From Actinoallomurus spadix (GTDB lineage Bacteria > Actinomycetota > Actinomycetes > Streptosporangiales > Streptosporangiaceae), in contig NZ_JAMXMX010000034.1 of NCBI RefSeq assembly GCF_024055725.1, forward strand, positions 1 through 64,000: a stretch of DNA of 64,000 nucleotides, written 5' to 3'. Position 1 is the first letter of the stretch. Every line of letters starts with the position of its first letter. The notes under the pieces were generated by a model. That model searched no databases, was not told the origin of the DNA, and was given only the letters and a program-made list of their open reading frames with translations. This document shows, piece after piece, positions 1-64,000 of the stretch. Made by a program: the position numbers and the translations under genes.

Positions 1-2
1 TG

Positions 3-77
3 GAGCGGTTGTGCATCGACGCCGAGCCCGCCACCCGCATCCGCGACACCCTCGGCGCCATTCTCCGCGACCTCTGA
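3..77 (+). CDS. 3' end of an unidentified gene (partial)
   Basis: Twenty-four codons enter from the left edge and end in TGA, reading ERLCIDAEPATRIRDTLGAI then LRDL. Nearly every codon ends in G or C (all but one), the pattern of real genes in this window, so this is probably the true C-terminus of a gene whose body lies outside. The tail is helical and charged. No family can be named from so little sequence. It converges on the regulator gene ending at 225. Confidence 0.5.
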   Translation, partial: ERLCIDAEPATRIRDTLGAILRDL

Positions 78-224
78 GGCGGCCGCTGAAGATGGTTGAA
101 GGGCGGCCCGCGAAGGCCGTACATGCCGCCGAGTCCACCGTTCATGCGCGAGTTCGGCGTTTCCCGGAGCCGGCCGCCCACGCTGGATCCTGAACTGCGG
201 GGGGGATCCCGCACCCGCGGGGTC

Positions 225-1094
225 TCAGAGCTCGCGCATGATCTTGCTGATCAGGTCCATGGACTCCTCCGGCGAGGCGCTCTGCACGCACAGGCGCTCC
301 ATCGCCGCCGTGTAGTGGTCCATGTCGTCGTCCTTCTCCAGGTACATCGCGCCCGTCAACTGCTCGATGTAGGCGATGTCGGGGAGCTCCGGCTCGGGGA
401 ACCGCAGGATCGTGAACGCCCCGGCCTCACCGGCGTGACCGCCCACCCGGAACGGCATCACCTGCACCGTGATGTTCTGCCGGCGGGCGGCCTCGTGCAG
501 CGCCCGCAACTGGGCGCGGGTCACCTCCACGCCGCCGATGGGGCGCCACAGCGCCGCCTCGTCGATGACGGCCCACAGACGAGGCGGATGCGGCTGGTAC
601 AGGATCCGCTGCCGGCGCATCCGCAGCTCGACCCGGCGCTCGATCTCGTCCGCGGACGGATCCGACATCCCCTGGCTGACGACCGCGCGGGTGTACTCCG
701 GGGTCTGCAGGAGCCCGGGGATGAACTGCACCTCGTAGGTCCGGATGACCTGTGCCGCCTCTTCCAGATCGACGTAGGGGCGGAACCAGGCGGGCATCGC
801 GTTGTTGTACGCCTGCAGCCACCCGGGCCTGCTGGCCTCCCGTACGACGGTCAGGAGGGCGTCGCGCTCGCCGCGCTCGTCGATGCCATAGAGCTTGAGG
901 AGGGCGACGACGTCGTCCTCATCGAGACCGGCCCGGCCCTGCTCGAGCCGGCCGATCCGGGTCTCCGTCGCGTTGAGGGCCTCGGCGGCCTCTTTGCGGC
1001 TCACCCCGGCCGCCTCCCGCAGGCGGCGCAGCTGCGCTCCCACGATCCTGCGGCGGACGGTGGGCCTGCTCACCGAATGCACCGCGACGGCCAC
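225..1094 (-). CDS. XRE-family regulator with C-terminal DUF5753 domain
   Basis: A 289-residue DNA-binding protein. A helix-turn-helix of the lambda-repressor/XRE type occupies about residues 15-70 (LRRLREAAGVSRKEAAEALN, then a TRIGRLEQGR segment). The rest matches the Scr1/DUF5753 domain, with WFRPYVDLEEAAQVIRTYE, FIPGLLQTPEYTRAV and ALWRPIGG. The start is set at GTG 1094 because GGAGGTG lies about eight bases upstream; an ATG 18 codons earlier lacks a ribosome site. In actinomycetes these regulators are usually paired with a small DUF397 gene just downstream, sometimes described as toxin-antitoxin-like. No DUF397 gene is visible between 225 and the left edge, so this copy appears to be an orphan. 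The DNA target is unknown. Confidence 0.9.
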   Translation of the reverse strand: MAVAVHSVSRPTVRRRIVGAQLRRLREAAGVSRKEAAEALNATETRIGRLEQGRAGLDEDDVVALLKLYGIDERGERDALLTVVREASRPGWLQAYNNAMPAWFRPYVDLEEAAQVIRTYEVQFIPGLLQTPEYTRAVVSQGMSDPSADEIERRVELRMRRQRILYQPHPPRLWAVIDEAALWRPIGGVEVTRAQLRALHEAARRQNITVQVMPFRVGGHAGEAGAFTILRFPEPELPDIAYIEQLTGAMYLEKDDDMDHYTAAMERLCVQSASPEESMDLISKIMREL

Positions 1095-1266
1095 GGGTTC
1101 CCACCTCCGATCACCATAATGCGGGCAGAGTCTGCCATCGATGACCACCGGTGAACAGCCCTCAGGGCCTACCGGGACCGAAATAGCCTTTGAATCTTTC
1201 CTTTTACGGCGGATCGGTCCAATAGGCGGGTCGTCGGCGGGTGCCCGCGCGATGTCGCCGGCTCGC

Positions 1267-2115
1267 TCAGACGGTCGTGGCGGCCTCTTCCTCCTCGATC
1301 CGGCGGTTCCAGTCCGCCTTGCTCGCCCGCCAGCCCTCGTCGTCCGCGCCGAGGCGCCAGTAGCCGGAGATGGACAGCTGGTCCATGGACAGCCCGCGTT
1401 CCAGTCGCAGGTGCCGCCGCAGCCGTTTCACGAACCCCGCCTCACCGTGCACGAACGCGTGGACCTCGCCCGGCGGGAACTCCAGGTCACGTACGGCCTC
1501 GACCAGGGCGTCACCGACCTCGGCGGCGCCGCGGTGCAGCCAGGTGATCCGCGTGTCCCCCGGAGCGGCGAGCGGCACCTCGTCCTCCGCGCCGGCCACC
1601 TCGACGAAGACCCGGGCGGTCGCGTCCTCCGAGAGCCGTTCCAGCGAGGCGGCGATGGCCGGGAGCGCGCTTTCGTCACCCACGAGCAGGTGCCAGTCGG
1701 CCTTCTCGTTCGGCGCGTACGCCCCGCCGGGCCCCAGGAACAGCACCTCCTCGCCGGGCCTGACCCGTGCGGCCCACGGGCCGGCCAGGCCGTAGTCGCC
1801 GTGGTACACGAAGTCGATGGCCAGCTCACGGGCCTCCGCGTCCCACGAGCGCACGGTGTAGGAGCGCTGCCGCGGCCATTGGTCGCGGGGGAGGTCGCGG
1901 CGCACGGCCTCCATGTCGAACGGCTCGGGGTACTCCACGCCGGGCACGGGGAAGAGGATCTTCACGTAGTGGTCGGTGTACTCACCGGCGGCGAACCCGG
2001 CCAGTCCGTCTCCGCCGATCACCACCCGGATCAGGTGCGGGGTCAGTCGCTCGACGCGCTCGACGCGTCCGCGGGTCACCCGCCGGCCTCGCCGGGCGGG
2101 CCTGTCGTTGCTCAT
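1267..2115 (-). CDS. Siderophore-interacting protein (FAD/NADPH ferric-siderophore reductase)
   Basis: A 282-residue cytoplasmic flavoprotein of the SIP/ViuB family, which releases iron from imported ferric siderophores by NAD(P)H-dependent reduction. The N-terminal FAD-binding barrel carries the RSYTVRSWD motif typical of the family. The C-terminal half has the nucleotide-binding segment DWHLLVGDESALPAIAASLE and an acidic helix-rich end. Length is normal. The ATG has AGGGAG seven bases upstream. An IdeR/DmdR-type iron box lies immediately before the ribosome site, so expression is expected to rise under iron limitation. No siderophore biosynthesis or uptake gene is adjacent, so it probably serves siderophores encoded elsewhere. 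Confidence 0.92.
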   Translation of the reverse strand: MSNDRPARRGRRVTRGRVERVERLTPHLIRVVIGGDGLAGFAAGEYTDHYVKILFPVPGVEYPEPFDMEAVRRDLPRDQWPRQRSYTVRSWDAEARELAIDFVYHGDYGLAGPWAARVRPGEEVLFLGPGGAYAPNEKADWHLLVGDESALPAIAASLERLSEDATARVFVEVAGAEDEVPLAAPGDTRITWLHRGAAEVGDALVEAVRDLEFPPGEVHAFVHGEAGFVKRLRRHLRLERGLSMDQLSISGYWRLGADDEGWRASKADWNRRIEEEEAATTV

Positions 2116-2129
2116 CTGGCACTCCCTAT

Positions 2130-2148
2130 TTAGGTGAGCCTAACTTTA
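2130..2148. promoter_or_regulatory. IdeR/DmdR-type iron box
   Basis: The sequence TTAGGTGAGCCTAACTTTA matches the 19-base actinobacterial iron box (TTAGGTTAGGCTAACCTAA) in its core, with inverted TTAGG and CCTAA halves. It sits 15 bases before the start of the siderophore-interacting protein gene, where an iron-loaded repressor would block transcription. The PH-domain gene starts 162 bases away on the other strand and could also be affected. Confidence 0.8.
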
Positions 2149-2309
2149 CGCGGCGGCGACCCTCATCCCCTACCCGGCGTGAGCGGGATCACCGCCGGGC
2201 CGGCTCCACGCGCCGGAGACCGGTGTACGGCTTCGGTGACATCTGTCATGGAACCGTCGGTGATAACGCGCTCTGTAGCGACGATGGAGGCTCTGCGAAG
2301 ATCGATGGT

Positions 2310-2807
2310 GTGGAGGCAACGGAGGCGCGGCTCAGGCCGCCACGTCACCTGGTCAGCAGGAAGGCCATCGGCTACTGGACCTTGCGCGCGCTGGGCGGCT
2401 GGCTGCCCGTCGTCGCCGGTCAGGTCGCCTGGACGCTGGGCGACGGCGGCCACCTCCCGTGGCATCTCGCCGGGCTCGTCCTGACCGGGGTGCTCGGCGC
2501 GGCGCACGTCATCGTCATGCCTCAATGGCGGTTCCGCGTGCACCGCTGGGAGGTGACGCCGGAGGCCGTCTACACGCAGTCCGGCTGGTTCGACCAGGAG
2601 CGGCGCATCGCCCCGATCTCGCGGATCCAGACCGTCGACAGCGAGCGCGGGCCGTTCGAGCAGCTGTTCGGCCTCGCCAACGTCACGGTGACGACGGCCT
2701 CGGCGGCCGGCCCGCTGAAGATCCGCGGGCTCGACCGGGAAGCGGCGGAGCGGCTGGTCGACCACCTCACCGAGGGCACCTCGGCCGATCGCAGCGACGC
2801 GACGTGA
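2310..2807 (+). CDS. PH domain-containing membrane protein (YdbS-like)
   Basis: A 165-residue protein with two hydrophobic segments near the N-terminus (around GGWLPVVAGQVAWTL and LAGLVLTGVLGAAHVIV) followed by a bacterial PH (bPH_2/DUF304) domain. The family hallmark VYTQSGWFDQERRIAPISRI, then ERGPFEQLFGLANVTVTTAS, is intact. The start is taken as GTG 2310; the ribosome site is weak, with GGAGG 19 bases away. It lies 71 bases upstream of a second, larger protein with the same domain, the usual YdbS-YdbT pairing. The biochemical role of this pair is unknown; a role in envelope stress is only inferred from membrane location. Confidence 0.85.
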   Translation: MEATEARLRPPRHLVSRKAIGYWTLRALGGWLPVVAGQVAWTLGDGGHLPWHLAGLVLTGVLGAAHVIVMPQWRFRVHRWEVTPEAVYTQSGWFDQERRIAPISRIQTVDSERGPFEQLFGLANVTVTTASAAGPLKIRGLDREAAERLVDHLTEGTSADRSDAT

Positions 2808-2878
2808 GTGAGCGGGGCGAGCGAGCCCATGGGCGCGGCGGCGTCGGTCATCCCTCCGGCGAAGGAGGACACCTGACC

Positions 2879-4363
2879 ATGACCGAGCGGAACCACGGCG
2901 GCTGGCGGCGGCTGTCCGCCCGCATGCTCCTCGTCCATCCGGTGCAGGAGCTCCTGCGGGCCTGGCCGGTGCTCGTCGGCCTCGTCGTCGCGGGCAGCGC
3001 CGGAGGGCAGGGGTCCTGGTGGAGCCTGGGCGCCACGGCCGCCGTCATCATCGGCGGGCTGCTTCGCTGGTTCACCACGTCCTACCGCGTCACCGCCGAA
3101 CAGGTCCAGGTCCGCAAGGGTCTCCTGCGGCGGCAGGTCCTGACCGTCCCGCGCGACCGGATCCGTACGGTCGACGTCACGGCCCACGCGCTGCACCGCG
3201 CTCTTGGCCTGGCCAAGGTGGAGGTGGGCACCGGCCGTACCGACCGCAAGAACGACGGGGTGAGGCTCGACGCCCTGCACGCCGGCGAGGCCGACCGGCT
3301 GCGCGCGGAGCTCCTGCACCGCGCGGCGGCCTCCGCCACGGGACCGGCCGAGCGGCCCCGCGAGACGCTCCTGGCCCGGATGCGGCCGGGCTGGGTGCGG
3401 TACGGCCCGTTCACGTTGACGGGATTCGTCACGGTGGGGGTCATCGCCGGAGTCGTGTGGCGCTCCCTCAACGAGGCGCACGTCGATCCCCGGCGCATCC
3501 AGGTGCTGAGCGCGCTGCTGGACCGGTTCGGGCGGACCTCGCCGGCCGTGGACGTCCTCGTCGTCACGGTCGCGCTTCTGGTGGTCGTGGTGGCGGCGTC
3601 GACCTTCGGGTACGTCCTGGCCTTCCACGGGTTCCGGCTCACCCGGGGTGACGCCGGCACGCTCCACGTCACCCGTGGCCTCATCACGACCCGGGCGATC
3701 ACCATCGAGGAGCGGAGGCTGCGCGGCGTGGAGTTCAGCGAGCCGCTGCTGTTGCGGTCCGTCGGCGGGGCGCGGTGCATCGCCATCACCACGGGGCTGC
3801 GCGTCGGGCGCGGCGCCGAGCGCGGCGGGTCGCTCCTGCTGCCGCCCGCGCCGCGGGCCGAGGCCCTCCGGGTGGCCGGCGCGGTCCTCCGGGACGACGC
3901 TCCGTTCACCCGGACGCTGACGGGGCACGGCCCGCGAGCGGCGCGCCGCCGGTTCTCCCGGGCCGTCGGCGTCGCCCTCCTCGTCGTCGGGGTCGCCGTC
4001 GTCTCGTGGGCCCTCGGCGTGGTGCCCGCGTGGACGTGGCAGGCGGCGCTCGTCCTCGTCCCGCTCGCCGCGCTGGTGGCCGCCGACCGCGCGCGGGCCC
4101 TCGGGCACGCGGTGGTGAACGGTGCCCTGGTCGGCCGCCGAGGCTCGCTCGTACGGCGCCGGAGCGTGCTGTCCTGCGAGGGGATCATCGGCTGGAACCT
4201 GCGCCGCTCCTTCTTCCAGCGGCGGAGCGGCCTGGCCACCCTGGTCGCGACGACCGCGGCCGGACGCCAGCGGGTGGAGGTCCAGGACGTCCCGCTGGAG
4301 GAGGCCCTCCGGGTCGCGGAGGAGGCGCTCCCGGGTCTGCTGACGCCGTTCCTGGAGCGCTGA
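2879..4363 (+). CDS. PH domain-containing membrane protein (YdbT-like, three PH repeats)
   Basis: A 494-residue membrane protein. A hydrophobic pair near residues 20-60 precedes a first bPH_2 domain (TTSYRVTAEQVQVRKGLLRR, then TVPRDRIRTVD). A second pair of membrane segments is followed by another PH unit (FHGFRLTRGDAGTLHVTRGL) and a third hydrophobic pair by the last unit (SLVRRRSVLSCEGIIGWNLR). This three-domain plan and length are those of YdbT-type proteins. The ATG follows AAGGAGG at a normal distance. It forms an operon with the smaller PH protein before it. The family is widespread in Gram-positives but has no assigned reaction. Confidence 0.87.
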   Translation: MTERNHGGWRRLSARMLLVHPVQELLRAWPVLVGLVVAGSAGGQGSWWSLGATAAVIIGGLLRWFTTSYRVTAEQVQVRKGLLRRQVLTVPRDRIRTVDVTAHALHRALGLAKVEVGTGRTDRKNDGVRLDALHAGEADRLRAELLHRAAASATGPAERPRETLLARMRPGWVRYGPFTLTGFVTVGVIAGVVWRSLNEAHVDPRRIQVLSALLDRFGRTSPAVDVLVVTVALLVVVVAASTFGYVLAFHGFRLTRGDAGTLHVTRGLITTRAITIEERRLRGVEFSEPLLLRSVGGARCIAITTGLRVGRGAERGGSLLLPPAPRAEALRVAGAVLRDDAPFTRTLTGHGPRAARRRFSRAVGVALLVVGVAVVSWALGVVPAWTWQAALVLVPLAALVAADRARALGHAVVNGALVGRRGSLVRRRSVLSCEGIIGWNLRRSFFQRRSGLATLVATTAAGRQRVEVQDVPLEEALRVAEEALPGLLTPFLER

Positions 4364-4415
4364 GCGCCGCGACGGCCTCGGACGCGCCGCGGCGGCCGGC
4401 CCGGCGCGGTCGGCG

Positions 4416-5573
4416 TCACCGTTCGCGCAGGGCGCCGGCGGGCAGGGCGATGAGGGCGGTCATGCCCGCGACGAGCGCGAGCGCGGTCGTCAGCGAGGTC
4501 GCCTGCGCCACGAACCCGATGACGGGCGGGGCGATCATCCACCCGCCGTACCCCACCGTGCCCACGGCGGCCACGGCGGTGCCCGGATCGCGGCCGGGGG
4601 TCCGCCCCGCCGCGCTGAAGGTCAGGGGGACGACCGTCGCCATGCCGAGTCCGAGCAGGATGAACGCGACGACGATCACCGGGGTGACGGGTCCGAGGAG
4701 CCCCGCGGCCAGGCCGAGGGCGCCGATCACGGCGGCGGTGCGGACCACGCGGGGCGCGCCGAGGCGTCCCACGACCCGGTCCCCGACGAGCCGGGCGGCG
4801 GCCATGGACAGGGAGAATCCCGCGTAACCCCACGCGGCGACGCCGGGTGTGGCGTGCGCGGCCGTGCGGAGGTACACCGCGCTCCAGTCGGCCGCGGCGG
4901 CCTCCCCGAACAGGCTGCAGAAGGTGATGACGCCGAGGACGAGCAGGGCGCGGTCCGGCCGGGCGAATACCTTCCCTGCCGCCGTCGGCGGCGCGGGGAC
5001 GAGGCGTGTGCCGCACAGGGCACCGACCACGGCGATGATCACACTGACGGTGAGCAGATGGCCCGGCGCCGCGACGCCCGCCCGCGCGACCAGACCGGCG
5101 CTCGCCGAGCCGATGAGGCCGCCGACGCTCCACAGGCCGTGCAGCCCCGACATGATCGACCGGCCGTAGCGCTCCTGGACCGTGACGCCCTGGGCGTTCA
5201 TCGTCACGTCGAGAATGCCGCTGACGGCGCCGGACAGGAACAGCGCGGCGAAGATCACCGGCATGGACGGCGCGAAGGCCGGGAGCGGCAGGGCGATCGC
5301 GACGGCGAACACCATGACGCGGGTCAGGGTACGGCTGTCGACCCGCGCGCTCAGCCACGCGGCGATCGGCATGCCCGAGAGTCCGCCGATCGCCGCGCCC
5401 ATCAGCGCCAGCCCCAGGTCGGCGGAGGACAGGTGCCGGGCCTCCTTGACCCAGGGGATGCGGGCGGCCCAGCTGCCCGCCGCGATGCCGTGCAGGGCGA
5501 AGACGGCGGCGACGGCGAGGCGGGCCAGGCGGTCCCGTCGGGTCGGACCGGCGGAGACGGACGTCGAGGACAT
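4416..5573 (-). CDS. MFS transporter (YbjJ-like)
   Basis: A 385-residue integral membrane protein with about twelve hydrophobic helices. The order is typical of the YbjJ/FucP-like MFS branch: HGIAAGSWAARIPWVKEA at the start, a mid-protein MNAQGVTVQERYGRSIMSGL segment, and the GLHGLWSVGGLIGS stretch seen in that group. GGTGGG precedes the ATG. It converges on the PH-domain operon with about 50 bases between stops. Substrate cannot be read from the sequence; sugar or drug export are both possible. Confidence 0.85.
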   Translation of the reverse strand: MSSTSVSAGPTRRDRLARLAVAAVFALHGIAAGSWAARIPWVKEARHLSSADLGLALMGAAIGGLSGMPIAAWLSARVDSRTLTRVMVFAVAIALPLPAFAPSMPVIFAALFLSGAVSGILDVTMNAQGVTVQERYGRSIMSGLHGLWSVGGLIGSASAGLVARAGVAAPGHLLTVSVIIAVVGALCGTRLVPAPPTAAGKVFARPDRALLVLGVITFCSLFGEAAAADWSAVYLRTAAHATPGVAAWGYAGFSLSMAAARLVGDRVVGRLGAPRVVRTAAVIGALGLAAGLLGPVTPVIVVAFILLGLGMATVVPLTFSAAGRTPGRDPGTAVAAVGTVGYGGWMIAPPVIGFVAQATSLTTALALVAGMTALIALPAGALRER

Positions 5574-5615
5574 CCCACCATGATCACCTACGCGCTCCGG
5601 CGGGCGATACCTCCG

Positions 5616-7184
5616 TCAGCGGCGGTGCCGGCCGTGGTCGTGGACCGGACGGCCGTCGAGAAGGTGCCGCAGGCGGCTGTTGGTCCGCCCGTACAGCAGG
5701 TAGACGACCAGCCCGAAGGCCATCCAGATCCCGAAATACTCCCACGTGCGCAGGCGCAGGTTGAGCATGAGCCAGCCGGTGGCGGCGATCGCCAGGACCG
5801 GGGTCACGGGTACGCCGGGCACGCGGAAGCCGCGCGGCAGGTCCGGGCGGGCGCGCCGGAGCACCGGTACGCCGGCGGACACGAACAGGAACGCGAACAG
5901 CGTGCCGATCACGATCATCTGCTGGAGCGTGAGGACGCTGACCTTCCCGAACGTCCAGACGTCGACCTGGGACAGGGCGATCGCCGTGCCTCCGACCAGG
6001 AGGGCGGCGCGGGTCGGCACCTTGTACCGGCCGCTGATCACGGCGAGCGGCGCGGGGAGCAGCCCGTCGCGGGCCATCGCGAAGAGCACGCGGGTCTGGG
6101 CGACCATGACGACGAGGATGACGGTGGCCAGGCCGACGACCGCGCCCACGTCGATGACCAGGGCCATCCCGTCCTTACCGACGGCGGTGAACGCGCTGGT
6201 CAGCGGCGTCGCCGGGTTCAGGCGGCCGTACGGGACCATGCCGACCATGGCGACGGCGACGCCGATGTAGAGGGCGATCGCGATGAGCAGGCTGACGATC
6301 ATCCCGGCCGGCACCCGGCGCGGCGCGTCGCGGGTCTCCTCCGCGGCGGTGGCGATGAGGTCGAAGCCGATGTAGGCGAAGGCGATCGCGGACGTGGCGG
6401 CGAAGACGCCGAACAGGCCGAACGCGTGCGGCGCGCCGCCCGTGACCAGGTCGAGGACGGTCCGGTCGCCGCCGGAGGCGGGCAGGGGCCGGGCGGGCGG
6501 TACGAAGGGCCGGAGATTGGCGGGATGGAAGAACAGGAGGCCGCCGGCGATGACCAGCCCGATCGCGATGACCTTCGCCAGCACCATGAACCACAGGGCG
6601 TAGAGGCTGAGCCGCGCGCCGATGGCCACGACGAGCGCGAGCACCGCGAGGATCAGCAGGGAGAACAGGTCGAAACCCGTCTCGTGCCCGGCGACGCCCT
6701 CGATCGCCGAGGGGACGTGGATCGCGGAGACGCCGGACAGCGTGCCGACGTCGGCGATCAGCCGCGTCGCGTACAGGGACCAGGCGCGGCCGACCACGGC
6801 GGCGGCGAGCTGCAGTTCGAGCAGGAGCGCCCAGCCGATCACCCAGGCCCAGATCTCGCCGAAGGCGACGTAGGCGAACGAGTAGGCGCTGCCCGCGACC
6901 GGCATCGTGGACGACAGTTCGGCGTAGGAGAGGGCGGACAACAGGCAGGCGAGGCCCGCGATGACGAAGGAGACGACGACGGCGGGGCCCGCCGTCGTCG
7001 CGGCCTGCTCACCGGCGATCTTGAAGATGCCGGCGCCCACCATCACGCCGAGGCCCAGCACGATCAGGTCGCGCGTCTGGTAGATGAGGGACAGCCGGTG
7101 GCGGCCGCCGTAGTGCGGGCCCGCGGTCTCCTCGACCGGCAGCCGGCGGAGCACGTTGTTCCGGAAGGATGCCTGGGCGCTCAA
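5616..7184 (-). CDS. APC-family amino acid permease
   Basis: A polytopic permease of about 522 residues of the cationic amino-acid transporter (YfnA/CAT) branch. The first helix carries LGLGVMVGAGIFKIAGEQ, the substrate-binding GxG region of APC proteins, followed by twelve or more helices. The end has the GFRVPGVPVTPVLAIAATGW segment typical of this branch. I prefer TTG 7184 as start because GGGGGAC lies about nine bases upstream and homologues begin near the FRNNVLRRLPVEE segment; GTG 7229 would add 15 residues. It is divergent from the gamma-glutamyltransferase gene, so amino acids released outside could be imported by this protein (inference). Confidence 0.88.
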   Translation of the reverse strand: MSAQASFRNNVLRRLPVEETAGPHYGGRHRLSLIYQTRDLIVLGLGVMVGAGIFKIAGEQAATTAGPAVVVSFVIAGLACLLSALSYAELSSTMPVAGSAYSFAYVAFGEIWAWVIGWALLLELQLAAAVVGRAWSLYATRLIADVGTLSGVSAIHVPSAIEGVAGHETGFDLFSLLILAVLALVVAIGARLSLYALWFMVLAKVIAIGLVIAGGLLFFHPANLRPFVPPARPLPASGGDRTVLDLVTGGAPHAFGLFGVFAATSAIAFAYIGFDLIATAAEETRDAPRRVPAGMIVSLLIAIALYIGVAVAMVGMVPYGRLNPATPLTSAFTAVGKDGMALVIDVGAVVGLATVILVVMVAQTRVLFAMARDGLLPAPLAVISGRYKVPTRAALLVGGTAIALSQVDVWTFGKVSVLTLQQMIVIGTLFAFLFVSAGVPVLRRARPDLPRGFRVPGVPVTPVLAIAATGWLMLNLRLRTWEYFGIWMAFGLVVYLLYGRTNSRLRHLLDGRPVHDHGRHRR

Positions 7185-7411
7185 CTCGTGTCGTCCCCCA
7201 AAGGTGCCTCGGCCGGTCGAGCCCCCCACCGCCTACGGGTTCCAGGGTCACCAAGGATGTCCAAGTTCCTGGGGGATAACAAGGTCACAACCGCTAAATG
7301 GGTTTCCGGAAGTTACGCGACACTTCGGCCGCGTCCGGCCGAGCTCCTGGAAGCTCCGGCGGCCGGATGGCATGGTGGGGACAAGCGTTCACCGTGGGTC
7401 AGGAGATCTAC

Positions 7412-9235
7412 ATGCGCCGCAGACGTACCGTCCTCGGGCTCGCCGCCCTCGCCCTGGCGACCCTCACCGTGCCCGCCGAGGCGCGCACCCTGCCCGGACA
7501 GGTGCCGGGCGTCTCTCCACCCCAGGGCAGGCAGGCGGTCGCGGTCGGTTACGGCGGCGCGGTGTCGAGCGTCGACGTGGACGCCACCCAGGCCGGCATC
7601 GAGGTGCTCCGGCGCGGCGGCAACGCGGTGGACGCGGCGGTCGCCGCGACCGCCACCCTCGGCGTGACCGAGCCGTACGTCGCGGCGATCGGCGGCGGCG
7701 GGTTCTTCACGTACTACGACGCGCGGACGCACAAGGTCTCCACCATCGACGGCCGCGAGACCGGCCCGGCGCGGATGACCGAGAACACCTTCATCGACCC
7801 GAAGACCGGCAAGCCGCTGCCGTTCGACGAGGCCGTGACCAGCGGGCTGTCGGTGGGCGTCCCGGGGACGCTCGCGACGTGGGACAAGGCGCTGCGCGCC
7901 TTCGGCACCCGCCGCCTCGGCACGGTCCTCCAGCCGGCGATCAGGGTGGCCGAGCACGGCTTCACGGTCGACCAGGAGTTCTACGACCAGACCGCGCTCA
8001 ACGCCGACCGGTTCAAGGACATCGTGCCGACGCGCGAGCTGTTCCTGCCGGGCGGAAAGCCGCCGGCCGTCGGGTCGACGTTCCGCAACCCCGACCTGGC
8101 CGGCACCTATCGGCAGATCGCCCGGCGCGGCCTCGGCTGGTTCTACGGCGGCGCGCTCGGCGCCGAGATCGCCCGGACGGTGCGCACGCCGCCCGTCGAC
8201 CCGAAGGCCACCCGCAACGTACGGCCCGGCGTCATGCGGACGTCCGACCTCGCGGACTATCACGCCCTGAACCGCGCGCCCACCCACGTGAACTACCGCG
8301 GGCTCGACGTCTACGGCATGGCCCCGCCCTCCTCCGGCGGCTCCACCGTGGGCGAGGCGCTGAACATCATGAAGAACGTCCGGTTCGGCGATCCCGTCCA
8401 GGCGCTGCACACCTACCTCGAGGCGTCCCGGCTCGCCTACGCCGACCGGAACGCCTACGTCGGCGACCCGGCGTACGTCGACGTGCCGCTGAAGACGCTG
8501 CTGTCCGACGGGTTCGCCCGGTCGCGGGCGTGCCTGATCAAACCGGACGAGGCGGCCAAGAGCCCGGTGCCGCCGGGCGACCTGGAGTCGCACGGCTGCG
8601 CGGCTCCGCAGGGCAAGGCTCAAGACCTCCCGTACGAGGGGCCGCAGACGACACACCTGGTGACCGCGGACCGCTGGGGCAACGTCGTCTCGTACACGCT
8701 GACGATCGAGCAGTTCGGCGGCAGCGCGATCACCGTCCCGCACCGGGGATTCCTCCTCAACAACGAGATGACGGACTTCGACTTCACGTCCTCGACGCCG
8801 GCGGGGTATCCCGACCCGAACCTGCCCGCGGCGGGCAAGCGGCCGCGCAGCAGCATGGCGCCCACGATCGTGCTGCGGAACGGGCGGCCGTACCTCGCGG
8901 TCGGCTCGCCGGGCGGGTCCACGATCATCACCACGGTCCTGCAGATCCTGATGAACCGTGTGGACCTCGGCATGACGCTGCCCCAGGCGGTGGCGGCGCC
9001 GCGCGCCACCCAGCGCAACACGCCGCAGACGTTCGCCGAGCAGGAGTTCATCGACCGGTACGGCGCGGCGCTCAAGGCGAAGGGACACGACCTCGCGCTC
9101 TTCCCGGGGCCGCCGGCGGGCGTGATCGGCGCGGCGGCCGGTCTGGAGTTCCTCGGCGGTGGCAGGCTCCAGGCCGTCGCCGAACCGGTCCGCCGGCACG
9201 GCGGCAGCGCGATGGTCGTCTCTCCCCGCCCGTAG
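7412..9235 (+). CDS. ggt: Gamma-glutamyltransferase (secreted)
   Basis: A 607-residue precursor of gamma-glutamyltranspeptidase, which cleaves or transfers the gamma-glutamyl group of glutathione-type peptides. A Sec signal (MRRRRTVLGLAALALATL then AEA) marks it for export. The large-subunit hallmarks GGNAVDAAVAATATLGVTEP and GGGGFFTYYDA are present, as are APPSSGGSTVGEALN and GSPGGSTII. Autocleavage should occur before Thr413 in QTTHLVTADRWGNVVSYT, making the small subunit with that threonine as nucleophile. The ATG follows AGGAG seven bases upstream. Actinomycetes use mycothiol rather than glutathione, so the physiological substrate is uncertain. A strong hairpin follows the gene. Confidence 0.94.
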   Translation: MRRRRTVLGLAALALATLTVPAEARTLPGQVPGVSPPQGRQAVAVGYGGAVSSVDVDATQAGIEVLRRGGNAVDAAVAATATLGVTEPYVAAIGGGGFFTYYDARTHKVSTIDGRETGPARMTENTFIDPKTGKPLPFDEAVTSGLSVGVPGTLATWDKALRAFGTRRLGTVLQPAIRVAEHGFTVDQEFYDQTALNADRFKDIVPTRELFLPGGKPPAVGSTFRNPDLAGTYRQIARRGLGWFYGGALGAEIARTVRTPPVDPKATRNVRPGVMRTSDLADYHALNRAPTHVNYRGLDVYGMAPPSSGGSTVGEALNIMKNVRFGDPVQALHTYLEASRLAYADRNAYVGDPAYVDVPLKTLLSDGFARSRACLIKPDEAAKSPVPPGDLESHGCAAPQGKAQDLPYEGPQTTHLVTADRWGNVVSYTLTIEQFGGSAITVPHRGFLLNNEMTDFDFTSSTPAGYPDPNLPAAGKRPRSSMAPTIVLRNGRPYLAVGSPGGSTIITTVLQILMNRVDLGMTLPQAVAAPRATQRNTPQTFAEQEFIDRYGAALKAKGHDLALFPGPPAGVIGAAAGLEFLGGGRLQAVAEPVRRHGGSAMVVSPRP

Positions 9236-9244
9236 GGCCCGGCA

Positions 9245-9270
9245 GGCCGCCGCCCGGACGGGCGGCGGCC
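9245..9270 (+). terminator. Hairpin after gamma-glutamyltransferase
   Basis: GGCCGCCGCCCG and its exact reverse complement are separated by two bases, ten bases after the stop codon. There is no T-run, as usual for GC-rich actinomycete terminators. Confidence 0.7.
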
Positions 9271-9360
9271 GCCCACGCCATCGTTCCGGAATGATTACGT
9301 GGTCGCCGGGCGAGGGCGGCGCAGGTCGGGACTACCATCGAGCGGGGGAGGGAGCCGCCC

Positions 9361-9702
9361 ATGGCCGAGGCGTACGTCCAGGTGACGACGACCACCGACT
9401 CACGTCATGAGGCGGCCGAGATCGCCCGGTCCGCGGTGGCCGAGCGCCTCGCCGCGGCCGCGCAGCTCGTCGGCCCGATCGCCAGCACCTACTGGTGGGA
9501 GGGCGAGATCGAGTCGGCCGAGGAGTGGATGGTGGTCTTCAAGACCACCGCCGAGCGCTTCGAGGCCCTGGCCGGGCGGATCGCCGAGCAGCACTCCTAC
9601 GACACCCCCGAGATCATCGCGACGCCCGTCGTCGCGGGGAGCGGCGACTACCTGGCCTGGGTCCGCGAGCAGACCGCCGAGGTGACGACGGACCAGGTGT
9701 GA
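9361..9702 (+). CDS. cutA: CutA-like divalent-cation tolerance protein
   Basis: A 113-residue cytoplasmic protein of the CutA1 family, small trimeric ferredoxin-fold proteins structurally related to PII. Family marks are AYVQVTTTTDSRHEAAEIAR, the core LVGPIASTYWWEGEIESAEE and the end segment HSYDTPEIIATPVVAGSGDYL. Length is exactly typical. The family was named from E. coli copper tolerance mutants, but its molecular task remains unsettled. A GGAGG-like ribosome site (GGGAGGGAG) precedes the ATG. It stands alone between a terminator and an oxygenase gene. Confidence 0.94.
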   Translation: MAEAYVQVTTTTDSRHEAAEIARSAVAERLAAAAQLVGPIASTYWWEGEIESAEEWMVVFKTTAERFEALAGRIAEQHSYDTPEIIATPVVAGSGDYLAWVREQTAEVTTDQV

Positions 9703-9790
9703 CTTGTCCGTAATCGGGCAATAATCACTTACTTGCGGCGTGGCGTGCCCTCGCGCCCGCGCCCGGTCCGGTCTCTCAAGGCGGTGACGG

Positions 9791-10630
9791 ATGAGCGAGG
9801 ACTACGGGCTGTTCGGCCCCGGCTCCGTGACCTGGAAGGTGATGGGGGAGCCCGTCCTGCTCGTGGGCGGCTTGCGCGCGCTGATCCTGCAGGCCCTGCA
9901 CCCGCCGTCCATGTGGGGCACGGCGCAGAACTCCGAGCTCATGGACCCGCACGCGGCCTGGGCCCGGCTCGGCCGCACGATCGAGTTCGTGCGCGTCCGG
10001 ACGTACGGCACGATGGAGGAGGTCGAGCGGGCCGGCCACCGGGTCCGCCGGATCCACTCCCGGCTCACCGGCTTCCACCCCTACACCGGCGAGATCTTCC
10101 GGATCGACGAGCCCGAGAACCTCCTGTGGGTCCACATGGGCGAGGTCGACTCCTATCTCGACGTCGCGCGGCGCTCCGGCGTGCCGCTGACGCCGGATGA
10201 GGCCGACGCCTTCGTCGACGAACAGCGCCGGGCCGGCGCGGTCGTCGGGCTGGACCCGGCCGACATCCCCGCCTCGGTGGCCGAGATGCGGGACTACTAC
10301 GCCGCGATCCGCCCGAAGCTCTTCGCGTGCAAAGAGGCCAAGCAAGGTCTGCGGCGCCTGTACCACCCGACGGTCCCGCGCCGGATGCTGCCCCTCAAGC
10401 TCGCCGCCCCGAGCATCGCGACGCTCGTCGTGGCGACGCTGCCGCGCTGGGCCCGCCGCATGTACGGCCTGCCGGCCACGCCGCTGGAGGACCTGTGGGC
10501 CACGACGACGCTGAAGGCGCTGTACCAGGGCACCCGGATCGTTCCCGAGCAGTGGCGTTACTCGCCCGACGCCCGCCGCGCCCGCCGCCTGACCCGCGAG
10601 ACGGCCCCGGACCTCGCCGCCGTGTCCTGA
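9791..10630 (+). CDS. MpaB-like oxygenase family protein (DUF2236)
   Basis: A 279-residue mostly helical protein of the DUF2236/MpaB family, which includes the latex oxygenase Lcp and fungal MpaB; characterised members bind b-type haem. Visible family segments are LLVGGLRALILQALHPPSMW, the VRVRTYGTMEEVERAGHRV helix with a following IHSRLTG, and the NLLWVHMGEVDSYLDVARR helix with a candidate haem-ligand histidine. No signal peptide is present, so action in the cytoplasm is expected. Its substrate is unknown. The stop codon lies inside the first copy of a tandem repeat shared with the end of the next gene. Confidence 0.85.
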   Translation: MSEDYGLFGPGSVTWKVMGEPVLLVGGLRALILQALHPPSMWGTAQNSELMDPHAAWARLGRTIEFVRVRTYGTMEEVERAGHRVRRIHSRLTGFHPYTGEIFRIDEPENLLWVHMGEVDSYLDVARRSGVPLTPDEADAFVDEQRRAGAVVGLDPADIPASVAEMRDYYAAIRPKLFACKEAKQGLRRLYHPTVPRRMLPLKLAAPSIATLVVATLPRWARRMYGLPATPLEDLWATTTLKALYQGTRIVPEQWRYSPDARRARRLTRETAPDLAAVS

Positions 10631-10701
10631 GTCACCGGCCGCCTCCGCGGCTACCGGGCGGGGCCTGACTCACCGGCCGCCTTCGCGGCTACCGGGCGGG
10701 G
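10627..10701. repeat. Tandem 37-bp duplication spanning two gene ends
   Basis: Two 37-base copies (10627-10663 and 10665-10701) differ at two positions. The first contains the TGA of the MpaB-like gene; the second contains the TAG and last codons of the convergent histidine phosphatase gene. The arrangement suggests a slippage or unequal-exchange duplication at the junction. Confidence 0.85.
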
Positions 10702-11261
10702 ACGTTCCAGGAGCCGATGACGGAACGGTCGTGCTCGGTTCCGAGGGTGGAGACGGTGCCGGTGTCGAGGCGGAACAGCCGGCCGGCGTCCGGCGGCAGG
10801 CCCAGCCACCGGGCGGTGAGCACGCGGAGCACGTGCCCGTGCGCGACGAGCGCCACGTCGCCCTCGGCGAGGGACGGCCGGACGCGCTCGATGACGGCGT
10901 CGGCCCGCGCGCCGACCTGCCCGGCCGTCTCGCCCCCGGGGACGCCGTCGGCCCAGAGGTACCAGCCGGGCCGGTCCTGCCGGATGTCCGGGGTCGTACG
11001 CCCCTCGTACGCGCCGTAGTCCCACTCCCAGAGGCGGTCGTCGACCTCGGTGGTGGTCAGTCCGGCCAGCTCGGCCGTGCGGCGGGCGCGCTGGGCGGGG
11101 CTGGTCAGGGTGACCGCGACGTCCCGGGCGGCGATCAGAGGGGCGAGCGCCTTGGCCTGCTCCTCGCCGCGTGAGGTCAGGGGGACGTCGGTGCGGCCGG
11201 TGTGCCGGCCCGAGCGGCTCCATTCGGTCTCACCGTGCCGCAGCAGTATCAATTCCCCCAT
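10689..11261 (-). CDS. Histidine phosphatase family protein
   Basis: A 190-residue cytoplasmic phosphatase or phosphomutase of the branch-1 histidine phosphatase superfamily. The phosphoacceptor motif RHGETEW starts at residue 8 with His9 as nucleophile, and the second catalytic histidine lies in VALVAHGHVLRVL. The CGxxD-like WDYGAYEGRTTPDI region is also typical. The family includes cofactor-dependent phosphoglycerate mutases and many small-molecule phosphatases; this short form is more likely a phosphatase. No Shine-Dalgarno is visible; a TATTGT -10-like hexamer lies six bases before the ATG, which would make a leaderless message. Paired GGAGCGCTCC palindromes cover the -35 zone. Confidence 0.9.
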   Translation of the reverse strand: MGELILLRHGETEWSRSGRHTGRTDVPLTSRGEEQAKALAPLIAARDVAVTLTSPAQRARRTAELAGLTTTEVDDRLWEWDYGAYEGRTTPDIRQDRPGWYLWADGVPGGETAGQVGARADAVIERVRPSLAEGDVALVAHGHVLRVLTARWLGLPPDAGRLFRLDTGTVSTLGTEHDRSVIGSWNVPAR

Positions 11262-11267
11262 GAGGGC

Positions 11268-11325
11268 ACAATACGGGAGGCCAGGGGAGCGCTCCCCACC
11301 ACCCCGCGGACGGGAGGAGCGCTCC
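11268..11325 (-). promoter_or_regulatory. Putative leaderless promoter with twin GGAGCGCTCC palindromes
   Basis: On the minus strand TATTGT (11268-11273) is six bases from the histidine phosphatase ATG. The perfect palindrome GGGGAGCGCTCCCC (11284-11297) covers the -35 region, and a second, GGAGCGCTCC, lies at 11316-11325, 30 bases centre to centre. GGAGCGCTCC is the core of LacI/CebR-type operators in Streptomyces, so repressor control is plausible. A terminator for the upstream ald gene is the alternative. Confidence 0.4.
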
Positions 11326-11331
11326 GGACGG

Positions 11332-12447
11332 TCAGGCGAGGACGTCGTCCAGCGCGGTCGCCGCCAGGCCGTGCGCCTCGGCCACCGGCTCGCTGACCAG
11401 CGCGCCGTCGTGGGTGCTGAGACCGAGCGCCAGGGCGCGGTCGTCGCGCAGCGCGGCGCGCCAGCCCTTGTCGGCGAGTGCGACGGCGTACGGCAGCGTG
11501 ACGTTCGTCAGCGCGTACGTCGAGGTGTTCGGCACCGAGCCGGGCATGTTGGCGACGCAGTAGAAGACCGACTCGTGGACCTTGTAGGTCGGGTCGGCGT
11601 GCGTCGTCGGGTGGGAGTCCTCGAAGCAGCCGCCCTGGTCGATGGCGATGTCCACGAGCACCGAGCCCGGCTTCATCCGCGCCACCAGGTCGTTGGAGAC
11701 CAGCGTCGGGGCCTTGGCGCCCGGGATCAGCACCGCGCCGATGACCAGGTCCGCGCCGAGCACCTCCCGCTCGATGGCGTACGCGCTCGACACCAGCGTC
11801 CTCAGCCGGCCCTGGTAGATGGCGTCGATGTGCCGGAGCCGGTCGACGTTGACGTCCATCACCGTCACGTCCGCGCCCATCCCGACGGCGATCTGCGCGG
11901 CGTTCAGGCCGGACACGCCGCCGCCGACCACGACCACCTTGGCCGGGGCGACGCCGGGCACGCCACCCGGAAGGACGCCGCGGCCGCCGTTGAAGCGCAT
12001 CAGGTTGTAGGCGCCGACCTGCGGGGCGAGCCGCCCGGCGACCTCCGACATCGGGGCCAGCAGCGGCAGGGACCGGTTCGGCAGCTGCACGGTCTCGTAA
12101 GCGATCGAGGTGACGCCCTTCTCCAGGAGCGCGTCCGTGCACGGGCGGGACGCCGCCAGGTGCAGGTACGTGAAGAGCGTCTGGCCCTTCCGCATCCGGG
12201 TGTACTCCTCGGCGATCGGCTCCTTCACCTTCAGGATCAGGTCACCGGCCGCCCACACGTCGTCGGCGCTCTCCAGGATCTTGGCGCCGGCGCCGATGTA
12301 GTCCTCATCGGGGATGGACGAGCCCGCGCCGGCGCCACGCTCGATCAGCACATCGTGGCCGTGCCGGACCAGCTCATGCACGCCCGCGGGCGTGATCGCC
12401 ACGCGGTACTCATGGTTCTTGATCTCGCGGGGTACGCCGACCTTCAC
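11332..12447 (-). CDS. ald: Alanine dehydrogenase
   Basis: A 371-residue enzyme that interconverts L-alanine with pyruvate and ammonium using NAD(H). It starts [20 protein letters not shown], the alanine-dehydrogenase N-terminal signature with the substrate Arg and the catalytic-loop KVKEP further on. The NAD-binding Rossmann motif [20 protein letters not shown] and the [19 protein letters not shown] end block are intact, and length is normal. The GTG start has AGGAGG at ideal spacing. It supports nitrogen release from alanine and redox balance under low oxygen. A 19-bp perfect palindrome sits about 85 bases upstream and may be its operator. Confidence 0.97.
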
Positions 12448-12533
12448 GTTTCCTCCTCATGGTGCTTCCACCCCAAGGGTGACGGCGAAAGACCCGTGGC
12501 GGCGGCGGCAACATGTATCCCGCTCGTCAAGCT

Positions 12534-12552
12534 TGCTGACACTATGTCAGCA
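12534..12552. promoter_or_regulatory. 19-bp palindrome upstream of ald
   Basis: TGCTGACACTATGTCAGCA has perfect eight-base arms around CTA. It overlaps the stop codon of the antiporter gene and lies 87 bases upstream of the ald start, in the right place for an operator. AldR/Lrp-type regulators control ald in mycobacteria, but the binding protein here is unknown. Confidence 0.5.
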
Positions 12553-14028
12553 GGTCGCGGGGCCCTCCCGACGGCGCGCGAACAGCGCGTCCAGGCCGGG
12601 GCCGTCCGCGGCGAGGACCAGCACCTCGTCGTCCGCCCGCAGCAGCGTGTCCCCGCGCACCGGCACCAGGCGCCCGCCCCGGATCACGAAGCTGATCCAG
12701 ACGTCCTCACCGCACGGCAGGTCGTCCACGCTGATGCCGTCGGCGGGCGAACCCGCCTCCACCTGGTACCGGCGCAGGCCCTCGGGCTCCTCCTGGAAAC
12801 GCACGCCCAGGCTCCACGGCTCGGGTTCGACGACGCGCAACGGGATCCTCAGGCGGCGGGCGAGGGCCGGCACCGAACCGCCCTGCACGATCACCGAGAA
12901 CGCCACGACCACAAAAATGATCTCGTAGGCGCGCCGGGCCCCGGGCAGTCCCTCCTGCAGGATGAACAGGCCGAGGAGGATCGGCACCGCGCCCTTCAGC
13001 CCGGTCCACAGCACGAAGATCCGCTCGTTGCGCCGCAGGCGCACCGGCCACAGCAGCAGCCCGACGAACAGCGGGCGGATGACGAAGGCCAGCGCCGCGG
13101 CGAGGACCAGGCCGATCCACCACGCGCCGCCGTCGCCCAGGCCCCGCAGGCTGATCGTGAGGCCCAGCATGGTGAAGGCGACGATCTCCGCCAGGCTCGC
13201 CAGCGAGGAGTGGAACCGCTCGATCTCGTGCTTGTACGGCGCGCGCTCGTCACCGAGGAAGATGCCGGCGACGAAGACGGCGAGGAAGCCCGAGCCGTAC
13301 GCGACCGTCGCCACCCCGTACACCGCCAGCGCGCCGAACAGGACCCGCAGCGGGTACAGGCCCTCGCTGGGCAGCGGGACGCGTCGCATGAAGGCCAGCA
13401 GCAGCATCCCGCCGGCGACGCCGATGACGCCGCCGATGACCATCTGCTCGAGGAAGGTGACGGTGACGTGCCCGATCGCCGACGCGCCGCCGCCCGTCGC
13501 GCCCAGGACGGCGACGAGGAGGGCGATGCCGACCGGGTCGTTGGCTCCGGACTCGCCCTCGAGGAGGGTGCCGGTGCGACCGGCGATCTCCCGGCGGCCC
13601 AGGACGGAGAAGACCACGGCGGGGTCCGTGGGCGAGAGGGCCGTGCCGAGCAGCATTGCGAGGCGCCAGTCGATGCCGAGCCCGTAGTGGGCGAGCAGGG
13701 CGATGGCCGTGCCGGTGACGAGTGTCCCGGCGACGCCGATCCAGATCGTCGCGCCCGCCGCGGACCGGAACCTGCGCCGGCCGATGTTCATCCCGCCGTC
13801 GAACAGGATCACCGCGAGCGCCACTGTGACGATCTTCTCGATGGACGGGATCGAGATCGCGCCGAGACGTGGCCACAGATCCGAGGCGATCGCCGCGCAC
13901 ACCAGGAAGATGGCCGGGGCGGGAACCCGCGTGCGCTCGCTGAAGCGGTTGGACAGGACCGCGACCGTACCCACGAGCGCGATCAGCAGAATGGCGAGCC
14001 CGAACTCCTCGACGCCTGACACGGCCAC
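12547..14028 (-). CDS. CPA1-type K+(Na+)/H+ antiporter with RCK_C domain
   Basis: A 493-residue NhaP2/CvrA-like antiporter. About twelve membrane helices include LFDGGMNIGRRRFRSAAGAT, LSPTDPAVVFSVLGRR and the ion-binding EGESGANDPVGIALLVAVLG with the Asn-Asp pair of CPA1 exchangers. After residue 400 comes a cytoplasmic TrkA-C (RCK_C) domain ending VPVRGDTLLRADDEVLVLA, which in relatives senses ligands and gates transport. Expected job is K+ or Na+ efflux in exchange for protons and pH homeostasis. GTG start with GAGAGG just upstream. The gene precedes ald by about 100 bases on the same strand. Confidence 0.92.
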   Translation of the reverse strand: MAVSGVEEFGLAILLIALVGTVAVLSNRFSERTRVPAPAIFLVCAAIASDLWPRLGAISIPSIEKIVTVALAVILFDGGMNIGRRRFRSAAGATIWIGVAGTLVTGTAIALLAHYGLGIDWRLAMLLGTALSPTDPAVVFSVLGRREIAGRTGTLLEGESGANDPVGIALLVAVLGATGGGASAIGHVTVTFLEQMVIGGVIGVAGGMLLLAFMRRVPLPSEGLYPLRVLFGALAVYGVATVAYGSGFLAVFVAGIFLGDERAPYKHEIERFHSSLASLAEIVAFTMLGLTISLRGLGDGGAWWIGLVLAAALAFVIRPLFVGLLLWPVRLRRNERIFVLWTGLKGAVPILLGLFILQEGLPGARRAYEIIFVVVAFSVIVQGGSVPALARRLRIPLRVVEPEPWSLGVRFQEEPEGLRRYQVEAGSPADGISVDDLPCGEDVWISFVIRGGRLVPVRGDTLLRADDEVLVLAADGPGLDALFARRREGPATC

Positions 14029-14088
14029 TGCCTCTCTAAGGGGATGACAAGGACAGAGCCGACCAGACTTCCCGGCACACCTGAGGTC

Positions 14089-14241
14089 TTACGTTATCGA
14101 CACCCGCCGCATCGGGTGACCACGCGCGGCGAGGTCCGCGCGCCCGCCGCGCTCCTCGAGACGGGCGGCGGTCTCGTATCGGTGCTCTACCTCCTTGCCG
14201 CCGCCGAGCTTGAACTCGGCGCGGACGTCATGAACGAGCAT
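14089..14241 (-). CDS. Small hypothetical protein (50 aa)
   Basis: A short reading frame of 50 codons, beginning MLVHDVRAEFKLGGGKEVEH and ending HPMRRVSIT. Codon third positions are strongly G/C as in neighbouring genes, which argues that it is translated. It begins 17 bases after the stop of the NCS2 permease on the same strand, as in an operon; a GGAG lies only two bases before the ATG, which is closer than usual. The product is charged and soluble with no recognised domain. A conserved homologue next to other NCS2 permeases would confirm it. Confidence 0.5.
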   Translation of the reverse strand: MLVHDVRAEFKLGGGKEVEHRYETAARLEERGGRADLAARGHPMRRVSIT

Positions 14242-14258
14242 GGCTCCGTCTCGATCGG

Positions 14259-15665
14259 TCAGGAGATGCCGAAGATCCGCTCGATGACGGTAATGCCGAA
14301 GTAGGCGACGAAGACGACGGAGATCAGCCACAGGAGCCAGCCGGCCCACCGGCCGCGGGCGGTCTGGATGACGGTGTAGGCGATGACGCCCGCGCCGACG
14401 CCGTTGGTGATCGAGTAGGTGAAGGGCATCATCACGATCGCGAGGAACGCCGGGATCGCGATGTCCAGGTCGGACCAGGCGATCTTGGCGACCTGGGTCA
14501 TCATCAGCGCGCCGACGATCACCAGCGCGGGCGCGGCCGCCTGGGCCGGCACGACGGCCGCGATCGGGGTGAGGAACAGCGTCAGGGCGAAGAGGATCCC
14601 GGTGACGATGTTGGCCAGGCCGGTGCGGGCGCCCTCGCCGATTCCCGCCGCCGACTCGACGAACACGGTGCCGGCGGACGAACTGGTGAGACCGCCGGTG
14701 ATCGCGGACAGGCCGTCGACGGCGAGGATGCGGCCGAGCCGGGGGACCCGTCCCTCCTCGTCGAGCAGGCCGGCCTCCTCGGTGAGGCCGAGGATCGTGC
14801 CCATCGCGTCGAAGAAGCCGCTCAGCACGAGGGTGAACAGCACGACCAGCGCCGTCAGCACGCCGGCCCGGCCGAAGCCGCCGAACAGGTCGACCTTGCC
14901 GAGCAGCCCGAAGTCCGGGGTCGAGACGAGCTTGGAGGGCAGCTTCGGCACGACCGTGCCCCACGCCTTCGCCGCGATCGTGGCGTTGCTGTTGATGACG
15001 ACCGCCAGCACCGTCGCGACGGCGATGCTCAGCAGGATCGCCCCGGGGACGCGGCGGACGTACAGCACGATCATCAGCAGCAGGCCGATGACGAAGACCA
15101 CCACGGGCCAGCCCGTGAGGTGGCCGCCGGTCCCGAGGTTCAGCGGAGTGCCCTCGCCCTTGCTGACGAAGCCGGAGTCGACCATGCCGATCAGTGCGAT
15201 GAAGGCGCCGATGCCCGCGGCGATGGCGTGCTTGATGGCCAGTGGGATGGCGTTCATGATGCGCTCGCGCAGGCCGGTGACGGCCAGGATGACGATGATG
15301 ACGCCCTCGAGCACCACGAGGCCCATGGCCTGAGGCCAGGTCATGTGCGGGGCGGCCTGGAAGGCGATGACCGCGTTGATGCCCAGGCCGGACGCCAGGG
15401 CCAGCGGCGCGTTGCCGACCAGGCCCATGATGATGGTGGAGATCGCCGCCGCCAGCGCGGTCATCGTCGTGAGCTGGGGGATCGACAGCTTCGCGCCGGT
15501 GACGTCCGTGGCCCCGCCGAGGATGATGGGGTTCAGCAGGATGATGTAGGCCATCGCGACGAACGTCGTGACACCACCGCGTACTTCGCGCGCGACCGTC
15601 GTCCGGCGTGCGGTCAGATCGAAGAAGCGGTCGAGGGGACCTCCGGCCTCCAGCCGCGTGGTCAT
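14259..15665 (-). CDS. NCS2-family purine permease (AzgA-like)
   Basis: A 468-residue nucleobase:cation symporter of the COG2252 branch, which imports adenine, guanine, hypoxanthine or azaguanine. Segments seen are FVAMAYIILLNPIILGGATD, the LALASGLGINAVIAFQ helix, and the substrate-binding FFDAMGTILGLTEEAGLLD helix followed by SSSAGTVFVESAAGIGEGA, which is highly conserved in AzgA-type carriers. About fourteen helices, normal length. The ATG follows GGAG at suitable distance. The exact purine cannot be chosen from sequence. Confidence 0.92.
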   Translation of the reverse strand: MTTRLEAGGPLDRFFDLTARRTTVAREVRGGVTTFVAMAYIILLNPIILGGATDVTGAKLSIPQLTTMTALAAAISTIIMGLVGNAPLALASGLGINAVIAFQAAPHMTWPQAMGLVVLEGVIIVILAVTGLRERIMNAIPLAIKHAIAAGIGAFIALIGMVDSGFVSKGEGTPLNLGTGGHLTGWPVVVFVIGLLLMIVLYVRRVPGAILLSIAVATVLAVVINSNATIAAKAWGTVVPKLPSKLVSTPDFGLLGKVDLFGGFGRAGVLTALVVLFTLVLSGFFDAMGTILGLTEEAGLLDEEGRVPRLGRILAVDGLSAITGGLTSSSAGTVFVESAAGIGEGARTGLANIVTGILFALTLFLTPIAAVVPAQAAAPALVIVGALMMTQVAKIAWSDLDIAIPAFLAIVMMPFTYSITNGVGAGVIAYTVIQTARGRWAGWLLWLISVVFVAYFGITVIERIFGIS

Positions 15666-16262
15666 TCGGGGGCTCCGTTTCGCAGGACCGGGCGTACGGC
15701 CTCCGACGAATCGATCGGGTGAGGGATCGTCAGGGTCTCGGGCCGCAAGGGGGACGGGGGAAGACTAGCCGCCCGGGTGGCGTTCCGGACCACCCGGTAG
15801 CGATGTAACACAGCCGTCATACCCAGGTGACACGCCCGTAGCGCCCGGGCGGGCGGGGCGGCGGGCGGGCGGCGCCGGCGGTGTGCGGGTGTGGTTCCGG
15901 GATAGATGGGTATTGGGGGGAATCACGCTCGCGCTTTGCGGAGATCGCCGCGAAGCGCGCGTCCGCGGGCGGCGATCCCCGGTGCGATCGGCGGCACGGG
16001 TTTCGAAGTCTGCAAAAAGGTCTTCTGTAAGAAGAGGGAGAAAACTATCCTTTCTGGTACAAGTATTGTCAGCGACGGGGGACGGCCGGCTGGGGGCGGC
16101 CGGTTCGCCGCTGATGAGAGGCGTGATCGTTGAACTGTCCTGGTTCGCGGGGGAACCGCACCCGCGTCGAAGGCCGCGCCGTACGGGCCTACGTGAACCG
16201 CGACCTGGAGCCGACCACTCCTCCTGATTCTCTGTTGATTGTTTCGGTAAAAGTGGGTCAAT
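15666..16262. other. 597-bp intergenic region with an AT-rich patch
   Basis: It separates the divergent NCS2 permease and XRE-TPR genes. Most is GC-rich without coding character. Between about 16005 and 16075 composition shifts sharply toward A/T, with a hairpin-like CTTCT-GTA-AGAAG, a -10-like TATCCT (16046-16051) and a small inverted repeat ACAAGTATTGT (16059-16069). This patch is the likeliest promoter/operator zone for the XRE-TPR gene; no RNA gene was recognised. Confidence 0.5.
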
Positions 16263-17561
16263 GTGGACAGTCACCAATCGCTCGGGCAACGCATCCGCTG
16301 GGCACGGATGCGAAAGGGTCTTTCGCAGGCGCAACTGGCCCTCCCAGAGCTGTCCGACAGCTACGTCTCCCTGATCGAGAGCGGCAAGCGCACCCCCACC
16401 CCGGAGGTCGTGCGGCTCCTGGCCCGCAAGCTCGGTTGCTCGGCGTCCTACCTGTCCAGCGGCATCGACGAGGCCACGCAGGAGCGGCTGCAGACGACGC
16501 TCGACGAGGCCGAGACGGCGCTCCAGAGCGGCCGGGCCGTCGAGGCGCGGGACCGCTTCGCGGAGCTGCTGGCCGACCCGGCGCTGACCAGCCTGCCCGA
16601 TCCGGCGCGCCGGGCCCGGTGGGGTCACGCCCTCGCCCTCGAGGTGGCCGGAGAGATCGAGGAGGCCCTGCGCGAGTTCGCCGCCCTCGGGGCGTCGCTC
16701 TCGCCGGAGTACGACACGGACGAGTGGATCCGCGTGAACGTCGCCGCCGCCCGCTGTCATCGGGACAACGGCGACCTGGCGGAGAGCGCCGCCGTGGCGG
16801 AGCGCGCGTTCGCGCGGGTCACCGCGAAACAGGGACCGTGGAGCGATGAGACGGTCAAGCTCGGCGCCACCCTCGTCGGCGTGTACCTCGAACGGGGCGA
16901 CCTCGTCAGCGCGCGGCAGCTCACCGAGCGGCTGGTCGAGCACGCCGAGGCGACGGGCAGCCCGGTCGCCCGGATCGCCGCCTACTGGGAGGCCGCCCTG
17001 GTCGCCCAGAACAAGGCGGACTTCGACGCGGCGGTGACGTACGGGGAGCAGGCCCTGGCCCTCCTGGGCGAGGTGACCGACCTGCGCGACGCCAGCCGGC
17101 TGCGGGGGGAGTACGCCACCCTGATGCTGCTGGCCCGGCCGCAGGACGCGCGACGCGCCCGCGACGAGCTCGAACGTGCGCTCCATGAGCGCACCGCCAC
17201 CGGGGCGTCCGACGTCGACCGCGCCTGGTGCCTGACCGAGCTCTCCCGCGCGGAGCTGGCGATGGGCGAGCCGCAGCGGGCCGCCGACCGCGCGAAGGAG
17301 GCACTCGGACTCCTCGGCGACGAGCCCAGGCCGGCCACCGCCGGAGCCCTCATCGCGCTCGCCGAGGCGGCCCTGCGGCTGGACCGGACGGAGGAGGCCA
17401 CGGCGACACTGGACCGTGCGATGGCGTGCCTCGGGGAGATCGGCCCGTCCCGCGAGGCGGCACAGGGCTGGTTCCGGCTCGCCGAGCTCCTGTCGGACGC
17501 CGGCTCACCGCAGCAGCGGGCCGACGCGTATCGGCGGGCGCTGGCCTGCGCGGGCCTCTGA
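16263..17561 (+). CDS. XRE-type regulator with tetratricopeptide repeats
   Basis: A 432-residue protein. Residues 7-65 form an XRE helix-turn-helix (LGQRIRWARMRKGLSQAQLA, then YVSLIESGKRTPTPEVVRLL). The remainder is helical repeats of about 40 residues with the TPR rhythm (for example AAYWEAALVAQNKADFDAAV and AEAALRLDRTEEATATLDRA). This fusion resembles actinobacterial and RRNPP-like regulators in which TPRs bind a peptide or protein partner, but no cognate peptide gene is visible nearby. GTG start with only a weak GTGGG upstream. A role in development or secondary metabolism is possible but not shown. Confidence 0.87.
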   Translation: MDSHQSLGQRIRWARMRKGLSQAQLALPELSDSYVSLIESGKRTPTPEVVRLLARKLGCSASYLSSGIDEATQERLQTTLDEAETALQSGRAVEARDRFAELLADPALTSLPDPARRARWGHALALEVAGEIEEALREFAALGASLSPEYDTDEWIRVNVAAARCHRDNGDLAESAAVAERAFARVTAKQGPWSDETVKLGATLVGVYLERGDLVSARQLTERLVEHAEATGSPVARIAAYWEAALVAQNKADFDAAVTYGEQALALLGEVTDLRDASRLRGEYATLMLLARPQDARRARDELERALHERTATGASDVDRAWCLTELSRAELAMGEPQRAADRAKEALGLLGDEPRPATAGALIALAEAALRLDRTEEATATLDRAMACLGEIGPSREAAQGWFRLAELLSDAGSPQQRADAYRRALACAGL

Positions 17562-17844
17562 AGGCCTGGTGAGCGCGGGCGCACCGCCCGTACGCCGGTC
17601 CGAATCCGCGTGACGTCCTGCCGTGAATAAGCTGAGGGGGGCCGGGAAGCGCTCCCGGCGAGCGGGCGGGCGGCCGAGGAGGTCGCGTGCCGCGCGCGCC
17701 GTGCCGTGAGCGACCCGGGAGACCTGCCGATCCGGAGAGACCACCGCCTCGCCATGATGAACATCCCGCCCGCGCACCTTCCCGGTGCCGCCACTCGCAC
17801 CGGTGCGCCGAGCGCAGCCGTCTTCCTCGGGCGGGCGGTTCCCC

Positions 17845-19872
17845 ATGCGTAGCCACCGGCCGTACGCCGTCGCGGTGCTCACCGGGCTCACGAGCCTGGC
17901 CGCCCTCATCGTCGCGCTGGTCGCCGGCGGCGCCGTCCGCGAGAAGGTGATCAGCGGGCTCGCCGACGCCGGCGCGCTGACCCGCTGGGGCCTGCCGGTT
18001 GCCCGGCTGGCCATGGACCTCGGCGGCGCGCTGACCGTGGGGACCCTGCTGTTCGCGGTGACCATGCTGCCCTCGGCGAAGGGCGTCATGGACCCCCAGG
18101 CCGTACGGTACGTCCGGGCCACCTCCTGGATCGCCGCGGTCTGGGCGGCCGGCGCCGCCGCCACGCTGCTCTTCACCGTCTCCGACATCCTCGGCGAGCC
18201 GGTCGGCAGGGTGGCCGGCGGCAACGAGCTGTCCAGCTACGTCGGCCAGCTGCCCCAGGGCACCGCGTTGATGATCGTCGTCCTGCTGACCGCGATGATC
18301 GCCCTGTTGACCCGGACCGCGGCCACCCTAGGCGCGACGGCGGGCCTGCTCGTCACCGCGCTCGTCGCGCTGCTGCCGCCGCCGCTCACCGGCCACTCGG
18401 CGACCTCGCCGAATCACGAACTAGCGATCAGCGGGCTGGCGATGCACGTCGTCGCGCTCGCGCCCTGGGTGGGCGGCCTCCTCGTCCTCGCCTGGCACGC
18501 CGTGCACGACGGCGACCATCTCGGCGTCGCCGCGCACCGGTTCAGCCGCATGGCGCTGTGGTGCTTCGTCGCGGTCGGCGTCAGCGGCGTCGCGAACGCC
18601 GTCTCCCGGCTGCCCGACCCCGCCCAGCTCTTCACCAGCGACTACGGCAGGCTGGTCCTCGCCAAGGTGGTGCTGTTCGCCCTACTCGGCGTCGCCGGGT
18701 GGCTGCACCGTGAGCGCACGCTGCCCGCGGTGATGGCGCACAACCCCAAGGGGTACACGCGGCCGCCGGTCGGCCGCCCGCCGTGGCCCCTCGTGCGTCT
18801 CCTCGCCGCCGAGGCGTTCGTGATGGCCGCCACGATGGGCGTCGCCGTCGCGCTGGCCCGGACCGCTCCACCGGCGCCGTCCGCCGAGGAGACGCCGATC
18901 CGCAGCCTGCTCGGGTTCGACATGCCGCCGCCGATCACCGTTGGCCGGCTGGCGACGATGTGGCGGCCGGACCTGTTCTTCGGCGTCCTCGTCGTGGTGA
19001 TGGGCGGCCTGTACCTCGCCGGGGTCGCGCGGCTGCGCCGGCGCGGTGACCGGTGGCCGGCGGGCCGCACCGTCTCCTGGCTCGTGGGCCTGGTCACCAT
19101 CGTCGCCGTGACGATGACCGGCGCCGCGACCTACGCGCCGGTGCTGTTCAGCGTGCACATGGTGCAGCACATGACGCTGTCCATGCTCACCCCGATCTTC
19201 CTCGTGCTGGGCGCCCCGGTGACGCTCGCCCTGCGCGCGCTGAGGCCGGCCGCCGTCCGCGGCGACCGCGGACCGCGCGAGTGGCTCGCGGCGATCCTGA
19301 ACAGCCGGGCGGCCAAGTTCATCGGCCACCCGGCCGTCGCCACGGTCATCTTCATGGGCAGCACGTACCTGCTGTACTTCACGCCGCTGTTCGGCTACCT
19401 CATGCGCGCCCACATCGGCCACCTCGCGATGCTCGTGCACTTCATGGCGGCGGGCAGCCTCTTCTTCTGGGTGCTCATCGGGGTCGACCCGACTCCGCGC
19501 CGGCTGCCGTACATCGCCCGGATCCTCCTACTGTTCGTCACGATGCCGTTCCACGCCTTCTTCGGCATCGCGCTGATGGAGCTCGGCAAGCCCATCGCCC
19601 CGGCCTGGTACAACTCGCTGCACCGGCCGTGGGGGCCGTCGATCCTCGTCGACCAGCAGACCGGCGGCGGGATCGCGTGGGCGTTCGGGGAGATCCCGAC
19701 GTTCATCGTTCTGATCGCGATCGTGTTCCAGTGGTTCCTGGCGGACCAGCGCATCGCACGCCGCCAGGAGCGCCGTGCCGACCGGGCGGCGGCGCGCAAA
19801 GAGGACGACGAACTGGCCGATTACAACGCCTACCTCGCGTCTCTGGACAAGCGGGCGCACAGCCAGGAGTGA
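17845..19872 (+). CDS. CopD-CtaG fusion: copper import / cytochrome oxidase assembly membrane protein
   Basis: A 675-residue polytopic membrane protein. The first 340 residues resemble CopD (YcnJ-type) copper permease, with GGALTVGTLLFAVTMLPSAK, the histidine segment AMHVVALAPWVGGLLVLAWH and the VVLFALLGVAGWLHRERTLP helix. The second part is a caa3-type oxidase assembly (CtaG) domain with FSVHMVQHMTLSMLTPIFLV, HIGHLAMLVHFMAAGSLFFW and FHAFFGIALMELGKPI, whose histidines and methionines are possible copper ligands. Such fusions are standard in actinomycetes and deliver copper to cytochrome c oxidase. The ATG follows GGGCGGGCGG. It is not next to oxidase genes here. Confidence 0.92.
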   Translation: MRSHRPYAVAVLTGLTSLAALIVALVAGGAVREKVISGLADAGALTRWGLPVARLAMDLGGALTVGTLLFAVTMLPSAKGVMDPQAVRYVRATSWIAAVWAAGAAATLLFTVSDILGEPVGRVAGGNELSSYVGQLPQGTALMIVVLLTAMIALLTRTAATLGATAGLLVTALVALLPPPLTGHSATSPNHELAISGLAMHVVALAPWVGGLLVLAWHAVHDGDHLGVAAHRFSRMALWCFVAVGVSGVANAVSRLPDPAQLFTSDYGRLVLAKVVLFALLGVAGWLHRERTLPAVMAHNPKGYTRPPVGRPPWPLVRLLAAEAFVMAATMGVAVALARTAPPAPSAEETPIRSLLGFDMPPPITVGRLATMWRPDLFFGVLVVVMGGLYLAGVARLRRRGDRWPAGRTVSWLVGLVTIVAVTMTGAATYAPVLFSVHMVQHMTLSMLTPIFLVLGAPVTLALRALRPAAVRGDRGPREWLAAILNSRAAKFIGHPAVATVIFMGSTYLLYFTPLFGYLMRAHIGHLAMLVHFMAAGSLFFWVLIGVDPTPRRLPYIARILLLFVTMPFHAFFGIALMELGKPIAPAWYNSLHRPWGPSILVDQQTGGGIAWAFGEIPTFIVLIAIVFQWFLADQRIARRQERRADRAAARKEDDELADYNAYLASLDKRAHSQE

Positions 19873-19931
19873 GGGCCCCCGCCGGGCGGCCGGCACGGTT
19901 AGCCGGCCCGGTGGCGGGAACGTCCGTCCGT

Positions 19932-20516
19932 GTGTCCCGCACGACGATCACCAGGTTGCTGCTGCTGGCTGCCGTGCTGCCGATGGCCGCCGGCTGCGCC
20001 GAGACACGCGCCCGGCCGGCCTCCGGCGTCACCCTCGGAACGTCCGTCGCGTCCGCGAGCCTGCGGACGTCGCCGGCACGGTCGGCGCCGGCCTCGCCCC
20101 GTCCGCCCGACCCCTTCGAGACCGGCGACCGGAGCTTCTCGCTGCCCATGCGGGTGATCCGCAGCGGTGACGGCACCCTCGTCTTCGTCCCGGTGCGGGT
20201 CAACGGCATGGGCCCGTACGACTTCGTCCTGGACACGGGGTCGTCGAACTCCTCCGTCGACCGCAGTCTCGTCCGGCGGCTGCGGCTGCCGCGTACGGGC
20301 CAGGAGCACCGCGTCCAGGGCGTGACGGGCAGCGGGGTCGTCCCGATCGTCAAGGTGCGGCGCTGGACGATCGGCGGCGTTCCCCTGCGGGCGACGTCGC
20401 TGGCGGTGGTCGACCTCGGCATGGGCGTGGCCGGCCTGCTCGGCTCGGACGAACTCCGCCACTTCAGCAGCGTCACCCTGGACTTCCAGCACGACCGCGT
20501 CAACTTCCGCCGTTAG
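19932..20516 (+). CDS. Retropepsin-like aspartic protease, putative lipoprotein
   Basis: A 194-residue exported protein. A signal peptide (TRLLLLAAVLPMAAGC) with a lipobox-like end suggests lipid anchoring. After a Ser/Pro-rich linker comes a single-domain aspartic protease fold: PVRVNGMGPYDFVLDTGSSN with the catalytic Asp-Thr-Gly, then VQGVTGSG and the GLLGSDELRHFSSVTLDFQH end, matching gag-polyprotein aspartyl protease-like families that act as dimers. The start codon is uncertain between GTG 19932 and GTG 19911. Its substrate is unknown. It follows the CopD-CtaG gene by 59 bases on the same strand. Confidence 0.8.
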   Translation: MSRTTITRLLLLAAVLPMAAGCAETRARPASGVTLGTSVASASLRTSPARSAPASPRPPDPFETGDRSFSLPMRVIRSGDGTLVFVPVRVNGMGPYDFVLDTGSSNSSVDRSLVRRLRLPRTGQEHRVQGVTGSGVVPIVKVRRWTIGGVPLRATSLAVVDLGMGVAGLLGSDELRHFSSVTLDFQHDRVNFRR

Positions 20517-20540
20517 GGCCTGTCTCGAAGCGGGCCCTGG

Positions 20541-21590
20541 TCAACCGGGCAGCTGGCCGAGCGTGATCTGGACCGTGGTCTTGGCGCCGTCGGGATGCTG
20601 GACCACCATCGGGACGGTCTGCCCGGGCTTGAGGCCGGCGAGGACGTCGGACAGGTCGGAGGTGCTCGGCGTCTTGGTGCCGTTGACCGACACGATGATG
20701 TCGTTGGGGCGGATCCCGACCTTGTCGGAGGGGCCGCCCCTCGTCACCGCCACCACGCCCACGCCGACGACGTTGCCGGAGAGGTCGGCGACGTCCCGGA
20801 CCGTCACGCCCAGCGCCGCCCTGCCGGAGTTGGTCACCCGGCCCGACTTGATCAGCTGATCGGCGATCAGCTTGACCGTGTTGCTCGGGATCGCGAACCC
20901 GATCCCGGCGGCCGCGCCGCCGATCTGCGGGTCGGCGGCGGCCAGCGCCGGGATGCCGATGACCTCGTTCTGCAGCGTCACGAGCGCGCCGCCGCTGTTG
21001 CCCGGGTTGATCGGCGCGCTGGTCTGCACGGCCCCCGCGATGGTCGCGCCGGGGAACTCGCCCTCCCGCGGAGAGGAGACCGTGCGGCCCACCGCGGAGA
21101 TGATGCCGCTCGTCACGCTGCCCGACAGGCCGAGCGGGTTGCCCATCGCGAGCACGATCTCGCCCACCGCGACGCGGCTGGAGTCGCCGAACCGCGCGGG
21201 CCGCAGCGACGCGCCGTTCACCCGGACGACGGCCAGGTCGTCCGGGGCGTACTGGCCGACGAGCGTGGCCGGGAGCGCCTTCTTCCCGGTCGCCGTGGTC
21301 ACCGTGAACCGGTTGGCCCCGGCCACGACGTGCGCGTTGGTGACGATGTCGCCCTGGTTGTCGTAGACGACCCCGGAACCGAGCCCGCTGTCGGTGTCGA
21401 TCTGCACGACGGAGGGCAGCACCGTCTTGACGACCCGCTCGTAGTCCTGCTCCAGCCGCAGGCCGCTGACCTGGCCCGGCGGCGCGGCCCCCGTCGAGGT
21501 CGAGGCCGTGTTGCTCCTGTGCGCGCCGCCGCCTCCGCACCCGGCGACCAGGACGAGCGCGGTGATCATGGTGACGCCCCATCGCGTCAT
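20541..21590 (-). CDS. HtrA/DegP-like trypsin-PDZ protease, putative lipoprotein
   Basis: A 349-residue extracytoplasmic serine protease. The signal ends LVLVAGC at Cys18, a good lipobox. The chymotrypsin-fold triad is His87 (IVTNAHVVAG), Asp118 (YAPDDLAVVRV) and Ser199 (INPGNSGGALV). A PDZ domain follows (ALGVTVRDVADLSGN, then GIRPNDIIVSVNG), used by relatives to bind substrate C-termini and set oligomer state. Expected role is quality control or envelope-stress proteolysis outside the membrane. It converges with the aspartic protease gene, only 24 bases between stops. Confidence 0.92.
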   Translation of the reverse strand: MTRWGVTMITALVLVAGCGGGGAHRSNTASTSTGAAPPGQVSGLRLEQDYERVVKTVLPSVVQIDTDSGLGSGVVYDNQGDIVTNAHVVAGANRFTVTTATGKKALPATLVGQYAPDDLAVVRVNGASLRPARFGDSSRVAVGEIVLAMGNPLGLSGSVTSGIISAVGRTVSSPREGEFPGATIAGAVQTSAPINPGNSGGALVTLQNEVIGIPALAAADPQIGGAAAGIGFAIPSNTVKLIADQLIKSGRVTNSGRAALGVTVRDVADLSGNVVGVGVVAVTRGGPSDKVGIRPNDIIVSVNGTKTPSTSDLSDVLAGLKPGQTVPMVVQHPDGAKTTVQITLGQLPG

Positions 21591-21700
21591 GTGTCCCACA
21601 CCACTGCTCTTCCCAGCCGGTCGGGCGGGTAAAGCGGCGCGGCGCACGCAACGATGCGCCGGGCGATCCGCCGCCGCCGGCGCGGGCGGCTCCGGGGGGG

Positions 21701-22441
21701 TCAGCCGCCGTTGTGCTCGAGCCAGTGCGCCGCGAAGGACCCGGCCGAGGAACGGACGCCGAGGATGACGATGCCGAGCGTGAGCAGCGGCGTGACCACC
21801 CACTTCTCCACCTTGCCGTTGGTGCTGCCCACCAGCGGAATCGCGAGGCGCCAGGGGATCGGCCAGAAGACGGGGCAGCCCTGCGGCGTGATGCCGTCCG
21901 TGACGACGTGCGCGAGGCAGCCGAGACCCACGGCGAATCCGGCCCATCCCAGGGTGAAGCCGTGGGTGCCGAGGCCGGGTCCGGCGAACTGCATGCGCGC
22001 CATCAGGAAGGTCAGGCCGCCGGCGATCGCGGCGTTGAGCAGCGCGTCGAAGTGCTCCCGCTCGGGCACGCGGATCCCGATCCCCCGCAGCCCGAGGCCG
22101 ATGATCAGGAACAGCATCACCCACCACGCCTGGACGAGGTGCTCCGACAGAAGGTCGGCGCCGACGGCCATGGCGACGCAGAACAGCAGGGAGTGGGTCG
22201 CGTGCCGGTGCCCGCCGGACACGGCCGCGATGCCCTTGCACAGGGCGCGGGTGACCGGCCCGAAGGTGTTGGCGATCGTGCCGTCGTGGTGGTCGAGGTC
22301 GGGCAGCATCGCCGCCCCGGCGCAGACGACCGCACCGGCCGCGATCTGGCCGGGGGTCATCCGCATTCCGTAGTCGGCCAGGAACGGCACGGTCCCGAGC
22401 CAGGCCGCGGCCCCCGCCAGCGCATGCGTATGGCCCATCAT
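21701..22441 (-). CDS. YdjM-type metal-dependent hydrolase, membrane protein
   Basis: A 246-residue membrane protein of the DUF457/YdjM (LexA-regulated, membrane-bound metal-dependent hydrolase) family. Conserved metal-ligand candidates are HTHALAGAAAW near the start, MLPDLDHHDGTIAN, SGGHRHATHSLLF and HVVTDGITPQGCPVFWPIPW. About six hydrophobic helices carry these motifs on one side of the membrane. The substrate is unknown. It is separated from the HtrA-like gene by 110 bases and runs in the same direction. Confidence 0.88.
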   Translation of the reverse strand: MMGHTHALAGAAAWLGTVPFLADYGMRMTPGQIAAGAVVCAGAAMLPDLDHHDGTIANTFGPVTRALCKGIAAVSGGHRHATHSLLFCVAMAVGADLLSEHLVQAWWVMLFLIIGLGLRGIGIRVPEREHFDALLNAAIAGGLTFLMARMQFAGPGLGTHGFTLGWAGFAVGLGCLAHVVTDGITPQGCPVFWPIPWRLAIPLVGSTNGKVEKWVVTPLLTLGIVILGVRSSAGSFAAHWLEHNGG

Positions 22442-22564
22442 GTGAAGATCACCCGCTTTGTTGCCACGCGCGGACTGTAGCCCGCTTCGGGATCTACGGA
22501 CGCGCGACGCGCCGGTGTGGTTCCCGCGATCGACGCGAATCCGGCCGTCCTCTGGGAGACCCGT

Positions 22565-22600
22565 GACCCCGTACCCGCGGGGGGAGACGGGTACGGGGTC
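22565..22600 (-). terminator. Perfect 13-bp hairpin after the P450 gene
   Basis: GACCCCGTACCCG and its exact reverse complement are separated by ten bases. It lies just after the P450 stop codon (minus strand) and before the YdjM-type gene's promoter region. Confidence 0.75.
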
Positions 22601-22619
22601 GGATCGCCGGAGGCGGGCG

Positions 22620-23873
22620 TCAGGCGGGTTCCGGCGTCACGCGCTCGGCGGGCCGCTTCGCGACCGGGCCGAGGTTCACCGGCAGGGACATCGGCCCGTA
22701 GGTGATGTGGGACGGCGTGTAGGGGATGGCGCCGGGGTCCACCGCCAGGCTCAGCTCCGGGAACCGGCCGAACAGCGCCGCCAGGGCGATGCGGGCCTCC
22801 AGCCGGGCCAGTGGCGCGCCGATGCAGAAGTGGGGGCCGTGGCCGAAGGCCAGGTGCCCGGTCTGCTCGCGGGTGATGTCGAACCGGTCGGCGTCGTCGC
22901 CGTACCGCGCGGTGTCGGTGCCGATGTGCGCGTAGCTGAGCCAGAGCGCCTCACCGGCGGGGATGTCGACCCCCTCCACGGTCGCGTCCGTCACGGTGTA
23001 CCGGAAGGGCGATCCGATCACGGAACTGCGGTACCGCAGGGTCTCCTCCACCACCTCCGGCCACAGGTTCCGCGCGATGGCCAGTGCCCGCTGCTCCGGG
23101 TGGGCGCACAGCGCCACGATCGCGTTGCCGAGCAGGTGCACGGTCGTCTCGTGGCCCGCGATGAGCATGACCCACAGGGCGCTGACCAGCTCGCCGTCGG
23201 ACAGGCGGTCCTCTTCGTCATGGGCCCGTACGAGGCCGGTGGTCAGGTCGTCGCCCGGTTCCCGGCGCTTGAGCTCCACCAGCGAGGCGAGGTAGGCGAG
23301 CAGCTCCTGGTGGGCCGTGGCGGCCTCCTCGCCCGTGCTCGTGTGCGAGAGGAGCGTGACGGTCCAGCCGCGCAGCCGGGCACGGTCGGGAGCGGGCACC
23401 CCGTACAGGTCGCAGATGACCGACATCGGCAGCGGCTCGTTGAACGCCGTCACGAGGTCGACGCCGTCCCCCGCCTCCGCGATCCGCTCGATGAGCGCGG
23501 CCGTGGTCTCGGTGATCCGGGGGGCCAGCGCCTCGACCCGCGCGGCGGTGAAGGCCCGGGCGATCAGTCCCCGGAGCCGCCGGTGGTCGGCGCCGTCCTT
23601 CACTTGCAGGTGGTCCCCGGAGACCAGCGGCAGCAGCGGCCAGTCCGGGGGCACGGTGCCGTCGCGGAGGGCGTGCCAGTGGCGGGGATCCCGGGAGAAC
23701 ACCCCGTTGTCGCGCGCGAGGAGGTCCGCGACCCCGGCGTAACTGTTGATCGACCAGGCCCCGACGCCGCCGGGAAGCTCGATGGGCACGACCGGGCCGG
23801 TCTTCCGGAGCCGGTCGTAGGTGTCGAGGATCGGTTCTCCCGGCGTGGGGAAGAGAAAGCGGGAACCGCTCAC
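22620..23873 (-). CDS. Cytochrome P450
   Basis: A 417-residue soluble bacterial P450 monooxygenase. The I-helix oxygen-binding motif is AGHETT, the K-helix is EETLRYRSS (ExxR) and the haem loop FGHGPHFCIGAPLARLE holds the ligand Cys350. Length is typical. No ferredoxin or ferredoxin reductase gene flanks it, so redox partners must be elsewhere. No biosynthetic cluster is adjacent; a catabolic or detoxifying role is as likely as tailoring of a natural product. Its hairpin terminator is at 22565-22600. Confidence 0.95.
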   Translation of the reverse strand: MSGSRFLFPTPGEPILDTYDRLRKTGPVVPIELPGGVGAWSINSYAGVADLLARDNGVFSRDPRHWHALRDGTVPPDWPLLPLVSGDHLQVKDGADHRRLRGLIARAFTAARVEALAPRITETTAALIERIAEAGDGVDLVTAFNEPLPMSVICDLYGVPAPDRARLRGWTVTLLSHTSTGEEAATAHQELLAYLASLVELKRREPGDDLTTGLVRAHDEEDRLSDGELVSALWVMLIAGHETTVHLLGNAIVALCAHPEQRALAIARNLWPEVVEETLRYRSSVIGSPFRYTVTDATVEGVDIPAGEALWLSYAHIGTDTARYGDDADRFDITREQTGHLAFGHGPHFCIGAPLARLEARIALAALFGRFPELSLAVDPGAIPYTPSHITYGPMSLPVNLGPVAKRPAERVTPEPA

Positions 23874-24020
23874 GAAATGCCTCCAGACGCATACATATGA
23901 CTCGCGTAGCGTAGATAGCCGCAGATCCGGAGGTAAGGCGCTTTCCGATCTTGGTCAGGGATCGCTGTCAAGGCGGCTGTATCGCGTCCCCGGGCCGGGT
24001 CCAGGAGACGGTTCGGGAGG

Positions 24021-24998
24021 TCACGGCTCCGGAACCGGGATGAGACGCCAGTCGGCCCGCCCCTGACGGTAGGGAGCGTCGAGGCGCTTGGCGACGACGC
24101 CCGGCAACCCCTGCGCGCGCGCCGCGGCCCGTACCGCCTCGCCGTTGTCGAAACAGGGCGCGGTCTGCCATCGCGGCCCGGCGAGCTCCAGCCCGTCGAG
24201 CAGTTCGCGCCGCCGCCGGTACGGTTCGTCGAGGAGCGGGCGGCCGTCCAGGTACAGCAGGTCGAAGACCATGTACGTCTCGCCGCCGTCGACGCCGGCC
24301 AGCTCGCCGTCGAGGACGACCCGGTGGGCGGAGAGCGCCTCCCCGAGACCGGAGGGGGCCTTGGTGGACCTCCCGTCGCCGTCCTGGGCGCGCGTCGTGC
24401 CGCGGTCGGAGTAGACGACCAGCCGGCGCCCGCCCCAGGCGAACTCGAAGCCGTACGCGCCCGCGCGGCGGGGAAGGCGCTCCCGCCGTTCCGGCCGTAC
24501 CGGGTCCACGCGCTCGGGCATCGGCACCGCCTCCGGGTCGACCGGCGGATCCATCCGGTGGATCATCCAGTTCTTCCCGTGGGTCGGGAACAGGACGTAC
24601 CGGCCGGAGACCCGGCTCCCGTGCAGGACCACCTTGACCTCGCGGTCGGTCCACTTCGCGGTCTCGTACGTCCCGCGGTCCCAGATGGTGACACGGCCGC
24701 CGCCGTACTCGCCCTTCGGGATCTCACCGGCGAACGACGCGTACTCCAGCGGATGGTCCTCGGTGTGCACCGCGAGGTGGTTGGTCCGCGGGTCGTCCGG
24801 CAGGCCCTTCGGCAACGCCCAGGAGACGAGCACCCCCTCGCGTTCGAGCCGGAAGTCCCAGTGCAGCCGCCGCGCGTGGTGCTCCTGGACGACGAACGTG
24901 TCGCCGTCGCCCCGTGGGAGCGGCCCCTCGCCCGGAACCGGCTCCGGCGTACGGCTCGCGTCGCGTTTCCGGCGGTACGTCCCGAGTCTGTCGGCCAC
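24021..24998 (-). CDS. LigD-like 3'-phosphoesterase fused to an inactive ATP-ligase-like domain
   Basis: A 325-residue protein. Residues 30-150 are the LigD 3'-phosphoesterase (PE) domain, with VVQEHHARRLHWDFRLE carrying the expected His40, His46 and Asp48, and the EDHPLEYASFAGEIPKGEYG block. Residues 178-320 follow the adenylation domain of ATP-dependent DNA ligases: VVLDGELAGVD (motif III), YMVFDLLYLDG and GVVAKRLDAPYRQG (motif IV). But motif I, normally ExKxDGxR, reads E185-F-A187-W-G189-G190-R, so the lysine that is adenylated is absent, motif V is replaced by DWRLIPV, and no OB fold follows. The PE half may trim 3' ends for NHEJ; the second half may bind nucleotide or DNA only. No Ku gene is in the window. 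Confidence 0.9.
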   Translation of the reverse strand: MADRLGTYRRKRDASRTPEPVPGEGPLPRGDGDTFVVQEHHARRLHWDFRLEREGVLVSWALPKGLPDDPRTNHLAVHTEDHPLEYASFAGEIPKGEYGGGRVTIWDRGTYETAKWTDREVKVVLHGSRVSGRYVLFPTHGKNWMIHRMDPPVDPEAVPMPERVDPVRPERRERLPRRAGAYGFEFAWGGRRLVVYSDRGTTRAQDGDGRSTKAPSGLGEALSAHRVVLDGELAGVDGGETYMVFDLLYLDGRPLLDEPYRRRRELLDGLELAGPRWQTAPCFDNGEAVRAAARAQGLPGVVAKRLDAPYRQGRADWRLIPVPEP

Positions 24999-25032
24999 GG
25001 CGCGGTACGTACCCGCGAAGAACGGGTCTATC

Positions 25033-25881
25033 TCACGGCAGGGTGAGGATCTCGGTGCCGCTGTCGGTGACGAGGATCGTGTGCTCGAACTGCGCGGTGC
25101 GCTTACGGTCCTTGGTGACGACCGTCCAGCGGTCCGGCCAGATCTCGTAGTCGATCGTGCCCAGCGTCAGCATCGGCTCGATCGTGAACGTCATGCCCGG
25201 CTCGATCACCGTCGTCGCGTGCGGGTCGTCGTAGTGCGGCACGATCAGCCCGGAGTGGAACGTCGTGCCGATGCCGTGCCCGGTGAAGTCGCGCACCACC
25301 CCGTAGCCGAACCGCTTGGCGTAGGACTCGATGACCCGGCCGATGACGTTCAGCTGCCGGCCCGGGCGCACCGCCTTGATCGCGCGCATCATCGCCTCGT
25401 GCGTGCGCTCCACGAGCAGGCGGGACTCCTCGTCCACCTCGCCGACCAGGAAGGTCGCGTCGGTGTCGCCGTGCACGCCGTCCTTGAACGCGGTGATGTC
25501 GATGTTGATGATGTCGCCCTCGCGGACGACCGTGTCATCGGGGATGCCGTGGCAGATCACCTCGTTCAGCGAGGTGCACAGCGACTTGGGGAACCCGCGG
25601 TACCCCAGCGTCGAGGGGTACGCGCCGTGGTCGAGCATGAACTCGTGCCCGATCCGGTCCAGCTCGTCGGTCGTGACGCCCGGCCGGATGTGCTTGCCGA
25701 CCTCCTCGAGCGCCCGCGCGGCGATCCGCCCGGCCACCCGCATCCTCTCGATGATCTCGGGTGTCTTGACGTCCGGCTCCCCGGTCCGCGGCGTCTTCTT
25801 GCCGACGTACTCCGGCCGGGGGATCTCCGCCGGCACCTTGCGCATCGGGGAGACGTGGCCGGGTTGGAGTTGCGTCGTCAT
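25033..25881 (-). CDS. map: Type I methionine aminopeptidase
   Basis: A 282-residue cytosolic metalloprotease that removes initiator methionine. The five metal ligands are visible: the two Asp residues in [20 protein letters not shown], His in [12 protein letters not shown], Glu in [10 protein letters not shown] and Glu in [11 protein letters not shown], plus the substrate His in [12 protein letters not shown] roughly 40-residue N-terminal extension contains a proline-rich stretch, [15 protein letters not shown], as in actinobacterial MetAP1c. It is followed divergently by a tiny conserved protein. Actinomycetes often have two map genes, so this one may not be essential. Confidence 0.96.
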
Positions 25882-25939
25882 GCTGTTGGAGTGTAGTCAG
25901 CCAGCCGGGGCACAGATGCCACCATGATCGGAGGTCGCG

Positions 25940-26116
25940 ATGAGTGACGAGGGAAAGTGGTTCTTCTGCCTCAAGCACCAGCGGGTCGAGCACGGACCCG
26001 GCTGCCCGGACCGGGACCGGATGGGGCCCTACGCCAGTGAGGACGAGGCGGCCCACGCCCTGCAGCGGGCCGCCGAGCGCAACGAGCAGTGGCGCCGCCA
26101 GGACGACGACTTCTGA
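25940..26116 (+). CDS. Small actinobacterial protein (58 aa)
   Basis: A 58-residue acidic protein: MSDEGKWFFCLKHQRVEHGP, then a GCPDRDRMGPYASEDEAAHA segment and a charged end. CLKH...GC contains Cys and His that could bind a metal, and GPYASEDEAAHALQ resembles part of a SPOR-like repeat. GGAGGT lies seven bases before the ATG, a strong ribosome site. Similar small proteins are common in actinomycetes; their function is not known to me. It is divergent from map, and its stop lies seven bases from the stop of the convergent SIS-like gene. Confidence 0.8.
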   Translation: MSDEGKWFFCLKHQRVEHGPGCPDRDRMGPYASEDEAAHALQRAAERNEQWRRQDDDF

Positions 26117-26122
26117 GGGCCC

Positions 26123-26710
26123 TCAGACGTCGGGGCCGCTGATGGTCTCCAGGAGCCGCGCCAGGCGGACGCGCAGGCCCCGCCTGGGCTGCGGCTCCCC
26201 GGCGGCGGCGCTGACGAGGTGCTGGGCGGCGTCGAACGACACGAGCCGGTCGTCGGCCGGCACCGTCAGCGCCTCATGCGCGAGGCCCTCCAGCTCACGG
26301 TCGCCCGTGTCGAGCGCGAAGATCGTCGCGCCGACGCGCCGCGCGTCGTCCACCCGCTCCAGCAGCGGAGCGGCCGACTCCTCCTCGGACACGACGATGA
26401 GCGTCTCGCCGCGCCGGGCCGCCTCCAGGCGCTCCAGCCCCACCCGCAGGTGCGGCGGAGCGCCCGGCGGCGGCTCCCAGCGCACCAGCGTCGGCGCCAG
26501 CTCGGGCAGGCCGCCGAGCCGGCTCTCGTCGTCCAGGTGCGCGGCCAGGTGCCACGGCTCGTCGTCGGGCGGGCCGAAGACCAGCAGGCCGCCCGGCGTC
26601 CGGGCGGACGAACGCAGCGCCCGGGCGAACTCCCGTGTCCGCTCCGGCCATCCGGTCGTCGCGAGCAGCCCCCGCAGAGCCGCCACCTGACTCGCGTCCA
26701 TGCCGTACAT
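26123..26710 (-). CDS. Hypothetical protein with degenerate SIS-like core
   Basis: A 195-residue soluble protein. The middle reads GETLIVVSEEESAAPLLERV, then RRVGATIFALDTGDRELEGL and AHEALTVP, which follows the pattern of sugar isomerase (SIS) domains: a strand ending in a Ser-rich turn, a helix, a strand with GA-x-I-x-A-L, then AH..L.VP. The usual SG-S/N-T sugar-phosphate loop is replaced by SEEES, so sugar-phosphate isomerase activity is doubtful. It sits between the small Cys/His protein and polyphosphate glucokinase, divergent from the latter, so a regulatory link to sugar phosphate is conceivable but unproven. Confidence 0.7.
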   Translation of the reverse strand: MYGMDASQVAALRGLLATTGWPERTREFARALRSSARTPGGLLVFGPPDDEPWHLAAHLDDESRLGGLPELAPTLVRWEPPPGAPPHLRVGLERLEAARRGETLIVVSEEESAAPLLERVDDARRVGATIFALDTGDRELEGLAHEALTVPADDRLVSFDAAQHLVSAAAGEPQPRRGLRVRLARLLETISGPDV

Positions 26711-26778
26711 CGTGCCGTACGGACCGTGAGATCACGCGCACTTTGTTAGGTGTCGGCGTTCTCAGGTAGGTATTGCGC

Positions 26779-27528
26779 ATGGAGATACTGGGGGTCGACA
26801 TCGGCGGGTCCGGCATCAAGGGCGCGCCGGTCGACGTGGACAAGGGCGAGTTCACCCGGGACCGGCTGCGCCTTCCCACCCCGGACGGCGCGCCGCCGCA
26901 GGAGGTGGCGCGGACCGTCGCGGAGATCGTCGCGCACTTCGGCTGGACGGGGCCCGTGGGCGTGACCTTCCCGGGCGTGGTCACCGACGGCGTCGTCCGC
27001 ACGGCGGCCAACCTCGGCGACGCGTGGATCGACCTGGCCGCGCGCGACCTGTTCGCGGAGGCGAGCGGGGCGCCCGTGACCCTGCTCAACGACGCCGACG
27101 CCGCCGGGGTCGCGGAGATGACCTTCGGCGTCGGGCGCGGCCGGCCGGGCACGGTCCTCATGCTCACGCTCGGCACCGGGGTCGGCAGCGCGCTGTTCCT
27201 CGACGGCAGGCTCGTGCCGAACACCGAGCTCGGGCACATCGAGATCCGCGGCAAGGACGCCGAGCGGCGCGCCTCCGCGCACGCCCGTGAGGTCCACGAC
27301 TGGGGCTGGCACGACTGGGCGAAACGGCTGGGGGAGTATCTGCGGCGGGTCGAGGACCTGCTGTACCCGTCGCTGATCATCCTGGGCGGCGGCGTGAGCA
27401 GGAAGGCCGACCGTTTCGTGCCCCTCCTGGAGGGCGTGCGGACCCCGGTCATCCCCGCCGAGCTGCACAACGACGCGGGCATCATCGGCGCCGCCATGGC
27501 CGCGGTACCCGCTGCGGGAAGAACCTGA
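26779..27528 (+). CDS. ppgK: Polyphosphate glucokinase
   Basis: A 249-residue ROK-fold enzyme that phosphorylates glucose with polyphosphate (or ATP), a hallmark of actinobacteria. The phosphate-binding loop is GVDIGGSGIKGAPVD, the glucose loop has LNDADAAGVAEMTFGVGRG with the catalytic Asp, and LTLGTGVGSALFLDG and NTELGHIEI follow, as in characterised PPGK enzymes. A Trp-rich VHDWGWHDWAKRLGEYLRRV helix completes the family signature. AGGTAGG precedes the ATG. It is followed after 24 bases by npdG. Confidence 0.96.
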   Translation: MEILGVDIGGSGIKGAPVDVDKGEFTRDRLRLPTPDGAPPQEVARTVAEIVAHFGWTGPVGVTFPGVVTDGVVRTAANLGDAWIDLAARDLFAEASGAPVTLLNDADAAGVAEMTFGVGRGRPGTVLMLTLGTGVGSALFLDGRLVPNTELGHIEIRGKDAERRASAHAREVHDWGWHDWAKRLGEYLRRVEDLLYPSLIILGGGVSRKADRFVPLLEGVRTPVIPAELHNDAGIIGAAMAAVPAAGRT

Positions 27529-27552
27529 GGCGGCCTGGCAGGATCATCGTCC

Positions 27553-28233
27553 ATGAGCACTCAGCACGCGGATCTGCCCGACGTCAGCGGCCTGTCCGTC
27601 GGGATCCTGGGCGGCACCGGCGACCAGGGGAAGGGACTGGCGCGCCGGTTCGCCCTCGCCGGCCACAACGTGATCATCGGATCGCGGAACGCCGAACGCG
27701 CCCAGCAGGCCGCCGAGAGCCTCGGCGAGGGCCTGACCGTCCGGGGCGCGGAGAACGCCGTCGTCGCCCGGGAGTCCGACCTCGTCATCGTGGCCGTGCC
27801 GTACGACGGCCATAAGGCGCTCCTGGAGTCCCTCCAGGACGAGCTGGCCGGCAAGATCGTGATCGACTGCGTCAATCCGCTCGGCTTCGACAAGCAGGGC
27901 GCCTACGCGCTGCCCGTCGAGGAGGGCAGCGCCGCCCAGCAGGCCGCCGCCGCCCTGCCCGGCAGCACCGTCGTCGCGGCCTTCCACCACGTCTCGGCCG
28001 TGACGCTCCTCGACCCGGCCGTCGACGAGGTCGACCTCGACGTCCTCGTCCTCGGCGACGACCGGGAGGCCACGAACACGGTGCAGGCCCTCGCCGGCCG
28101 GATCGGCGGCGTGCGCGGCGTCTACGGCGGGCGGCTCCGCAACGCCGGCCAGGTCGAGGCGTTCACCGCCAACCTGATCTCCATCAACCGGCGGTACAAG
28201 GCGCACGCGGGCCTGCGGGTGACCGACGTATGA
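27553..28233 (+). CDS. npdG: NADPH-dependent F420 reductase
   Basis: A 226-residue oxidoreductase of the F420H2:NADP+ oxidoreductase (Fno/NpdG) family, which moves hydride between NADP(H) and the deazaflavin F420. The Rossmann loop LSVGILGGTGDQGKGLARR followed by IIGSRNAERAQ is the family signature, and AAFHHVSAVTLLDP and AGRIGGVRGVYGGRLRNAGQ match the F420 side. It overlaps the next gene by four bases (ATGA-type coupling). F420 in actinomycetes supports redox enzymes and antibiotic synthesis. No F420 biosynthesis gene is present in the window. Confidence 0.92.
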   Translation: MSTQHADLPDVSGLSVGILGGTGDQGKGLARRFALAGHNVIIGSRNAERAQQAAESLGEGLTVRGAENAVVARESDLVIVAVPYDGHKALLESLQDELAGKIVIDCVNPLGFDKQGAYALPVEEGSAAQQAAAALPGSTVVAAFHHVSAVTLLDPAVDEVDLDVLVLGDDREATNTVQALAGRIGGVRGVYGGRLRNAGQVEAFTANLISINRRYKAHAGLRVTDV

Positions 28234-29192
28234 GGTTCGTGGTCTACGGCGCGGGCGCGGTCGGCGGCGTCATCGGAGCACGGCTCTTCCAGCAGGGCCA
28301 CGACGTCACCCTCATCGCCCGCGGCGCGCAGTACGAGGCCGTGCGCGACCGGGGACTGCGCCTCGACACCCCCGAGGAGAGCGTCACCCTGCCCGTCCCG
28401 GTCGTCGACCGGCCGTCGAAGGTGACCTTCCAGCCCGATGACGTCGTCCTGCTCGCGATGAAGACGCAGGACACCCTGCCGGCGCTGGCCGAGCTGGCGG
28501 CGGTCGCACCACCGTACATCGTCGTCGCCTGCGCCCAGAACGGCGTGGAGAACGAGCGCCTCGCCCTCCGGCGCTTCGCCCGCGTGTACGGGATCTGCGT
28601 CCTGCTGCCGTCGGCGTTCTCCGAACCCGGTGTCGTCGAGGCGTACCTCGCCCCGCAGACGGGCAGCCTGGACGTCGGCCGGTACCCCGCCGGGACGGAC
28701 GGCCCGGCCGAGTCCCTCGCGGCGGCCTTCGCGGGCGCGACCTTCGCGTCGAAGGCACGGCCGGACATCATGCGCTACAAGTACGGCAAGCTCGTCTCGA
28801 ATCTGAACAACGCCGTCGAGGTGGTCATCGGGCCCGGCGAACAGGGCGCGGACATCGAGCGGCTCGCCCGGGAAGAGGGCGAGGCCTGCCTGCGGGCGGC
28901 GGGCATCGACGCGGCCGCCGGCGTCGCCATCGTCTCCCGGATCCGCCCGATCCGCGGGCGCGAGCGCGGCGGCGGCTCGTCGTACCAGAGCCTGCGCCGG
29001 GGCACCGGCAGCATCGAGACCGACTACCTGAACGGCGAGATCGTCCTGCTGGGCCGGGAACACGGCGTGCCGACCCCGGTCAACGACCTGCTGCGGCGGC
29101 TGGCGAACCGGATGGCCCACGAGGGCCTGCAGCCGGGACTGATGACGCCGGAGGAGTTCCTGGCCGCGCTGGACGGGCCTGCGCCGGGATGA
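28230..29192 (+). CDS. Ketopantoate reductase family protein (PanE/ApbA)
   Basis: A 320-residue NADPH-dependent reductase. The N-terminal Rossmann loop FVVYGAGAVGGVIGARLFQQ and the catalytic lysine region IMRYKYGKLVSNLNNAVEVV are as in 2-dehydropantoate 2-reductase, and the C-terminal helical domain carries SIETDYLNGEIVLLGREHGV with the substrate-binding Glu. It may make pantoate for CoA, which would fit with panB 7 kb away, but paralogues act on other 2-keto acids and the first domain is divergent, so a symbol is withheld. Start overlaps the npdG stop. Confidence 0.87.
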   Translation: MRFVVYGAGAVGGVIGARLFQQGHDVTLIARGAQYEAVRDRGLRLDTPEESVTLPVPVVDRPSKVTFQPDDVVLLAMKTQDTLPALAELAAVAPPYIVVACAQNGVENERLALRRFARVYGICVLLPSAFSEPGVVEAYLAPQTGSLDVGRYPAGTDGPAESLAAAFAGATFASKARPDIMRYKYGKLVSNLNNAVEVVIGPGEQGADIERLAREEGEACLRAAGIDAAAGVAIVSRIRPIRGRERGGGSSYQSLRRGTGSIETDYLNGEIVLLGREHGVPTPVNDLLRRLANRMAHEGLQPGLMTPEEFLAALDGPAPG

Positions 29193-29474
29193 CCGCACGG
29201 CCGTGCGGCGTTCCGGTCCGGGCCGCCGACCTCGGCGCCCCGCTCGATCGCGACCGGACGGTCCGCCGCGTGGTCTCCCTCGTGCCTGGTCGTCCTGCCC
29301 GACGAGCCGTACGCCTTCTCCGCGGCGCACGGGCCGGAGATGTCCCCCGGCCTCCCGGTGGCCCTCGTGAGCGGCCGGCACCTGGAGTGGTATGGGCCGT
29401 CGCTCACGGAGGCGCGGGGGGTCCTCAGCGCGACGCTGCCGCGTTCCGGCCCCGCCTCCAGTCCACGGCCATGA
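29189..29474 (+). pseudogene. Remnant of a BtuF-like helical-backbone metal receptor gene
   Basis: Two separated pieces of one family are fused here. Positions about 29205-29285 encode DLGAPLDRDRTVRRVVSLVP, the start of actinobacterial helical-backbone metal receptors (periplasmic binding fold, cobalamin/iron chelates). Directly after it, in another frame from 29286, comes LVVLPDEPYAFSAAHGPEMS, then PVALVSGRHLEWYGPSLTEA, the C-terminus of the same family, ending at TGA 29472. About 200 central codons are missing and the frame is shifted, so the gene is dead. The ATG overlaps the stop of the preceding reductase gene, suggesting it was once the third gene of that operon. Its last 50 bases overlap the end of the convergent HNH-like gene. 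Confidence 0.8.
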
Positions 29475-30087
29475 TCGTACGAGCGGCGGCGAGCGGCATC
29501 AGCCCCGCGCACACCTTCCTCTTCAGCGCGTTCTCGACCTCGTCCTTGCCGGCGGCGGTGCCCCCGCCGGCGTCGTAGCGGGGCTCGGGCCACAGGTTGC
29601 GCGGATCGCGCGGTGCCCCGCCGAGCTCCAGCGGGATCAGGTGGTCCTCTTCGTAGTCCGCGGGGTTCGTGTCGGTGTAGCCGTACTCGGCGATCTGCCG
29701 GCGCTTGAGCGCGTTCGTGTAGGACACCGGCGGCCGTACGGTCCTGGTCCAGCCGGCCACGCAGATCGTCACGCCGATGGTCGCCTGTGTGACGTCCGGG
29801 TTGACCGCCCCGGGCTGACAGGCCGGATCGGGCAGCGGCAGGTAGGCCTGGGAACAGACCCCGTCCCGTCCCGGCGGACCGCCGGCGGCCGGGGTGGCGA
29901 CGGCATGAGCGGCGGGCCGGCGCGGAGCGGCCGGGGCGGCGGCGTGGGCGGCGGAGCGGCCCGGAGCGGCCGGGGTCGCGGTGGCATGGGCGGCCGGAGC
30001 GACCGGGTGCGCGGCCCTGGCAGGGGCGCTCGCGGTGGTGACCAGGGCGGCGGTCGTGGACAGGACGATGACGAAGACACGTGGCAT
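29425..30087 (-). CDS. Secreted protein with HNH-like core
   Basis: A 220-residue exported protein. A Sec signal (MPRVFVIVLSTTAALVTTAS) is followed by an Ala/Pro/His-rich low-complexity stretch to about residue 75, with repeated AAHA and PAAP units. The mature domain holds two likely disulfides (GVCSQAYL, DPACQPG) and the block YEEDHLIPLELGGAPRDPRN, then LWPEPRYDA, which matches the HNH/His-Me finger pattern of nuclease domains (D-H-x-I-P-L...GG...N-L). Whether it cuts DNA is unknown; secreted relatives in actinomycetes are unnamed. It ends inside the pseudogene remnant. Confidence 0.7.
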   Translation of the reverse strand: MPRVFVIVLSTTAALVTTASAPARAAHPVAPAAHATATPAAPGRSAAHAAAPAAPRRPAAHAVATPAAGGPPGRDGVCSQAYLPLPDPACQPGAVNPDVTQATIGVTICVAGWTRTVRPPVSYTNALKRRQIAEYGYTDTNPADYEEDHLIPLELGGAPRDPRNLWPEPRYDAGGGTAAGKDEVENALKRKVCAGLMPLAAARTIMAVDWRRGRNAAASR

Positions 30088-30212
30088 GGGAGTGCCCTTC
30101 GGACGGCGGGGGGTCGCCCCGCCGTCCGGGCACTCGTCCCTGACGGCTCGGACCGGTCGTCGGCTGTGGCGTTACACGGGAGTGGAGATCATCTACCCCA
30201 GCCGGTCGATCT

Positions 30213-31292
30213 TCAAAACGCTGCCGCGGCCGATGAGGGGACCGGCGGCACGGCTGCGTCCGCCTCGAGCGCGGCGAAGGCGTCCAGCACGGCGGCGCGG
30301 TCGTGGCCGGAGCCCAGCAGGAGATGCATGAGGACGCGGGCCTTGAGCGGGTCCAGGCGGGTGACCGCCAGGCCCGCGGGCGGTGTGGTGGGGGAGTGCA
30401 GGACGACCGGGATCCGCGCGGCGGTCTCGGCGAGGACCGGGACCAGCGCGTCGAGCGCGGCCTGTCCCGCGCGGGCGGCCACGACCAGCCCGGCACAGTC
30501 CCCGGCGAGCGTCCGCAGCAACCCGCCGTCGTCGCCGAGCGCCACGACGTGGAGCCCGACGCGCGGCGGCCGCCCGGCGAAGGGACCGCGGACCGTGAAC
30601 CTCCCGGGCGGGCGCCGCAGCAGACGCGGCGTCCCACCGGTCACCTGGCCCAGCGGCCCCGCCTCCGGCGAGGCGAACGCCGGAGCCGCGACGCCGGTCG
30701 CGGTGACGTGGCGGGCCGCGTGGATCTCCCCGTTCGCCACGACCACGCACCCGGGCCACTCCGGCCCGGCGGCCGCGACGGTGATGGCGTCGGTCAGGTC
30801 GGCCGGACCGCCCGAGGCGGCGACGAGGACGATGCGCGCGGCCGCCTCGTGCAGGAGTTCCAGCGCCCAGGCGGTCTCCGCGAGCGTCTCCGCCGGATGC
30901 ACGATGACGGCGCCGGCCGCCCCGTCAGCGGTCGCCTCGCCGACCGCACGGGCCAGGTCGCCGACCCCGGCGAACGTGGAGACGGGACCTGGGGCCGGGC
31001 GGCGCTCCACCCTGACCCCGTGCGGCGGGGACGGCGCGACGCCGGCGACCGGCGCGGACCCCTCGGGGTCGAACACGACGACGAGGCGGGGCATGACCTC
31101 CGGCTCGATCCCGTCACCGGCCCACTCGCCGACCGGGCCGATGCCGGTCACCGGAGACATGGTGGCCGGCAATGCGGCGTGACCGGGTGGCGCCGGCGGT
31201 GACGGGGCCTCGGCATCTGGTTCGCCTGCCGGGAGCGTGACCTGCCGCGACGGCGGGATCGGCCATGGCGGCGGGTTCAGGGGGGTGGCCAT
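30213..31292 (-). CDS. Asparaginase-like protein lacking catalytic threonines
   Basis: A 359-residue protein with a proline-rich N-terminal 60 residues, then a fold that follows type-I/II asparaginases: PRLVVVFDPEG, the block AGAVIVHPAETLAETAWALE, LVAASGGPADLTDAI, VVVANGEIHAARHVTATGVA and a final regulatory-type domain with VVLHSPTTPPAGLAV. In active enzymes the first strand carries TGGTIA and the second motif is HGTDTLEETA; here these are FDPEG and HPAETLAETA, so both nucleophile and Thr-Asp pair are gone. It is probably not an amidohydrolase. ATG 31292 is preferred because GGAGG lies nine bases upstream. Ligand binding or regulation is possible. Confidence 0.7.
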   Translation of the reverse strand: MATPLNPPPWPIPPSRQVTLPAGEPDAEAPSPPAPPGHAALPATMSPVTGIGPVGEWAGDGIEPEVMPRLVVVFDPEGSAPVAGVAPSPPHGVRVERRPAPGPVSTFAGVGDLARAVGEATADGAAGAVIVHPAETLAETAWALELLHEAAARIVLVAASGGPADLTDAITVAAAGPEWPGCVVVANGEIHAARHVTATGVAAPAFASPEAGPLGQVTGGTPRLLRRPPGRFTVRGPFAGRPPRVGLHVVALGDDGGLLRTLAGDCAGLVVAARAGQAALDALVPVLAETAARIPVVLHSPTTPPAGLAVTRLDPLKARVLMHLLLGSGHDRAAVLDAFAALEADAAVPPVPSSAAAAF

Positions 31293-31407
31293 CTTCGGCA
31301 TCCTCCGGCGTCACGCGGCGCCGGCGGCGTCCGCCTCATGATCAGACGACGGACGAAACCTAGTGCATGGCGAAGACGCTCGGGGGGAGTTGGCGCGAAT
31401 AACCCCG

Positions 31408-33477
31408 TCAGGTGGGGAGGTGGTGGGCCTCGCCGGGCCAGGAGCCGTCGGCGTCGTCCTCCTGACCGGGCAGCTCGAACTCGCACCAGACGACCTTGCC
31501 GTCGCGGACGGGGCGGGCGCCCCAGCGCTTGGCGAGCCGGCGCACGACCTGCAGGCCGCGCCCGCCCTCGTCGTCGTCGGCGGCCTGGCGTGCCCGGGGG
31601 AGCGCGTCGGCGTCGTCGCGCACCTCGCAGACCAGCGTGCGGTCGCGCAGCAGCCGCAGCTCGATGTCGCCCGCGGCGTAGCGCAGGGCGTTGGTCACCA
31701 GCTCCGACACCGCGAGCTCGGTGCTGAAGGACAGCTCCTCATGGCCCCAGCGTTCAAGCGTCTCACGGACCCGGACCCGGGCGTCCCGTACCGCGGACGG
31801 CAGGGCGGGCAGCCGCCAGGAGACGACATGACCGGCGGGCAGGCGGCGCAGGCGGGCGATGAGCACGGCGATGTCATCGCGGTCATGGTCGGCGTAGGCG
31901 CTATCGAGGGTGGCCTTGGCCAGCTCCTCCAAGGGCCGGAACAGCGCGTCCGCGCCGAACAGCCCCCGCAGCCGGGAGAGGCCGTCGTCGATGTCCTGGC
32001 CGCGGTTCTCCACGAGCCCGTCGGTGTAGAGGACGAGGACGCTGCCGTCCCCGACGGTGAACTTACGGGTCTCGATGACACCTTCGCCGACTCCGAGCGG
32101 CGGGGCGGGCGGGACGTCGAGGAACTCGCTGGTGCCGTTGGGGCGCAGCAGCAGCGGCGGCAGGTGCCCCGCGGAGGCGATCTCACAGGTGCCGGCGGTC
32201 GCGTCGTACACGGCGTACACGCAGGTGGCGAAGGCGGGTTCGCGCTCGCCGATCTCCCGCATCAGCGCGTCGAGTTGCTGCAGGCCGTCCGCGGGGGAGA
32301 GCTCGAGGTTGACGATGGTCCGCAGGGCGGTGCGCAGGCGGCCCATCGTGACGGCGGCGCGGACGCCGTGACCGGCGACGTCGCCGACGATGAGGGCGAC
32401 GCGCCCGCCGGGCAGCGCGATCGACTCGTACCAGTCGCCGCCGACCTCGATGAGCTGGTTGCCCGGCAGGTAACGGTGCCGGACGGCGACGCTGGACGGG
32501 GCGGTGAGGCCGGTGGGCAGCATGCTCCGCTGGAGGGTGAGGGCGGTCGCGCGTTCGCGGCTGTAGTGGCGGGCGTTGTCGATGTAGAGCGCGGCGCGGG
32601 CGGCGAACTCCATCCCGAGTTCGACGTCGTAGGCGTCGAAGGGGCGGTGGGCCGGGCTCCGGGTGCAGACGAGGAATCCCAGTGTCGTGCCCCGGGCGAT
32701 CAGCGGCAGCACGACCATGGAGGTGTCGGCGAGGAGCTTGGCGACGGGTTTGCGCCGCCACAGCCGGGCGGTCCGCCTGGCGACCTTCCCGTCGAGGTGG
32801 GAGACCAGCACGGGCTCGCCGGTGGCCATGCAGCGGGTGTACGGGGTGTCGGGCGGATAGGTGAGGACCTCCCCGGTCGGGAAGGCGGAGTTCCAGCGGG
32901 GGTCGGGCTCGTCGGAGGCGATGGCGAGCCGGCGCAGCACCGTGGTGCCGTCCGCAGCGATCGAGGGCTGCTCGTCGGCGGCGACGATGGCCTCCTGGAT
33001 GAGGACGCCGGCGGAGTTGCAAAAGTGGGGGACGACGACGTCGGCGAGCTCGCGGGCCATCTGGTCGAGGTCGAGGGTGGCGCCGATCCGCACGAGCGCG
33101 TCATCCAGCATCGCCCGGCGCATCAGGGCCGGGTCGGTGAAGCGTTCGAGGTCCGTCACGGCGACCCGGACCGTCATCAGGTCGACCGGGTCGGCGGCGG
33201 TGGCGTGCATCGGCTGGACGGTGACGACGGCGTTGCGCGGGTCGCCGTCCGCGGCGCGCAGACCGAGGACGGCGGTGCGTTCGTGGCGGTCGGCGAGGGC
33301 GTCGAGGAGCCCGGTCAGGGCCTCCTTGCTCTCGTCGGTGAACAGGCCGCTCACGTCGGCGCCGACGAGCTCCTCGGGGGTACGGCCGAGCACGCCGGAG
33401 GAGTTCTGCCCGCACTGGAGGACCCGGCCGGCCCGGCCGATGCCGAGCACCAGGGTCCTCGCCGAAGAGTCGGCCAT
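31408..33477 (-). CDS. PAS-GAF-SpoIIE phosphatase with C-terminal histidine-kinase-like ATPase
   Basis: A 689-residue signalling protein. A PAS-like start (LGRTPEELVGADVSGLFTDE) is followed by a GAF domain, then a PP2C-type SpoIIE phosphatase (VGGDWYESIALPGGRVALIV, then GDVAGHGVRAAVTMGRLR and LYTDGLVENRG) with the metal-binding aspartates. The C-terminal HATPase_c module (STELAVSELVTNALRYAAGD, then DDDEGGRGLQVVRRLAKRWG) matches anti-sigma RsbW-type kinases. Such fusions in actinomycetes both phosphorylate and dephosphorylate anti-anti-sigma factors, controlling stress sigma factors. No partner STAS or sigma gene lies next to it. Confidence 0.93.
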   Translation of the reverse strand: MADSSARTLVLGIGRAGRVLQCGQNSSGVLGRTPEELVGADVSGLFTDESKEALTGLLDALADRHERTAVLGLRAADGDPRNAVVTVQPMHATAADPVDLMTVRVAVTDLERFTDPALMRRAMLDDALVRIGATLDLDQMARELADVVVPHFCNSAGVLIQEAIVAADEQPSIAADGTTVLRRLAIASDEPDPRWNSAFPTGEVLTYPPDTPYTRCMATGEPVLVSHLDGKVARRTARLWRRKPVAKLLADTSMVVLPLIARGTTLGFLVCTRSPAHRPFDAYDVELGMEFAARAALYIDNARHYSRERATALTLQRSMLPTGLTAPSSVAVRHRYLPGNQLIEVGGDWYESIALPGGRVALIVGDVAGHGVRAAVTMGRLRTALRTIVNLELSPADGLQQLDALMREIGEREPAFATCVYAVYDATAGTCEIASAGHLPPLLLRPNGTSEFLDVPPAPPLGVGEGVIETRKFTVGDGSVLVLYTDGLVENRGQDIDDGLSRLRGLFGADALFRPLEELAKATLDSAYADHDRDDIAVLIARLRRLPAGHVVSWRLPALPSAVRDARVRVRETLERWGHEELSFSTELAVSELVTNALRYAAGDIELRLLRDRTLVCEVRDDADALPRARQAADDDEGGRGLQVVRRLAKRWGARPVRDGKVVWCEFELPGQEDDADGSWPGEAHHLPT

Positions 33478-33565
33478 CCGCCGGAGTCCTTCCTGTGGAC
33501 CGTCATCCCCCGAGTAAAAGTATGGCCAAAGCCGCTCGGCGGAGGAAGATCATTGCCGCTCCGGT

Positions 33566-34174
33566 TCAGTGTGCCGCGAACCCCGCCAGGACGGCGTCGA
33601 CGATCCGCTCGGCGAAGTCCACCGGGACCGGACCGGCGCCGGCGGCCCGGGCCCGGTGGGTGATCGTACCGGTGATGATCCACTGAGCCAGCTCGACGTC
33701 CAGGTCGGGGCGGAGCTCCCCGGAGGCGATGCCCCGCCGCAGCGCCGCCCGCATGACCTCGCGCCGGGGCTCGATGACCTCGCGGGTGACCCGTTCCACC
33801 AGCTCCGGATAGCGCTCGGCGCTGCCGAGGACGCTCCAGTAGCAGTCGACCCGCTTCTTGTCGCTCTTGTCGGCGACGAAGGCGCGGGCGATGGCGATGA
33901 GGTCCTCGCGGACCGACACGCCCCGTGGTTCGGGCAGCGGCTCCTTCAACGCGGCGAGCGCGTCGATGATGAGCGCCTCCTTGTTGGGCCACCGGCGGTA
34001 GATCGTCGTCTTGCCGACGCCCGCACGCGCGGCGACCGCCTCGATGGAGACGCCCGCCACCCCGCCCTCCTCGGCGAGGAGGTCCAGGGTGGCGTCGACG
34101 ATCGCCTTCGCTGCGCGCTCGCTGCGCGGCCGGCCCGGCGGCCGCGCGGAGCACTGGTCAGTGGTGTGCGTCAT
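33566..34174 (-). CDS. TetR-family repressor (partner of adjacent MFS efflux pump)
   Basis: A 202-residue regulator. The TetR helix-turn-helix spans about residues 20-65 ([20 protein letters not shown] then [12 protein letters not shown]). The C-terminal half is a ligand-binding domain ([19 protein letters not shown], then [20 protein letters not shown]). The gene follows the MFS pump by 14 bases on the same strand, a common efflux operon in which the repressor senses a pump substrate. Two copies of a GATACG...CGTTTC element upstream of the pump are the likely operators. Confidence 0.92.
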
Positions 34175-34188
34175 GACGCTTCACCGTC

Positions 34189-35748
34189 TCACACCTCGAC
34201 GGCTTCGCGCTGTTCGACCTGGGGGATGTCGGGTTCGGCCGCCGGCCGGCCCGGCATCCACTTCAGGACGACGAGGGCTCCGAGGAAGGCCACCGCGGCG
34301 GAGATCGCCGAGGTGATGTGCATGGCGTGGACGAACGCGTCGTGCGCCGGGGGGAGGAGCGCCCGGCCCGCCGGCCCGAGCTTCTCGGCCACGCCGGTGG
34401 TGGCGCCGATGTCCGACCCGGCCACGGCGCGCAGTCCCTCGGGCAGCGTGGTCAGGTGCGGCTTCATGCCGTCGCGGTAGATGGAGGCGACCAGGGAGCC
34501 CAGGAGGGCGGTGCCGAGCGCGACCGCGACCTGACGGGCGATGTTGTTGATCGCCGAGCCGGATCCGGCCTGTTCACGCGGCAGCACCGACATGACGGCG
34601 GTGGTGGCCGGGGTCATCACCAGGGCCATGCCCGCGCCCTGCACGAAGAACGTGATCTCCAGGATCCAGATCGGGTTGTGGACCGCGGCGAAGTGGTAGC
34701 TGAGCAGTGCCAGCGCGACCATCGTCAGCCCGGTTGCGGCGACCGGCCTGGCGCCGTACCGGGCGACCAGCCCGGCGCTGCGCGGCGAGAAGATCATCTG
34801 GCCGGCGGCCAGCGGTAGCGTGAGCAGGCCCGCCTGCAGCGGGGAGTAGCCGCGGACGTCCTGCAGGTAGAGCGAGATGAACAGGAAGACGCCGCCCAGC
34901 GCGAAGAACACCAGCGCGATGGCGCCGACGGACGCCGACAGCCGACCGTCGCGGAACAGCCGCACGTTGAGGGACGGGTGCTCGATTCGGGACTCGTACC
35001 AGATGAACACCGCGAGGAGCGCGACACCGGCGAGCACGGAGCCGTAGACGGACGGCGCGGTCACGGTCGCCTTGTCGCCGCCCTCGATGATCCCGTAGGT
35101 GAGGAGGATCAGGCCGGCGATCGACAGGAGCACACCACCGAAGTCGATCCTCGCGCGGATCGGGCTCCGGGACTCGGGAACGAGGAACGCGATGCCGATC
35201 ACGCCGGCGATGACGAACGGGACGTTGATGAGGAAGACCGAACCCCACCAGAAGTGGTCGAGGAGCAGGCCGCCGGTGATGGGCCCGATGGCGACGCCGA
35301 TACCGACGGCGCCGGCCCACAGGCCGATGGCGCGGGCGCGCTCCTGCGGCTCGAAGACGTTCGTGATGATCGACAGGGTCTGCGGCATGACCGCCGCGCC
35401 GCCGAAGCCCATCGCCGCGCGGGCGAGGATCAGCTGGTCGGGGGTCTGCGCCAGCGAGGACAGCAGTGAGGCCAGGCCGAACAGTGACATGCCGATCATC
35501 AGCATGCGCTTGCGGCCGATCCGGTCGCCGAGCACGCCGAACGTGAACAGCAGGCCGGCGAACACGAGCGTGTAGGAGTTGATGGCCCATTCGAGCTGGC
35601 CCTGGGTGGCGCCGAGGCCGTCGCGGGGGTCCGCGATCGTCTTCAGGGCGACGTTGAGGATCGTGTTGTCGAGCACGATGACGAGCAGGCTGACGATGAG
35701 GACGCCGAGGATGCTCCAGCGTCTCCGGTGAATGGTCTGGGGATCCAT
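34189..35748 (-). CDS. DHA2-family MFS multidrug efflux transporter
   Basis: A 519-residue pump with fourteen helices. The DHA2 signature [20 protein letters not shown] with the helix-1 aspartate, motif A ([18 protein letters not shown]) and motif C ([18 protein letters not shown]) are intact. EmrB/QacA/LfrA relatives export cationic dyes and antibiotics by proton antiport. The ATG 35748 has AGGG upstream. It heads an operon with a TetR gene. A direct-repeat pair in the 5' region fits repressor control. The drug exported cannot be told from sequence. Confidence 0.92.
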
Positions 35749-35770
35749 GAGGCCCTTCGAAGGAGGAATA

Positions 35771-35844
35771 GATACGAGTCCGTGTCGTTTCTTAACGATG
35801 CACAGCCTAGGGCGGATCGATCCGATACGCAACTGTACCGTTTC
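35771..35844. promoter_or_regulatory. Two-copy TetR-type operator upstream of the efflux operon
   Basis: Two 21-base elements, 35771-35791 and 35824-35844, share GATACG-N3-C-N-GT-NN-CGTTTC; each is an imperfect inverted repeat (GATACG against GAAACG). Between them a perfect 12-base palindrome CGGATCGATCCG (35813-35824) touches the second copy. They lie 20-100 bases before the pump start and before panB on the other strand. Confidence 0.55.
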
Positions 35845-35956
35845 GAAAGTCGGAGAGGGTTCGGGGAAGGACCGGGCTGTACGACTCGTTGACCTCATGG
35901 GATCATCGATCTCGTCCGGGGACGCCACCGTGGCGCCTCGAGGCAGGAGGTTTCCG

Positions 35957-36799
35957 ATGTCTGTTTCGACCAGTCGGCCGACCACGCTGTACGGCGGCCA
36001 GACCGGACGCCGCGTGACCGTACGCGACATCGCGGCGGCCAAGGAGCGCGGCGAGAAGTGGCCCATGCTCACCGCGTACGACGCGCTCACCGCGCGGGTC
36101 TTCGACGACGCGGGCATCCCGGTGCTGCTCGTCGGCGACTCCGCCGGAATGGTGGTGTTCGGCCACGAGTCCACGATCCCCGTCACCGTCGACGACCTCA
36201 TCCCGCTCACCGCGGCCGTCGTGCGCGGCACCACCCGCGCCATGGTCGTCGCCGACCTGCCGTTCGGCGCGTACCAGGCCGGGGTCGCCGAGGCCCTGCA
36301 CACCGGGGCGCGGTTCCTCAAGGAGGCCGGCGCGCACGCGGTCAAGCTCGAAGGCGGCCGCCGGGTGCTCCCGCAGGTGGAGGCGCTGGTCGCGGCGGGC
36401 ATTCCCGTCATGGCGCACCTGGGCCTCACGCCGCAGTCGGTGAACGCCTTCGGCGGCTACCGCGTCCAGGGACGCGGTGAGGACGGCGAGCGCCTCATGG
36501 CCGACGCCAAGGACCTCGAGGCGGCCGGTGCGTTCTCCGTGGTGCTCGAGTGCGTGCCCGCGGAACTCGCCGAGCGCGTCACCGCCGCGCTGTCCATCCC
36601 GACGATCGGGATCGGCGCGGGCGCCGGCACCGACGCGCAGGTGCTGGTGTGGCAGGACATGGCCGGCCTCACCCCGCACACCGCGAAGTTCGTCAAGAAG
36701 TACGCCGACGTGGCGGGCGTGCTGAGCGGCGCCGTCCAGGAGTTCGCCGCGGACGTCGTCTCGGGCGCCTTCCCCGGCCCCGAACACGGCTACCGCTGA
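35957..36799 (+). CDS. panB: 3-methyl-2-oxobutanoate hydroxymethyltransferase
   Basis: A 280-residue TIM-barrel enzyme, first step of pantothenate (CoA) synthesis: adds a hydroxymethyl group from methylene-tetrahydrofolate to 2-ketoisovalerate. Signatures are [59 protein letters not shown] and [20 protein letters not shown], with the Mg-binding Asp residues and catalytic Glu in [17 protein letters not shown] precedes the ATG at ideal distance. In many actinomycetes it lies near glnA2, nadE and glnE, as here. The hairpin at 36811 separates it from nadE. Confidence 0.97.
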
Positions 36800-36810
36800 C
36801 CCGCGTGACC

Positions 36811-36832
36811 GCCGCCCGGTCCGCCGGGCGGC
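36811..36832. terminator. Hairpin between convergent panB and nadE
   Basis: GCCGCCCGG and CCGGGCGGC enclose a four-base loop TCCG, twelve bases after the panB stop and about 60 bases after the nadE stop on the other strand; it may serve both genes. Confidence 0.65.
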
Positions 36833-36893
36833 TGCCGGCGCCGGGGATTTTGGTCGGTAAGGTGACGAACATCCTCGGCGCTCCGGGAACCCC

Positions 36894-38738
36894 TCAGGCG
36901 TTCTCGGCGGTCTGCTCCTTGGCGACGCGCGCCGGGTCGGCGGTGCCGGGGGCGACGATCTCGCGCCACTTGTTCGTGATCGGAAGCCTGCGGTCGCGGC
37001 CGAAGTTCTTCGGAGTGATCTTCGGGCCCGGCGGGTACTGGCGGCGCTTGTACTCGGCCGCGTCGACCAGCCGGATCACCCGCTCGACCAGGTCCGGGTC
37101 GTGCCCCGCGGCGATGAGGGAGTCCCGGCCCATGTCCTTCTCGACGTAGTCGTCCAGGAGTGCGTCGAGGATGTCGTACGGCGGGAGCGAGTCGGTGTCG
37201 AGCTGGCCGGGACGCAGCTCCGCGGACGGCGGCTTGTCGATGATGTTCTGCGGAATCGGCGGGGTCTCGGACGGGCGGGTGAACGGGTGCGCCCCGTCGA
37301 TCCGCTCGTTGCGCCACCGGCACAGCGCGAACACCGTGATCTTCGGGACGTCCTTGATCGGCCCGTAACCGCCGGCGGAGTCGCCGTACAGCGTGGAGTA
37401 GCCGGTGGCCAGCTCGCTCTTGTTCCCGGTGGTCAGGACCAGGTGGCCGTGCTCGTTGGACAGGCCCATGAGGATGGTGCCGCGGACCCGCGCCTGGAGG
37501 TTCTCGGCGGCCAGGCCGTGCAGCTCCAGCTCCGCCTCGAAGGCGTCGACGATGCCGCGGATCGGCACCGTGCGGGAGTGGATGCCCTGCCGCTTGACCA
37601 GGTCCTCCGCGTCGGTGATCGAGTGATCGCTGGAGTAGCGGCTGGGCATGAGCACGGTGTGCACGTTGTCCGGGCCGATGGCGTCCGCGGCGATCGTGGC
37701 GACGAGCGCTGAGTCGATGCCGCCGGACAGGCCGAGGATGACCGAGCGGAAGCCGTTCTTGCGGACGTAGTCGCGCACGCCGAGCACGAGCGCGCCGTAC
37801 ACCTCGCCGAGGTCGCCCAGCGGCTCGGCGCAGGGCGGCTCCTCCGGGGGGTACGCCGGCACCGGGTCAGGCGACAGCAGCACACGCTCGATGGTGATGG
37901 TGGTGCCGTCGCGCCCGTCGGCGGGCGTCTCTCCCGGCGTGAACTCCGCCGGGGCGGCGGGCAGGTCGAGGTCGGCGACGAGCAGGTCCTCGGTGAACTG
38001 CGGCCCGCGGGCGATCAGCTCGCCCGCGCCGTTGACGATGACGGAGTCGCCGTCGAAGATCAGCTCGTCCTGGCCGCCGACGAGATTGACGTACGCGAGC
38101 GCGCACCCGGCCTCGCGGGCCCGCCGCGCGCACAGGTCCAGGCGCACGTCGTCCTTGTTGCGCTCGTACGGCGATGCGTTCGGGGTGACGAGCAGCCGGG
38201 CGCCGGCGTCACGGGCCACCGTGACCGGCCCGCCCTCCTGCCACAGGTCCTCACAGATCGCCACGGCGACGTCGACGCCGTGGAGCCGGAAGACGGGCAG
38301 CCGGTCGCCGCGGACGAAGTAGCGGTACTCGTCGAAGACGCCGTAGTTCGGCAGGTGGTGCTTCGCGGTGCGGACGACGACCCGGCCCTGGTACAGGACG
38401 GCGGCCGCGTCGAGCGGCGCGCCGGCGGGCTGGCCGACGCGGTCGACGACGTCGGAGCGCCGGTCGAGGTAGCCGAGCACGACGGCGAGCTCGCCGAGGC
38501 CCTCGTCGGCGAGCCGCCGGGCCGTCGCCTCCAGCGTGGCGATCGACGCGTCCACGAACGACTTGCGCAGCGCGAGGTCCTCCACCGGGTAGCCGGTGAG
38601 GAACATCTCCGGGAAGACGACGAGGTGCGCGCCGCGGTCGGCGGCGCGCCGGGTCCATTCGACGGTGAGGTCGGCGTTGCCGGTCAGGTCGCCGACGGTC
38701 CCGTCCACCTGAGCGAGTGCGATACGAAGCTGTGCCAC
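36894..38738 (-). CDS. nadE: Glutamine-dependent NAD+ synthetase
   Basis: A 614-residue two-domain enzyme completing NAD synthesis. Residues 1-270 are the nitrilase-type glutaminase: Glu44 in VFPEMFLTGYPVEDL, Lys in RTAKHHLPNYGVFDE and Cys in VAVAICEDLWQEGG form the triad that makes ammonia, channelled to the second domain. From about residue 320 the adenylating synthetase has the PP-loop VILGLSGGIDSALVATIAAD, SRYSSDHSITDAEDL and STLYGDSAGGYGPIKDVPK. Length is typical of actinobacterial two-domain NadE. GTG start with AGGAG nearby. It belongs to the conserved panB-glnA2-glnE neighbourhood. Confidence 0.97.
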   Translation of the reverse strand: MAQLRIALAQVDGTVGDLTGNADLTVEWTRRAADRGAHLVVFPEMFLTGYPVEDLALRKSFVDASIATLEATARRLADEGLGELAVVLGYLDRRSDVVDRVGQPAGAPLDAAAVLYQGRVVVRTAKHHLPNYGVFDEYRYFVRGDRLPVFRLHGVDVAVAICEDLWQEGGPVTVARDAGARLLVTPNASPYERNKDDVRLDLCARRAREAGCALAYVNLVGGQDELIFDGDSVIVNGAGELIARGPQFTEDLLVADLDLPAAPAEFTPGETPADGRDGTTITIERVLLSPDPVPAYPPEEPPCAEPLGDLGEVYGALVLGVRDYVRKNGFRSVILGLSGGIDSALVATIAADAIGPDNVHTVLMPSRYSSDHSITDAEDLVKRQGIHSRTVPIRGIVDAFEAELELHGLAAENLQARVRGTILMGLSNEHGHLVLTTGNKSELATGYSTLYGDSAGGYGPIKDVPKITVFALCRWRNERIDGAHPFTRPSETPPIPQNIIDKPPSAELRPGQLDTDSLPPYDILDALLDDYVEKDMGRDSLIAAGHDPDLVERVIRLVDAAEYKRRQYPPGPKITPKNFGRDRRLPITNKWREIVAPGTADPARVAKEQTAENA

Positions 38739-38796
38739 GCTCCTGAGACTAGACGGGACCTTCAGGACGGTGCCGCGAGGGACCGGACGATCGTGT

Positions 38797-40044
38797 TCAC
38801 CCCCGGGTGTCGCGCGGCGGCGACGGCAGCATCCGTACCTCGGAGAACAGTAGCGGGATCAGGACGACGAGGATCTGCAGGGTCCCCGCGGTCCAGAGCG
38901 TCGTCCGCAGGCCGAAGCAGGCGGCGACGGGCGCCACCAGCGCCAGGCCGAGCGGCTGGCAGGCGAGCGCCCCCGCCCACTCGTAGGCGCAGACGCGCGA
39001 CAGGGCCGTCGCCGGGATGTGGTGCTGGAGGGCCGTCTCCCACAGTGTGTTGAAGACCATGAGGACGAGGCCGCCGCAGAACGCCGCGATCGCGATGCCG
39101 GCCACCGTGAGCCCGGAGGCCAGGGCGAGGGTCGGGCACGCGAACATCACCATCATCGCGACTCCCCAGCGCAGCGGGTACCGCGGCCGTACGCACAGCG
39201 CGATCGCCCCGCCGCCGAGGCAGCCGCCGCCGAACGTCGCGGAGATCAGCGCCCACGCCCCCGCGCCCCCGAACGACCGGGCGCTCACCGTGGGACCGAG
39301 CACCGAGAACGCCCCGTACAGGAGGTTGACCAGGGAGGACGCCACGATGACGCTCCACACCCACCGCCGGGACCGGAACTCTCGCCAGCCGTCGGCGAGT
39401 TCGCGGGCGAACCTCTGCGGGCGTTCCCGGCAGGCCCGCCCGAGCCGCAGCCGGGACAGGCACGCCGCGCTGCCCGCGAACGTCGCGGAGTCCGCGGCGA
39501 GCGCCCAGCCCGGACCGACGCCGACGACCAGGGCGCCGGCCAGCGCGGGCCCGGTGAGGAGCGACGCGGACAGGGCCAGGACCCGCAGCGCGTTGGCGGG
39601 CTGCCGCTGCTCGGGCCGTGTCGTCGCCTGGACGACCCCGGCGACGGCGGGCCCGGAGAGCGCGGCGGCGATCCCGTGGACCGCCTGCAGGACCACGAGG
39701 TGCCACACCCGGGCGGCGCCGCAGATCAGGAGGGCCGCCGCGAGGCCCTGGCTGACGGCCCGTACGAGGTCGGAGCCGAGCATCAGCGAGTGGCGGGGAA
39801 GGCGGTCGGCGATGACGCCGCCGATCAGCGTGAACATGACCTGCGCCGCCGACCCGGTGGCGAGGACGACGCCGAGGTCGGCGGCGCGCCCGGTCAGGCC
39901 GAGGACGGCGAAGGCGAGGGCGGGCGCGACCATGCCGTCACCGAGCAGGGAGGTGCACTGGCCGAGGAAGAACCAGCGGAAATCGCGCTCCCGGAGAACG
40001 GAGAGCCCGTGCGCCAGGCCACAGGACCTCGGAGCCTCCACCAT
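38797..40044 (-). CDS. MFS transporter (EntS/MFS_3-like)
   Basis: A 415-residue transporter with about twelve hydrophobic helices. The start LRERDFRWFFLGQCTSLLGD is the hallmark of the MFS_3 branch, which contains enterobactin exporter EntS and macrolide exporter-like proteins, and the DRLPRHSLMLGSDLVRAVSQ loop is motif A-like. The ribosome site is weak. It sits alone between nadE and the GH16 gene. Substrate unknown; there is no iron box in front of it. Confidence 0.85.
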   Translation of the reverse strand: MVEAPRSCGLAHGLSVLRERDFRWFFLGQCTSLLGDGMVAPALAFAVLGLTGRAADLGVVLATGSAAQVMFTLIGGVIADRLPRHSLMLGSDLVRAVSQGLAAALLICGAARVWHLVVLQAVHGIAAALSGPAVAGVVQATTRPEQRQPANALRVLALSASLLTGPALAGALVVGVGPGWALAADSATFAGSAACLSRLRLGRACRERPQRFARELADGWREFRSRRWVWSVIVASSLVNLLYGAFSVLGPTVSARSFGGAGAWALISATFGGGCLGGGAIALCVRPRYPLRWGVAMMVMFACPTLALASGLTVAGIAIAAFCGGLVLMVFNTLWETALQHHIPATALSRVCAYEWAGALACQPLGLALVAPVAACFGLRTTLWTAGTLQILVVLIPLLFSEVRMLPSPPRDTRG

Positions 40045-40287
40045 TCAGCTCGTACGCCGTCTCGGAGGGAATTAACCACCTGAAGTTAGACATTCCACAC
40101 GAATCGGTCAACCCCCGCGAGAGAGAAGAGGGTGGTACACGTCCGTTCATGAGTTGAACAGGTAGCCGACTGCAGACCGTTCGTGTGTTCATGCCTTGAC
40201 CAGAAGGTATTTCGGGGGGACAGTGAGGCGGCAGCCTCCCGACTGCGCGCTCATGGCTCCGCCCCCGCTCTCGGAAGAGAGGTACCT

Positions 40288-41673
40288 ATGAGTGCGACCC
40301 CCGCCAGGCGGGGCAGGCTCCGCCTGCGAGCGACCCTCGCCCTGCTGTCCTCACTCATCGTCGCGGGCGCCGCGGCGACCGTCACCACCGGCGCGGCCCA
40401 CGCCTCCGCGCCCGGCGCCCCGCCCGGCTGGACGACCGTGTTCACCGACGACTTCAACGGTCCCGCGGGCTCCGGCGTCGACACCGCGAACTGGCAGTAC
40501 ACGACGGGGACGAGCTACCCCGGCGGCCCCGCGAACTTCGGCACCGGGGAGGTCGAGACGATGACCTCCTCGACCTCCAACGTCTCCCTCGACGGCGCGG
40601 GGAACCTGCGCGTCACCCCGCAGCGCGACGGCGCCGGGAACTGGACCTCCGGCCGGATCGAGACCCGGCGCTCGGACTTCCAGCCGCCCGCCGGCGGCAG
40701 ACTCCGGGTCGAGGCGCGGATCCAGATGCCGGACGTCACCGGCGCGGCGGCGCGCGGCTACTGGCCGGCGTTCTGGATGCTCGGTGCCCCCTATCGCGGG
40801 AACTGGTGGAACTGGCCGGGCATCGGCGAGCTCGACATCATGGAGAACGTTCAAGGCATCAACAACGAGTGGGCCACGATGCACTGCGGCACCAGCCCCG
40901 ACGGCCCGTGTCACGAGACGAACGGGATCAGCGGCCAGCGCGCCTGCTCTCCGACGACCTGCCAGGCCGCATTCCACACTTACGCCCTCGAATGGGATCG
41001 GAGTACGAGCCCGGAACAGATGCGGTTCTACCTCGACGGCGTCAACTTCCACACCGTGCGCGCCGACCAGATGGACGCCACCACGTGGGCGAACGCGACG
41101 AACCACGGCTACTTCGTCATCCTGAACGTCGCGATGGGCGGCGGGTTCCCGGCGGCGTACGGCGGCGGCCCGGACTCCGGCACCGTCCCCGGCCACCCCA
41201 TGCTCGTCGACTACGTCGCGGTGTGGCAGACCGGCGGAGGGAGCACGCCCGCGCCGGGCGGCCGCGACGCCTACGCGCAGATCCAGGCCGAGTCCTACGA
41301 CCAGCAGTCCGGCCTGGCCACGGAGACGACGACCGACGGCGGCGGCGGCCAGGACGTCGGGTGGGCCGCGAACGGCGACTGGGCCCTGTACAAGGGCGTC
41401 GACTTCGGATCCACGCCCGCGAAACAGTTCTACGCGCGGGTCGCGAGCGGCGCCGCCGACGGCGTGAGCGGGCTGGTCGAGGTGCGTCTCGACAGCCGTT
41501 CCAACGCCCCGATCGGGAGCTTCGCCGTCGGGAACACCGGCGGCTGGCAGAGCTGGCGCACGGTCCCGGCCAACATCACCGGGGTCACCGGCACGCACGA
41601 TGTGTACCTGACCTTCAGCAGCGGGCAGCCCGCCGACTTCGTCAACGTCAACTGGTTCGACTTCGGTCACTGA
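40288..41673 (+). CDS. Secreted GH16 endo-beta-1,3-glucanase with CBM6
   Basis: A 461-residue exported enzyme. The signal peptide (RLRLRATLALLSSLIVAGAA) ends near AHASAPG. The GH16 catalytic jelly roll carries the retaining-enzyme signature GELDIMENVQ, with Glu181 as nucleophile, Asp183 assisting and Glu186 as acid/base. Surrounding blocks WTTVFTDDFNGPAGSG, GYWPAFWMLGAPYRG and GYFVILNVAMGGGFP match laminarinases. After a GGGSTPAPGG linker the last 130 residues form a CBM6-type module (AESYDQQSGLATETTTDGGG, then VGWAANGDWALYKGVDFGS). It should cut fungal or plant beta-1,3-glucan outside the cell. ATG follows GGAAGAGAGG. Confidence 0.94.
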   Translation: MSATPARRGRLRLRATLALLSSLIVAGAAATVTTGAAHASAPGAPPGWTTVFTDDFNGPAGSGVDTANWQYTTGTSYPGGPANFGTGEVETMTSSTSNVSLDGAGNLRVTPQRDGAGNWTSGRIETRRSDFQPPAGGRLRVEARIQMPDVTGAAARGYWPAFWMLGAPYRGNWWNWPGIGELDIMENVQGINNEWATMHCGTSPDGPCHETNGISGQRACSPTTCQAAFHTYALEWDRSTSPEQMRFYLDGVNFHTVRADQMDATTWANATNHGYFVILNVAMGGGFPAAYGGGPDSGTVPGHPMLVDYVAVWQTGGGSTPAPGGRDAYAQIQAESYDQQSGLATETTTDGGGGQDVGWAANGDWALYKGVDFGSTPAKQFYARVASGAADGVSGLVEVRLDSRSNAPIGSFAVGNTGGWQSWRTVPANITGVTGTHDVYLTFSSGQPADFVNVNWFDFGH

Positions 41674-41676
41674 GAC

Positions 41677-41730
41677 GTGCGGGCGCGGGGTGCCGACCGG
41701 TTTCCCGCCCCGCCCGCCTCGCGCCCGCAC
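41677..41730 (+). terminator. Inverted repeat between convergent glucanase and MFS genes
   Basis: GTGCGGGCGCG and its exact reverse complement flank a 32-base loop just after the glucanase stop codon. The long loop makes it a weak terminator candidate. Confidence 0.4.
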
Positions 41731-41749
41731 CCTTCCGGCCTTGGCGCCC

Positions 41750-42982
41750 TCACGGCGCCAGGGCCCGCCGCCGTCTCCGGACCGCGGGGCCGAGCGCGAG
41801 CGCACCGGCGGCGGCGGACCCGCACAGGGCGGCGCAGACGAGCCACGGCGACCAGGGGGCCAGGCCGAGCAGCCAGCCGCCGACCGGCGGGCCGAGCAGC
41901 GACGCCGCCGCGAACGCCGTTCCGTACAACCCGTTGTAGCGCCCCCGCAGGTGCGCCGGCGCGAGGTCCGCGATGATCGCGGTGGACACCGCCGCGAAGA
42001 GGACCTCGCCCAGCGTCCACACCAGGACCGTCGCCGCGAACGCCCAGGCCGACGACGCGAGCGCGGTCAGCCCGAACCCGGCCCCGACCACGGCGACGCC
42101 CACCGCAAGGACCCGGCTGTGGTCGCGGCGGCCGAGCCAGGCGCCGATCAGCGGCTGCACGACGACGATCCCGACGCCGTTGACGGCCATCGCGAAGCCG
42201 TACACCGACGGCGCGAGTCCCGCGTGCCGCATCGCCAGCGGGAGGGTCGAGTAACACTGCATGTAGACGAACCCGTAGCAGAGGACCACCAGGACCGAGC
42301 CGACGGCGACGCGGTCCCGCAGGACGTCCGCGAGCCCGCCGGGTTCGCGCTCCGCGCGCCGGGCGCGGGTCTCCGGCACCGCCCGCCAGACCAGGAGGCC
42401 GCAGATCACGCAGGTGGCCGCGTCGATCCAGAACAGCCAGGAGAAGCCGGCCCGCGCCAGCGTTCCGCCGAGCACCATCGCGACCGCGAAGCCCAGGTTG
42501 ATCGCCCAGAACAGCAGCCCGAACGCCCGGGTCCGCTCGGCGGGCCCGACCAGGTCGGCCAGCAGCGCCTGCGAGGCCGGGCGGAACGCGTCGATGGTCA
42601 GGCCGAGCACGAACACCAGCACGATCAGAGCCGGGGTCGCGGTCGTGTACCCGAGCGCGAGCATCGCGGCGGCGGTGGCCAGCATCCCGCCGGTCAGCGT
42701 GGCCCGCCGCCCGACCCGGTCGGCCAGCACTCCGCCGACGATCTGGGAGATGATCGAGCCGAGACCGAACAGCGCCAGCACGAGCCCGGTCGCGCCGGCC
42801 GACAGACCGCGCACTCCTGTCAGATAGAAGGCGAGGAACGGCTCGACCATCGTGCCGAGCCGGTTGACGAAGCTGCCGGTCCACAGCGCCCAGAAGCCTC
42901 GTGGCAGGCCGCCGATCCGCGTGTGGAGGAACGCGGGGAGCCGGGTGGGCGGGGGAGCGGGCAGCTCGTCGACGGAGGTCAT
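41750..42982 (-). CDS. MFS exporter divergent from an ArsR regulator (MdtH-like)
   Basis: A 410-residue MFS protein with twelve helices. Seen are GSFVNRLGTMVEPFLAFYLT, motif A as GGVLADRVGRRATLTGG and motif C-like AINLGFAVAMVLGGTLARAG, the arrangement of MdtH/YceL-type drug exporters. It is divergent, with 55 bases between, from a DUF5937 ArsR regulator whose start codon carries a palindrome, so it is probably under that repressor's control. No Shine-Dalgarno is clear. Confidence 0.87.
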   Translation of the reverse strand: MTSVDELPAPPPTRLPAFLHTRIGGLPRGFWALWTGSFVNRLGTMVEPFLAFYLTGVRGLSAGATGLVLALFGLGSIISQIVGGVLADRVGRRATLTGGMLATAAAMLALGYTTATPALIVLVFVLGLTIDAFRPASQALLADLVGPAERTRAFGLLFWAINLGFAVAMVLGGTLARAGFSWLFWIDAATCVICGLLVWRAVPETRARRAEREPGGLADVLRDRVAVGSVLVVLCYGFVYMQCYSTLPLAMRHAGLAPSVYGFAMAVNGVGIVVVQPLIGAWLGRRDHSRVLAVGVAVVGAGFGLTALASSAWAFAATVLVWTLGEVLFAAVSTAIIADLAPAHLRGRYNGLYGTAFAAASLLGPPVGGWLLGLAPWSPWLVCAALCGSAAAGALALGPAVRRRRRALAP

Positions 42983-43022
42983 GCGGGAATGGTCGACAAG
43001 ACGCGCGCCCGGCTGGAACTCT

Positions 43023-43038
43023 TTTAGCGGTGCCTAAA
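43023..43038. promoter_or_regulatory. TTTAG-N6-CTAAA palindrome at the ArsR start codon
   Basis: The perfect arms TTTAG and CTAAA flank six bases, and the last A is the first base of the regulator's ATG. The site lies in the 55-base space shared with the divergent MFS gene and would allow the ArsR protein to repress both. Confidence 0.55.
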
Positions 43039-44030
43039 TGATCGAGTTCCTCTTCGCCCCCGACGACGTCGCGCGCGTCCGGTTCGCGTTCTCGCCCCTC
43101 TGGGAGCTGATGCACGGCCTGCGGGTGCTCGCCGACCCGTCCCGGCGCGCGCTGCATCTTCCGTGGGTCCGTGACGTACGGCCCCGGCTGCGCGGGCTCG
43201 ACCTGACGCCGTTGCACGCCCTCGTCCCGGCGGACGGGTACATGCCCGACTTCCTGACGCCGCCGCCGGACTCCCCGCTGCCGGACTTCGCCGCCGAACT
43301 GGCGCGGGTGCGGGCCACACCCGCCCGCCGCGTCGCCGCGGAGATCCTGAAGGTCGGGGAGGGAACCGTGGAGCCGGCGTCGCCGCGCGCGCGGCGACGG
43401 GCGATGGCCGAGGCTCCCGAGCGCGCCCTCGCCCAGGTGGCGGACCTGATCGAGGCGTACTGGGAGGCGGCCCTCGAAGGGGCCTGGCCGAGGATGCGGG
43501 CGCTGCTGGAGGCCGACGTGCTCCGGCGGTCCCGTGCCCTGACCGAGCGCGGGGCCGAGGGACTCTTCGCCGGCCTCCACGAGGAGGTCCGCTGGCACGG
43601 CGACCGGCTCGCCGTCCGGCGCAGGTGGCACCATCGCGGTCCGCTCGCCGGGCGCGGGCTGGTGCTGGTGCCGAGCGCGTTCGTCTGGCCGGCCGTCTCG
43701 GTGATGGTCCCGCCGTACCAGCCGATGCTGAGCTACCCGGCGTACGGTGTCGCGACGCTGTGGGAGACCGTCCCGGCGGCGCCCCCGGACGCCCTCGCGG
43801 CCCTGATCGGACGGCGCCGCGCGTCGCTGCTGCTCGCACTGACGGTCCCGGCCTCGACGACGGAGCTCGCCCGGCGCCTGGCGGTGACCCCCGGCGCGAT
43901 CAGTCAGCACCTGGGTGTCCTGCGCGCGTGCGGGCTGGTGAGCGGGCACCGGGTCGGCAGGCGCGTCCTGTACGCGCGCACGGCGGCCGGCGACGCGCTC
44001 GCGGCGGCGGGCGACACGGGCCCGCGGTGA
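43038..44030 (+). CDS. ArsR-type regulator with DUF5937 domain
   Basis: A 330-residue regulator. The long N-terminal DUF5937 domain carries VARVRFAFSPLWELMHGLRV and WHHRGPLAGRGLVLVPSAFV. The last 80 residues form a winged helix of the ArsR type (PASTTELARRLAVTPGAISQ, then HLGVLRACGLVSGHRVGRRV). Proteins of this build usually control the neighbouring exporter. Its 3' end is duplicated in tandem. The message may be leaderless or very short-leadered because the palindrome touches the ATG and no ribosome site fits. The inducer is unknown. Confidence 0.88.
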   Translation: MIEFLFAPDDVARVRFAFSPLWELMHGLRVLADPSRRALHLPWVRDVRPRLRGLDLTPLHALVPADGYMPDFLTPPPDSPLPDFAAELARVRATPARRVAAEILKVGEGTVEPASPRARRRAMAEAPERALAQVADLIEAYWEAALEGAWPRMRALLEADVLRRSRALTERGAEGLFAGLHEEVRWHGDRLAVRRRWHHRGPLAGRGLVLVPSAFVWPAVSVMVPPYQPMLSYPAYGVATLWETVPAAPPDALAALIGRRRASLLLALTVPASTTELARRLAVTPGAISQHLGVLRACGLVSGHRVGRRVLYARTAAGDALAAAGDTGPR

Positions 44031-44067
44031 CGCGTTCGCGGCGGCGGGCGACACGGACCGGCGGTGA
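43994..44067. repeat. Tandem 37-bp duplication of an ArsR gene end
   Basis: Copies at 43994-44030 and 44031-44067 differ at three of 37 positions. The first contains the final codons and TGA of the DUF5937 gene; the second repeats them, including an in-register TGA, just downstream. Confidence 0.88.
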
Positions 44068-44212
44068 CGTGCGGACGGGCGGTGGCGGCCCGCCCCGGGT
44101 AACGCGCGGCGGGAACGGACGGTGCGATCGACATGGACGTGACGGTGCGCAACTGATTGACTCTTCCGCGTGAGTGGGACGGATGGAGCGTCGTATCCCC
44201 CTCGGAGGCACC

Positions 44213-45022
44213 GTGCACCTGTTCACTCTCTTCCGGGCGTGCGCCATGCCCGCGACGGCGGTGACCGCCTGCCTGCTGGCCGGCTGCGCCCCGCCCGGCC
44301 AGACCGTGCGGGGCGTCCACCTGGTCGCGCGCGGCACGCTCACCACCTGCACGCATCTGCCGTACGCCCCGTTCCAGTTCCAGCGCGGCAAGGCGATCGT
44401 CGGCTTCGACGTGGACCTGATCGACCTGGTCGCCCGGCGGCTCGGCGTGCGGCAGAAGATCGTCGACACCCGGTTCACCGCCATCACCTCGGGCGAGGTG
44501 TTCGCGGTCGCGGCCTGCGACGTGGCGGCCGCCGGCATGACCATCAGCCCGCAGCGGGCCACCGCGATCGACTTCTCCCGGCCGTACTTCGACTCCGGGC
44601 AGGTGCTGATGGCCCGCCGGGACGCGCGGATCGCGCCGGACTCCCTCGGCCCGGGCGGGGTGCGCGTCGGCGTGGTCGTCGGCACGACGGGACAGGCGTA
44701 CGCGCGCCGCCGGGGATGGCAGACGAAGGGGTATGAGAACGCCACCACCGAACTGGACGCGCTGCGCACCGGGCAGGTCGACGCGCTCGTGCAGGACGAT
44801 CCGGTGGTCCGCTATTGGCTCACCGACGAGGCCAACGCGGGATTCACCCTCGTCCCGGGGCTGCTCACCCACGAGCAGTACGGCTTTGCCGTGCGCAAGG
44901 GCCACAACCCGGCGCTGCTGCGGCTGATCGACGACGTCATCGCGCGGATCCGCCGGGACGGCACCTACCGGCGGACGTACGAGAGGTGGATGGGCCCGAT
45001 GCCGCCCGAGTCCACCGGCTGA
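44213..45022 (+). CDS. Amino-acid ABC transporter binding lipoprotein (orphan paralogue)
   Basis: A 269-residue extracellular binding protein of the SBP_bac_3 family for polar amino acids. The signal ends ACLLAGC, a lipobox. The family blocks LTTCTHLPYAPFQFQRGKAI, VGFDVDLIDLVARRLGV, CDVAAAGMTISPQRATAIDF and the final YERWMGPMPPESTG are nearly those of the second copy at 46741, so the two are recent paralogues. This copy has no permease or ATPase of its own next to it and may share those at 47581-49172. GTG start with GGAGG six bases upstream. Confidence 0.93.
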   Translation: MHLFTLFRACAMPATAVTACLLAGCAPPGQTVRGVHLVARGTLTTCTHLPYAPFQFQRGKAIVGFDVDLIDLVARRLGVRQKIVDTRFTAITSGEVFAVAACDVAAAGMTISPQRATAIDFSRPYFDSGQVLMARRDARIAPDSLGPGGVRVGVVVGTTGQAYARRRGWQTKGYENATTELDALRTGQVDALVQDDPVVRYWLTDEANAGFTLVPGLLTHEQYGFAVRKGHNPALLRLIDDVIARIRRDGTYRRTYERWMGPMPPESTG

Positions 45023-45141
45023 CCTCCTGGCGCCGGACGGCGCGGAGGCCGGTCCCGGACCGGACCGGCCGGAACCGGTCAGCCCGTCGCCGCCGTGTCG
45101 GAGACCATGATCCACTTAGGGGTCGCCGATGGGGGAGCGTG

Positions 45142-46668
45142 ATGCGCGGAGTCACCGTCGCCGCGGCCGGCCTGATCATCCTGGTAGCGGGGGCCGCCTT
45201 CTCGTGTGCCGGTCTCCGGGGACCGCGCGGCCCGGCGACGCCGGAGGAGGCCTCGCGCGCGTACTTCCGCGCCTGGAGCGACGGGGATCTGCCGGCGATG
45301 CGGCGGCTGGCCGACGACCCGCCCGGCGACTTCGCCGACCGGCACCTGGCCCTGTCCCGGGCGCTGCGCGTCGACTCGGTGGACCTCACCCCCGGCGCGC
45401 CGGTCCGGCACGGTGACGAGGCGTCCGTCGACTACGCCGTCACCCGGCATCTGGCGGGCGTGGGCAAGTGGAGCTTCCGTGCGACCCTGCGGCTCGCCCG
45501 CCGCGACGGCGCCTGGCGGGTCGTGTGGTCGCCGGCCACGCTGCACCCGGCTCTGGCCGACGGCGGCCGGTTCCTGCTGACGCGGACCGAGGGCGCGTCG
45601 GGCGCGCCGGTCGCCGCGGACGGCCGGCCCCTGCCCGACGACAGCGGCGCCCAGCCGTACCTCACCGACGTCGGCGGCCGGTACGGCGAGGACGACGGGC
45701 CCCCCGGGTGGACGGTGCAGGTGCGGAACCCGGGACGCCCGGCGGTGCCGCTGAAGGTCTTCCCCGGCCGGGGCGCGGAGCCCGTCCGCACGACCATCGA
45801 CCGGCGTGCGCAGGCGGCCGCCGACGCGGCCGTGGGGTCGACACCGGCGGCCCTGGTCGCGATCCGGCCCTCGACGGGCGAGATCGTGGCGGTCGCCGAC
45901 CGGCTGCCGGGCCACGAGGAGGCGTTCCAGGGCCTGTACCCGCCGGGGTCGACGTTCAAGGTGGTCGTCGCGGCGGCGCTGCTGGAGGGCGGGATGACCC
46001 CGGCGAGCGCGGTCGACTGCCCGGCCGTGACGGTCGCCGGGCAGCGCACGATCCACAACCACGGCGGGCTGGCGCTGGGCCGGGTGCCGCTCGCCGACGC
46101 GTTCGCGGAGTCCTGCAACACGACGTTCGCGAAGCTGGGGGTGGCGGCGGGAACCGATCGGCTCCGGCGGAGCGCCACCGCGTTCGGCTTCGGCGCGCAC
46201 TTCGACGCGGGAACCGGCACGGCGTACTCCGGCGACCTCCTGGACCCGGGCGGCGGCAACGGGCTGGCCGAGGCGTCGATCGGCCAGGGGAAGGTTCAGG
46301 CGACGCCGCTCGCCATGGCGGTCGTCGCCGCGGCGGTGGCCGACGGCTCGTACCGCTCGCCGAGGCTGGTCCCCGCCCGCCTCGTGCACGGGGGGACGGT
46401 CCGGCCGCTGCCGTCCCCGGCCGTCGCCGGGCTGCGGTCGATGATGCGCGCGGTCGCCACGCGGGGCACCGCGGCCCACGCCGGACTTCCGGCGGGCACG
46501 GCGGGTAAGACGGGGACGGCCGAATATGATGCCCAGGGCCATACGCACGCGTGGTTCATCGGCTACCGGGGCGATCTGGCCTTCGCCGTCCTCGTCCTCC
46601 ATGGCGGGGACGGCGGACAGGTGGCCGGGCCGGTGGCGGCTCGCTTCCTTGCCGTGACCAAGTCGTGA
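45142..46668 (+). CDS. Class B penicillin-binding protein with MecA_N-like domain
   Basis: A 508-residue DD-transpeptidase tethered by an N-terminal membrane helix (VTVAAAGLIILVAGAAF, possibly a lipid-anchor Cys). Residues 35-140 resemble the NTF2-like MecA_N domain. The transpeptidase carries all three active-site motifs: Ser270-T-F-Lys273 (PPGSTFK), Ser324-Cys-Asn326 and Lys456-Thr-Gly458 (AGKTGTAEYD). It should crosslink peptidoglycan outside the membrane and be a beta-lactam target. GGGGGAG precedes the ATG. It lies between two paralogous amino-acid binding-protein genes, an unusual place. Confidence 0.92.
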   Translation: MRGVTVAAAGLIILVAGAAFSCAGLRGPRGPATPEEASRAYFRAWSDGDLPAMRRLADDPPGDFADRHLALSRALRVDSVDLTPGAPVRHGDEASVDYAVTRHLAGVGKWSFRATLRLARRDGAWRVVWSPATLHPALADGGRFLLTRTEGASGAPVAADGRPLPDDSGAQPYLTDVGGRYGEDDGPPGWTVQVRNPGRPAVPLKVFPGRGAEPVRTTIDRRAQAAADAAVGSTPAALVAIRPSTGEIVAVADRLPGHEEAFQGLYPPGSTFKVVVAAALLEGGMTPASAVDCPAVTVAGQRTIHNHGGLALGRVPLADAFAESCNTTFAKLGVAAGTDRLRRSATAFGFGAHFDAGTGTAYSGDLLDPGGGNGLAEASIGQGKVQATPLAMAVVAAAVADGSYRSPRLVPARLVHGGTVRPLPSPAVAGLRSMMRAVATRGTAAHAGLPAGTAGKTGTAEYDAQGHTHAWFIGYRGDLAFAVLVLHGGDGGQVAGPVAARFLAVTKS

Positions 46669-46740
46669 CCCGCTGACGTTTTCGCAGGTGGCGTGCGGTA
46701 TGACATAGTCGGACATTAATTTGTCTGCTTTGGAGGAATT

Positions 46741-47550
46741 GTGGCTATAAGTCGTCGGCTCGCCGCCGCCACCGCCGGGCTCTGCGCGGCCGCTCTCGCC
46801 CTCACCGCCTGCGGCGGAGGAGGAGGCGGGGCGACGGTCCAGGGCGCCAAGCTGGTGAAGAAGGGCAAGCTGACCACCTGCACCCACCTGCCGTACCCGC
46901 CGTTCCAGTCGGCCCAGGGCGGCAAGGTCGTCGGCTTCGACGTCGACATCATCGACCTGGTCGCCAAGAAGCTCGGTGTGACCCAGCAGGTCGTCGACAC
47001 GCCCTTTGAGACGATCAAGTCGGGCACCGCGCTGAACGCCGGCAAGTGCGACGTGGCCGCCGCCGGCATGACAATCAAGCCGGAGCGGGCGAAGTACATC
47101 GACTTCACCAAGCCGTACTTCAACGCGACCCAGGCGATCATGGCGAAGAAGGGCGCGACCTACGCGTCGCTGGACGACGTCAAGGCCAAGAAGCTCAAGG
47201 TGGGCTCCCAGGCCAGCACCACCGGTGAGGACTTCGTCCACGCCAAGGGCATCGACTCGAAGTCCTTCAAGGACTCCGCCAGCCTCCTCAACGGACTGCG
47301 CAGCGGCCAGGTGGACGTCATCGTCGAGGACTACCCGGTCGTGCAGGGCTGGCTGAAGGACCCGGCGAACGCCGCGTACGGCATCGCGGCCAGCCTCAAC
47401 ACCGGTGAGCAGTACGGCTTCGCCGTTCGCAAGGGCAAGAACCCCAAGCTGCTCGCGCTGATCAACCAGACGATCGACGAGGCGCGGCAGAACGGGGAGT
47501 ACAAGAAGATCTACGAAAAGTGGATCGGCCCGATGCCGGCGAACGCCTGA
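46741..47550 (+). CDS. Amino-acid ABC transporter binding lipoprotein
   Basis: A 269-residue SBP_bac_3 binding protein. The signal (RRLAAATAGLCAAALAL) ends at a lipobox TACGGG. Blocks LTTCTHLPYPPFQSAQGGKV, GFDVDIIDLVAKKLGVTQQV and YIDFTKPYFNATQAIMA place it with glutamine/glutamate-type binders. It heads an operon with permease and ATPase. GTG start with GGAGGAATT. The upstream 70 bases are locally AT-rich (about 46690-46730), a likely promoter. Its paralogue at 44213 lies two genes away. Confidence 0.94.
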   Translation: MAISRRLAAATAGLCAAALALTACGGGGGGATVQGAKLVKKGKLTTCTHLPYPPFQSAQGGKVVGFDVDIIDLVAKKLGVTQQVVDTPFETIKSGTALNAGKCDVAAAGMTIKPERAKYIDFTKPYFNATQAIMAKKGATYASLDDVKAKKLKVGSQASTTGEDFVHAKGIDSKSFKDSASLLNGLRSGQVDVIVEDYPVVQGWLKDPANAAYGIAASLNTGEQYGFAVRKGKNPKLLALINQTIDEARQNGEYKKIYEKWIGPMPANA

Positions 47551-47580
47551 GCCCGGCCCTGACCGATCCGAGAGGCCGCA

Positions 47581-48402
47581 ATGACTGAACACGCGGAGGC
47601 GGCGCCGCGGCTGACCCGCAGGCAGCGCCGCCGGCTGATCCTGGGCGGCGAGTACGGCGTCTTCGTCGTCGCCGTCGTGCTGCTCGCGTCCCTGGCGAAC
47701 TGGGGCACGCTGAAGACCAACTTCGCCGAGTGGCGGGTCGCCAAGACGCTGTTCCCCGACATCATCACGGTCGGGCTGCGCAACACCCTGCTGTTCACCG
47801 TCACCGGATTCGCGCTCGGCCTGGCGGCCGGCCTGGTGCTGGCGCTGATGCGGTTGTCGTCGGTCCCGCCGTACCGCTGGTTCGCCATCGCCTACATCGA
47901 GGTGTTCCGCGGGCTGCCCGCGCTGCTCATCTTCATCTTCGTGGGCACCGGCATCCCGATCGCGTTCCCGGGGGTCGAATTCCCCGGCGGGGTGTACGGC
48001 CAGGCCGCCCTCGCACTCGGCATCGTCTCGGCGGCGTACATGGCCGAGACGATCCGGGCCGGCATCGAGGCCGTGCCGCGCGGCCAGATGGAGGCGGCGC
48101 GGACGCTCGGCATGTCGCACGGGCGGGCCATGCGCTCGATCATCATCCCGCAGGCGCTGCGGGTCGTCATCCCACCGCTGACCAACGAACTGGTCCTGCT
48201 GTTCAAGGACTCGTCCCTGGCGCTGTACCTCGGCGTGACGCTGCAGCAGCGGGAGCTGACCAAGATCGCCCAGGACGTGACCGGCCAGCAGGGCAACACC
48301 ACGCCGATCGTCGCCGCCGCCATCTGCTACCTGATCATCACCATTCCGCTCGGCCACCTGGCGCGGCGGCTGGAGGCCCGGCAGAAGAGGGGACAGCGGT
48401 GA
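47581..48402 (+). CDS. Amino-acid ABC transporter permease
   Basis: A 273-residue inner-membrane subunit of the HisMQ/GlnP family. The first block [20 protein letters not shown] and the EAA loop [20 protein letters not shown], which docks to the ATPase, are conserved, as is [20 protein letters not shown]. About five helices. Overlaps the next gene by four bases (GTGA), so translation is coupled. It works with the binding protein just upstream, and may also serve the orphan paralogue. Confidence 0.95.
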
Positions 48403-49172
48403 CGACGGTGAATCCCGCCGCGGCGGTCCAGATCACCGGGCTGCAGAAGGCGTTCGGGGACCTGGAGGTGCTGCGCGGCATCGACTTCGAGGTCGCGCGT
48501 GGCGAGGTCGTGTGCATCATCGGGCCGTCCGGGTCCGGCAAGTCCACGCTGCTGCGCTGCGTGAACCTCCTGGAGGAGCCCACCGCCGGGCAGGTGTACG
48601 TCGGCGGCGTGGAGCTGACCGATCCGGATGTGGACATCGACGCGGCCCGCCGCCGCGTCGGCATGGTGTTCCAGCAGTTCAACCTGTTCCCGCACCTGTC
48701 CGTGCTCGGCAACGTCACCATCGCCCAGCGCAAGGTGCTGCGGCGTTCCGCCGAGGAGGCCGACCGGATCGCGCGTGACAACCTCGTCCGCGTGGGGCTG
48801 GCCGACAAGGTGGACGCCTACCCCGCGCAGCTGTCCGGCGGGCAGCAGCAGCGGGTCGCGATCGCCCGCGCGCTGGCCATGGGCCCGGACGTCATGCTGT
48901 TCGACGAGCCGACCTCCGCGCTCGACCCCGAGCTCGTCGGCGACGTGCTCGGCGTCATGCGCAAGCTCGCCCTCGAGGGCATGACGATGCTGGTCGTCAC
49001 GCACGAGATGAGCTTCGCCCGCGAGGTCGCCGACCGCGTCGTCTTCATGGACGGCGGCGTCATCGTCGAGGAGGGACCGCCGTCGAAGGTCATCGGCGAC
49101 CCGGCGTACGAGCGGACGCGCAGGTTCCTGTCCCGCGTCCTCGACCCGGCCGCGGCCGAGGTCGAGGAGTGA
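48399..49172 (+). CDS. Amino-acid ABC transporter ATP-binding protein
   Basis: A 257-residue ATPase of the GlnQ/HisP class. Walker A is [12 protein letters not shown], the Q-loop [16 protein letters not shown], the signature [20 protein letters not shown], Walker [15 protein letters not shown] and the switch His in LVVTHEMSF. It energises import of a polar amino acid. GTG start overlapping the permease stop. A 17-bp hairpin closes the operon. Confidence 0.96.
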
Positions 49173-49175
49173 CCC

Positions 49176-49211
49176 GGTGGGTCCCCGGCGGCACGCCGCC
49201 GGGGGCTCACC
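49176..49211 (+). terminator. 17-bp hairpin closing the ABC operon
   Basis: Arms 49176-49192 and 49195-49211 pair along 17 bases with two G-T wobbles around a two-base loop, three bases after the ATPase stop. This separates the transporter from glnA2. Confidence 0.8.
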
Positions 49212-49317
49212 GGGGACGGTGGTCGCACGTCGCGGCCGTGTAACGTCGCCGAAACATCGGCGCGGCACACTGATAGAAGGCCAGAGTTGTCGTAGCAGGG
49301 ATCGAAGGGGATCGGTT

Positions 49318-50679
49318 TTGGACCGTCAGCAGGAGTTCGTGCTCCGCACGCTCGAGGAGCGCGACATCCGCTTCATCCGGCTGTGGTTCACCGACGTGCT
49401 CGGATTCCTCAAGTCCGTCGCGGTCGCCCCGGCCGAGCTGGAGCAGGCGTTCGCCGAGGGCATCGGGTTCGACGGGTCGGCCGTCGAGGGCTTCGCCCGT
49501 GTGTACGAGGCCGACATGCTCGCCAAACCGGATCCGTCGACGTTCCAGGTGCTGCCGTGGCGGGCGGAGTCGCCGGGCACCGCCCGGATGTTCTGCGACA
49601 TCCTCATGCCGGACGGGTCGCCGAGCTTCGCCGACCCGCGCTACGTCCTCAAGCGCACGCTCGGCCGCGCGGCCGACCTCGGGTTCACCTTCTACACCCA
49701 TCCGGAGCTGGAGTTCTACCTCCTCGGGCAGCAGCCCGACGACGGCAGCGAGCCGACGCCGGTCGACCTCGGCGGCTACTTCGACCACACGCCGCACCGC
49801 GCCGCGCACGACTTCCGGCGCAACGCCATCATGATGCTGGAGTCGATGGGCATCTCGGTCGAGTTCAGCCACCACGAGGGCGGCCCGGGCCAGCAGGAGA
49901 TCGACCTGCGGTACGCCGACGCGCTCACCACCGCGGACAACATCATGACGTTCCGCCTGGTGATGAAGGAGGTCGCGCTCGAGCAGGAGGTGCACGCCTC
50001 CTTCATGCCGAAGCCGTTCACCGAGTACCCCGGCTCGGGGATGCACACCCACATGTCGCTGTTCGAGGGCGACCGCAACGCCTTCTACGAGCCGGGCGCC
50101 GAGTACCAGCTCTCCAAGGTCGGGCGCGCGTTCATCGCGGGCCTGCTCCGGCACGCCGCCGAGATCACCGCGGTCACCAACCAGTGGGTCAACTCCTACA
50201 AGCGCCTGTGGGGCGGCGTCGGCGCGTCCGCCGGAGCCGGCGGCGAGGCCCCGCCGTACATCTGCTGGGGGCACAACAACCGGTCCGCGCTGGTCCGCGT
50301 GCCGATGTACAAACCGCAGAAGGGCCACGCGACCCGCATCGAGTTCCGCGCGCCGGACACCGCCTGCAACCCCTACCTCGCCTTCGCCGTGATCCTGGGC
50401 GCCGGCCTGCGGGGCATCGAGCAGGGGTACGAACTGCCGCCGGGCGCCGAGGACGACGTGTGGGCGCTGACCGCGGCCGAGCGCCGCGCGATGGGCATCG
50501 AGCCGCTGCCGCAGAGCCTGGACGAGGCCATCACCGCCATGGAGCGCAGCGAGCTGGTCGCCGAGGTCCTCGGCGAGCACGTCTTCGACTTCTTCCTGCG
50601 TAACAAGCGCGTGGAGTGGGAGGACTACCGCCGCCAGGTCACCGAGTACGAGCGCCGCCGCTACCTGTCGATCCTGTAG
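49318..50679 (+). CDS. glnA2: Glutamine synthetase-family protein, GlnA2 type
   Basis: A 453-residue type-I glutamine-synthetase fold protein. LDRQQEFVLRTLEERDIRFI with IRLWFTDVLGFLKSVA is the GlnA2 start; metal and ATP blocks are YTHPELEFYLL, HHEGGPGQQEIDLRYADAL, GSGMHTHMSL and RIEFRAPDTACNPYLAFAV. A Tyr371-x-Leu-Pro-Pro segment lies where GlnE adenylylates GlnA1. TTG start with AAGGGG about eight bases upstream. In Streptomyces the GlnA2 orthologue is reported as a gamma-glutamylpolyamine synthetase, so glutamine synthesis may not be its main reaction. glnE lies 2.5 kb downstream, as in other actinomycetes. Confidence 0.9.
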   Translation: MDRQQEFVLRTLEERDIRFIRLWFTDVLGFLKSVAVAPAELEQAFAEGIGFDGSAVEGFARVYEADMLAKPDPSTFQVLPWRAESPGTARMFCDILMPDGSPSFADPRYVLKRTLGRAADLGFTFYTHPELEFYLLGQQPDDGSEPTPVDLGGYFDHTPHRAAHDFRRNAIMMLESMGISVEFSHHEGGPGQQEIDLRYADALTTADNIMTFRLVMKEVALEQEVHASFMPKPFTEYPGSGMHTHMSLFEGDRNAFYEPGAEYQLSKVGRAFIAGLLRHAAEITAVTNQWVNSYKRLWGGVGASAGAGGEAPPYICWGHNNRSALVRVPMYKPQKGHATRIEFRAPDTACNPYLAFAVILGAGLRGIEQGYELPPGAEDDVWALTAAERRAMGIEPLPQSLDEAITAMERSELVAEVLGEHVFDFFLRNKRVEWEDYRRQVTEYERRRYLSIL

Positions 50680-50718
50680 GCCCCTGATCCGGGAGGTCCG
50701 TCGCCGGGCCGGCGGTGT

Positions 50719-50739
50719 CCCCGGCCGCTCGGGCCGGGG
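50719..50739. terminator. Hairpin between convergent glnA2 and tetR
   Basis: CCCCGGCC and GGCCGGGG enclose a five-base loop, 40 bases after the glnA2 stop and seven before the TetR stop on the other strand; likely acts in both directions. Confidence 0.6.
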
Positions 50740-50745
50740 CGCGCG

Positions 50746-51312
50746 TCAGTTCTCGGCGTCCCGAGGCACGCCGATCATCTCCATCGCGACGGCGAGGGCG
50801 GCGGTGCGGCGCTCCTCGTCGGTGATGTCGTCGTCGAAGGCGAAGAGCGCGATGTTCAGCCCGAAGATCGACATGGCCGACTTGAGCCGTTCGGTCAGCG
50901 GGGACTTCGGGTCTGCGAGCAGTCCGATCAGGGCCCGGACCCGGCACTTGAGCTTCTCGCCGACCGCGAGCTCGCGCATCGTGCCCTGGTTCTCATGGGC
51001 GAAGCGCATGATTCCGGGCGCCGCGGTGTACAGGTGGTCGGCGTAGCGGCGGATCAGCTCCTGGCGCGTCTCCACGGTCGGCGGCTGTTCCCGGCCCCAG
51101 GCGATCAGGTCGTCCAGCCTGGCGAGGGCGTCGTCGAACAGGCTGACGATGATGTCCTCTTTGGTCTTGAAGTGGTAGTACAACGCCGCCTTGGTGACGT
51201 TGAGCCGTTCGGCGATCTCGCGGAGCGAGGTCTTCTCGTATCCGTGCTCGGCGAACAGCTCCAGCGCGACCGCCTGGATCCGCGCCCGGGTGTCGCCGCG
51301 GGGTTCGCCCAT
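50746..51312 (-). CDS. TetR-family repressor (divergent from MFS pump)
   Basis: A 188-residue regulator. The N-terminal helix-turn-helix is textbook TetR: FAEHGYEKTSLREIAERLNV, then TKAALYYHFKTKEDIIVSLF. The C-terminal domain has a broad hydrophobic helix (MSIFGLNIALFAFDD) for ligand or dimer contact. ATG 51312 is preferred because GGAG lies six bases upstream. It is divergent from an MFS pump, with two operator-like elements in the 135-base space, so it should repress the pump and itself. Confidence 0.93.
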   Translation of the reverse strand: MGEPRGDTRARIQAVALELFAEHGYEKTSLREIAERLNVTKAALYYHFKTKEDIIVSLFDDALARLDDLIAWGREQPPTVETRQELIRRYADHLYTAAPGIMRFAHENQGTMRELAVGEKLKCRVRALIGLLADPKSPLTERLKSAMSIFGLNIALFAFDDDITDEERRTAALAVAMEMIGVPRDAEN

Positions 51313-51336
51313 GATCAACTCCGTCCACACCAACTA

Positions 51337-51401
51337 ACTTGACGACCGGCTAGTTCCTAACTTACCGTACGGCAGGTAAAGAGACTAGCCGGTCGACAAG
51401 T
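51337..51401. promoter_or_regulatory. Paired TetR operators between repressor and pump genes
   Basis: Arms 51337-51354 and 51384-51401 (18 bases each, one mismatch) are inverted copies of a CGACCGGCTAGT-containing element, 29 bases apart. A smaller inverted pair TTACC/GGTAA (51362-51379) sits between. A TTGACG hexamer (51339-51344) lies in the left copy and could be the pump's -35. Confidence 0.7.
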
Positions 51402-51432
51402 AAGCACTCGGCCACAGTAAGCACTCGGCCAC
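51399..51432. repeat. Perfect 17-bp tandem duplication in the efflux-pump leader
   Basis: AGTAAGCACTCGGCCAC occurs twice head-to-tail (51399-51415, 51416-51432), immediately after the right operator and before the pump's ribosome site. Confidence 0.9.
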
Positions 51433-51447
51433 AGAGAGAGGTTATCG

Positions 51448-53034
51448 ATGGCGGGGACGAACACGGCGGAGTCGGCGCCACCAGGCGCGGCGGAGCCGAG
51501 AAGCACGCGATCCATCTACATCGCGATCATCGGCCTGATGCTCGGCATGTTCCTCGCGATGCTCGACAACCTGATCGTCGGCACGGCGCTGCCGACGATC
51601 GTCGGCGACCTCGGCGGCCTCAGCCACCTCGCCTGGGTCGTCACCGCCTACACCCTCGCCACCGCGGCCGCGACGCCGATCTGGGGCAAGCTCGGCGACC
51701 TGTACGGCCGCAAGGGCATGTTCATGGCGTCCATCGTGATCTTCCTCGCGGGTTCCATGCTCTCCGGGCTGTCGCAGAGCATGGGCCAGCTCATCGGGTT
51801 CCGGGCCATCCAGGGCCTCGGGGCGGGCGGCCTCATGGTCGGCGCCTTCGCGATCATCGGTGACCTCGTTCCGCCGCGCGAGCGCGGCCGCTTCCAGGCG
51901 ATCATCGGCGGCATGATGCCGATCGCCTTCGTCGGCGGCCCGCTGATCGGCGGATTCCTCACCGACCACCTGAGCTGGCGCTGGACCTTCTACGTCAACG
52001 TGCCGCTCGGCGCGCTCGCGCTGCTCGTCACCGGGGTCGGCATGCGCCTGCACACCCCGCACATCAAGGCGAGGATCGACTTCCTCGGAGCCTTCCTGCT
52101 CACGGTCGGCGTCGTCTCCCTCACGCTGGTCGCGAGCTGGGGCGGCACGGAGTACCCCTGGGGATCCTGGCAGATCATCGGGCTGGCGATCCTGTCGGTC
52201 GTGGCGCTGGTCCTGTTCGTCCTCGCCGAGGCCCGCGCCGCCGAGCCGATCCTGCCGCCGCGGCTGTTCCGCAACAAGAACTTCACCGTCGCGCAGATCC
52301 TGAGTTTCCTCGTCGGCGCGGCGATGTTCGGCGCGGTGAACTTCCTCCCGCAGTACATGCAGGACGTCCAGGGCGCCTCCGCGACGGCGAGCGGCCTGCT
52401 GCTCCTGCCGCTGATGTTCGGCATGCTGGTCGTCATGCTGACGACCGGTCAGCTGATCGCCCGCAACGGCCGTTACAAGCTCTACCCGATCATCGGCGGC
52501 GCGGTGATGACCGCGGGCATGCTCGTGCTGCTTCTGCTCAAGGTCGACACCAGCACGGCGATGAGCTCGGCGCTGACCGCCGGCGTGGGCCTCGGCATGG
52601 GCTTCATCATGCAGAACACCATGCTGATCACCCAGAACAGCGCCGAACTGCGGGACATGGGTGCCGCGAGCGGCTCGGTCACGCTGTTCCGCACGGTGGG
52701 CGGCTCGCTCGGCGTGGCGCTGTTCGGCTCCATCTTCACGAACCGCCTTGAGGACACCATCTCCCACCGGCTCGGCCCGCAGGCCGCCCACCAGATCTCG
52801 TCGGGCGGCGCGCACGTGACGCCGGCGCTGCTGCACAAGCTCCCGATGGCGGTGCAGGACGCGTTCAAGGCCGGCGTCACCGACGGCCTGCACGGCACGG
52901 TCATCGGCGGAGCGATCGTCGCGTTCCTGGCCTTCCTCCTCGCCTGGTTCATCCGCGAGGTGCCACTGCGCGGCTCGGCGGCCCGGGGACCGAAGGAGCA
53001 GGCCGAGGAGACCCTCACCGAACCGGCCATCTGA
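51448..53034 (+). CDS. DHA2-family MFS multidrug efflux transporter
   Basis: A 528-residue fourteen-helix pump. The helix-1 motif is FLAMLDNLIVGTALPTIVGD, motif A GKLGDLYGRKGMFMASIVIF and the central AFVGGPLIGGFLTDHLSWRW segment is motif C, all of the DHA2 family (EmrB/QacA type). GAGAGAGG precedes the ATG. It is divergent from its probable TetR repressor and ends at a strong hairpin. It is the second DHA2 pump in the window; the two are not close copies, so substrates may differ. Confidence 0.93.
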   Translation: MAGTNTAESAPPGAAEPRSTRSIYIAIIGLMLGMFLAMLDNLIVGTALPTIVGDLGGLSHLAWVVTAYTLATAAATPIWGKLGDLYGRKGMFMASIVIFLAGSMLSGLSQSMGQLIGFRAIQGLGAGGLMVGAFAIIGDLVPPRERGRFQAIIGGMMPIAFVGGPLIGGFLTDHLSWRWTFYVNVPLGALALLVTGVGMRLHTPHIKARIDFLGAFLLTVGVVSLTLVASWGGTEYPWGSWQIIGLAILSVVALVLFVLAEARAAEPILPPRLFRNKNFTVAQILSFLVGAAMFGAVNFLPQYMQDVQGASATASGLLLLPLMFGMLVVMLTTGQLIARNGRYKLYPIIGGAVMTAGMLVLLLLKVDTSTAMSSALTAGVGLGMGFIMQNTMLITQNSAELRDMGAASGSVTLFRTVGGSLGVALFGSIFTNRLEDTISHRLGPQAAHQISSGGAHVTPALLHKLPMAVQDAFKAGVTDGLHGTVIGGAIVAFLAFLLAWFIREVPLRGSAARGPKEQAEETLTEPAI

Positions 53035-53049
53035 TTCCGGCTCACCCGG

Positions 53050-53083
53050 GAGGCCGGGAGTCCCACCGGGGACTCCCGGCCTC
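53050..53083 (+). terminator. Perfect 15-bp hairpin after the efflux pump
   Basis: GAGGCCGGGAGTCCC and its exact reverse complement flank a four-base loop ACCG, 15 bases after the stop codon, followed by TTC. The strongest terminator in the window. Confidence 0.85.
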
Positions 53084-53149
53084 TTCGCTCAACGAGCCCG
53101 ATCCGGCACTCCCGGCGGGTCCGCCGGGCGTTCGTGATTTCCTTTGATC

Positions 53150-56149
53150 GTGAGCGAACGCCGTACGGAGAGCACGACCGCCCGGCTGGCCCGCCTCGGC
53201 ATCACCGACGTCGCCGAGGCCCAGCGCCGTCTCGCCGGTCAGGGGCTCGGCGGTGTCCTGCTCGACGTCCTCGGCTCCGCCGCGGACCCAGACCTGGCCC
53301 TCGCCGGGCTGCTCCGGCTGCTGGAACGGGCCGACGTCCGCGCCGAACTCGCCGCCGACCCGGACGCCCTGCACCGGCTGGTCGCCGTCCTAGGCGTCAG
53401 CGCCGCGCTCGGCGACCACCTCGCCCGGCATCCCGATCACTGGCGGGTCCTCGCCGGTCCCACGGCGCTGCTGCGCCCCACGGCCGACGAACTGCGGACC
53501 GCGCTGCTGATCGCCGTCGGCGCCGACCCGGCCGACCCCACGCCCCGCGCCGGAGTCGCGGAGCCGGCGGTCGCGCTCCGGATCGCGTACCGGCGGTCGC
53601 TGCTGCATCTGGCGGGCCGGGACCTGACAGGCGTGACGGACGTCGAGGACGTCGCGGCCGAACTCGCCGAGCTCGCCGCCGCCGCGCTCGAGGCCGGCCT
53701 GGCCATCGCCCGCGCCGAACTCGGCGAGCAGGCCGGCACCTGCCGGCTCGCCGTGATCGGCATGGGCAAGTGCGGCGGGCGGGAGCTGAACTACGTCAGC
53801 GACGTCGACGTCGTCTTCGTCGCCGAGCCGATGCCCGGCCAGGACGAGACCGCCGCGCTGCGGGCCGCGACACGGCTGGCGTCCGGGATGATCCGGGCGT
53901 GCTCGGCCAGCACCGCCGAAGGCGCGCTCTGGGAGGTGGACGCCGCGCTGCGGCCCGAGGGCAAGTCGGGCCCGCTCGTACGGACGCTCGCGAGCCACCG
54001 CGCGTACTACGAGCGGTGGGCCAAGACGTGGGAGTTCCAGGCACTGCTCAAGGCCAGGCCGGTGGCGGGGGACCGTGACCTCGGCGAGGAGTACGCCGAG
54101 GCGCTCGCCCCACTGGTGTGGCGGGCCGCCGAACGCGACAACTTCGTCGAGGACGTCCAGGCCATGCGCCGCCGCGTCGAGGAGCACATCGACCCGGACC
54201 AGGCGGGACGGCAGCTCAAGCTCGGCCCCGGCGGCCTGCGCGACGTGGAGTTCGCGGTGCAGCTGCTGCAGCTCGTGCACGGCCGTACCGACGAGGAACT
54301 GCGGGGCGCCAACACGCTGAACGCCCTGAAGAAGCTGTCCTGGGGCGGGTACGTCGGCCGGGCCGACGCCGCCGCCCTCGCGAACGCGTACCGGTTCCTG
54401 CGGCGCGTCGAGCACCTGATCCAGCTGTACCGGCTCCGCCGGACGCATCTGGTGCCCGAGGACCCGGCCGACCTGCGGCGCCTCGGCCGGGCCCTGGGCT
54501 TCCGGACCGACCCCGTGGCGGAGTTCACCGCCGAGTGGCGGCGGCACGCCCGGGAGGTGCGGCGCCTGCACGAGAAGCTGTTCTACCGGCCGCTGCTGGT
54601 CGCCGTGGCCCGCCTGCCGGGGGAGGAGGCGCGCCTCACCCGCGAGGCCGCCCGTACCCGCCTGGAGGCGCTCGGGTACACCGACCCGGACGGCGCGCTC
54701 CGGCACCTGGAGTCGCTGACCGCCGGGGTGTCCCGGCGCGCCTCGATCCAGCGCACCCTGCTGCCCGTCATGCTGGGCTGGTTCGCCGACGGTCCCGACC
54801 CCGACGCCGGGCTGCTCGGCTTCCGGCAGGTCAGCGACGCGCTCGGCACCACGCCGTGGTACCTCCGCCTGCTGCGCGACGACGTCACCGTGGCCGAGCG
54901 GATGGCGCACGTGCTGTCCTCCAGCCGCTACGCCACCGACCTGCTGCTGCGCGCGCCGGCGGCCGTCTCCCTGCTGGCCGGTGACGCCGAGCTGACGCCC
55001 CGCTCGGCCGGCGCGCTGCGCGGGGAGGCGCTGGCCGCGGTCGGCCGGCACATGAGCGCCGTCCCCGCCCGCCTGCAGCTCGACCCGGCGGCGGACGCCG
55101 TCACCGCCGTACGCGGCATCCGGCGCCGCGAACTGCTGCGCGTCGCGGTCGCGGACCTGCTCGGCCGCCTCGACGTGCGCGAGACCGGTGAGGCGCTCAC
55201 CGCCATCACCCTCGTCACGATCGAGGCGGCGCTGCGGGCCGCCGTCGAGAAGATCGAGATGGAGCGCCGGGCGCCGCTGCCGACGAGGTTCGCGATCGTC
55301 GCGATGGGCCGCCTCGGCGGATACGAGCTCGGGTACGGCAGCGACGCGGACGTCATGTTCGTGCACGATCCTCTGCCGGGCACGGAGCAGGAGGCGGGCG
55401 CCGCGGCCCACGCGGTCGCCGAGGAACTGCGGAGGCTGCTCGCCCTGCCGGCGCCCGACCCGCCGCTGGTCATCGACCCGGGCCTGCGACCGGAGGGACG
55501 CCAGGGGCCGCTCGTGCGCACCTTCGACTCGTACGCCTCGTATTACCGGCGCTGGTCCTCGCCCTGGGAGAGCCAGGCGCTGCTGCGCGCGGCGCCGGTG
55601 ATCGGCGACGAGGACCTCGGCGCGCGGTTCCGGGAGCTGATCGACCCGCTGCGGTGGCCGCGGGGCGGGATCGACGACCGCGTCCTGATGGAGATCCGAC
55701 GGCTCAAGGCCCGGATGGAGGCCGAGCGGCTGCCCCGCGGCGTGGACCGCCGCCTGCACCTGAAGCTGGGGCCCGGTGGGCTGTCCGACGTCGAGTGGGT
55801 GGCCCAGCTCCTCCAGCTCCGGCACGCGTACGACGTTCCCGAGCTGCGGACCACGCGGACGCTCGCGGCGCTCGACGCCGCGGCGGCGGCCGGCCTGCTG
55901 GACCGCGAGGACGCCGTACGGCTCGCCGACGCGTGGCGGCTCGCGACCCGCATCCGCAACGCCGTCATGCTCGTACGGGGCCGGGCCTCGGACCTCCTGC
56001 CGACCGAGCACCACCGCGAACGCTCCGCCGTGGCCCGCGTGCTCGGCTACGACGCCTCCGGCGAGATGCTGGAGGACTACCGCCGTCACGCCCGCCACGC
56101 CCGCGCCGTCGTCGAGCGCGTCTTCTACGGCGACGACGCGGGTGCGTGA
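53150..56149 (+). CDS. glnE: Bifunctional glutamine-synthetase adenylyltransferase/deadenylase
   Basis: A 999-residue enzyme with two nucleotidyltransferase domains that remove and add AMP on glutamine synthetase. The first (removase side) has GMGKCGGRELNYVSDVDVVF, the second (adenylylase side) AMGRLGGYELGYGSDADVMF; both keep the G-S/x-D-x-D metal pattern. Each is followed by a helical GlnD-type domain with LKLGPGGLRDVEFAVQLLQL and LKLGPGGLSDVEWVAQLLQL. Length and order are complete. The start is set at GTG 53150; TTG 53144 is possible and no ribosome site is obvious. In M. tuberculosis glnE is essential because unmodified GlnA1 is harmful. glnA1 is not in the window. Confidence 0.96.
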   Translation: MSERRTESTTARLARLGITDVAEAQRRLAGQGLGGVLLDVLGSAADPDLALAGLLRLLERADVRAELAADPDALHRLVAVLGVSAALGDHLARHPDHWRVLAGPTALLRPTADELRTALLIAVGADPADPTPRAGVAEPAVALRIAYRRSLLHLAGRDLTGVTDVEDVAAELAELAAAALEAGLAIARAELGEQAGTCRLAVIGMGKCGGRELNYVSDVDVVFVAEPMPGQDETAALRAATRLASGMIRACSASTAEGALWEVDAALRPEGKSGPLVRTLASHRAYYERWAKTWEFQALLKARPVAGDRDLGEEYAEALAPLVWRAAERDNFVEDVQAMRRRVEEHIDPDQAGRQLKLGPGGLRDVEFAVQLLQLVHGRTDEELRGANTLNALKKLSWGGYVGRADAAALANAYRFLRRVEHLIQLYRLRRTHLVPEDPADLRRLGRALGFRTDPVAEFTAEWRRHAREVRRLHEKLFYRPLLVAVARLPGEEARLTREAARTRLEALGYTDPDGALRHLESLTAGVSRRASIQRTLLPVMLGWFADGPDPDAGLLGFRQVSDALGTTPWYLRLLRDDVTVAERMAHVLSSSRYATDLLLRAPAAVSLLAGDAELTPRSAGALRGEALAAVGRHMSAVPARLQLDPAADAVTAVRGIRRRELLRVAVADLLGRLDVRETGEALTAITLVTIEAALRAAVEKIEMERRAPLPTRFAIVAMGRLGGYELGYGSDADVMFVHDPLPGTEQEAGAAAHAVAEELRRLLALPAPDPPLVIDPGLRPEGRQGPLVRTFDSYASYYRRWSSPWESQALLRAAPVIGDEDLGARFRELIDPLRWPRGGIDDRVLMEIRRLKARMEAERLPRGVDRRLHLKLGPGGLSDVEWVAQLLQLRHAYDVPELRTTRTLAALDAAAAAGLLDREDAVRLADAWRLATRIRNAVMLVRGRASDLLPTEHHRERSAVARVLGYDASGEMLEDYRRHARHARAVVERVFYGDDAGA

Positions 56150-56264
56150 GGGGTACCGGCCCGGCGGCCCGCTCCCGGACGCCCGGGAAGGCCGGGCGAG
56201 GGCCGGCGCGTGGTCATCCGCGCCTCGGCGGAGGCGCCGATGCGCGACAATCCTCACCGTGATC

Positions 56265-57785
56265 ATGAACCGGGCCGTCGCCGCCGTCGCCGTCCTCCTC
56301 CTGCTCCTCACCGGATGCGGCGGCGGGCATCACGAGGCCGCGAGCCCGTCCAGGACCCCTCATTCCGTCCCGTCGCCCGCGGTGGCCGAGAACAGCCGGC
56401 CGGGAACCTCGGCCTGGAAGGTCCGCAAGGTCGGCGCCGAGCACGCCATCGAGGGCTTCGCGGACCACGTGAGCGTGCTGCCCGGCGAGTCGTTCCGGCT
56501 GTTCGTCTCCACCACAGCCAAGGGCTACACCGTCACCGCCTTCCGGATGGGCTGGTACGCCGGGGCCCAGGCGCGGAAGGTCTGGGCCGCACCGCACCAG
56601 GCCGGGCGGCGGCAGGCGCCCGCGAAGACGGCCGGTAGGACGCACACGGTCACCGCGCCGTGGCAGCCCTCGCTCACGGTCTCCACTCGCGGCTGGCCGG
56701 AAGGCGCGTACCTGCTGCGCCTCGACGCCGACTCGGGGTCCCAGCGGTTCGTGCCGATCACCGTCCGGTCGGCGAGCACGGCGGGCAGGGTCGTCATCCT
56801 GGGCGGGACGACGACCTGGCAGGCGTACAACATGTGGGGCGGCCGGGACCTGTACCAGGGGCCGGGCGGCTTCGACGGCCGGTCCCGCGCGGTCAGCTTC
56901 GACCGCCCGTACGACGGGAACGGCGCGGTGAAGTTCCTGGCCTTCGAACAGCCCGCCATCGCCCTGGCCGAGAGGACCGGGCTGCCCCTCGCGTACGAGA
57001 CCGACAACGATCTCCACCACGACCCGCGGCTGCTCGACGGCGCCCGGGCGCTGGTCAGTCTCGGCCACGACGAGTACTGGTCGACCGCCATGCGCGACGA
57101 GGTGACGAAGGCCCGCGACGCCGGGATGAACATCGCGTTCCTGGGCGCCAACGCGGTCAACCGGCACATCCGGTACGAGCCGACGTCCCTCGGCCCCGAC
57201 CGCCTCGTCGTCTGCTACAAGAGCGCCGACGAGGACCCGGTCAAGGACCCGGCCGAGAAGACCCAGGACTGGCGCCTGTCGCCCAGACCGCGCCCGGAGA
57301 GCGCCCTGATCGGAATCATGTACACCTGCTTCCCCGCCGACGGCGCCTGGAAGGTGTACCGACCGGACAACTGGGTCTTCGCCGGCACCGGCGCGCACAA
57401 GGGGGATGAGTTCCCCGGCGTGATCGGACCGGAGTCCGACGCGGTGACCGCGGGCGGCCCGACCCCACGGCCCATCGAGGTGCTGGCCCACTCGACGATC
57501 CAGTGCGGCACGTACACCACGACGAGCGACGCGACGTACTACACGACCAAGAGCGGGGCCGGGGTGTTCGCCACCGGGACCATGCGCTGGGTCTGCTCGA
57601 TGCGCGGCCGGGCCTGCGGCCACGGGGTGACCGGCAAGGCCGCGTCCTTCGTGTCCAAGGTCACCGAGAACGTCCTGCGCGCCTTCGCGGCCGGCCCGGC
57701 CGGCCAGGCCCACCCCGTACGGGACAACCTCGCGAAGATCCGGCCGGCCAGGGCCGGCATGGCGCAGGGCGCCGACCTGGACTGA
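56265..57785 (+). CDS. N,N-dimethylformamidase beta-like lipoprotein
   Basis: A 506-residue exported lipoprotein (MNRAVAAVAVLLLLLTGCGG). The mature part resembles the large-subunit family of N,N-dimethylformamidase, with GTSAWKVRKVGAEHAIEGFA, FRMGWYAGAQARKVW, GGRDLYQGPGGFDGRSRAVS, SLGHDEYWSTAMRDEVTKAR and GAGVFATGTMRWVCSM. Similar proteins with this start are common as surface proteins in actinomycetes; real DMF hydrolysis is not shown. It follows glnE on the same strand after 115 bases, but the subject change suggests a separate unit. A hairpin follows. Confidence 0.83.
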   Translation: MNRAVAAVAVLLLLLTGCGGGHHEAASPSRTPHSVPSPAVAENSRPGTSAWKVRKVGAEHAIEGFADHVSVLPGESFRLFVSTTAKGYTVTAFRMGWYAGAQARKVWAAPHQAGRRQAPAKTAGRTHTVTAPWQPSLTVSTRGWPEGAYLLRLDADSGSQRFVPITVRSASTAGRVVILGGTTTWQAYNMWGGRDLYQGPGGFDGRSRAVSFDRPYDGNGAVKFLAFEQPAIALAERTGLPLAYETDNDLHHDPRLLDGARALVSLGHDEYWSTAMRDEVTKARDAGMNIAFLGANAVNRHIRYEPTSLGPDRLVVCYKSADEDPVKDPAEKTQDWRLSPRPRPESALIGIMYTCFPADGAWKVYRPDNWVFAGTGAHKGDEFPGVIGPESDAVTAGGPTPRPIEVLAHSTIQCGTYTTTSDATYYTTKSGAGVFATGTMRWVCSMRGRACGHGVTGKAASFVSKVTENVLRAFAAGPAGQAHPVRDNLAKIRPARAGMAQGADLD

Positions 57786-57808
57786 GGCCCGCGACCCGGA
57801 ACCGGACG

Positions 57809-57837
57809 GCGGCCGGCCCGCGGAACGGGCCGGCCGC
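57809..57837. terminator. Hairpin between convergent lipoprotein and propeller genes
   Basis: GCGGCCGGCCCG and its exact complement enclose a five-base loop CGGAA in the 67-base convergent space. Confidence 0.75.
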
Positions 57838-57852
57838 TCGCCGTATCGTGCA

Positions 57853-58971
57853 TCACACGGCGGCGGTGGCGATCTTGTCGACGTAGTCTTCGGTCACCCA
57901 GATCCTGTTGTCCTGGGCGACGGTGAGGTCCATCGGCCCGGCCACGCTGGTCGGCAGGGCGTATTCGCTGATGGTGCCGCCCGTGGTGATGCTCGCGAGG
58001 TTGTTCGCGACCTGCTCGGTGAACCACAGGTTGTCGTCCGGGCCGGTCGTGATGGCCCAGGGGAAGCTGTTGGGGTCCGACAGCGCGTACTCGGTGACCG
58101 TTCCACCGGTGGTCACGGAGCCGACCTTGCCGTTGCCGTCGGTGTACCAGAGCTTGCCGTCGGGGCCGTTCGTGATACCGATGGGCATGGCGCCGCTGCT
58201 CGGCAGGGTGTACTCGGTGATGGACCCGGACGTCGTGATCTTCCCGATGCCGCCCGCGAGCGCCTCGGTGAACCACAGGTTGCCGTCCGGGCCGTTGGTG
58301 ATGCGCATGGGATACGCGACCGAGGTCGGCACGGTGTACTCGGTGATCGTCCCGGAGGTGGTGATCGTGCCGACGTGGTTGCCGACGAGGTCTGTGAACC
58401 ACAGGTTGTCGTCCGGGCCGGCGACGATGTCCCAGGGGTAGGCGTCGTTGTTCGGGAGAGTGTACTCGGTGATGGCGCCGGTGCCGGTGATCCGGCCGAT
58501 CTTGCCGGTGTTGGGCTCGGTGAACCACACGTTGCCGTCGGGACCGGTGGTCAGGTGGGAGGGCTGGGAGTTGGCGGTGGGTATCGCGTACTCGGCGAAC
58601 GCTCCGGCCAGGGTGACGCGCCCGATCTTGTTGGCGTAGTTCTCGGCGAACCATAGGTCGCCCTCGGGACCGAGGGTGATGCCGACGGGCGCGGCCGGGC
58701 TGGTGGGGATGGACAGCTCGCTGAACGTCGGTGCCCGCCGCATCCGCGCCGCGGCCGGAGCACCGGTCGGCCTCGAGGGCGGGAAGTGGCAGCGGATGGC
58801 GCGGTGACGCGGCATCCGTTTGAGGGTGAGGCACAGTTTCACCCACGGGCGGATCCGGTCGAGCCGGGGCACGGCGTGTGCGTTGCCGGCCGCGTACACG
58901 GGTGTGTTCACCGCCAGGACCAGCGATACGGCCGCGCACAGCTGTCTGAACGGCGGAAATCTGTGACGCAT
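57853..58971 (-). CDS. Secreted seven-bladed beta-propeller (Vgb-like)
   Basis: A 372-residue exported protein. A Sec signal (FRQLCAAVSLVLAVNTPVYA) leads into seven repeats of about 42 residues, each with GPDGNLWFTE, a GKIGRI-like strand and ITEYTLP, the pattern of virginiamycin B lyase and related propellers. Vgb uses histidines and glutamates in its late blades; here blades 5-7 hold no histidine, so lyase activity is unlikely and a binding role is more plausible. ATG 58971 follows GGAAGG at good spacing. It is encoded beside the WxL-like genes and runs in the same direction as the first. Confidence 0.85.
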   Translation of the reverse strand: MRHRFPPFRQLCAAVSLVLAVNTPVYAAGNAHAVPRLDRIRPWVKLCLTLKRMPRHRAIRCHFPPSRPTGAPAAARMRRAPTFSELSIPTSPAAPVGITLGPEGDLWFAENYANKIGRVTLAGAFAEYAIPTANSQPSHLTTGPDGNVWFTEPNTGKIGRITGTGAITEYTLPNNDAYPWDIVAGPDDNLWFTDLVGNHVGTITTSGTITEYTVPTSVAYPMRITNGPDGNLWFTEALAGGIGKITTSGSITEYTLPSSGAMPIGITNGPDGKLWYTDGNGKVGSVTTGGTVTEYALSDPNSFPWAITTGPDDNLWFTEQVANNLASITTGGTISEYALPTSVAGPMDLTVAQDNRIWVTEDYVDKIATAAV

Positions 58972-59309
58972 GAGATGCCTTCCATTGAAGGATGAAATGA
59001 GCAGGCGGGCGGCCAGGCGATATCTCGGGACTTGAGATGGCGAATCTTCCGGATTCGTCGTGTCTCGGCGGGCGCTTGGCGGCCTGTTCCGGGTGCCATT
59101 GCGGATACGCATCAGGTCCGGCGGTCCGAATATCTCCCGCGGCGCGGACGGATATGCTTCCGTCCGGTCATGAGTCCGTCAATTAATCGGGCCCGTCGGC
59201 CTTGCGGCGGTCACCGGGCTCCGGCGATGGGAAACGGGTTCGGGGGCGCGGGGAGTGTCCGCGGCCCCGATGGCCGCGCGTCCGGGCCGCGGCGGAGATC
59301 GGCGCGGGC
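58972..59309. other. 338-bp intergenic region, propeller leader
   Basis: No coding frame is convincing. On the minus strand a TTGACG (about 59168) is followed 20 bases later by CATATC, a poorly spaced promoter candidate for the propeller gene. The stretch 58980-59170 is somewhat richer in A/T than the surroundings. Confidence 0.4.
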
Positions 59310-60278
59310 TCAGGCGACGGCGTGGGTGACGGTGCCCGTGTAGGTGCCGGCGACGGCCGAGGCCGGGATGGTGACGACCAGCGTCGGGGCCCAACTGGTG
59401 CTGGTGAGCCCCGTCGTCTTGCCTCCGGTGAAGGCGGTCACCGTCCCCGACAAGGGGACGCGCTGCGCCGCGGTCGTCTGCCCGGCGACACGGGTGCCGC
59501 CACCGGAGGAGGCGGTGACCGGGCCGGACCAGTAGGCCACGGCGCTGTTGGGGATGGTCTCGGCGCTCGTTCCGCCGCCGGTGGTGAACTTGGTGGCCGT
59601 GACCGTCGCGGTCCAGCCCGCGACCCCTGGCCGGTTGTCGGTTACGGTCACCGTGCCCATCGACGCGCTGAGCGTGCTGCCGCGAGCGGCGCTGCCCAGG
59701 TTCGCCGAGTCGAGCACGGTGATCGTCAGTGTGTTCGCCAGCGCGGCGGCGACCGGCCGGCGTGCCGGCCGGGCATGCCCGGCCGCACACGGCGCACCGG
59801 CCGCCTCGGGAACGCCTCGACGCCCCGGCGTCCGGTGTTCCCGTCTTTTCACGGTGGTGAGGAACGCGGCGAGCCGGGGCACCTCGTCGGGGAGAGCGGC
59901 CTCCGGCCCCTCGCGTCCGGTCGGCTCGGCCGAGGGATCGGGGGAGTCCGAGAGCGGGGGATCGGGGGAGTCCGAGGACGGGGGGATCGACCGGGAGGGC
60001 CTTTCGGCGTCGGTCGTCCGCGGGCCGGAGGCCGGGAGGCGTCTCACGGGTCTGGGCAGCGCCGCCCCCCTGGGCGCCGGGGACGACCACGCCGGGCCCA
60101 CGCGCGCGGCGCGCTCGGCCGACCCCGGTGGGCAGGAGGCGGGCGACGGCGATGGGTGAGGCGCTCCCCCGCCCCGCGGGGTGTGGCCGCCGGGCGCGGC
60201 CGAGGCCGGATGAGCGCCTGCGGTGATGGCGAGCGCGACCGCAGCCGCGAGGAGTCCGGCTGGGTGGCAGTGGCTCAT
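59310..60278 (-). CDS. Secreted protein with C-terminal WxL-like domain (long form)
   Basis: A 322-residue exported protein. After a signal (AGLLAAAVALAITAGAHPAS) comes 130 residues rich in Pro, Ser and Arg, including the repeat SDSPDPPLSDSPDPS. The last 135 residues form a beta-rich domain: NTLTITVLDSANLGSAARGS, WTATVTATKFTTGGGTSAET, AVAYWSGPVTASSGGGTRVA and TLVVTIPASAVAGTYTGTVT, ending HAVA. This domain recurs in the gene at 60744. Layout and final YTGT-x-x-H-x-V resemble the WxL surface domain of Firmicutes without its final Trp-x-Leu. Start ATG 60278 has GGTGA upstream; GTG 60287 is possible. Function is likely cell-wall attachment, by inference. Confidence 0.75.
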   Translation of the reverse strand: MSHCHPAGLLAAAVALAITAGAHPASAAPGGHTPRGGGAPHPSPSPASCPPGSAERAARVGPAWSSPAPRGAALPRPVRRLPASGPRTTDAERPSRSIPPSSDSPDPPLSDSPDPSAEPTGREGPEAALPDEVPRLAAFLTTVKRREHRTPGRRGVPEAAGAPCAAGHARPARRPVAAALANTLTITVLDSANLGSAARGSTLSASMGTVTVTDNRPGVAGWTATVTATKFTTGGGTSAETIPNSAVAYWSGPVTASSGGGTRVAGQTTAAQRVPLSGTVTAFTGGKTTGLTSTSWAPTLVVTIPASAVAGTYTGTVTHAVA

Positions 60279-60743
60279 CAGATTCACCGATCCGTCTCAT
60301 GACCATCGCGCCGGGGGCCGTCTCCGCTTCCAACGAGGCTGCTGGCAGCCTAGATCGCGGAATCGGGACGGTGTCGTCCGGCAGGACCCTCCGGCGGCAA
60401 ATGACGCACAAAGACCTCACCCCGCGCACGTTCCGCGCCTGGGCCCGGATTCTCCGCGTTGGACCGGTGGCGTTCATGCTCGATTCCGGCGCAATGCCCC
60501 AGAAGGCGGTCGGTCGCAACGGACGGATAAAGCATCTATTCCGGCAGGAGGTGCATGGGTCTCATCCATCGCCTATCGGATCGGTCCGTCTCTCTTTGCC
60601 GGCGAGCCGGTCATCAAGCGCCGGCCAAGATTCACCGGCCGTGCGCGTGGACAGTTTCACCGGCCTGATCGGGTGGCACAATCCGATCGCCTGCATCAGC
60701 CCGGCGGACCACAGCAGGGCGTGATTCGAAAGGAATCGGGACG
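60279..60743. other. 465-bp divergent intergenic region of the WxL-like genes
   Basis: This separates the two divergent WxL-like genes and must carry promoters for both. No reading frame has actinomycete codon usage. AAAGGAA (about 60729-60735) is the ribosome site of the right-hand gene. No clear operator repeat was found. Confidence 0.4.
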
Positions 60744-61331
60744 TTGTCTGGAATACGCCGTCTCAGTATCGCCCTGGCCGGCGGGGCCGCCCTTACCGCG
60801 GCCCTGCTCATCGCCCCTCCCGCTCCGCGGGGCTGGGCCGGTACCTGTCCGGCCTCGACCACCTGTCCCACCACGGTGACGTTCTCGGTGACCGCGCCGG
60901 GCACGCTGACGATCAACGTGCCCGGCGGGCCGGTCAATCTCGGCGGCAACGCGCCCGGCAACCAGGTCACCGGGCAACTCGGCGCCGTCACCGTCGCCGA
61001 CCAGCGCGCCGCGCTGGCGGCGACCTGGACCGCCACGGTGTCGGCGACCAATTTCACCACCGGAGGCAACGACCCGGCCGAGATCGTTCCGGCCTCCGAC
61101 GTGGCGTACTGGTCCGGCCCGGCCACCGCCACCACCGGCACGGGCACTTTCGTCCCTGGCCAGGCTGACGCCGCGGCCGCCGTCACGCTGGACCAGTCCC
61201 GGACTGCCTTCAGCAAGACCACCGGGTCCGGCGACAACTCCGCCACCTGGAACCCCACGCTGGTCATCACCATCCCCGCCCAGGCCGTCGCCGGCACCTA
61301 CACCGGCACGGTCAACCACCAAGTTGCCTGA
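60744..61331 (+). CDS. Secreted WxL-like domain protein (short form)
   Basis: A 195-residue exported protein made almost only of signal peptide (RRLSIALAGGAALTAALLIA) and one WxL-like domain: FSVTAPGTLTINVPGGPVNL, GQLGAVTVADQRAALAATWT, NFTTGGNDPAEIVPASDVAY, TFVPGQADAAAAV and TWNPTLVITIPAQAVAGTYT, ending VNHQVA. It is clearly homologous to the end of the 59310 gene. The start is TTG with AAAGGAA eight bases upstream. It overlaps the next gene by eight bases, so the two are co-translated. Confidence 0.8.
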   Translation: MSGIRRLSIALAGGAALTAALLIAPPAPRGWAGTCPASTTCPTTVTFSVTAPGTLTINVPGGPVNLGGNAPGNQVTGQLGAVTVADQRAALAATWTATVSATNFTTGGNDPAEIVPASDVAYWSGPATATTGTGTFVPGQADAAAAVTLDQSRTAFSKTTGSGDNSATWNPTLVITIPAQAVAGTYTGTVNHQVA

Positions 61332-62364
61332 CACGCCTGCGCTGTGGCGAGCCCGCGCGGCCGCCCTGCTGACGGCGTACGCCTGGACCGGGCCCGCCCC
61401 GGCCCAGGTGCACGCCACCGCCGTGCCGGAGCCCGACGTCCCGAACTCCATCGCGATCGGGGTCGCCGACGTTCCGGCCAGCAGACTGGACGATCCGCGC
61501 GCGCGCCTGTACGTCGACGACCACGTGAACCCTGGTACGACCTTCACCCGGCACCTGCACCTCTACAACACGTCCGATCGGCCCCAGCACCTGCGGCTCT
61601 ACGCCGGGGCCGCCAGGATCACCCGGCACCGTTTCACCTTCCCCCCGCCGGACGCCCCGGGCAACGAGCTGAGCTCCTGGATCCACCTCGACCACACCAC
61701 GCGCACCATCCCCGCACACGCCGACGCCCTAGTGACCGCCAGGTTCGCGGTGCCGGACTGGGCTCAGCCGGGGGAGCGCTACGCCGTGATCTGGGCTCAG
61801 GTGTCCTCCGCGGAGGCCGGGCCCCACGGGAACGTCACCTTGGTGAACCAGGTCGGGACCCGCGTGTACCTTCACGTGGGTCCCGGCGCCGAACCGCCCT
61901 CGGACTTCCGCATCGGCCCCTTGCGGGCACAGCCCACCCCCGACGGGCGCCACCTCCTGACCGCCACCGTCACCAACACCGGCCAGCGCGCCATCGACCC
62001 CGAGGGGCGACTGTGGCTGACCGGCGGTCCCAGCCGCCTGGCCGCCGGTCCCTTCACCATCCCGCGCGGAACCACCATCGCCCCCGGCGAGCAGGCGCCG
62101 GTCACCGTCCCGATCGGGCCCGACGTGCCGCAGGGCGCCTGGAACTACCGGCTCACCCTTCACAGCGGCCGCGTCGCTAGAACCGCCACCGGCACGCTCA
62201 CCCTCGCCGCGAAGCCCACGGTCGCCGGCGGGCTGGCCGCCTTCACGCGGCCGTCCACGATGACCCTCACCCTCACCCTGGCCGGTTTCCTGTCGGCCGT
62301 GCTGGGCGGGATCGTCCTCATCGTCCGCCGGCTTAGTATCCGTCGCAGGCCCGGCGCCACCTGA
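61324..62364 (+). CDS. Membrane-anchored protein resembling WxL-interacting (DUF916) family
   Basis: A 346-residue exported protein. A signal (RARAAALLTAYAWTGPAPAQ) is followed by PNSIAIGVADVPASRLDDPR, then YVDDHVNPGTTFTRHLHLYN and TARFAVPDWAQPGERYAVIW, matching the WxL-interacting peptidoglycan-binding domain (DUF916), and a second immunoglobulin-like domain (LLTATVTNTGQRAIDPEGRL). A single C-terminal helix (LTLTLAGFLSAVLGGIVLIV) with the RRLSIRRR cytoplasmic tail anchors it. Starts at TTG overlapping the WxL-like gene by eight bases, as WxL and WxIP genes are linked in Firmicutes csc clusters. Likely holds the WxL-like proteins at the wall (inference). Confidence 0.8.
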   Translation: MPDTPALWRARAAALLTAYAWTGPAPAQVHATAVPEPDVPNSIAIGVADVPASRLDDPRARLYVDDHVNPGTTFTRHLHLYNTSDRPQHLRLYAGAARITRHRFTFPPPDAPGNELSSWIHLDHTTRTIPAHADALVTARFAVPDWAQPGERYAVIWAQVSSAEAGPHGNVTLVNQVGTRVYLHVGPGAEPPSDFRIGPLRAQPTPDGRHLLTATVTNTGQRAIDPEGRLWLTGGPSRLAAGPFTIPRGTTIAPGEQAPVTVPIGPDVPQGAWNYRLTLHSGRVARTATGTLTLAAKPTVAGGLAAFTRPSTMTLTLTLAGFLSAVLGGIVLIVRRLSIRRRPGAT

Positions 62365-62438
62365 GCCTCGGGTGCCACCCGCGCTCCGCCGGGGACGGAG
62401 GCGACGCGAGGCAGACGCGCGGCGTGACGGCGGCGAGG

Positions 62439-63266
62439 TCAGGGCGCGGCCGACCCGCCCGTGTCGGTGGAGAAGACGCGGGCTACCGGGCCGAGACGCG
62501 GCACCACGACCCGTACCGTCCGGGTCGCGGCGTATCCGGCGGTCAGGGTGACCACCCCGCCGACGGCGTCGAGCAGGTAGTGGTTGGCCGTGCCGAGGAT
62601 CACGAAGACGGTCGCGGCGGGGTAGCAGTACGCCAGCCACCGGACCCGGCTGGGTCGCGTGACATCGGCGATGGCGATCGCGCACCACAGCGACCATCCC
62701 GTGTGCAGCGACGGCATGGCGGCGTACTGGTTGGACACCGAGGCGACCGGCGAGGCGCTGGACTCGTACAGGCCGCCGCCGACGTTGAGCGCCGTGTCGA
62801 CGAACCCGGGGATCATGCGCGGCGGCGCGAGCGGGTACAGCCAGAACCCGATGAGGGCGAGCACCGTGGTCGCGAAGATCAGCCGCCGGTAGAACACATA
62901 GCGTTCGGGATGGCGCGTATACAGCCAGACCAGCACGCCGATCGTGAGGATGAAGTGGAGACTCGCGTAGTAGTAGTTCGCGCTCATCCCGAGCCAGCGC
63001 TCGTCCGTGAACAGCCGGTTGATCGACGACTCGATGTTCAGGTGCAGCAGGCGCTCGAGGTGGAGGATGTCATGCCCGCGGTTCAGTGCCGCCGTGTGGT
63101 TGCGCGGCACGAGGTCGCGTACCAGTGAGTAGGCGCCGTAGCAGAGAAGGATGAGCAGGATCTCGCGATAGAAGCGGGGGCGCCCGGCGGCTCTGCCGCC
63201 TGCCTGCGCCCCCGTCAGGTCGCCCGTGGCGACCGGCGCCACGGCCGACCTTGACATGATCCCCAT
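62439..63266 (-). CDS. PAP2-family phosphatase, membrane protein (first of two)
   Basis: A 275-residue protein with about six helices. The PAP2/Aur1-type active-site blocks are AMPSLHTGWSLWCAIA and ILGTANHYLLDAVGGVV, holding the catalytic histidines; the first block (Lys-x6-Arg-Pro) is degenerate as in inositol phosphotransferase-like members. It could dephosphorylate or transfer phosphate on a lipid in the membrane. It begins four bases after the stop of a paralogue and converges on the WxIP-like gene. Confidence 0.88.
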   Translation of the reverse strand: MGIMSRSAVAPVATGDLTGAQAGGRAAGRPRFYREILLILLCYGAYSLVRDLVPRNHTAALNRGHDILHLERLLHLNIESSINRLFTDERWLGMSANYYYASLHFILTIGVLVWLYTRHPERYVFYRRLIFATTVLALIGFWLYPLAPPRMIPGFVDTALNVGGGLYESSASPVASVSNQYAAMPSLHTGWSLWCAIAIADVTRPSRVRWLAYCYPAATVFVILGTANHYLLDAVGGVVTLTAGYAATRTVRVVVPRLGPVARVFSTDTGGSAAP

Positions 63267-63270
63267 GGTC

Positions 63271-64000
63271 TCAGATCGAATCGGGTGACCCGTCGGTAAT
63301 CCTTGTCTTGTTTGTCACTTTGTGATCTTTCGCCGGTCCGGTCCTCGTCGCCTTCGGCCGGGGAAGCCCGCAGATGAGCAGCGCGGACGCGGTGATCAGA
63401 ACACCTGCCGCCGCGTCCAGCACGTAATGATTGGCGGTCGAGAAGATCACCAGAATTGTCACGACGGGGTAAAGGGCGGCGAGCGCCCGTACCCAGGGAC
63501 GCCTCGAAAGTGTGACGACCGCGACCGCGCACCACAAAGCCCACCCCGCGTGCATTGACGGCATTGCCGCGAACTGATTGGTCAGCGAACCGGCCTCCGG
63601 TGACGAATAGAGGCCGAAGCTGTGCAGCGCCACCACCGGGTCGACGAACCCGCGGCCGCCGAGGAAGCGCGGCGGTGCCAGGGGGTACAGCCAGAAGCCG
63701 AGCAGTGCGATGCCGGTGGCGGCCATCAGGGCCCTGCGCAGCCGGCGGAAGTGCTGGGGCCGCCGGCGGTAGAGCCAGACGAGCACGGTCAGGGTGACCG
63801 CGAAGTGGGCGGTGGCGTAGAACCAGTTCGCCGGCCTGGCCAGTGACGGCGCCCGCAGCAGCGCGTGGTTGAGGTCCAGCTCGACGTCGATGCCCAGCGC
63901 GTGCTCCAACCGCAGGATCTGCGACGCGTGCGCGTACGCCATCGGCTCGTCGTGCGGAATCAGCACCCGGACGAGCGTGTACGCGCAGTAGAAGGCGGCG
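63271..64000 (-). CDS. PAP2-family phosphatase, membrane protein (second, cut by window edge)
   Basis: At least 243 residues are inside the window; the N-terminus lies beyond 64000 (edge reads AAFYCAYTLVRVLIPHDEP). Blocks AMPSMHAGWALWCAVA and IFSTANHYVLDAAAGVLI align with the neighbouring copy, and LGFWLYPLAPPRFLG is shared with it (IGFWLYPLAPPRMIP). The two tandem genes are therefore an operon of paralogues from a local duplication. A Lys/Arg-rich tail ends the protein. Confidence 0.88.
   Translation of the reverse strand, partial: AAFYCAYTLVRVLIPHDEPMAYAHASQILRLEHALGIDVELDLNHALLRAPSLARPANWFYATAHFAVTLTVLVWLYRRRPQHFRRLRRALMAATGIALLGFWLYPLAPPRFLGGRGFVDPVVALHSFGLYSSPEAGSLTNQFAAMPSMHAGWALWCAVAVVTLSRRPWVRALAALYPVVTILVIFSTANHYVLDAAAGVLITASALLICGLPRPKATRTGPAKDHKVTNKTRITDGSPDSI

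Follow-up and report, generated by a model that had tools for sequence, protein, structure and literature searches.

WxL systems are described as essentially a feature of Bacilli, with more than 91% of WxL sequences found in Firmicutes (PMC9772566), and the WxL/WxLIP clusters (csc, DUF916-DUF3324) are known from Lactobacillales and Bacillales (PMC9772566, PMC10599100). DUF916 genes are also mentioned as neighbours of Ang-2 metalloproteins in PMC12537917. Literature searches were performed for actinobacterial WxL, WxLIP, WxL with donor strand, donor strand in Actinobacteria, and the propeller; among the matches listed, judged by title and start of abstract and with subscription journals mostly outside the coverage, no paper dealt with an actinobacterial WxL-like branch.

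The four-gene locus

The window (the whole stretch of 64,000 nucleotides of DNA from the soil actinomycete Actinoallomurus spadix that was analyzed) contains a locus that is likely to be the actinobacterial counterpart, on a sister branch, of the WxL (csc) surface system known from Firmicutes. All four neighbouring genes for exported proteins claimed in the sequence-only reading were present as open reading frames, with the coordinates and strands given there.

57853-59112, minus strand: propeller gene (open reading frame)
59310-60287, minus strand: first WxL-like gene (open reading frame)
60288-60743, no strand: divergent intergenic region separating two putative operons (gene coordinates)
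60744-61331, plus strand: second WxL-like gene (open reading frame)
61324-62364, plus strand: WxLIP-like gene (open reading frame)

The reported 8-base overlap of the second WxL-like gene with the WxLIP-like gene is real, and gene calls and open reading frames showed the identical overlap in L032 and L033, both loci of the same genus. A promoter function of the intergenic region is something that we infer only, because the promoter scan gave no sigma-70-like match in 57700-62500; the matches in the promoter and terminator scan of the locus did not rise above the shuffled-sequence level.

As in Firmicutes csc clusters, one WxLIP-type and two WxL-type (here WxL-like) proteins are encoded side by side, the WxL-type domain is C-terminal, and motif 1 is preceded by a conserved D-x-R that the WxL motif described in the literature also has. 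On the other hand, the actinobacterial locus has W-x-A and H-x-V in place of the two W-x-L, DUF3324 is unrecognized by sequence in its family, it has a propeller partner and an actinobacterial host, and it lacks an LPxTG-ending product (no LPxTG signal at the C-terminus of any of the four translated products).

The WxL-like domain and the WxLIP-like protein

According to its translation, the 59310 product consists of a signal peptide, a low-complexity spacer of about 150 residues, and a C-terminal WxL-like domain. The 60744 product is a small secreted protein having a signal peptide and the WxL-like domain only (translation and family alignments).

59313-59774, minus strand: WxL-like domain of the 59310 gene, with D-x-R...W-T-A motif and Y-T-G-T-V-T-H-A-V-A end (profile search, alignment A2)
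60876-60890, plus strand: N-terminal V-T-F-S-V segment of the 60744 gene, alternating hydrophobic, candidate donor strand by its presumed role (model, column statistics)
61299-61328, plus strand: C-terminal strand Y-T-G-T-V-N-H-Q-V-A, which replaces the second WxL motif (column counts, tail lengths, model strand)

The two domains are 52% identical (alignment A2) and both finish Y-T-G-T-V-x-H-x-V-A in the translations, in agreement with the shared C-terminal domain and the YTGT-x-x-H-x-V ends noted earlier. In the proposed check against the WxL profile, PF13731 was the commonest Pfam match of the WxL-like domains across the family (18 of the 98 alignment rows, best E 1.4e-6), and a Curtobacterium relative annotated as 'WxL domain-containing protein' reached 27.3 bits, above the Pfam cut-off of 25. 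Of the window's own proteins, the 59310 product remained below that cut-off with 18.2 bits (E 0.0026) and the 60744 product gave no PF13731 match. NCBIfam gave no match for the WxL-like or WxLIP-like proteins of the window. At the sequence level, the C-terminal domain of both secreted partners is taken to be remotely homologous to WxL.

The two Trp-x-Leu motifs that define the WxL domain were absent from the family, in which column counts showed W-x-A and H-x-V instead. The first position of motif 1 was W in 140 of 146 sequences, and the third position was A in 117 and V in 16 of the 146, with no L; in motif 2, the first position was H in 125 and Q in 16 of 145, with no W, and the last position was V in 138 and L in 2 of the 145. 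The Asp and Arg ahead of motif 1 (about W-8 and W-6) were kept (D 139/145, R 138/142), with exact spacing in the 59310 product and a single extra residue in the 60744 product. Because the double Trp-x-Leu is replaced in this way, the actinobacterial family is, as far as its sequences tell, a WxL-like sister branch and not a WxL member. The domain ended within 10 residues of the stop in 129 of 130 cases, and the carboxy terminus lay exactly one residue beyond the motif in 123 of the 124 scored.

Among the 19 minus-strand copies listed, a spacer as long as that of the 59310 product (~150 residues) was seen by eye in only three, from two Actinoallomurus loci and one Sphaerisporangium. The possibility that the 59310 product is a 'large WxL' carrying an adhesin domain was rejected, its middle being of low complexity without a Pfam match at E<=1, and such spacers being rare among relatives. 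Ten large relatives were scanned; L109 and L143 are one gene, which leaves nine distinct proteins. Four of the ten have modules ahead of the domain, of the laminin-G, Ig/fn3, or ice-binding type; this and the position of the domain close to the stop speak for an anchoring role of the C-terminal domain.

The AlphaFold model of the 60744 product (pLDDT 92) places its last strand at residues 158-162 of 163, whereas the V-T-F-S-V segment lies outside every strand of this monomer, in pLDDT blocks of 67 and 70. A Foldseek search with the WxL-like model against PDB gave nothing at E<=0.001 (best E 2e-3); among the best 50 of 765 matches, no chain was titled WxL, and beta-N-acetylgalactosaminidases (NgaCa, GH123) came at the top. 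The GH123 N-terminal domain was also the second commonest Pfam match of the WxL-like domains (11/98, best E 0.0018), and a GH123-type enzyme was their best PDB match by sequence (E 0.033). The fold matches further included subunits of donor-strand fibres, such as that of the Csu pilus (7zl4_A, TM 0.51/0.58, E 0.02), with CsuA/B, CFA/I, CS17, type 1, TasA, and cannulae as further neighbours of the fibre type.

In the 61324 product, a signal peptide is followed by two beta domains and a helix at the C-terminus (AlphaFold model, pLDDT 90); the two beta domains and the terminal helix are shared with Firmicutes WxLIP.

61843-61878, plus strand: long alternating-hydrophobic strand after a flexible hairpin of domain 1 (model strand 145-156, column hydrophobicity)
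62257-62340, plus strand: C-terminal helix, taken as a membrane anchor (model helix 283-310, hydrophobic sequence)

Its best Foldseek match of all PDB chains was a WxLIP of E. faecium (9i25_C, E 9.1e-12), with a TM of just 0.40/0.49 over the whole chain, and the top three were all E. faecium WxLIP (E 9.1e-12 to 1.3e-10). The DUF916/WxIP resemblance ascribed to this protein is therefore borne out by its predicted fold. The relationship surfaced by the fold search only; PDB sequence searches reached neither WxL nor WxLIP, whether the query was the 60744 product, the 61324 product, a family profile, or one of two relatives. In Pfam, PF06030 was the most frequent match of the WxLIP-like family (36/67 at E<=0.1, best 1.3e-5), with no match for the 61324 product itself and with 26.4 bits, under the cut-off of 27.3, as the best among four scanned plasmid relatives. 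DUF3324 (PF11797) was matched by none of the 67 members at E<=0.1. The site equivalent to the published N-terminal segment NQIDKxxxYFDLK reads DPRAxxYIVDHLxPG, similar in pattern with different letters. Arg30 (mature numbering) was invariant across 67 rows, and Arg151 was kept in 66 of the 67. Residues 131-140 of the model have a lower pLDDT (73), and the strand at 61843-61878 may, from the model, be a candidate for donation to the WxL-like domain.

Both partners could instead be Ig-fold surface proteins without specific WxL/WxLIP ancestry, the C-terminal domain perhaps being nearer to the GH123 N-terminal beta sandwich. The low Pfam scores of the window's proteins, the generic Ig-type Pfam families that also match the WxLIP-like set (e.g., NPCBM_assoc, 35/67), and the high rank of GH123-type domains for the WxL-like domain (top of the fold search, second among Pfam matches) are in line with this explanation, but we regard it as improbable. 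One relative exceeds the WxL cut-off, and no GH123 domain is known to be paired with a WxLIP fold. Common ancestry with WxL and WxLIP is also favoured because each partner, independently of the other, leads to a different half of the same known system.

Recurrence of the gene pair and the propeller partner

In the genome scan, a WxL-like gene lay directly upstream of the WxLIP-like gene in all 79 named loci retained, the upstream match being partial in five (L079, L080, L107, L114, and L136). In a draw of 296 genomes from the phylum, own genome included, 16 had a strong WxLIP-like match; the pair was present in 13 of them, and a WxL-like match at E<=1e-6 was absent from the other three. Of the 21 genomes with a WxL-like match in the same draw, four had no WxLIP-like match at E<=1e-10. 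At least two WxL-like genes were found in 46 of the 79 loci, or 45 if a spurious 21-bit match in L085 is dropped. The adjacent WxL-like gene was not singled out as the partner by distance correlation in 44 loci (r 0.743, vs 0.795 for the other gene).

The pair also occurs on Arthrobacter and Curtobacterium plasmids, and it was found in all six plasmid loci opened. Automatic annotation had named the WxL-like gene in one of these six and its partner as DUF916 in three; the 'DUF916 domain-containing' and 'WxL domain-containing' proteins in public records of actinobacterial plasmids are the same gene pair under partial labels. No Firmicutes record was present among the 23, 18, and 12 plasmid records matched by tblastn, and the scanned viral contigs contained nothing with the Firmicutes WxLIP motif. 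The neighbourhood survey that had been called for thus shows a linkage recurring across the phylum far above chance. Absence of similarity to WxL or DUF916 folds and absence of recurring linkage had been named beforehand as grounds for abandoning the interpretation; instead, similarity to the WxLIP fold and the WxL profile was seen, and the linkage recurs. The altered motifs, the recurring pair, and the WxLIP fold support the suggestion of a distinct actinobacterial version.

The propeller partner recurs as well, since the complete four-gene order of the window was kept in 17 of the 79 loci. Its linkage was confined to five related genera in 18 of 19 cases, the 19th being Kitasatospora, and may represent one event because it hardly extends beyond one group. 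In all 19 propellers, the last residue lies no more than one position away from the end of the profile, so that a fixed C-terminal end is seen in these proteins also. The start of the propeller of the window is probably Met48 (58971), because both the signal peptide and the conservation among relatives begin there.

The beta-propeller assignment was correct, and the protein could be placed in the Vgb (virginiamycin B lyase) family, with which it has the fold in common (PF24684, E 7.8e-101, 337 bits, cut-off 50). Its closest solved relatives by sequence are Vgb structures (PDB 2z2n, E 3.4e-69). It differs from them in a conserved N-terminal extension, P-W-V-x2-C-x2-L-K-x2-P-x-H-R-x2-R-C, and in its active-site residues, which are not kept. 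The comparison covered three aligned positions, which are W352, G392, and M394 in the propeller; across copies they were W in 20/20, G in 19 and N in one, and a hydrophobic residue in 20/20, and none of the 20 copies kept all three Vgb residues. In the lyase, the active-site residues of blades 6 and 7 are polar, and E284 is a fourth one beyond the three positions compared. The importance of blades 6 and 7 for Vgb is described in PMC8916777. The family score and the solved relatives would suit a functional streptogramin lyase encoded beside the surface locus by chance. This is highly improbable, however, given the substituted positions, a score of 254 bits vs the cut-off of 600 for the NCBIfam lyase model, and the same place beside a WxL-like gene in 17 of the 79 loci. 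From its synteny and the loss of active-site residues, the propeller is probably a non-enzymatic binding module and not a lyase. Library names would label this surface propeller a streptogramin lyase, a likely mis-annotation.

A proposed assembly route at the membrane

In the route that we propose as likely, the 61324 product is a WxLIP-type protein whose C-terminal helix tethers it to the cytoplasmic membrane. It would catch both WxL-like proteins on their exit from the secretion pathway, gripping each by its C-terminal domain. The grip would probably consist of the hairpin strand of the 61324 product completing the beta sandwich, by analogy with the prediction published for E. faecium. Display of the WxL-like domains in the wall is predicted to follow, the domains bearing whatever stands N-terminal to them; at this locus, the synteny suggests that the cargo is unfused and may be the separately encoded propeller.

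A donor-strand system without an usher is a tentative alternative, which we rate as possible but not probable. In such a system, the WxLIP-like protein would be a membrane-tethered chaperone of the pilus type, and the WxL-like proteins would be incomplete Ig-like subunits that dock their free C-terminal carboxylate in the chaperone and pass their N-terminal V-T-F-T-V strand to a neighbouring subunit, forming a surface fibre. After WxLIP, the next Foldseek matches of the 61324 product were the pilus chaperones CfaA, CsuC, CupB2, FimC, and Caf1M (E 6e-8 to 2e-6; identities taken from PDB entry titles). The fibre subunits near the WxL-like model, the chain end that follows the motif by a single residue (123/124), the alternating N-terminal segment that the monomer model leaves outside its strands, and the conserved Arg30 (67 rows) and Arg151 (66/67) are likewise consistent with it, and TapA/TasA is a Gram-positive precedent (PMC10151520). 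The likeness to chaperone-usher pili and TapA/TasA thus extends, faintly, to both partners at the fold level, to the alternating N-terminal strand, and to the fixed C-terminus. However, the chaperone likeness may be at the fold level only, because the 61324 product also matched RbmA and CEP192. The WxLIP-like partner differs from pilus chaperones in being membrane anchored, and the genome of the organism contains neither an usher (PF00577, E<=1) nor a PapD_N match (PF00345, E<=10), both of which were detected in E. coli as the control. In addition, the WxL-like model has only weak matches among solved structures (best E 2e-3), glycoside hydrolases ranking first, a fixed end is also found in the propellers (19/19), and alternating strands are common in beta proteins.

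A broader form of this idea, which is speculative and rather doubtful, would have such a machine working on the outer side of the cytoplasmic membrane in Actinobacteria and, by extension, in Firmicutes. The membrane-anchored, PapD-shaped WxLIP would bind the WxL subunits, Ig-like but incomplete, at their fixed C-termini. The N-terminal V-T-F-T-V strands of the subunits would then connect them with each other or with the propeller, giving a fibre or layer associated with the wall.

A second, phylum-wide branch having the same two partners with rewritten motifs reveals which features of WxL persist. The D-x-R turn persists, as do the Trp of motif 1 and the placement of the domain at the C-terminus; the Trp of motif 2 and both Leu do not. 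With the solved E. faecium entries and 79 paired loci, the interface between the two partners becomes testable by comparison.

Organization and distribution of the gene pair

The region 57853-62364 was found, from gene coordinates and translations, to contain four ORFs, just as the sequence-only reading had described. They are arranged in two divergent pairs:

57853, minus strand: propeller gene, downstream of 59310 in the minus-strand pair
59310, minus strand: WxL-like gene, first of the minus-strand pair, followed by the propeller gene
60744, plus strand: WxL-like gene, first of the plus-strand pair, overlapping 61324 by 8 bases
61324, plus strand: WxLIP-like (WxL-interacting, DUF916-type) gene, second of the plus-strand pair

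The 8-base overlap, also part of that reading, is real, and an overlap of the same length occurs in two Actinoallomurus loci (L032 and L033). The locus is adjoined by a gene for a secreted-looking DMFA2_C family protein (56265-57785, plus strand; PF20254, E 9.7e-110). Two tandem PAP2_3 superfamily genes (62439-63266 and 63271-63966, both minus strand) are apparently a duplication.

One WxLIP-like family pattern, run against the genome collection, returned 203 stretches, the best 80 of which were kept (79 distinct loci). A WxL-like gene was located directly upstream of the WxLIP-like gene, on the same strand, in all 79 of these loci, the upstream match being partial in 5. On plasmids, 18 records matched, and a WxL-like gene was directly upstream in 6 of the 6 loci opened. 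Of 296 genomes sampled from the phylum, 16 (own genome included) gave a strong WxLIP-like match at E≤1e-40. In 13 of the 16 a WxL-like match at E≤1e-6 lies next to it, in G251 next to a match that is split. In the same draw, no neighbouring WxL-like match at E≤1e-6 accompanied the strong match in G340, G234 and G319, and 4 of the 21 genomes with a WxL-like match gave no WxLIP-like match at E≤1e-10. The distribution was patchy within the genus: four of seven congeners showed strong matches, one a weak match and two none. In L143 (Lentzea sp. NBRC 105346), one WxLIP-like gene lies amid five WxL-like genes in 10.8 kb, one of which encodes a protein of >1,200 residues that carries laminin-G and DUF2341 modules. 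A protein with a SipW-dependent-type signal peptide (L065, 9737-10360) is encoded a few kb from the pair on the Curtobacterium plasmid pTCL.

Predicted fold of the WxLIP-like protein

The 61324 product (P0004) gave no Pfam match above the cut-off, including DUF916 (PF06030), the family proposed for it from the sequence, and no NCBIfam match. Its relatives scored better: 36 of 67 matched PF06030 at E≤0.1 (best 1.3e-5). Two Arthrobacter plasmid relatives, at 25.3 and 26.4 bits, fell short of the 27.3-bit cut-off, and a third that was scanned had no PF06030 match. In a single-sequence search P0004 matched the L056 protein (E 3.6e-11), which itself reaches the PF06030 cut-off. L052-L056 represent a further class of DUF916 proteins in actinobacteria, of which five attain or exceed that cut-off. 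Near such proteins in G081, G276:C5, G298:C1:1527376, G318 and G367:C44 there is a weak WxL-like match, and the class may be a separate branch of this system.

An AlphaFold model of P0004 (pLDDT 90.3; input, a 67-row alignment of WxLIP-like proteins) showed two beta domains, with a helix (283-310) at the C-terminus. In a Foldseek search against the PDB, ranks 1-3 were occupied by E. faecium WxLIP (9i25_C, 9i1y_A and 9i1y_B; E 9.1e-12 to 1.3e-10), followed by RbmA (a biofilm protein), CEP192 and numerous pilus chaperones. Whole-chain TM scores against WxLIP were only 0.40/0.49, probably owing to the interdomain angle. The WxLIP ranking of the predicted model was taken as the decisive structural evidence for kinship, and P0004 is, by modelled fold, WxLIP-like below sequence cut-offs. 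It is likely that the locus is an actinobacterial sister of the Firmicutes WxL (csc) system, in which secreted WxL-like proteins would be held by a WxLIP-type partner.

Affinity and termini of the WxL-like domains

Of the two domains called WxL-like from the sequence, that of the 59310 product matched the WxL profile PF13731 (E 0.0026), whereas the 60744 product did not match it. PF13731 was matched at E≤0.1 by 18 of 98 aligned WxL-like domains (best 1.4e-6), and a Curtobacterium plasmid relative exceeded its cut-off (profile positions 89-207 of 214). Motif residues were tallied over 146 distinct domains, with between 142 and 146 of them scored per column. In the first motif, D (139/145), R (138/142) and W (140/146) are kept, in agreement with WxL domains, where D stands at W-8 and R at W-6 (PMC9772566); the third residue is A in 117/146 and L in 0/146. 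The second motif is Y-T-G-T-V-T-H-S-V, with H in 125/145, Q in 16/145 and W in 0/145, and ends in V (138/145) or rarely L (2/145). The altered motif remarked on earlier thus extends to the whole sampled branch. Because the double W-x-L motif fails, the domain was not classed as WxL; it forms a WxL-like sister branch, whose mode of action is probably that of WxL.

A second signal, to GH123, counts against kinship with WxL. The GH123 N-terminal domain was the second commonest Pfam match in the 98-row alignment (11/98, best 0.0018), the best PDB sequence match of the domain was a GH123-type enzyme (E 0.033), and GH123-type enzymes with NgaCa came first in its fold search. That the domain is nearer the GH123 N-terminal beta sandwich and has no specific ancestry in common with WxL/WxLIP nevertheless appears unlikely, given that the two partners independently match the two halves of one known system; both signals may stem from one old beta-sandwich ancestry.

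The WxL-like domain is C-terminal. Of 128 distinct C-termini, 124 were scored, and in 123 of these the chain ended exactly one residue past the motif V, the exception having three; of the four unscored, two also end HSVA, one is a spurious match and one is truncated where the locus ends. By profile end, the tails were 0 residues in 128/130 WxL-like proteins, and 8 to 30 residues in 79/81 WxLIP-like proteins and >200 in two. This fixed terminus is one of three pointers to a possible usher-less donor-strand system, with a membrane-anchored, chaperone-like WxLIP and WxL-like subunits joined by strand complementation. The second is an N-terminal V-T-F-S-V in the small 60744 protein, which falls outside every strand of its monomer model. 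In the 98-row alignment its three alternate columns hold hydrophobic residues in 55, 82 and 77% of rows, against 8-9% for the two intervening columns. The third is fold likeness, several weak structural neighbours of the WxL-like domain being donor-strand fibre subunits, alongside the pilus chaperones matched by P0004. TapA/TasA provides a Gram-positive precedent for such complementation (PMC10151520). However, 19 control propellers also end within one residue of their profile end. No usher match was found in the own genome, and the word 'chaperone' did not turn up in a word search of the two WxL papers (PMC9772566 and PMC10599100). Since the model-based fold matches are weak or generic, donor-strand assembly is retained as a doubtful candidate, and the sister-system explanation is preferred.

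The propeller as possible surface cargo

The 57853 product is a Vgb-family propeller in which W352, G392 and M394 align to H228, E268 and H270 of Vgb, presumably its catalytic residues. Across 20 copies these positions hold W (20), G (19) or N (1), and F, L, M or I (20). PDB entries 2z2n and 2z2p differ at H270. PMC8916777 attributes the binding of substrate analog and metal by Vgb to polar side chains in blades 6 and 7. One further Vgb region, made up of two adjoining ORFs, occurs on contig C5 of the own genome. Ahead of the propeller (residues 89-108; 58789-58848, minus strand) is a conserved extension, P-W-V-x2-C-x2-L-K-x2-P-x-H-R-x2-R-C, each letter kept in at least 90% of the 20 copies, which could be a disulfide and docking segment.

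A propeller was present in 19 of the 79 loci (best 80 of 203 stretches). In 17 of them, belonging to Actinoallomurus, Sphaerisporangium, Nonomuraea, Microbispora and Streptosporangium, it comes immediately after a divergent WxL-like gene, which is also the order in the window; the other two loci, one from Nonomuraea and one from Kitasatospora, are arranged otherwise. This synteny supports the proposal that the propeller is a partner, though possibly few independent events are involved.

In the proposed mechanism, the WxL-like and WxLIP-like partners would be in contact, the WxL-like domains would bind the wall and the propeller would be displayed at the surface. For E. faecium, PMC10599100 predicts completion of the WxL sandwich by a hairpin of WxLIP and puts the WxLIP helix in the host membrane. 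For the WxLIP-like C-terminal helix, the bacterium's own membrane is favoured, because a host membrane makes little sense for soil actinomycetes.

PF11999 ice-binding-like domains precede a C-terminal WxL-like domain in Cryobacterium suzukii (L122:2377-4887) and Micromonospora matsumotoense (L106:6543-7772). Among 10 large WxL-like entries scanned, 5 (4 of 9 different proteins, L109 and L143 overlapping) carry other modules in front of the domain, namely laminin-G with DUF2341, Ig with fn3, or ice-binding modules; the remaining 5 gave no match. These results suggest that the WxL-like domain serves at the C-terminus to hold surface cargo, which here would be a separate propeller.
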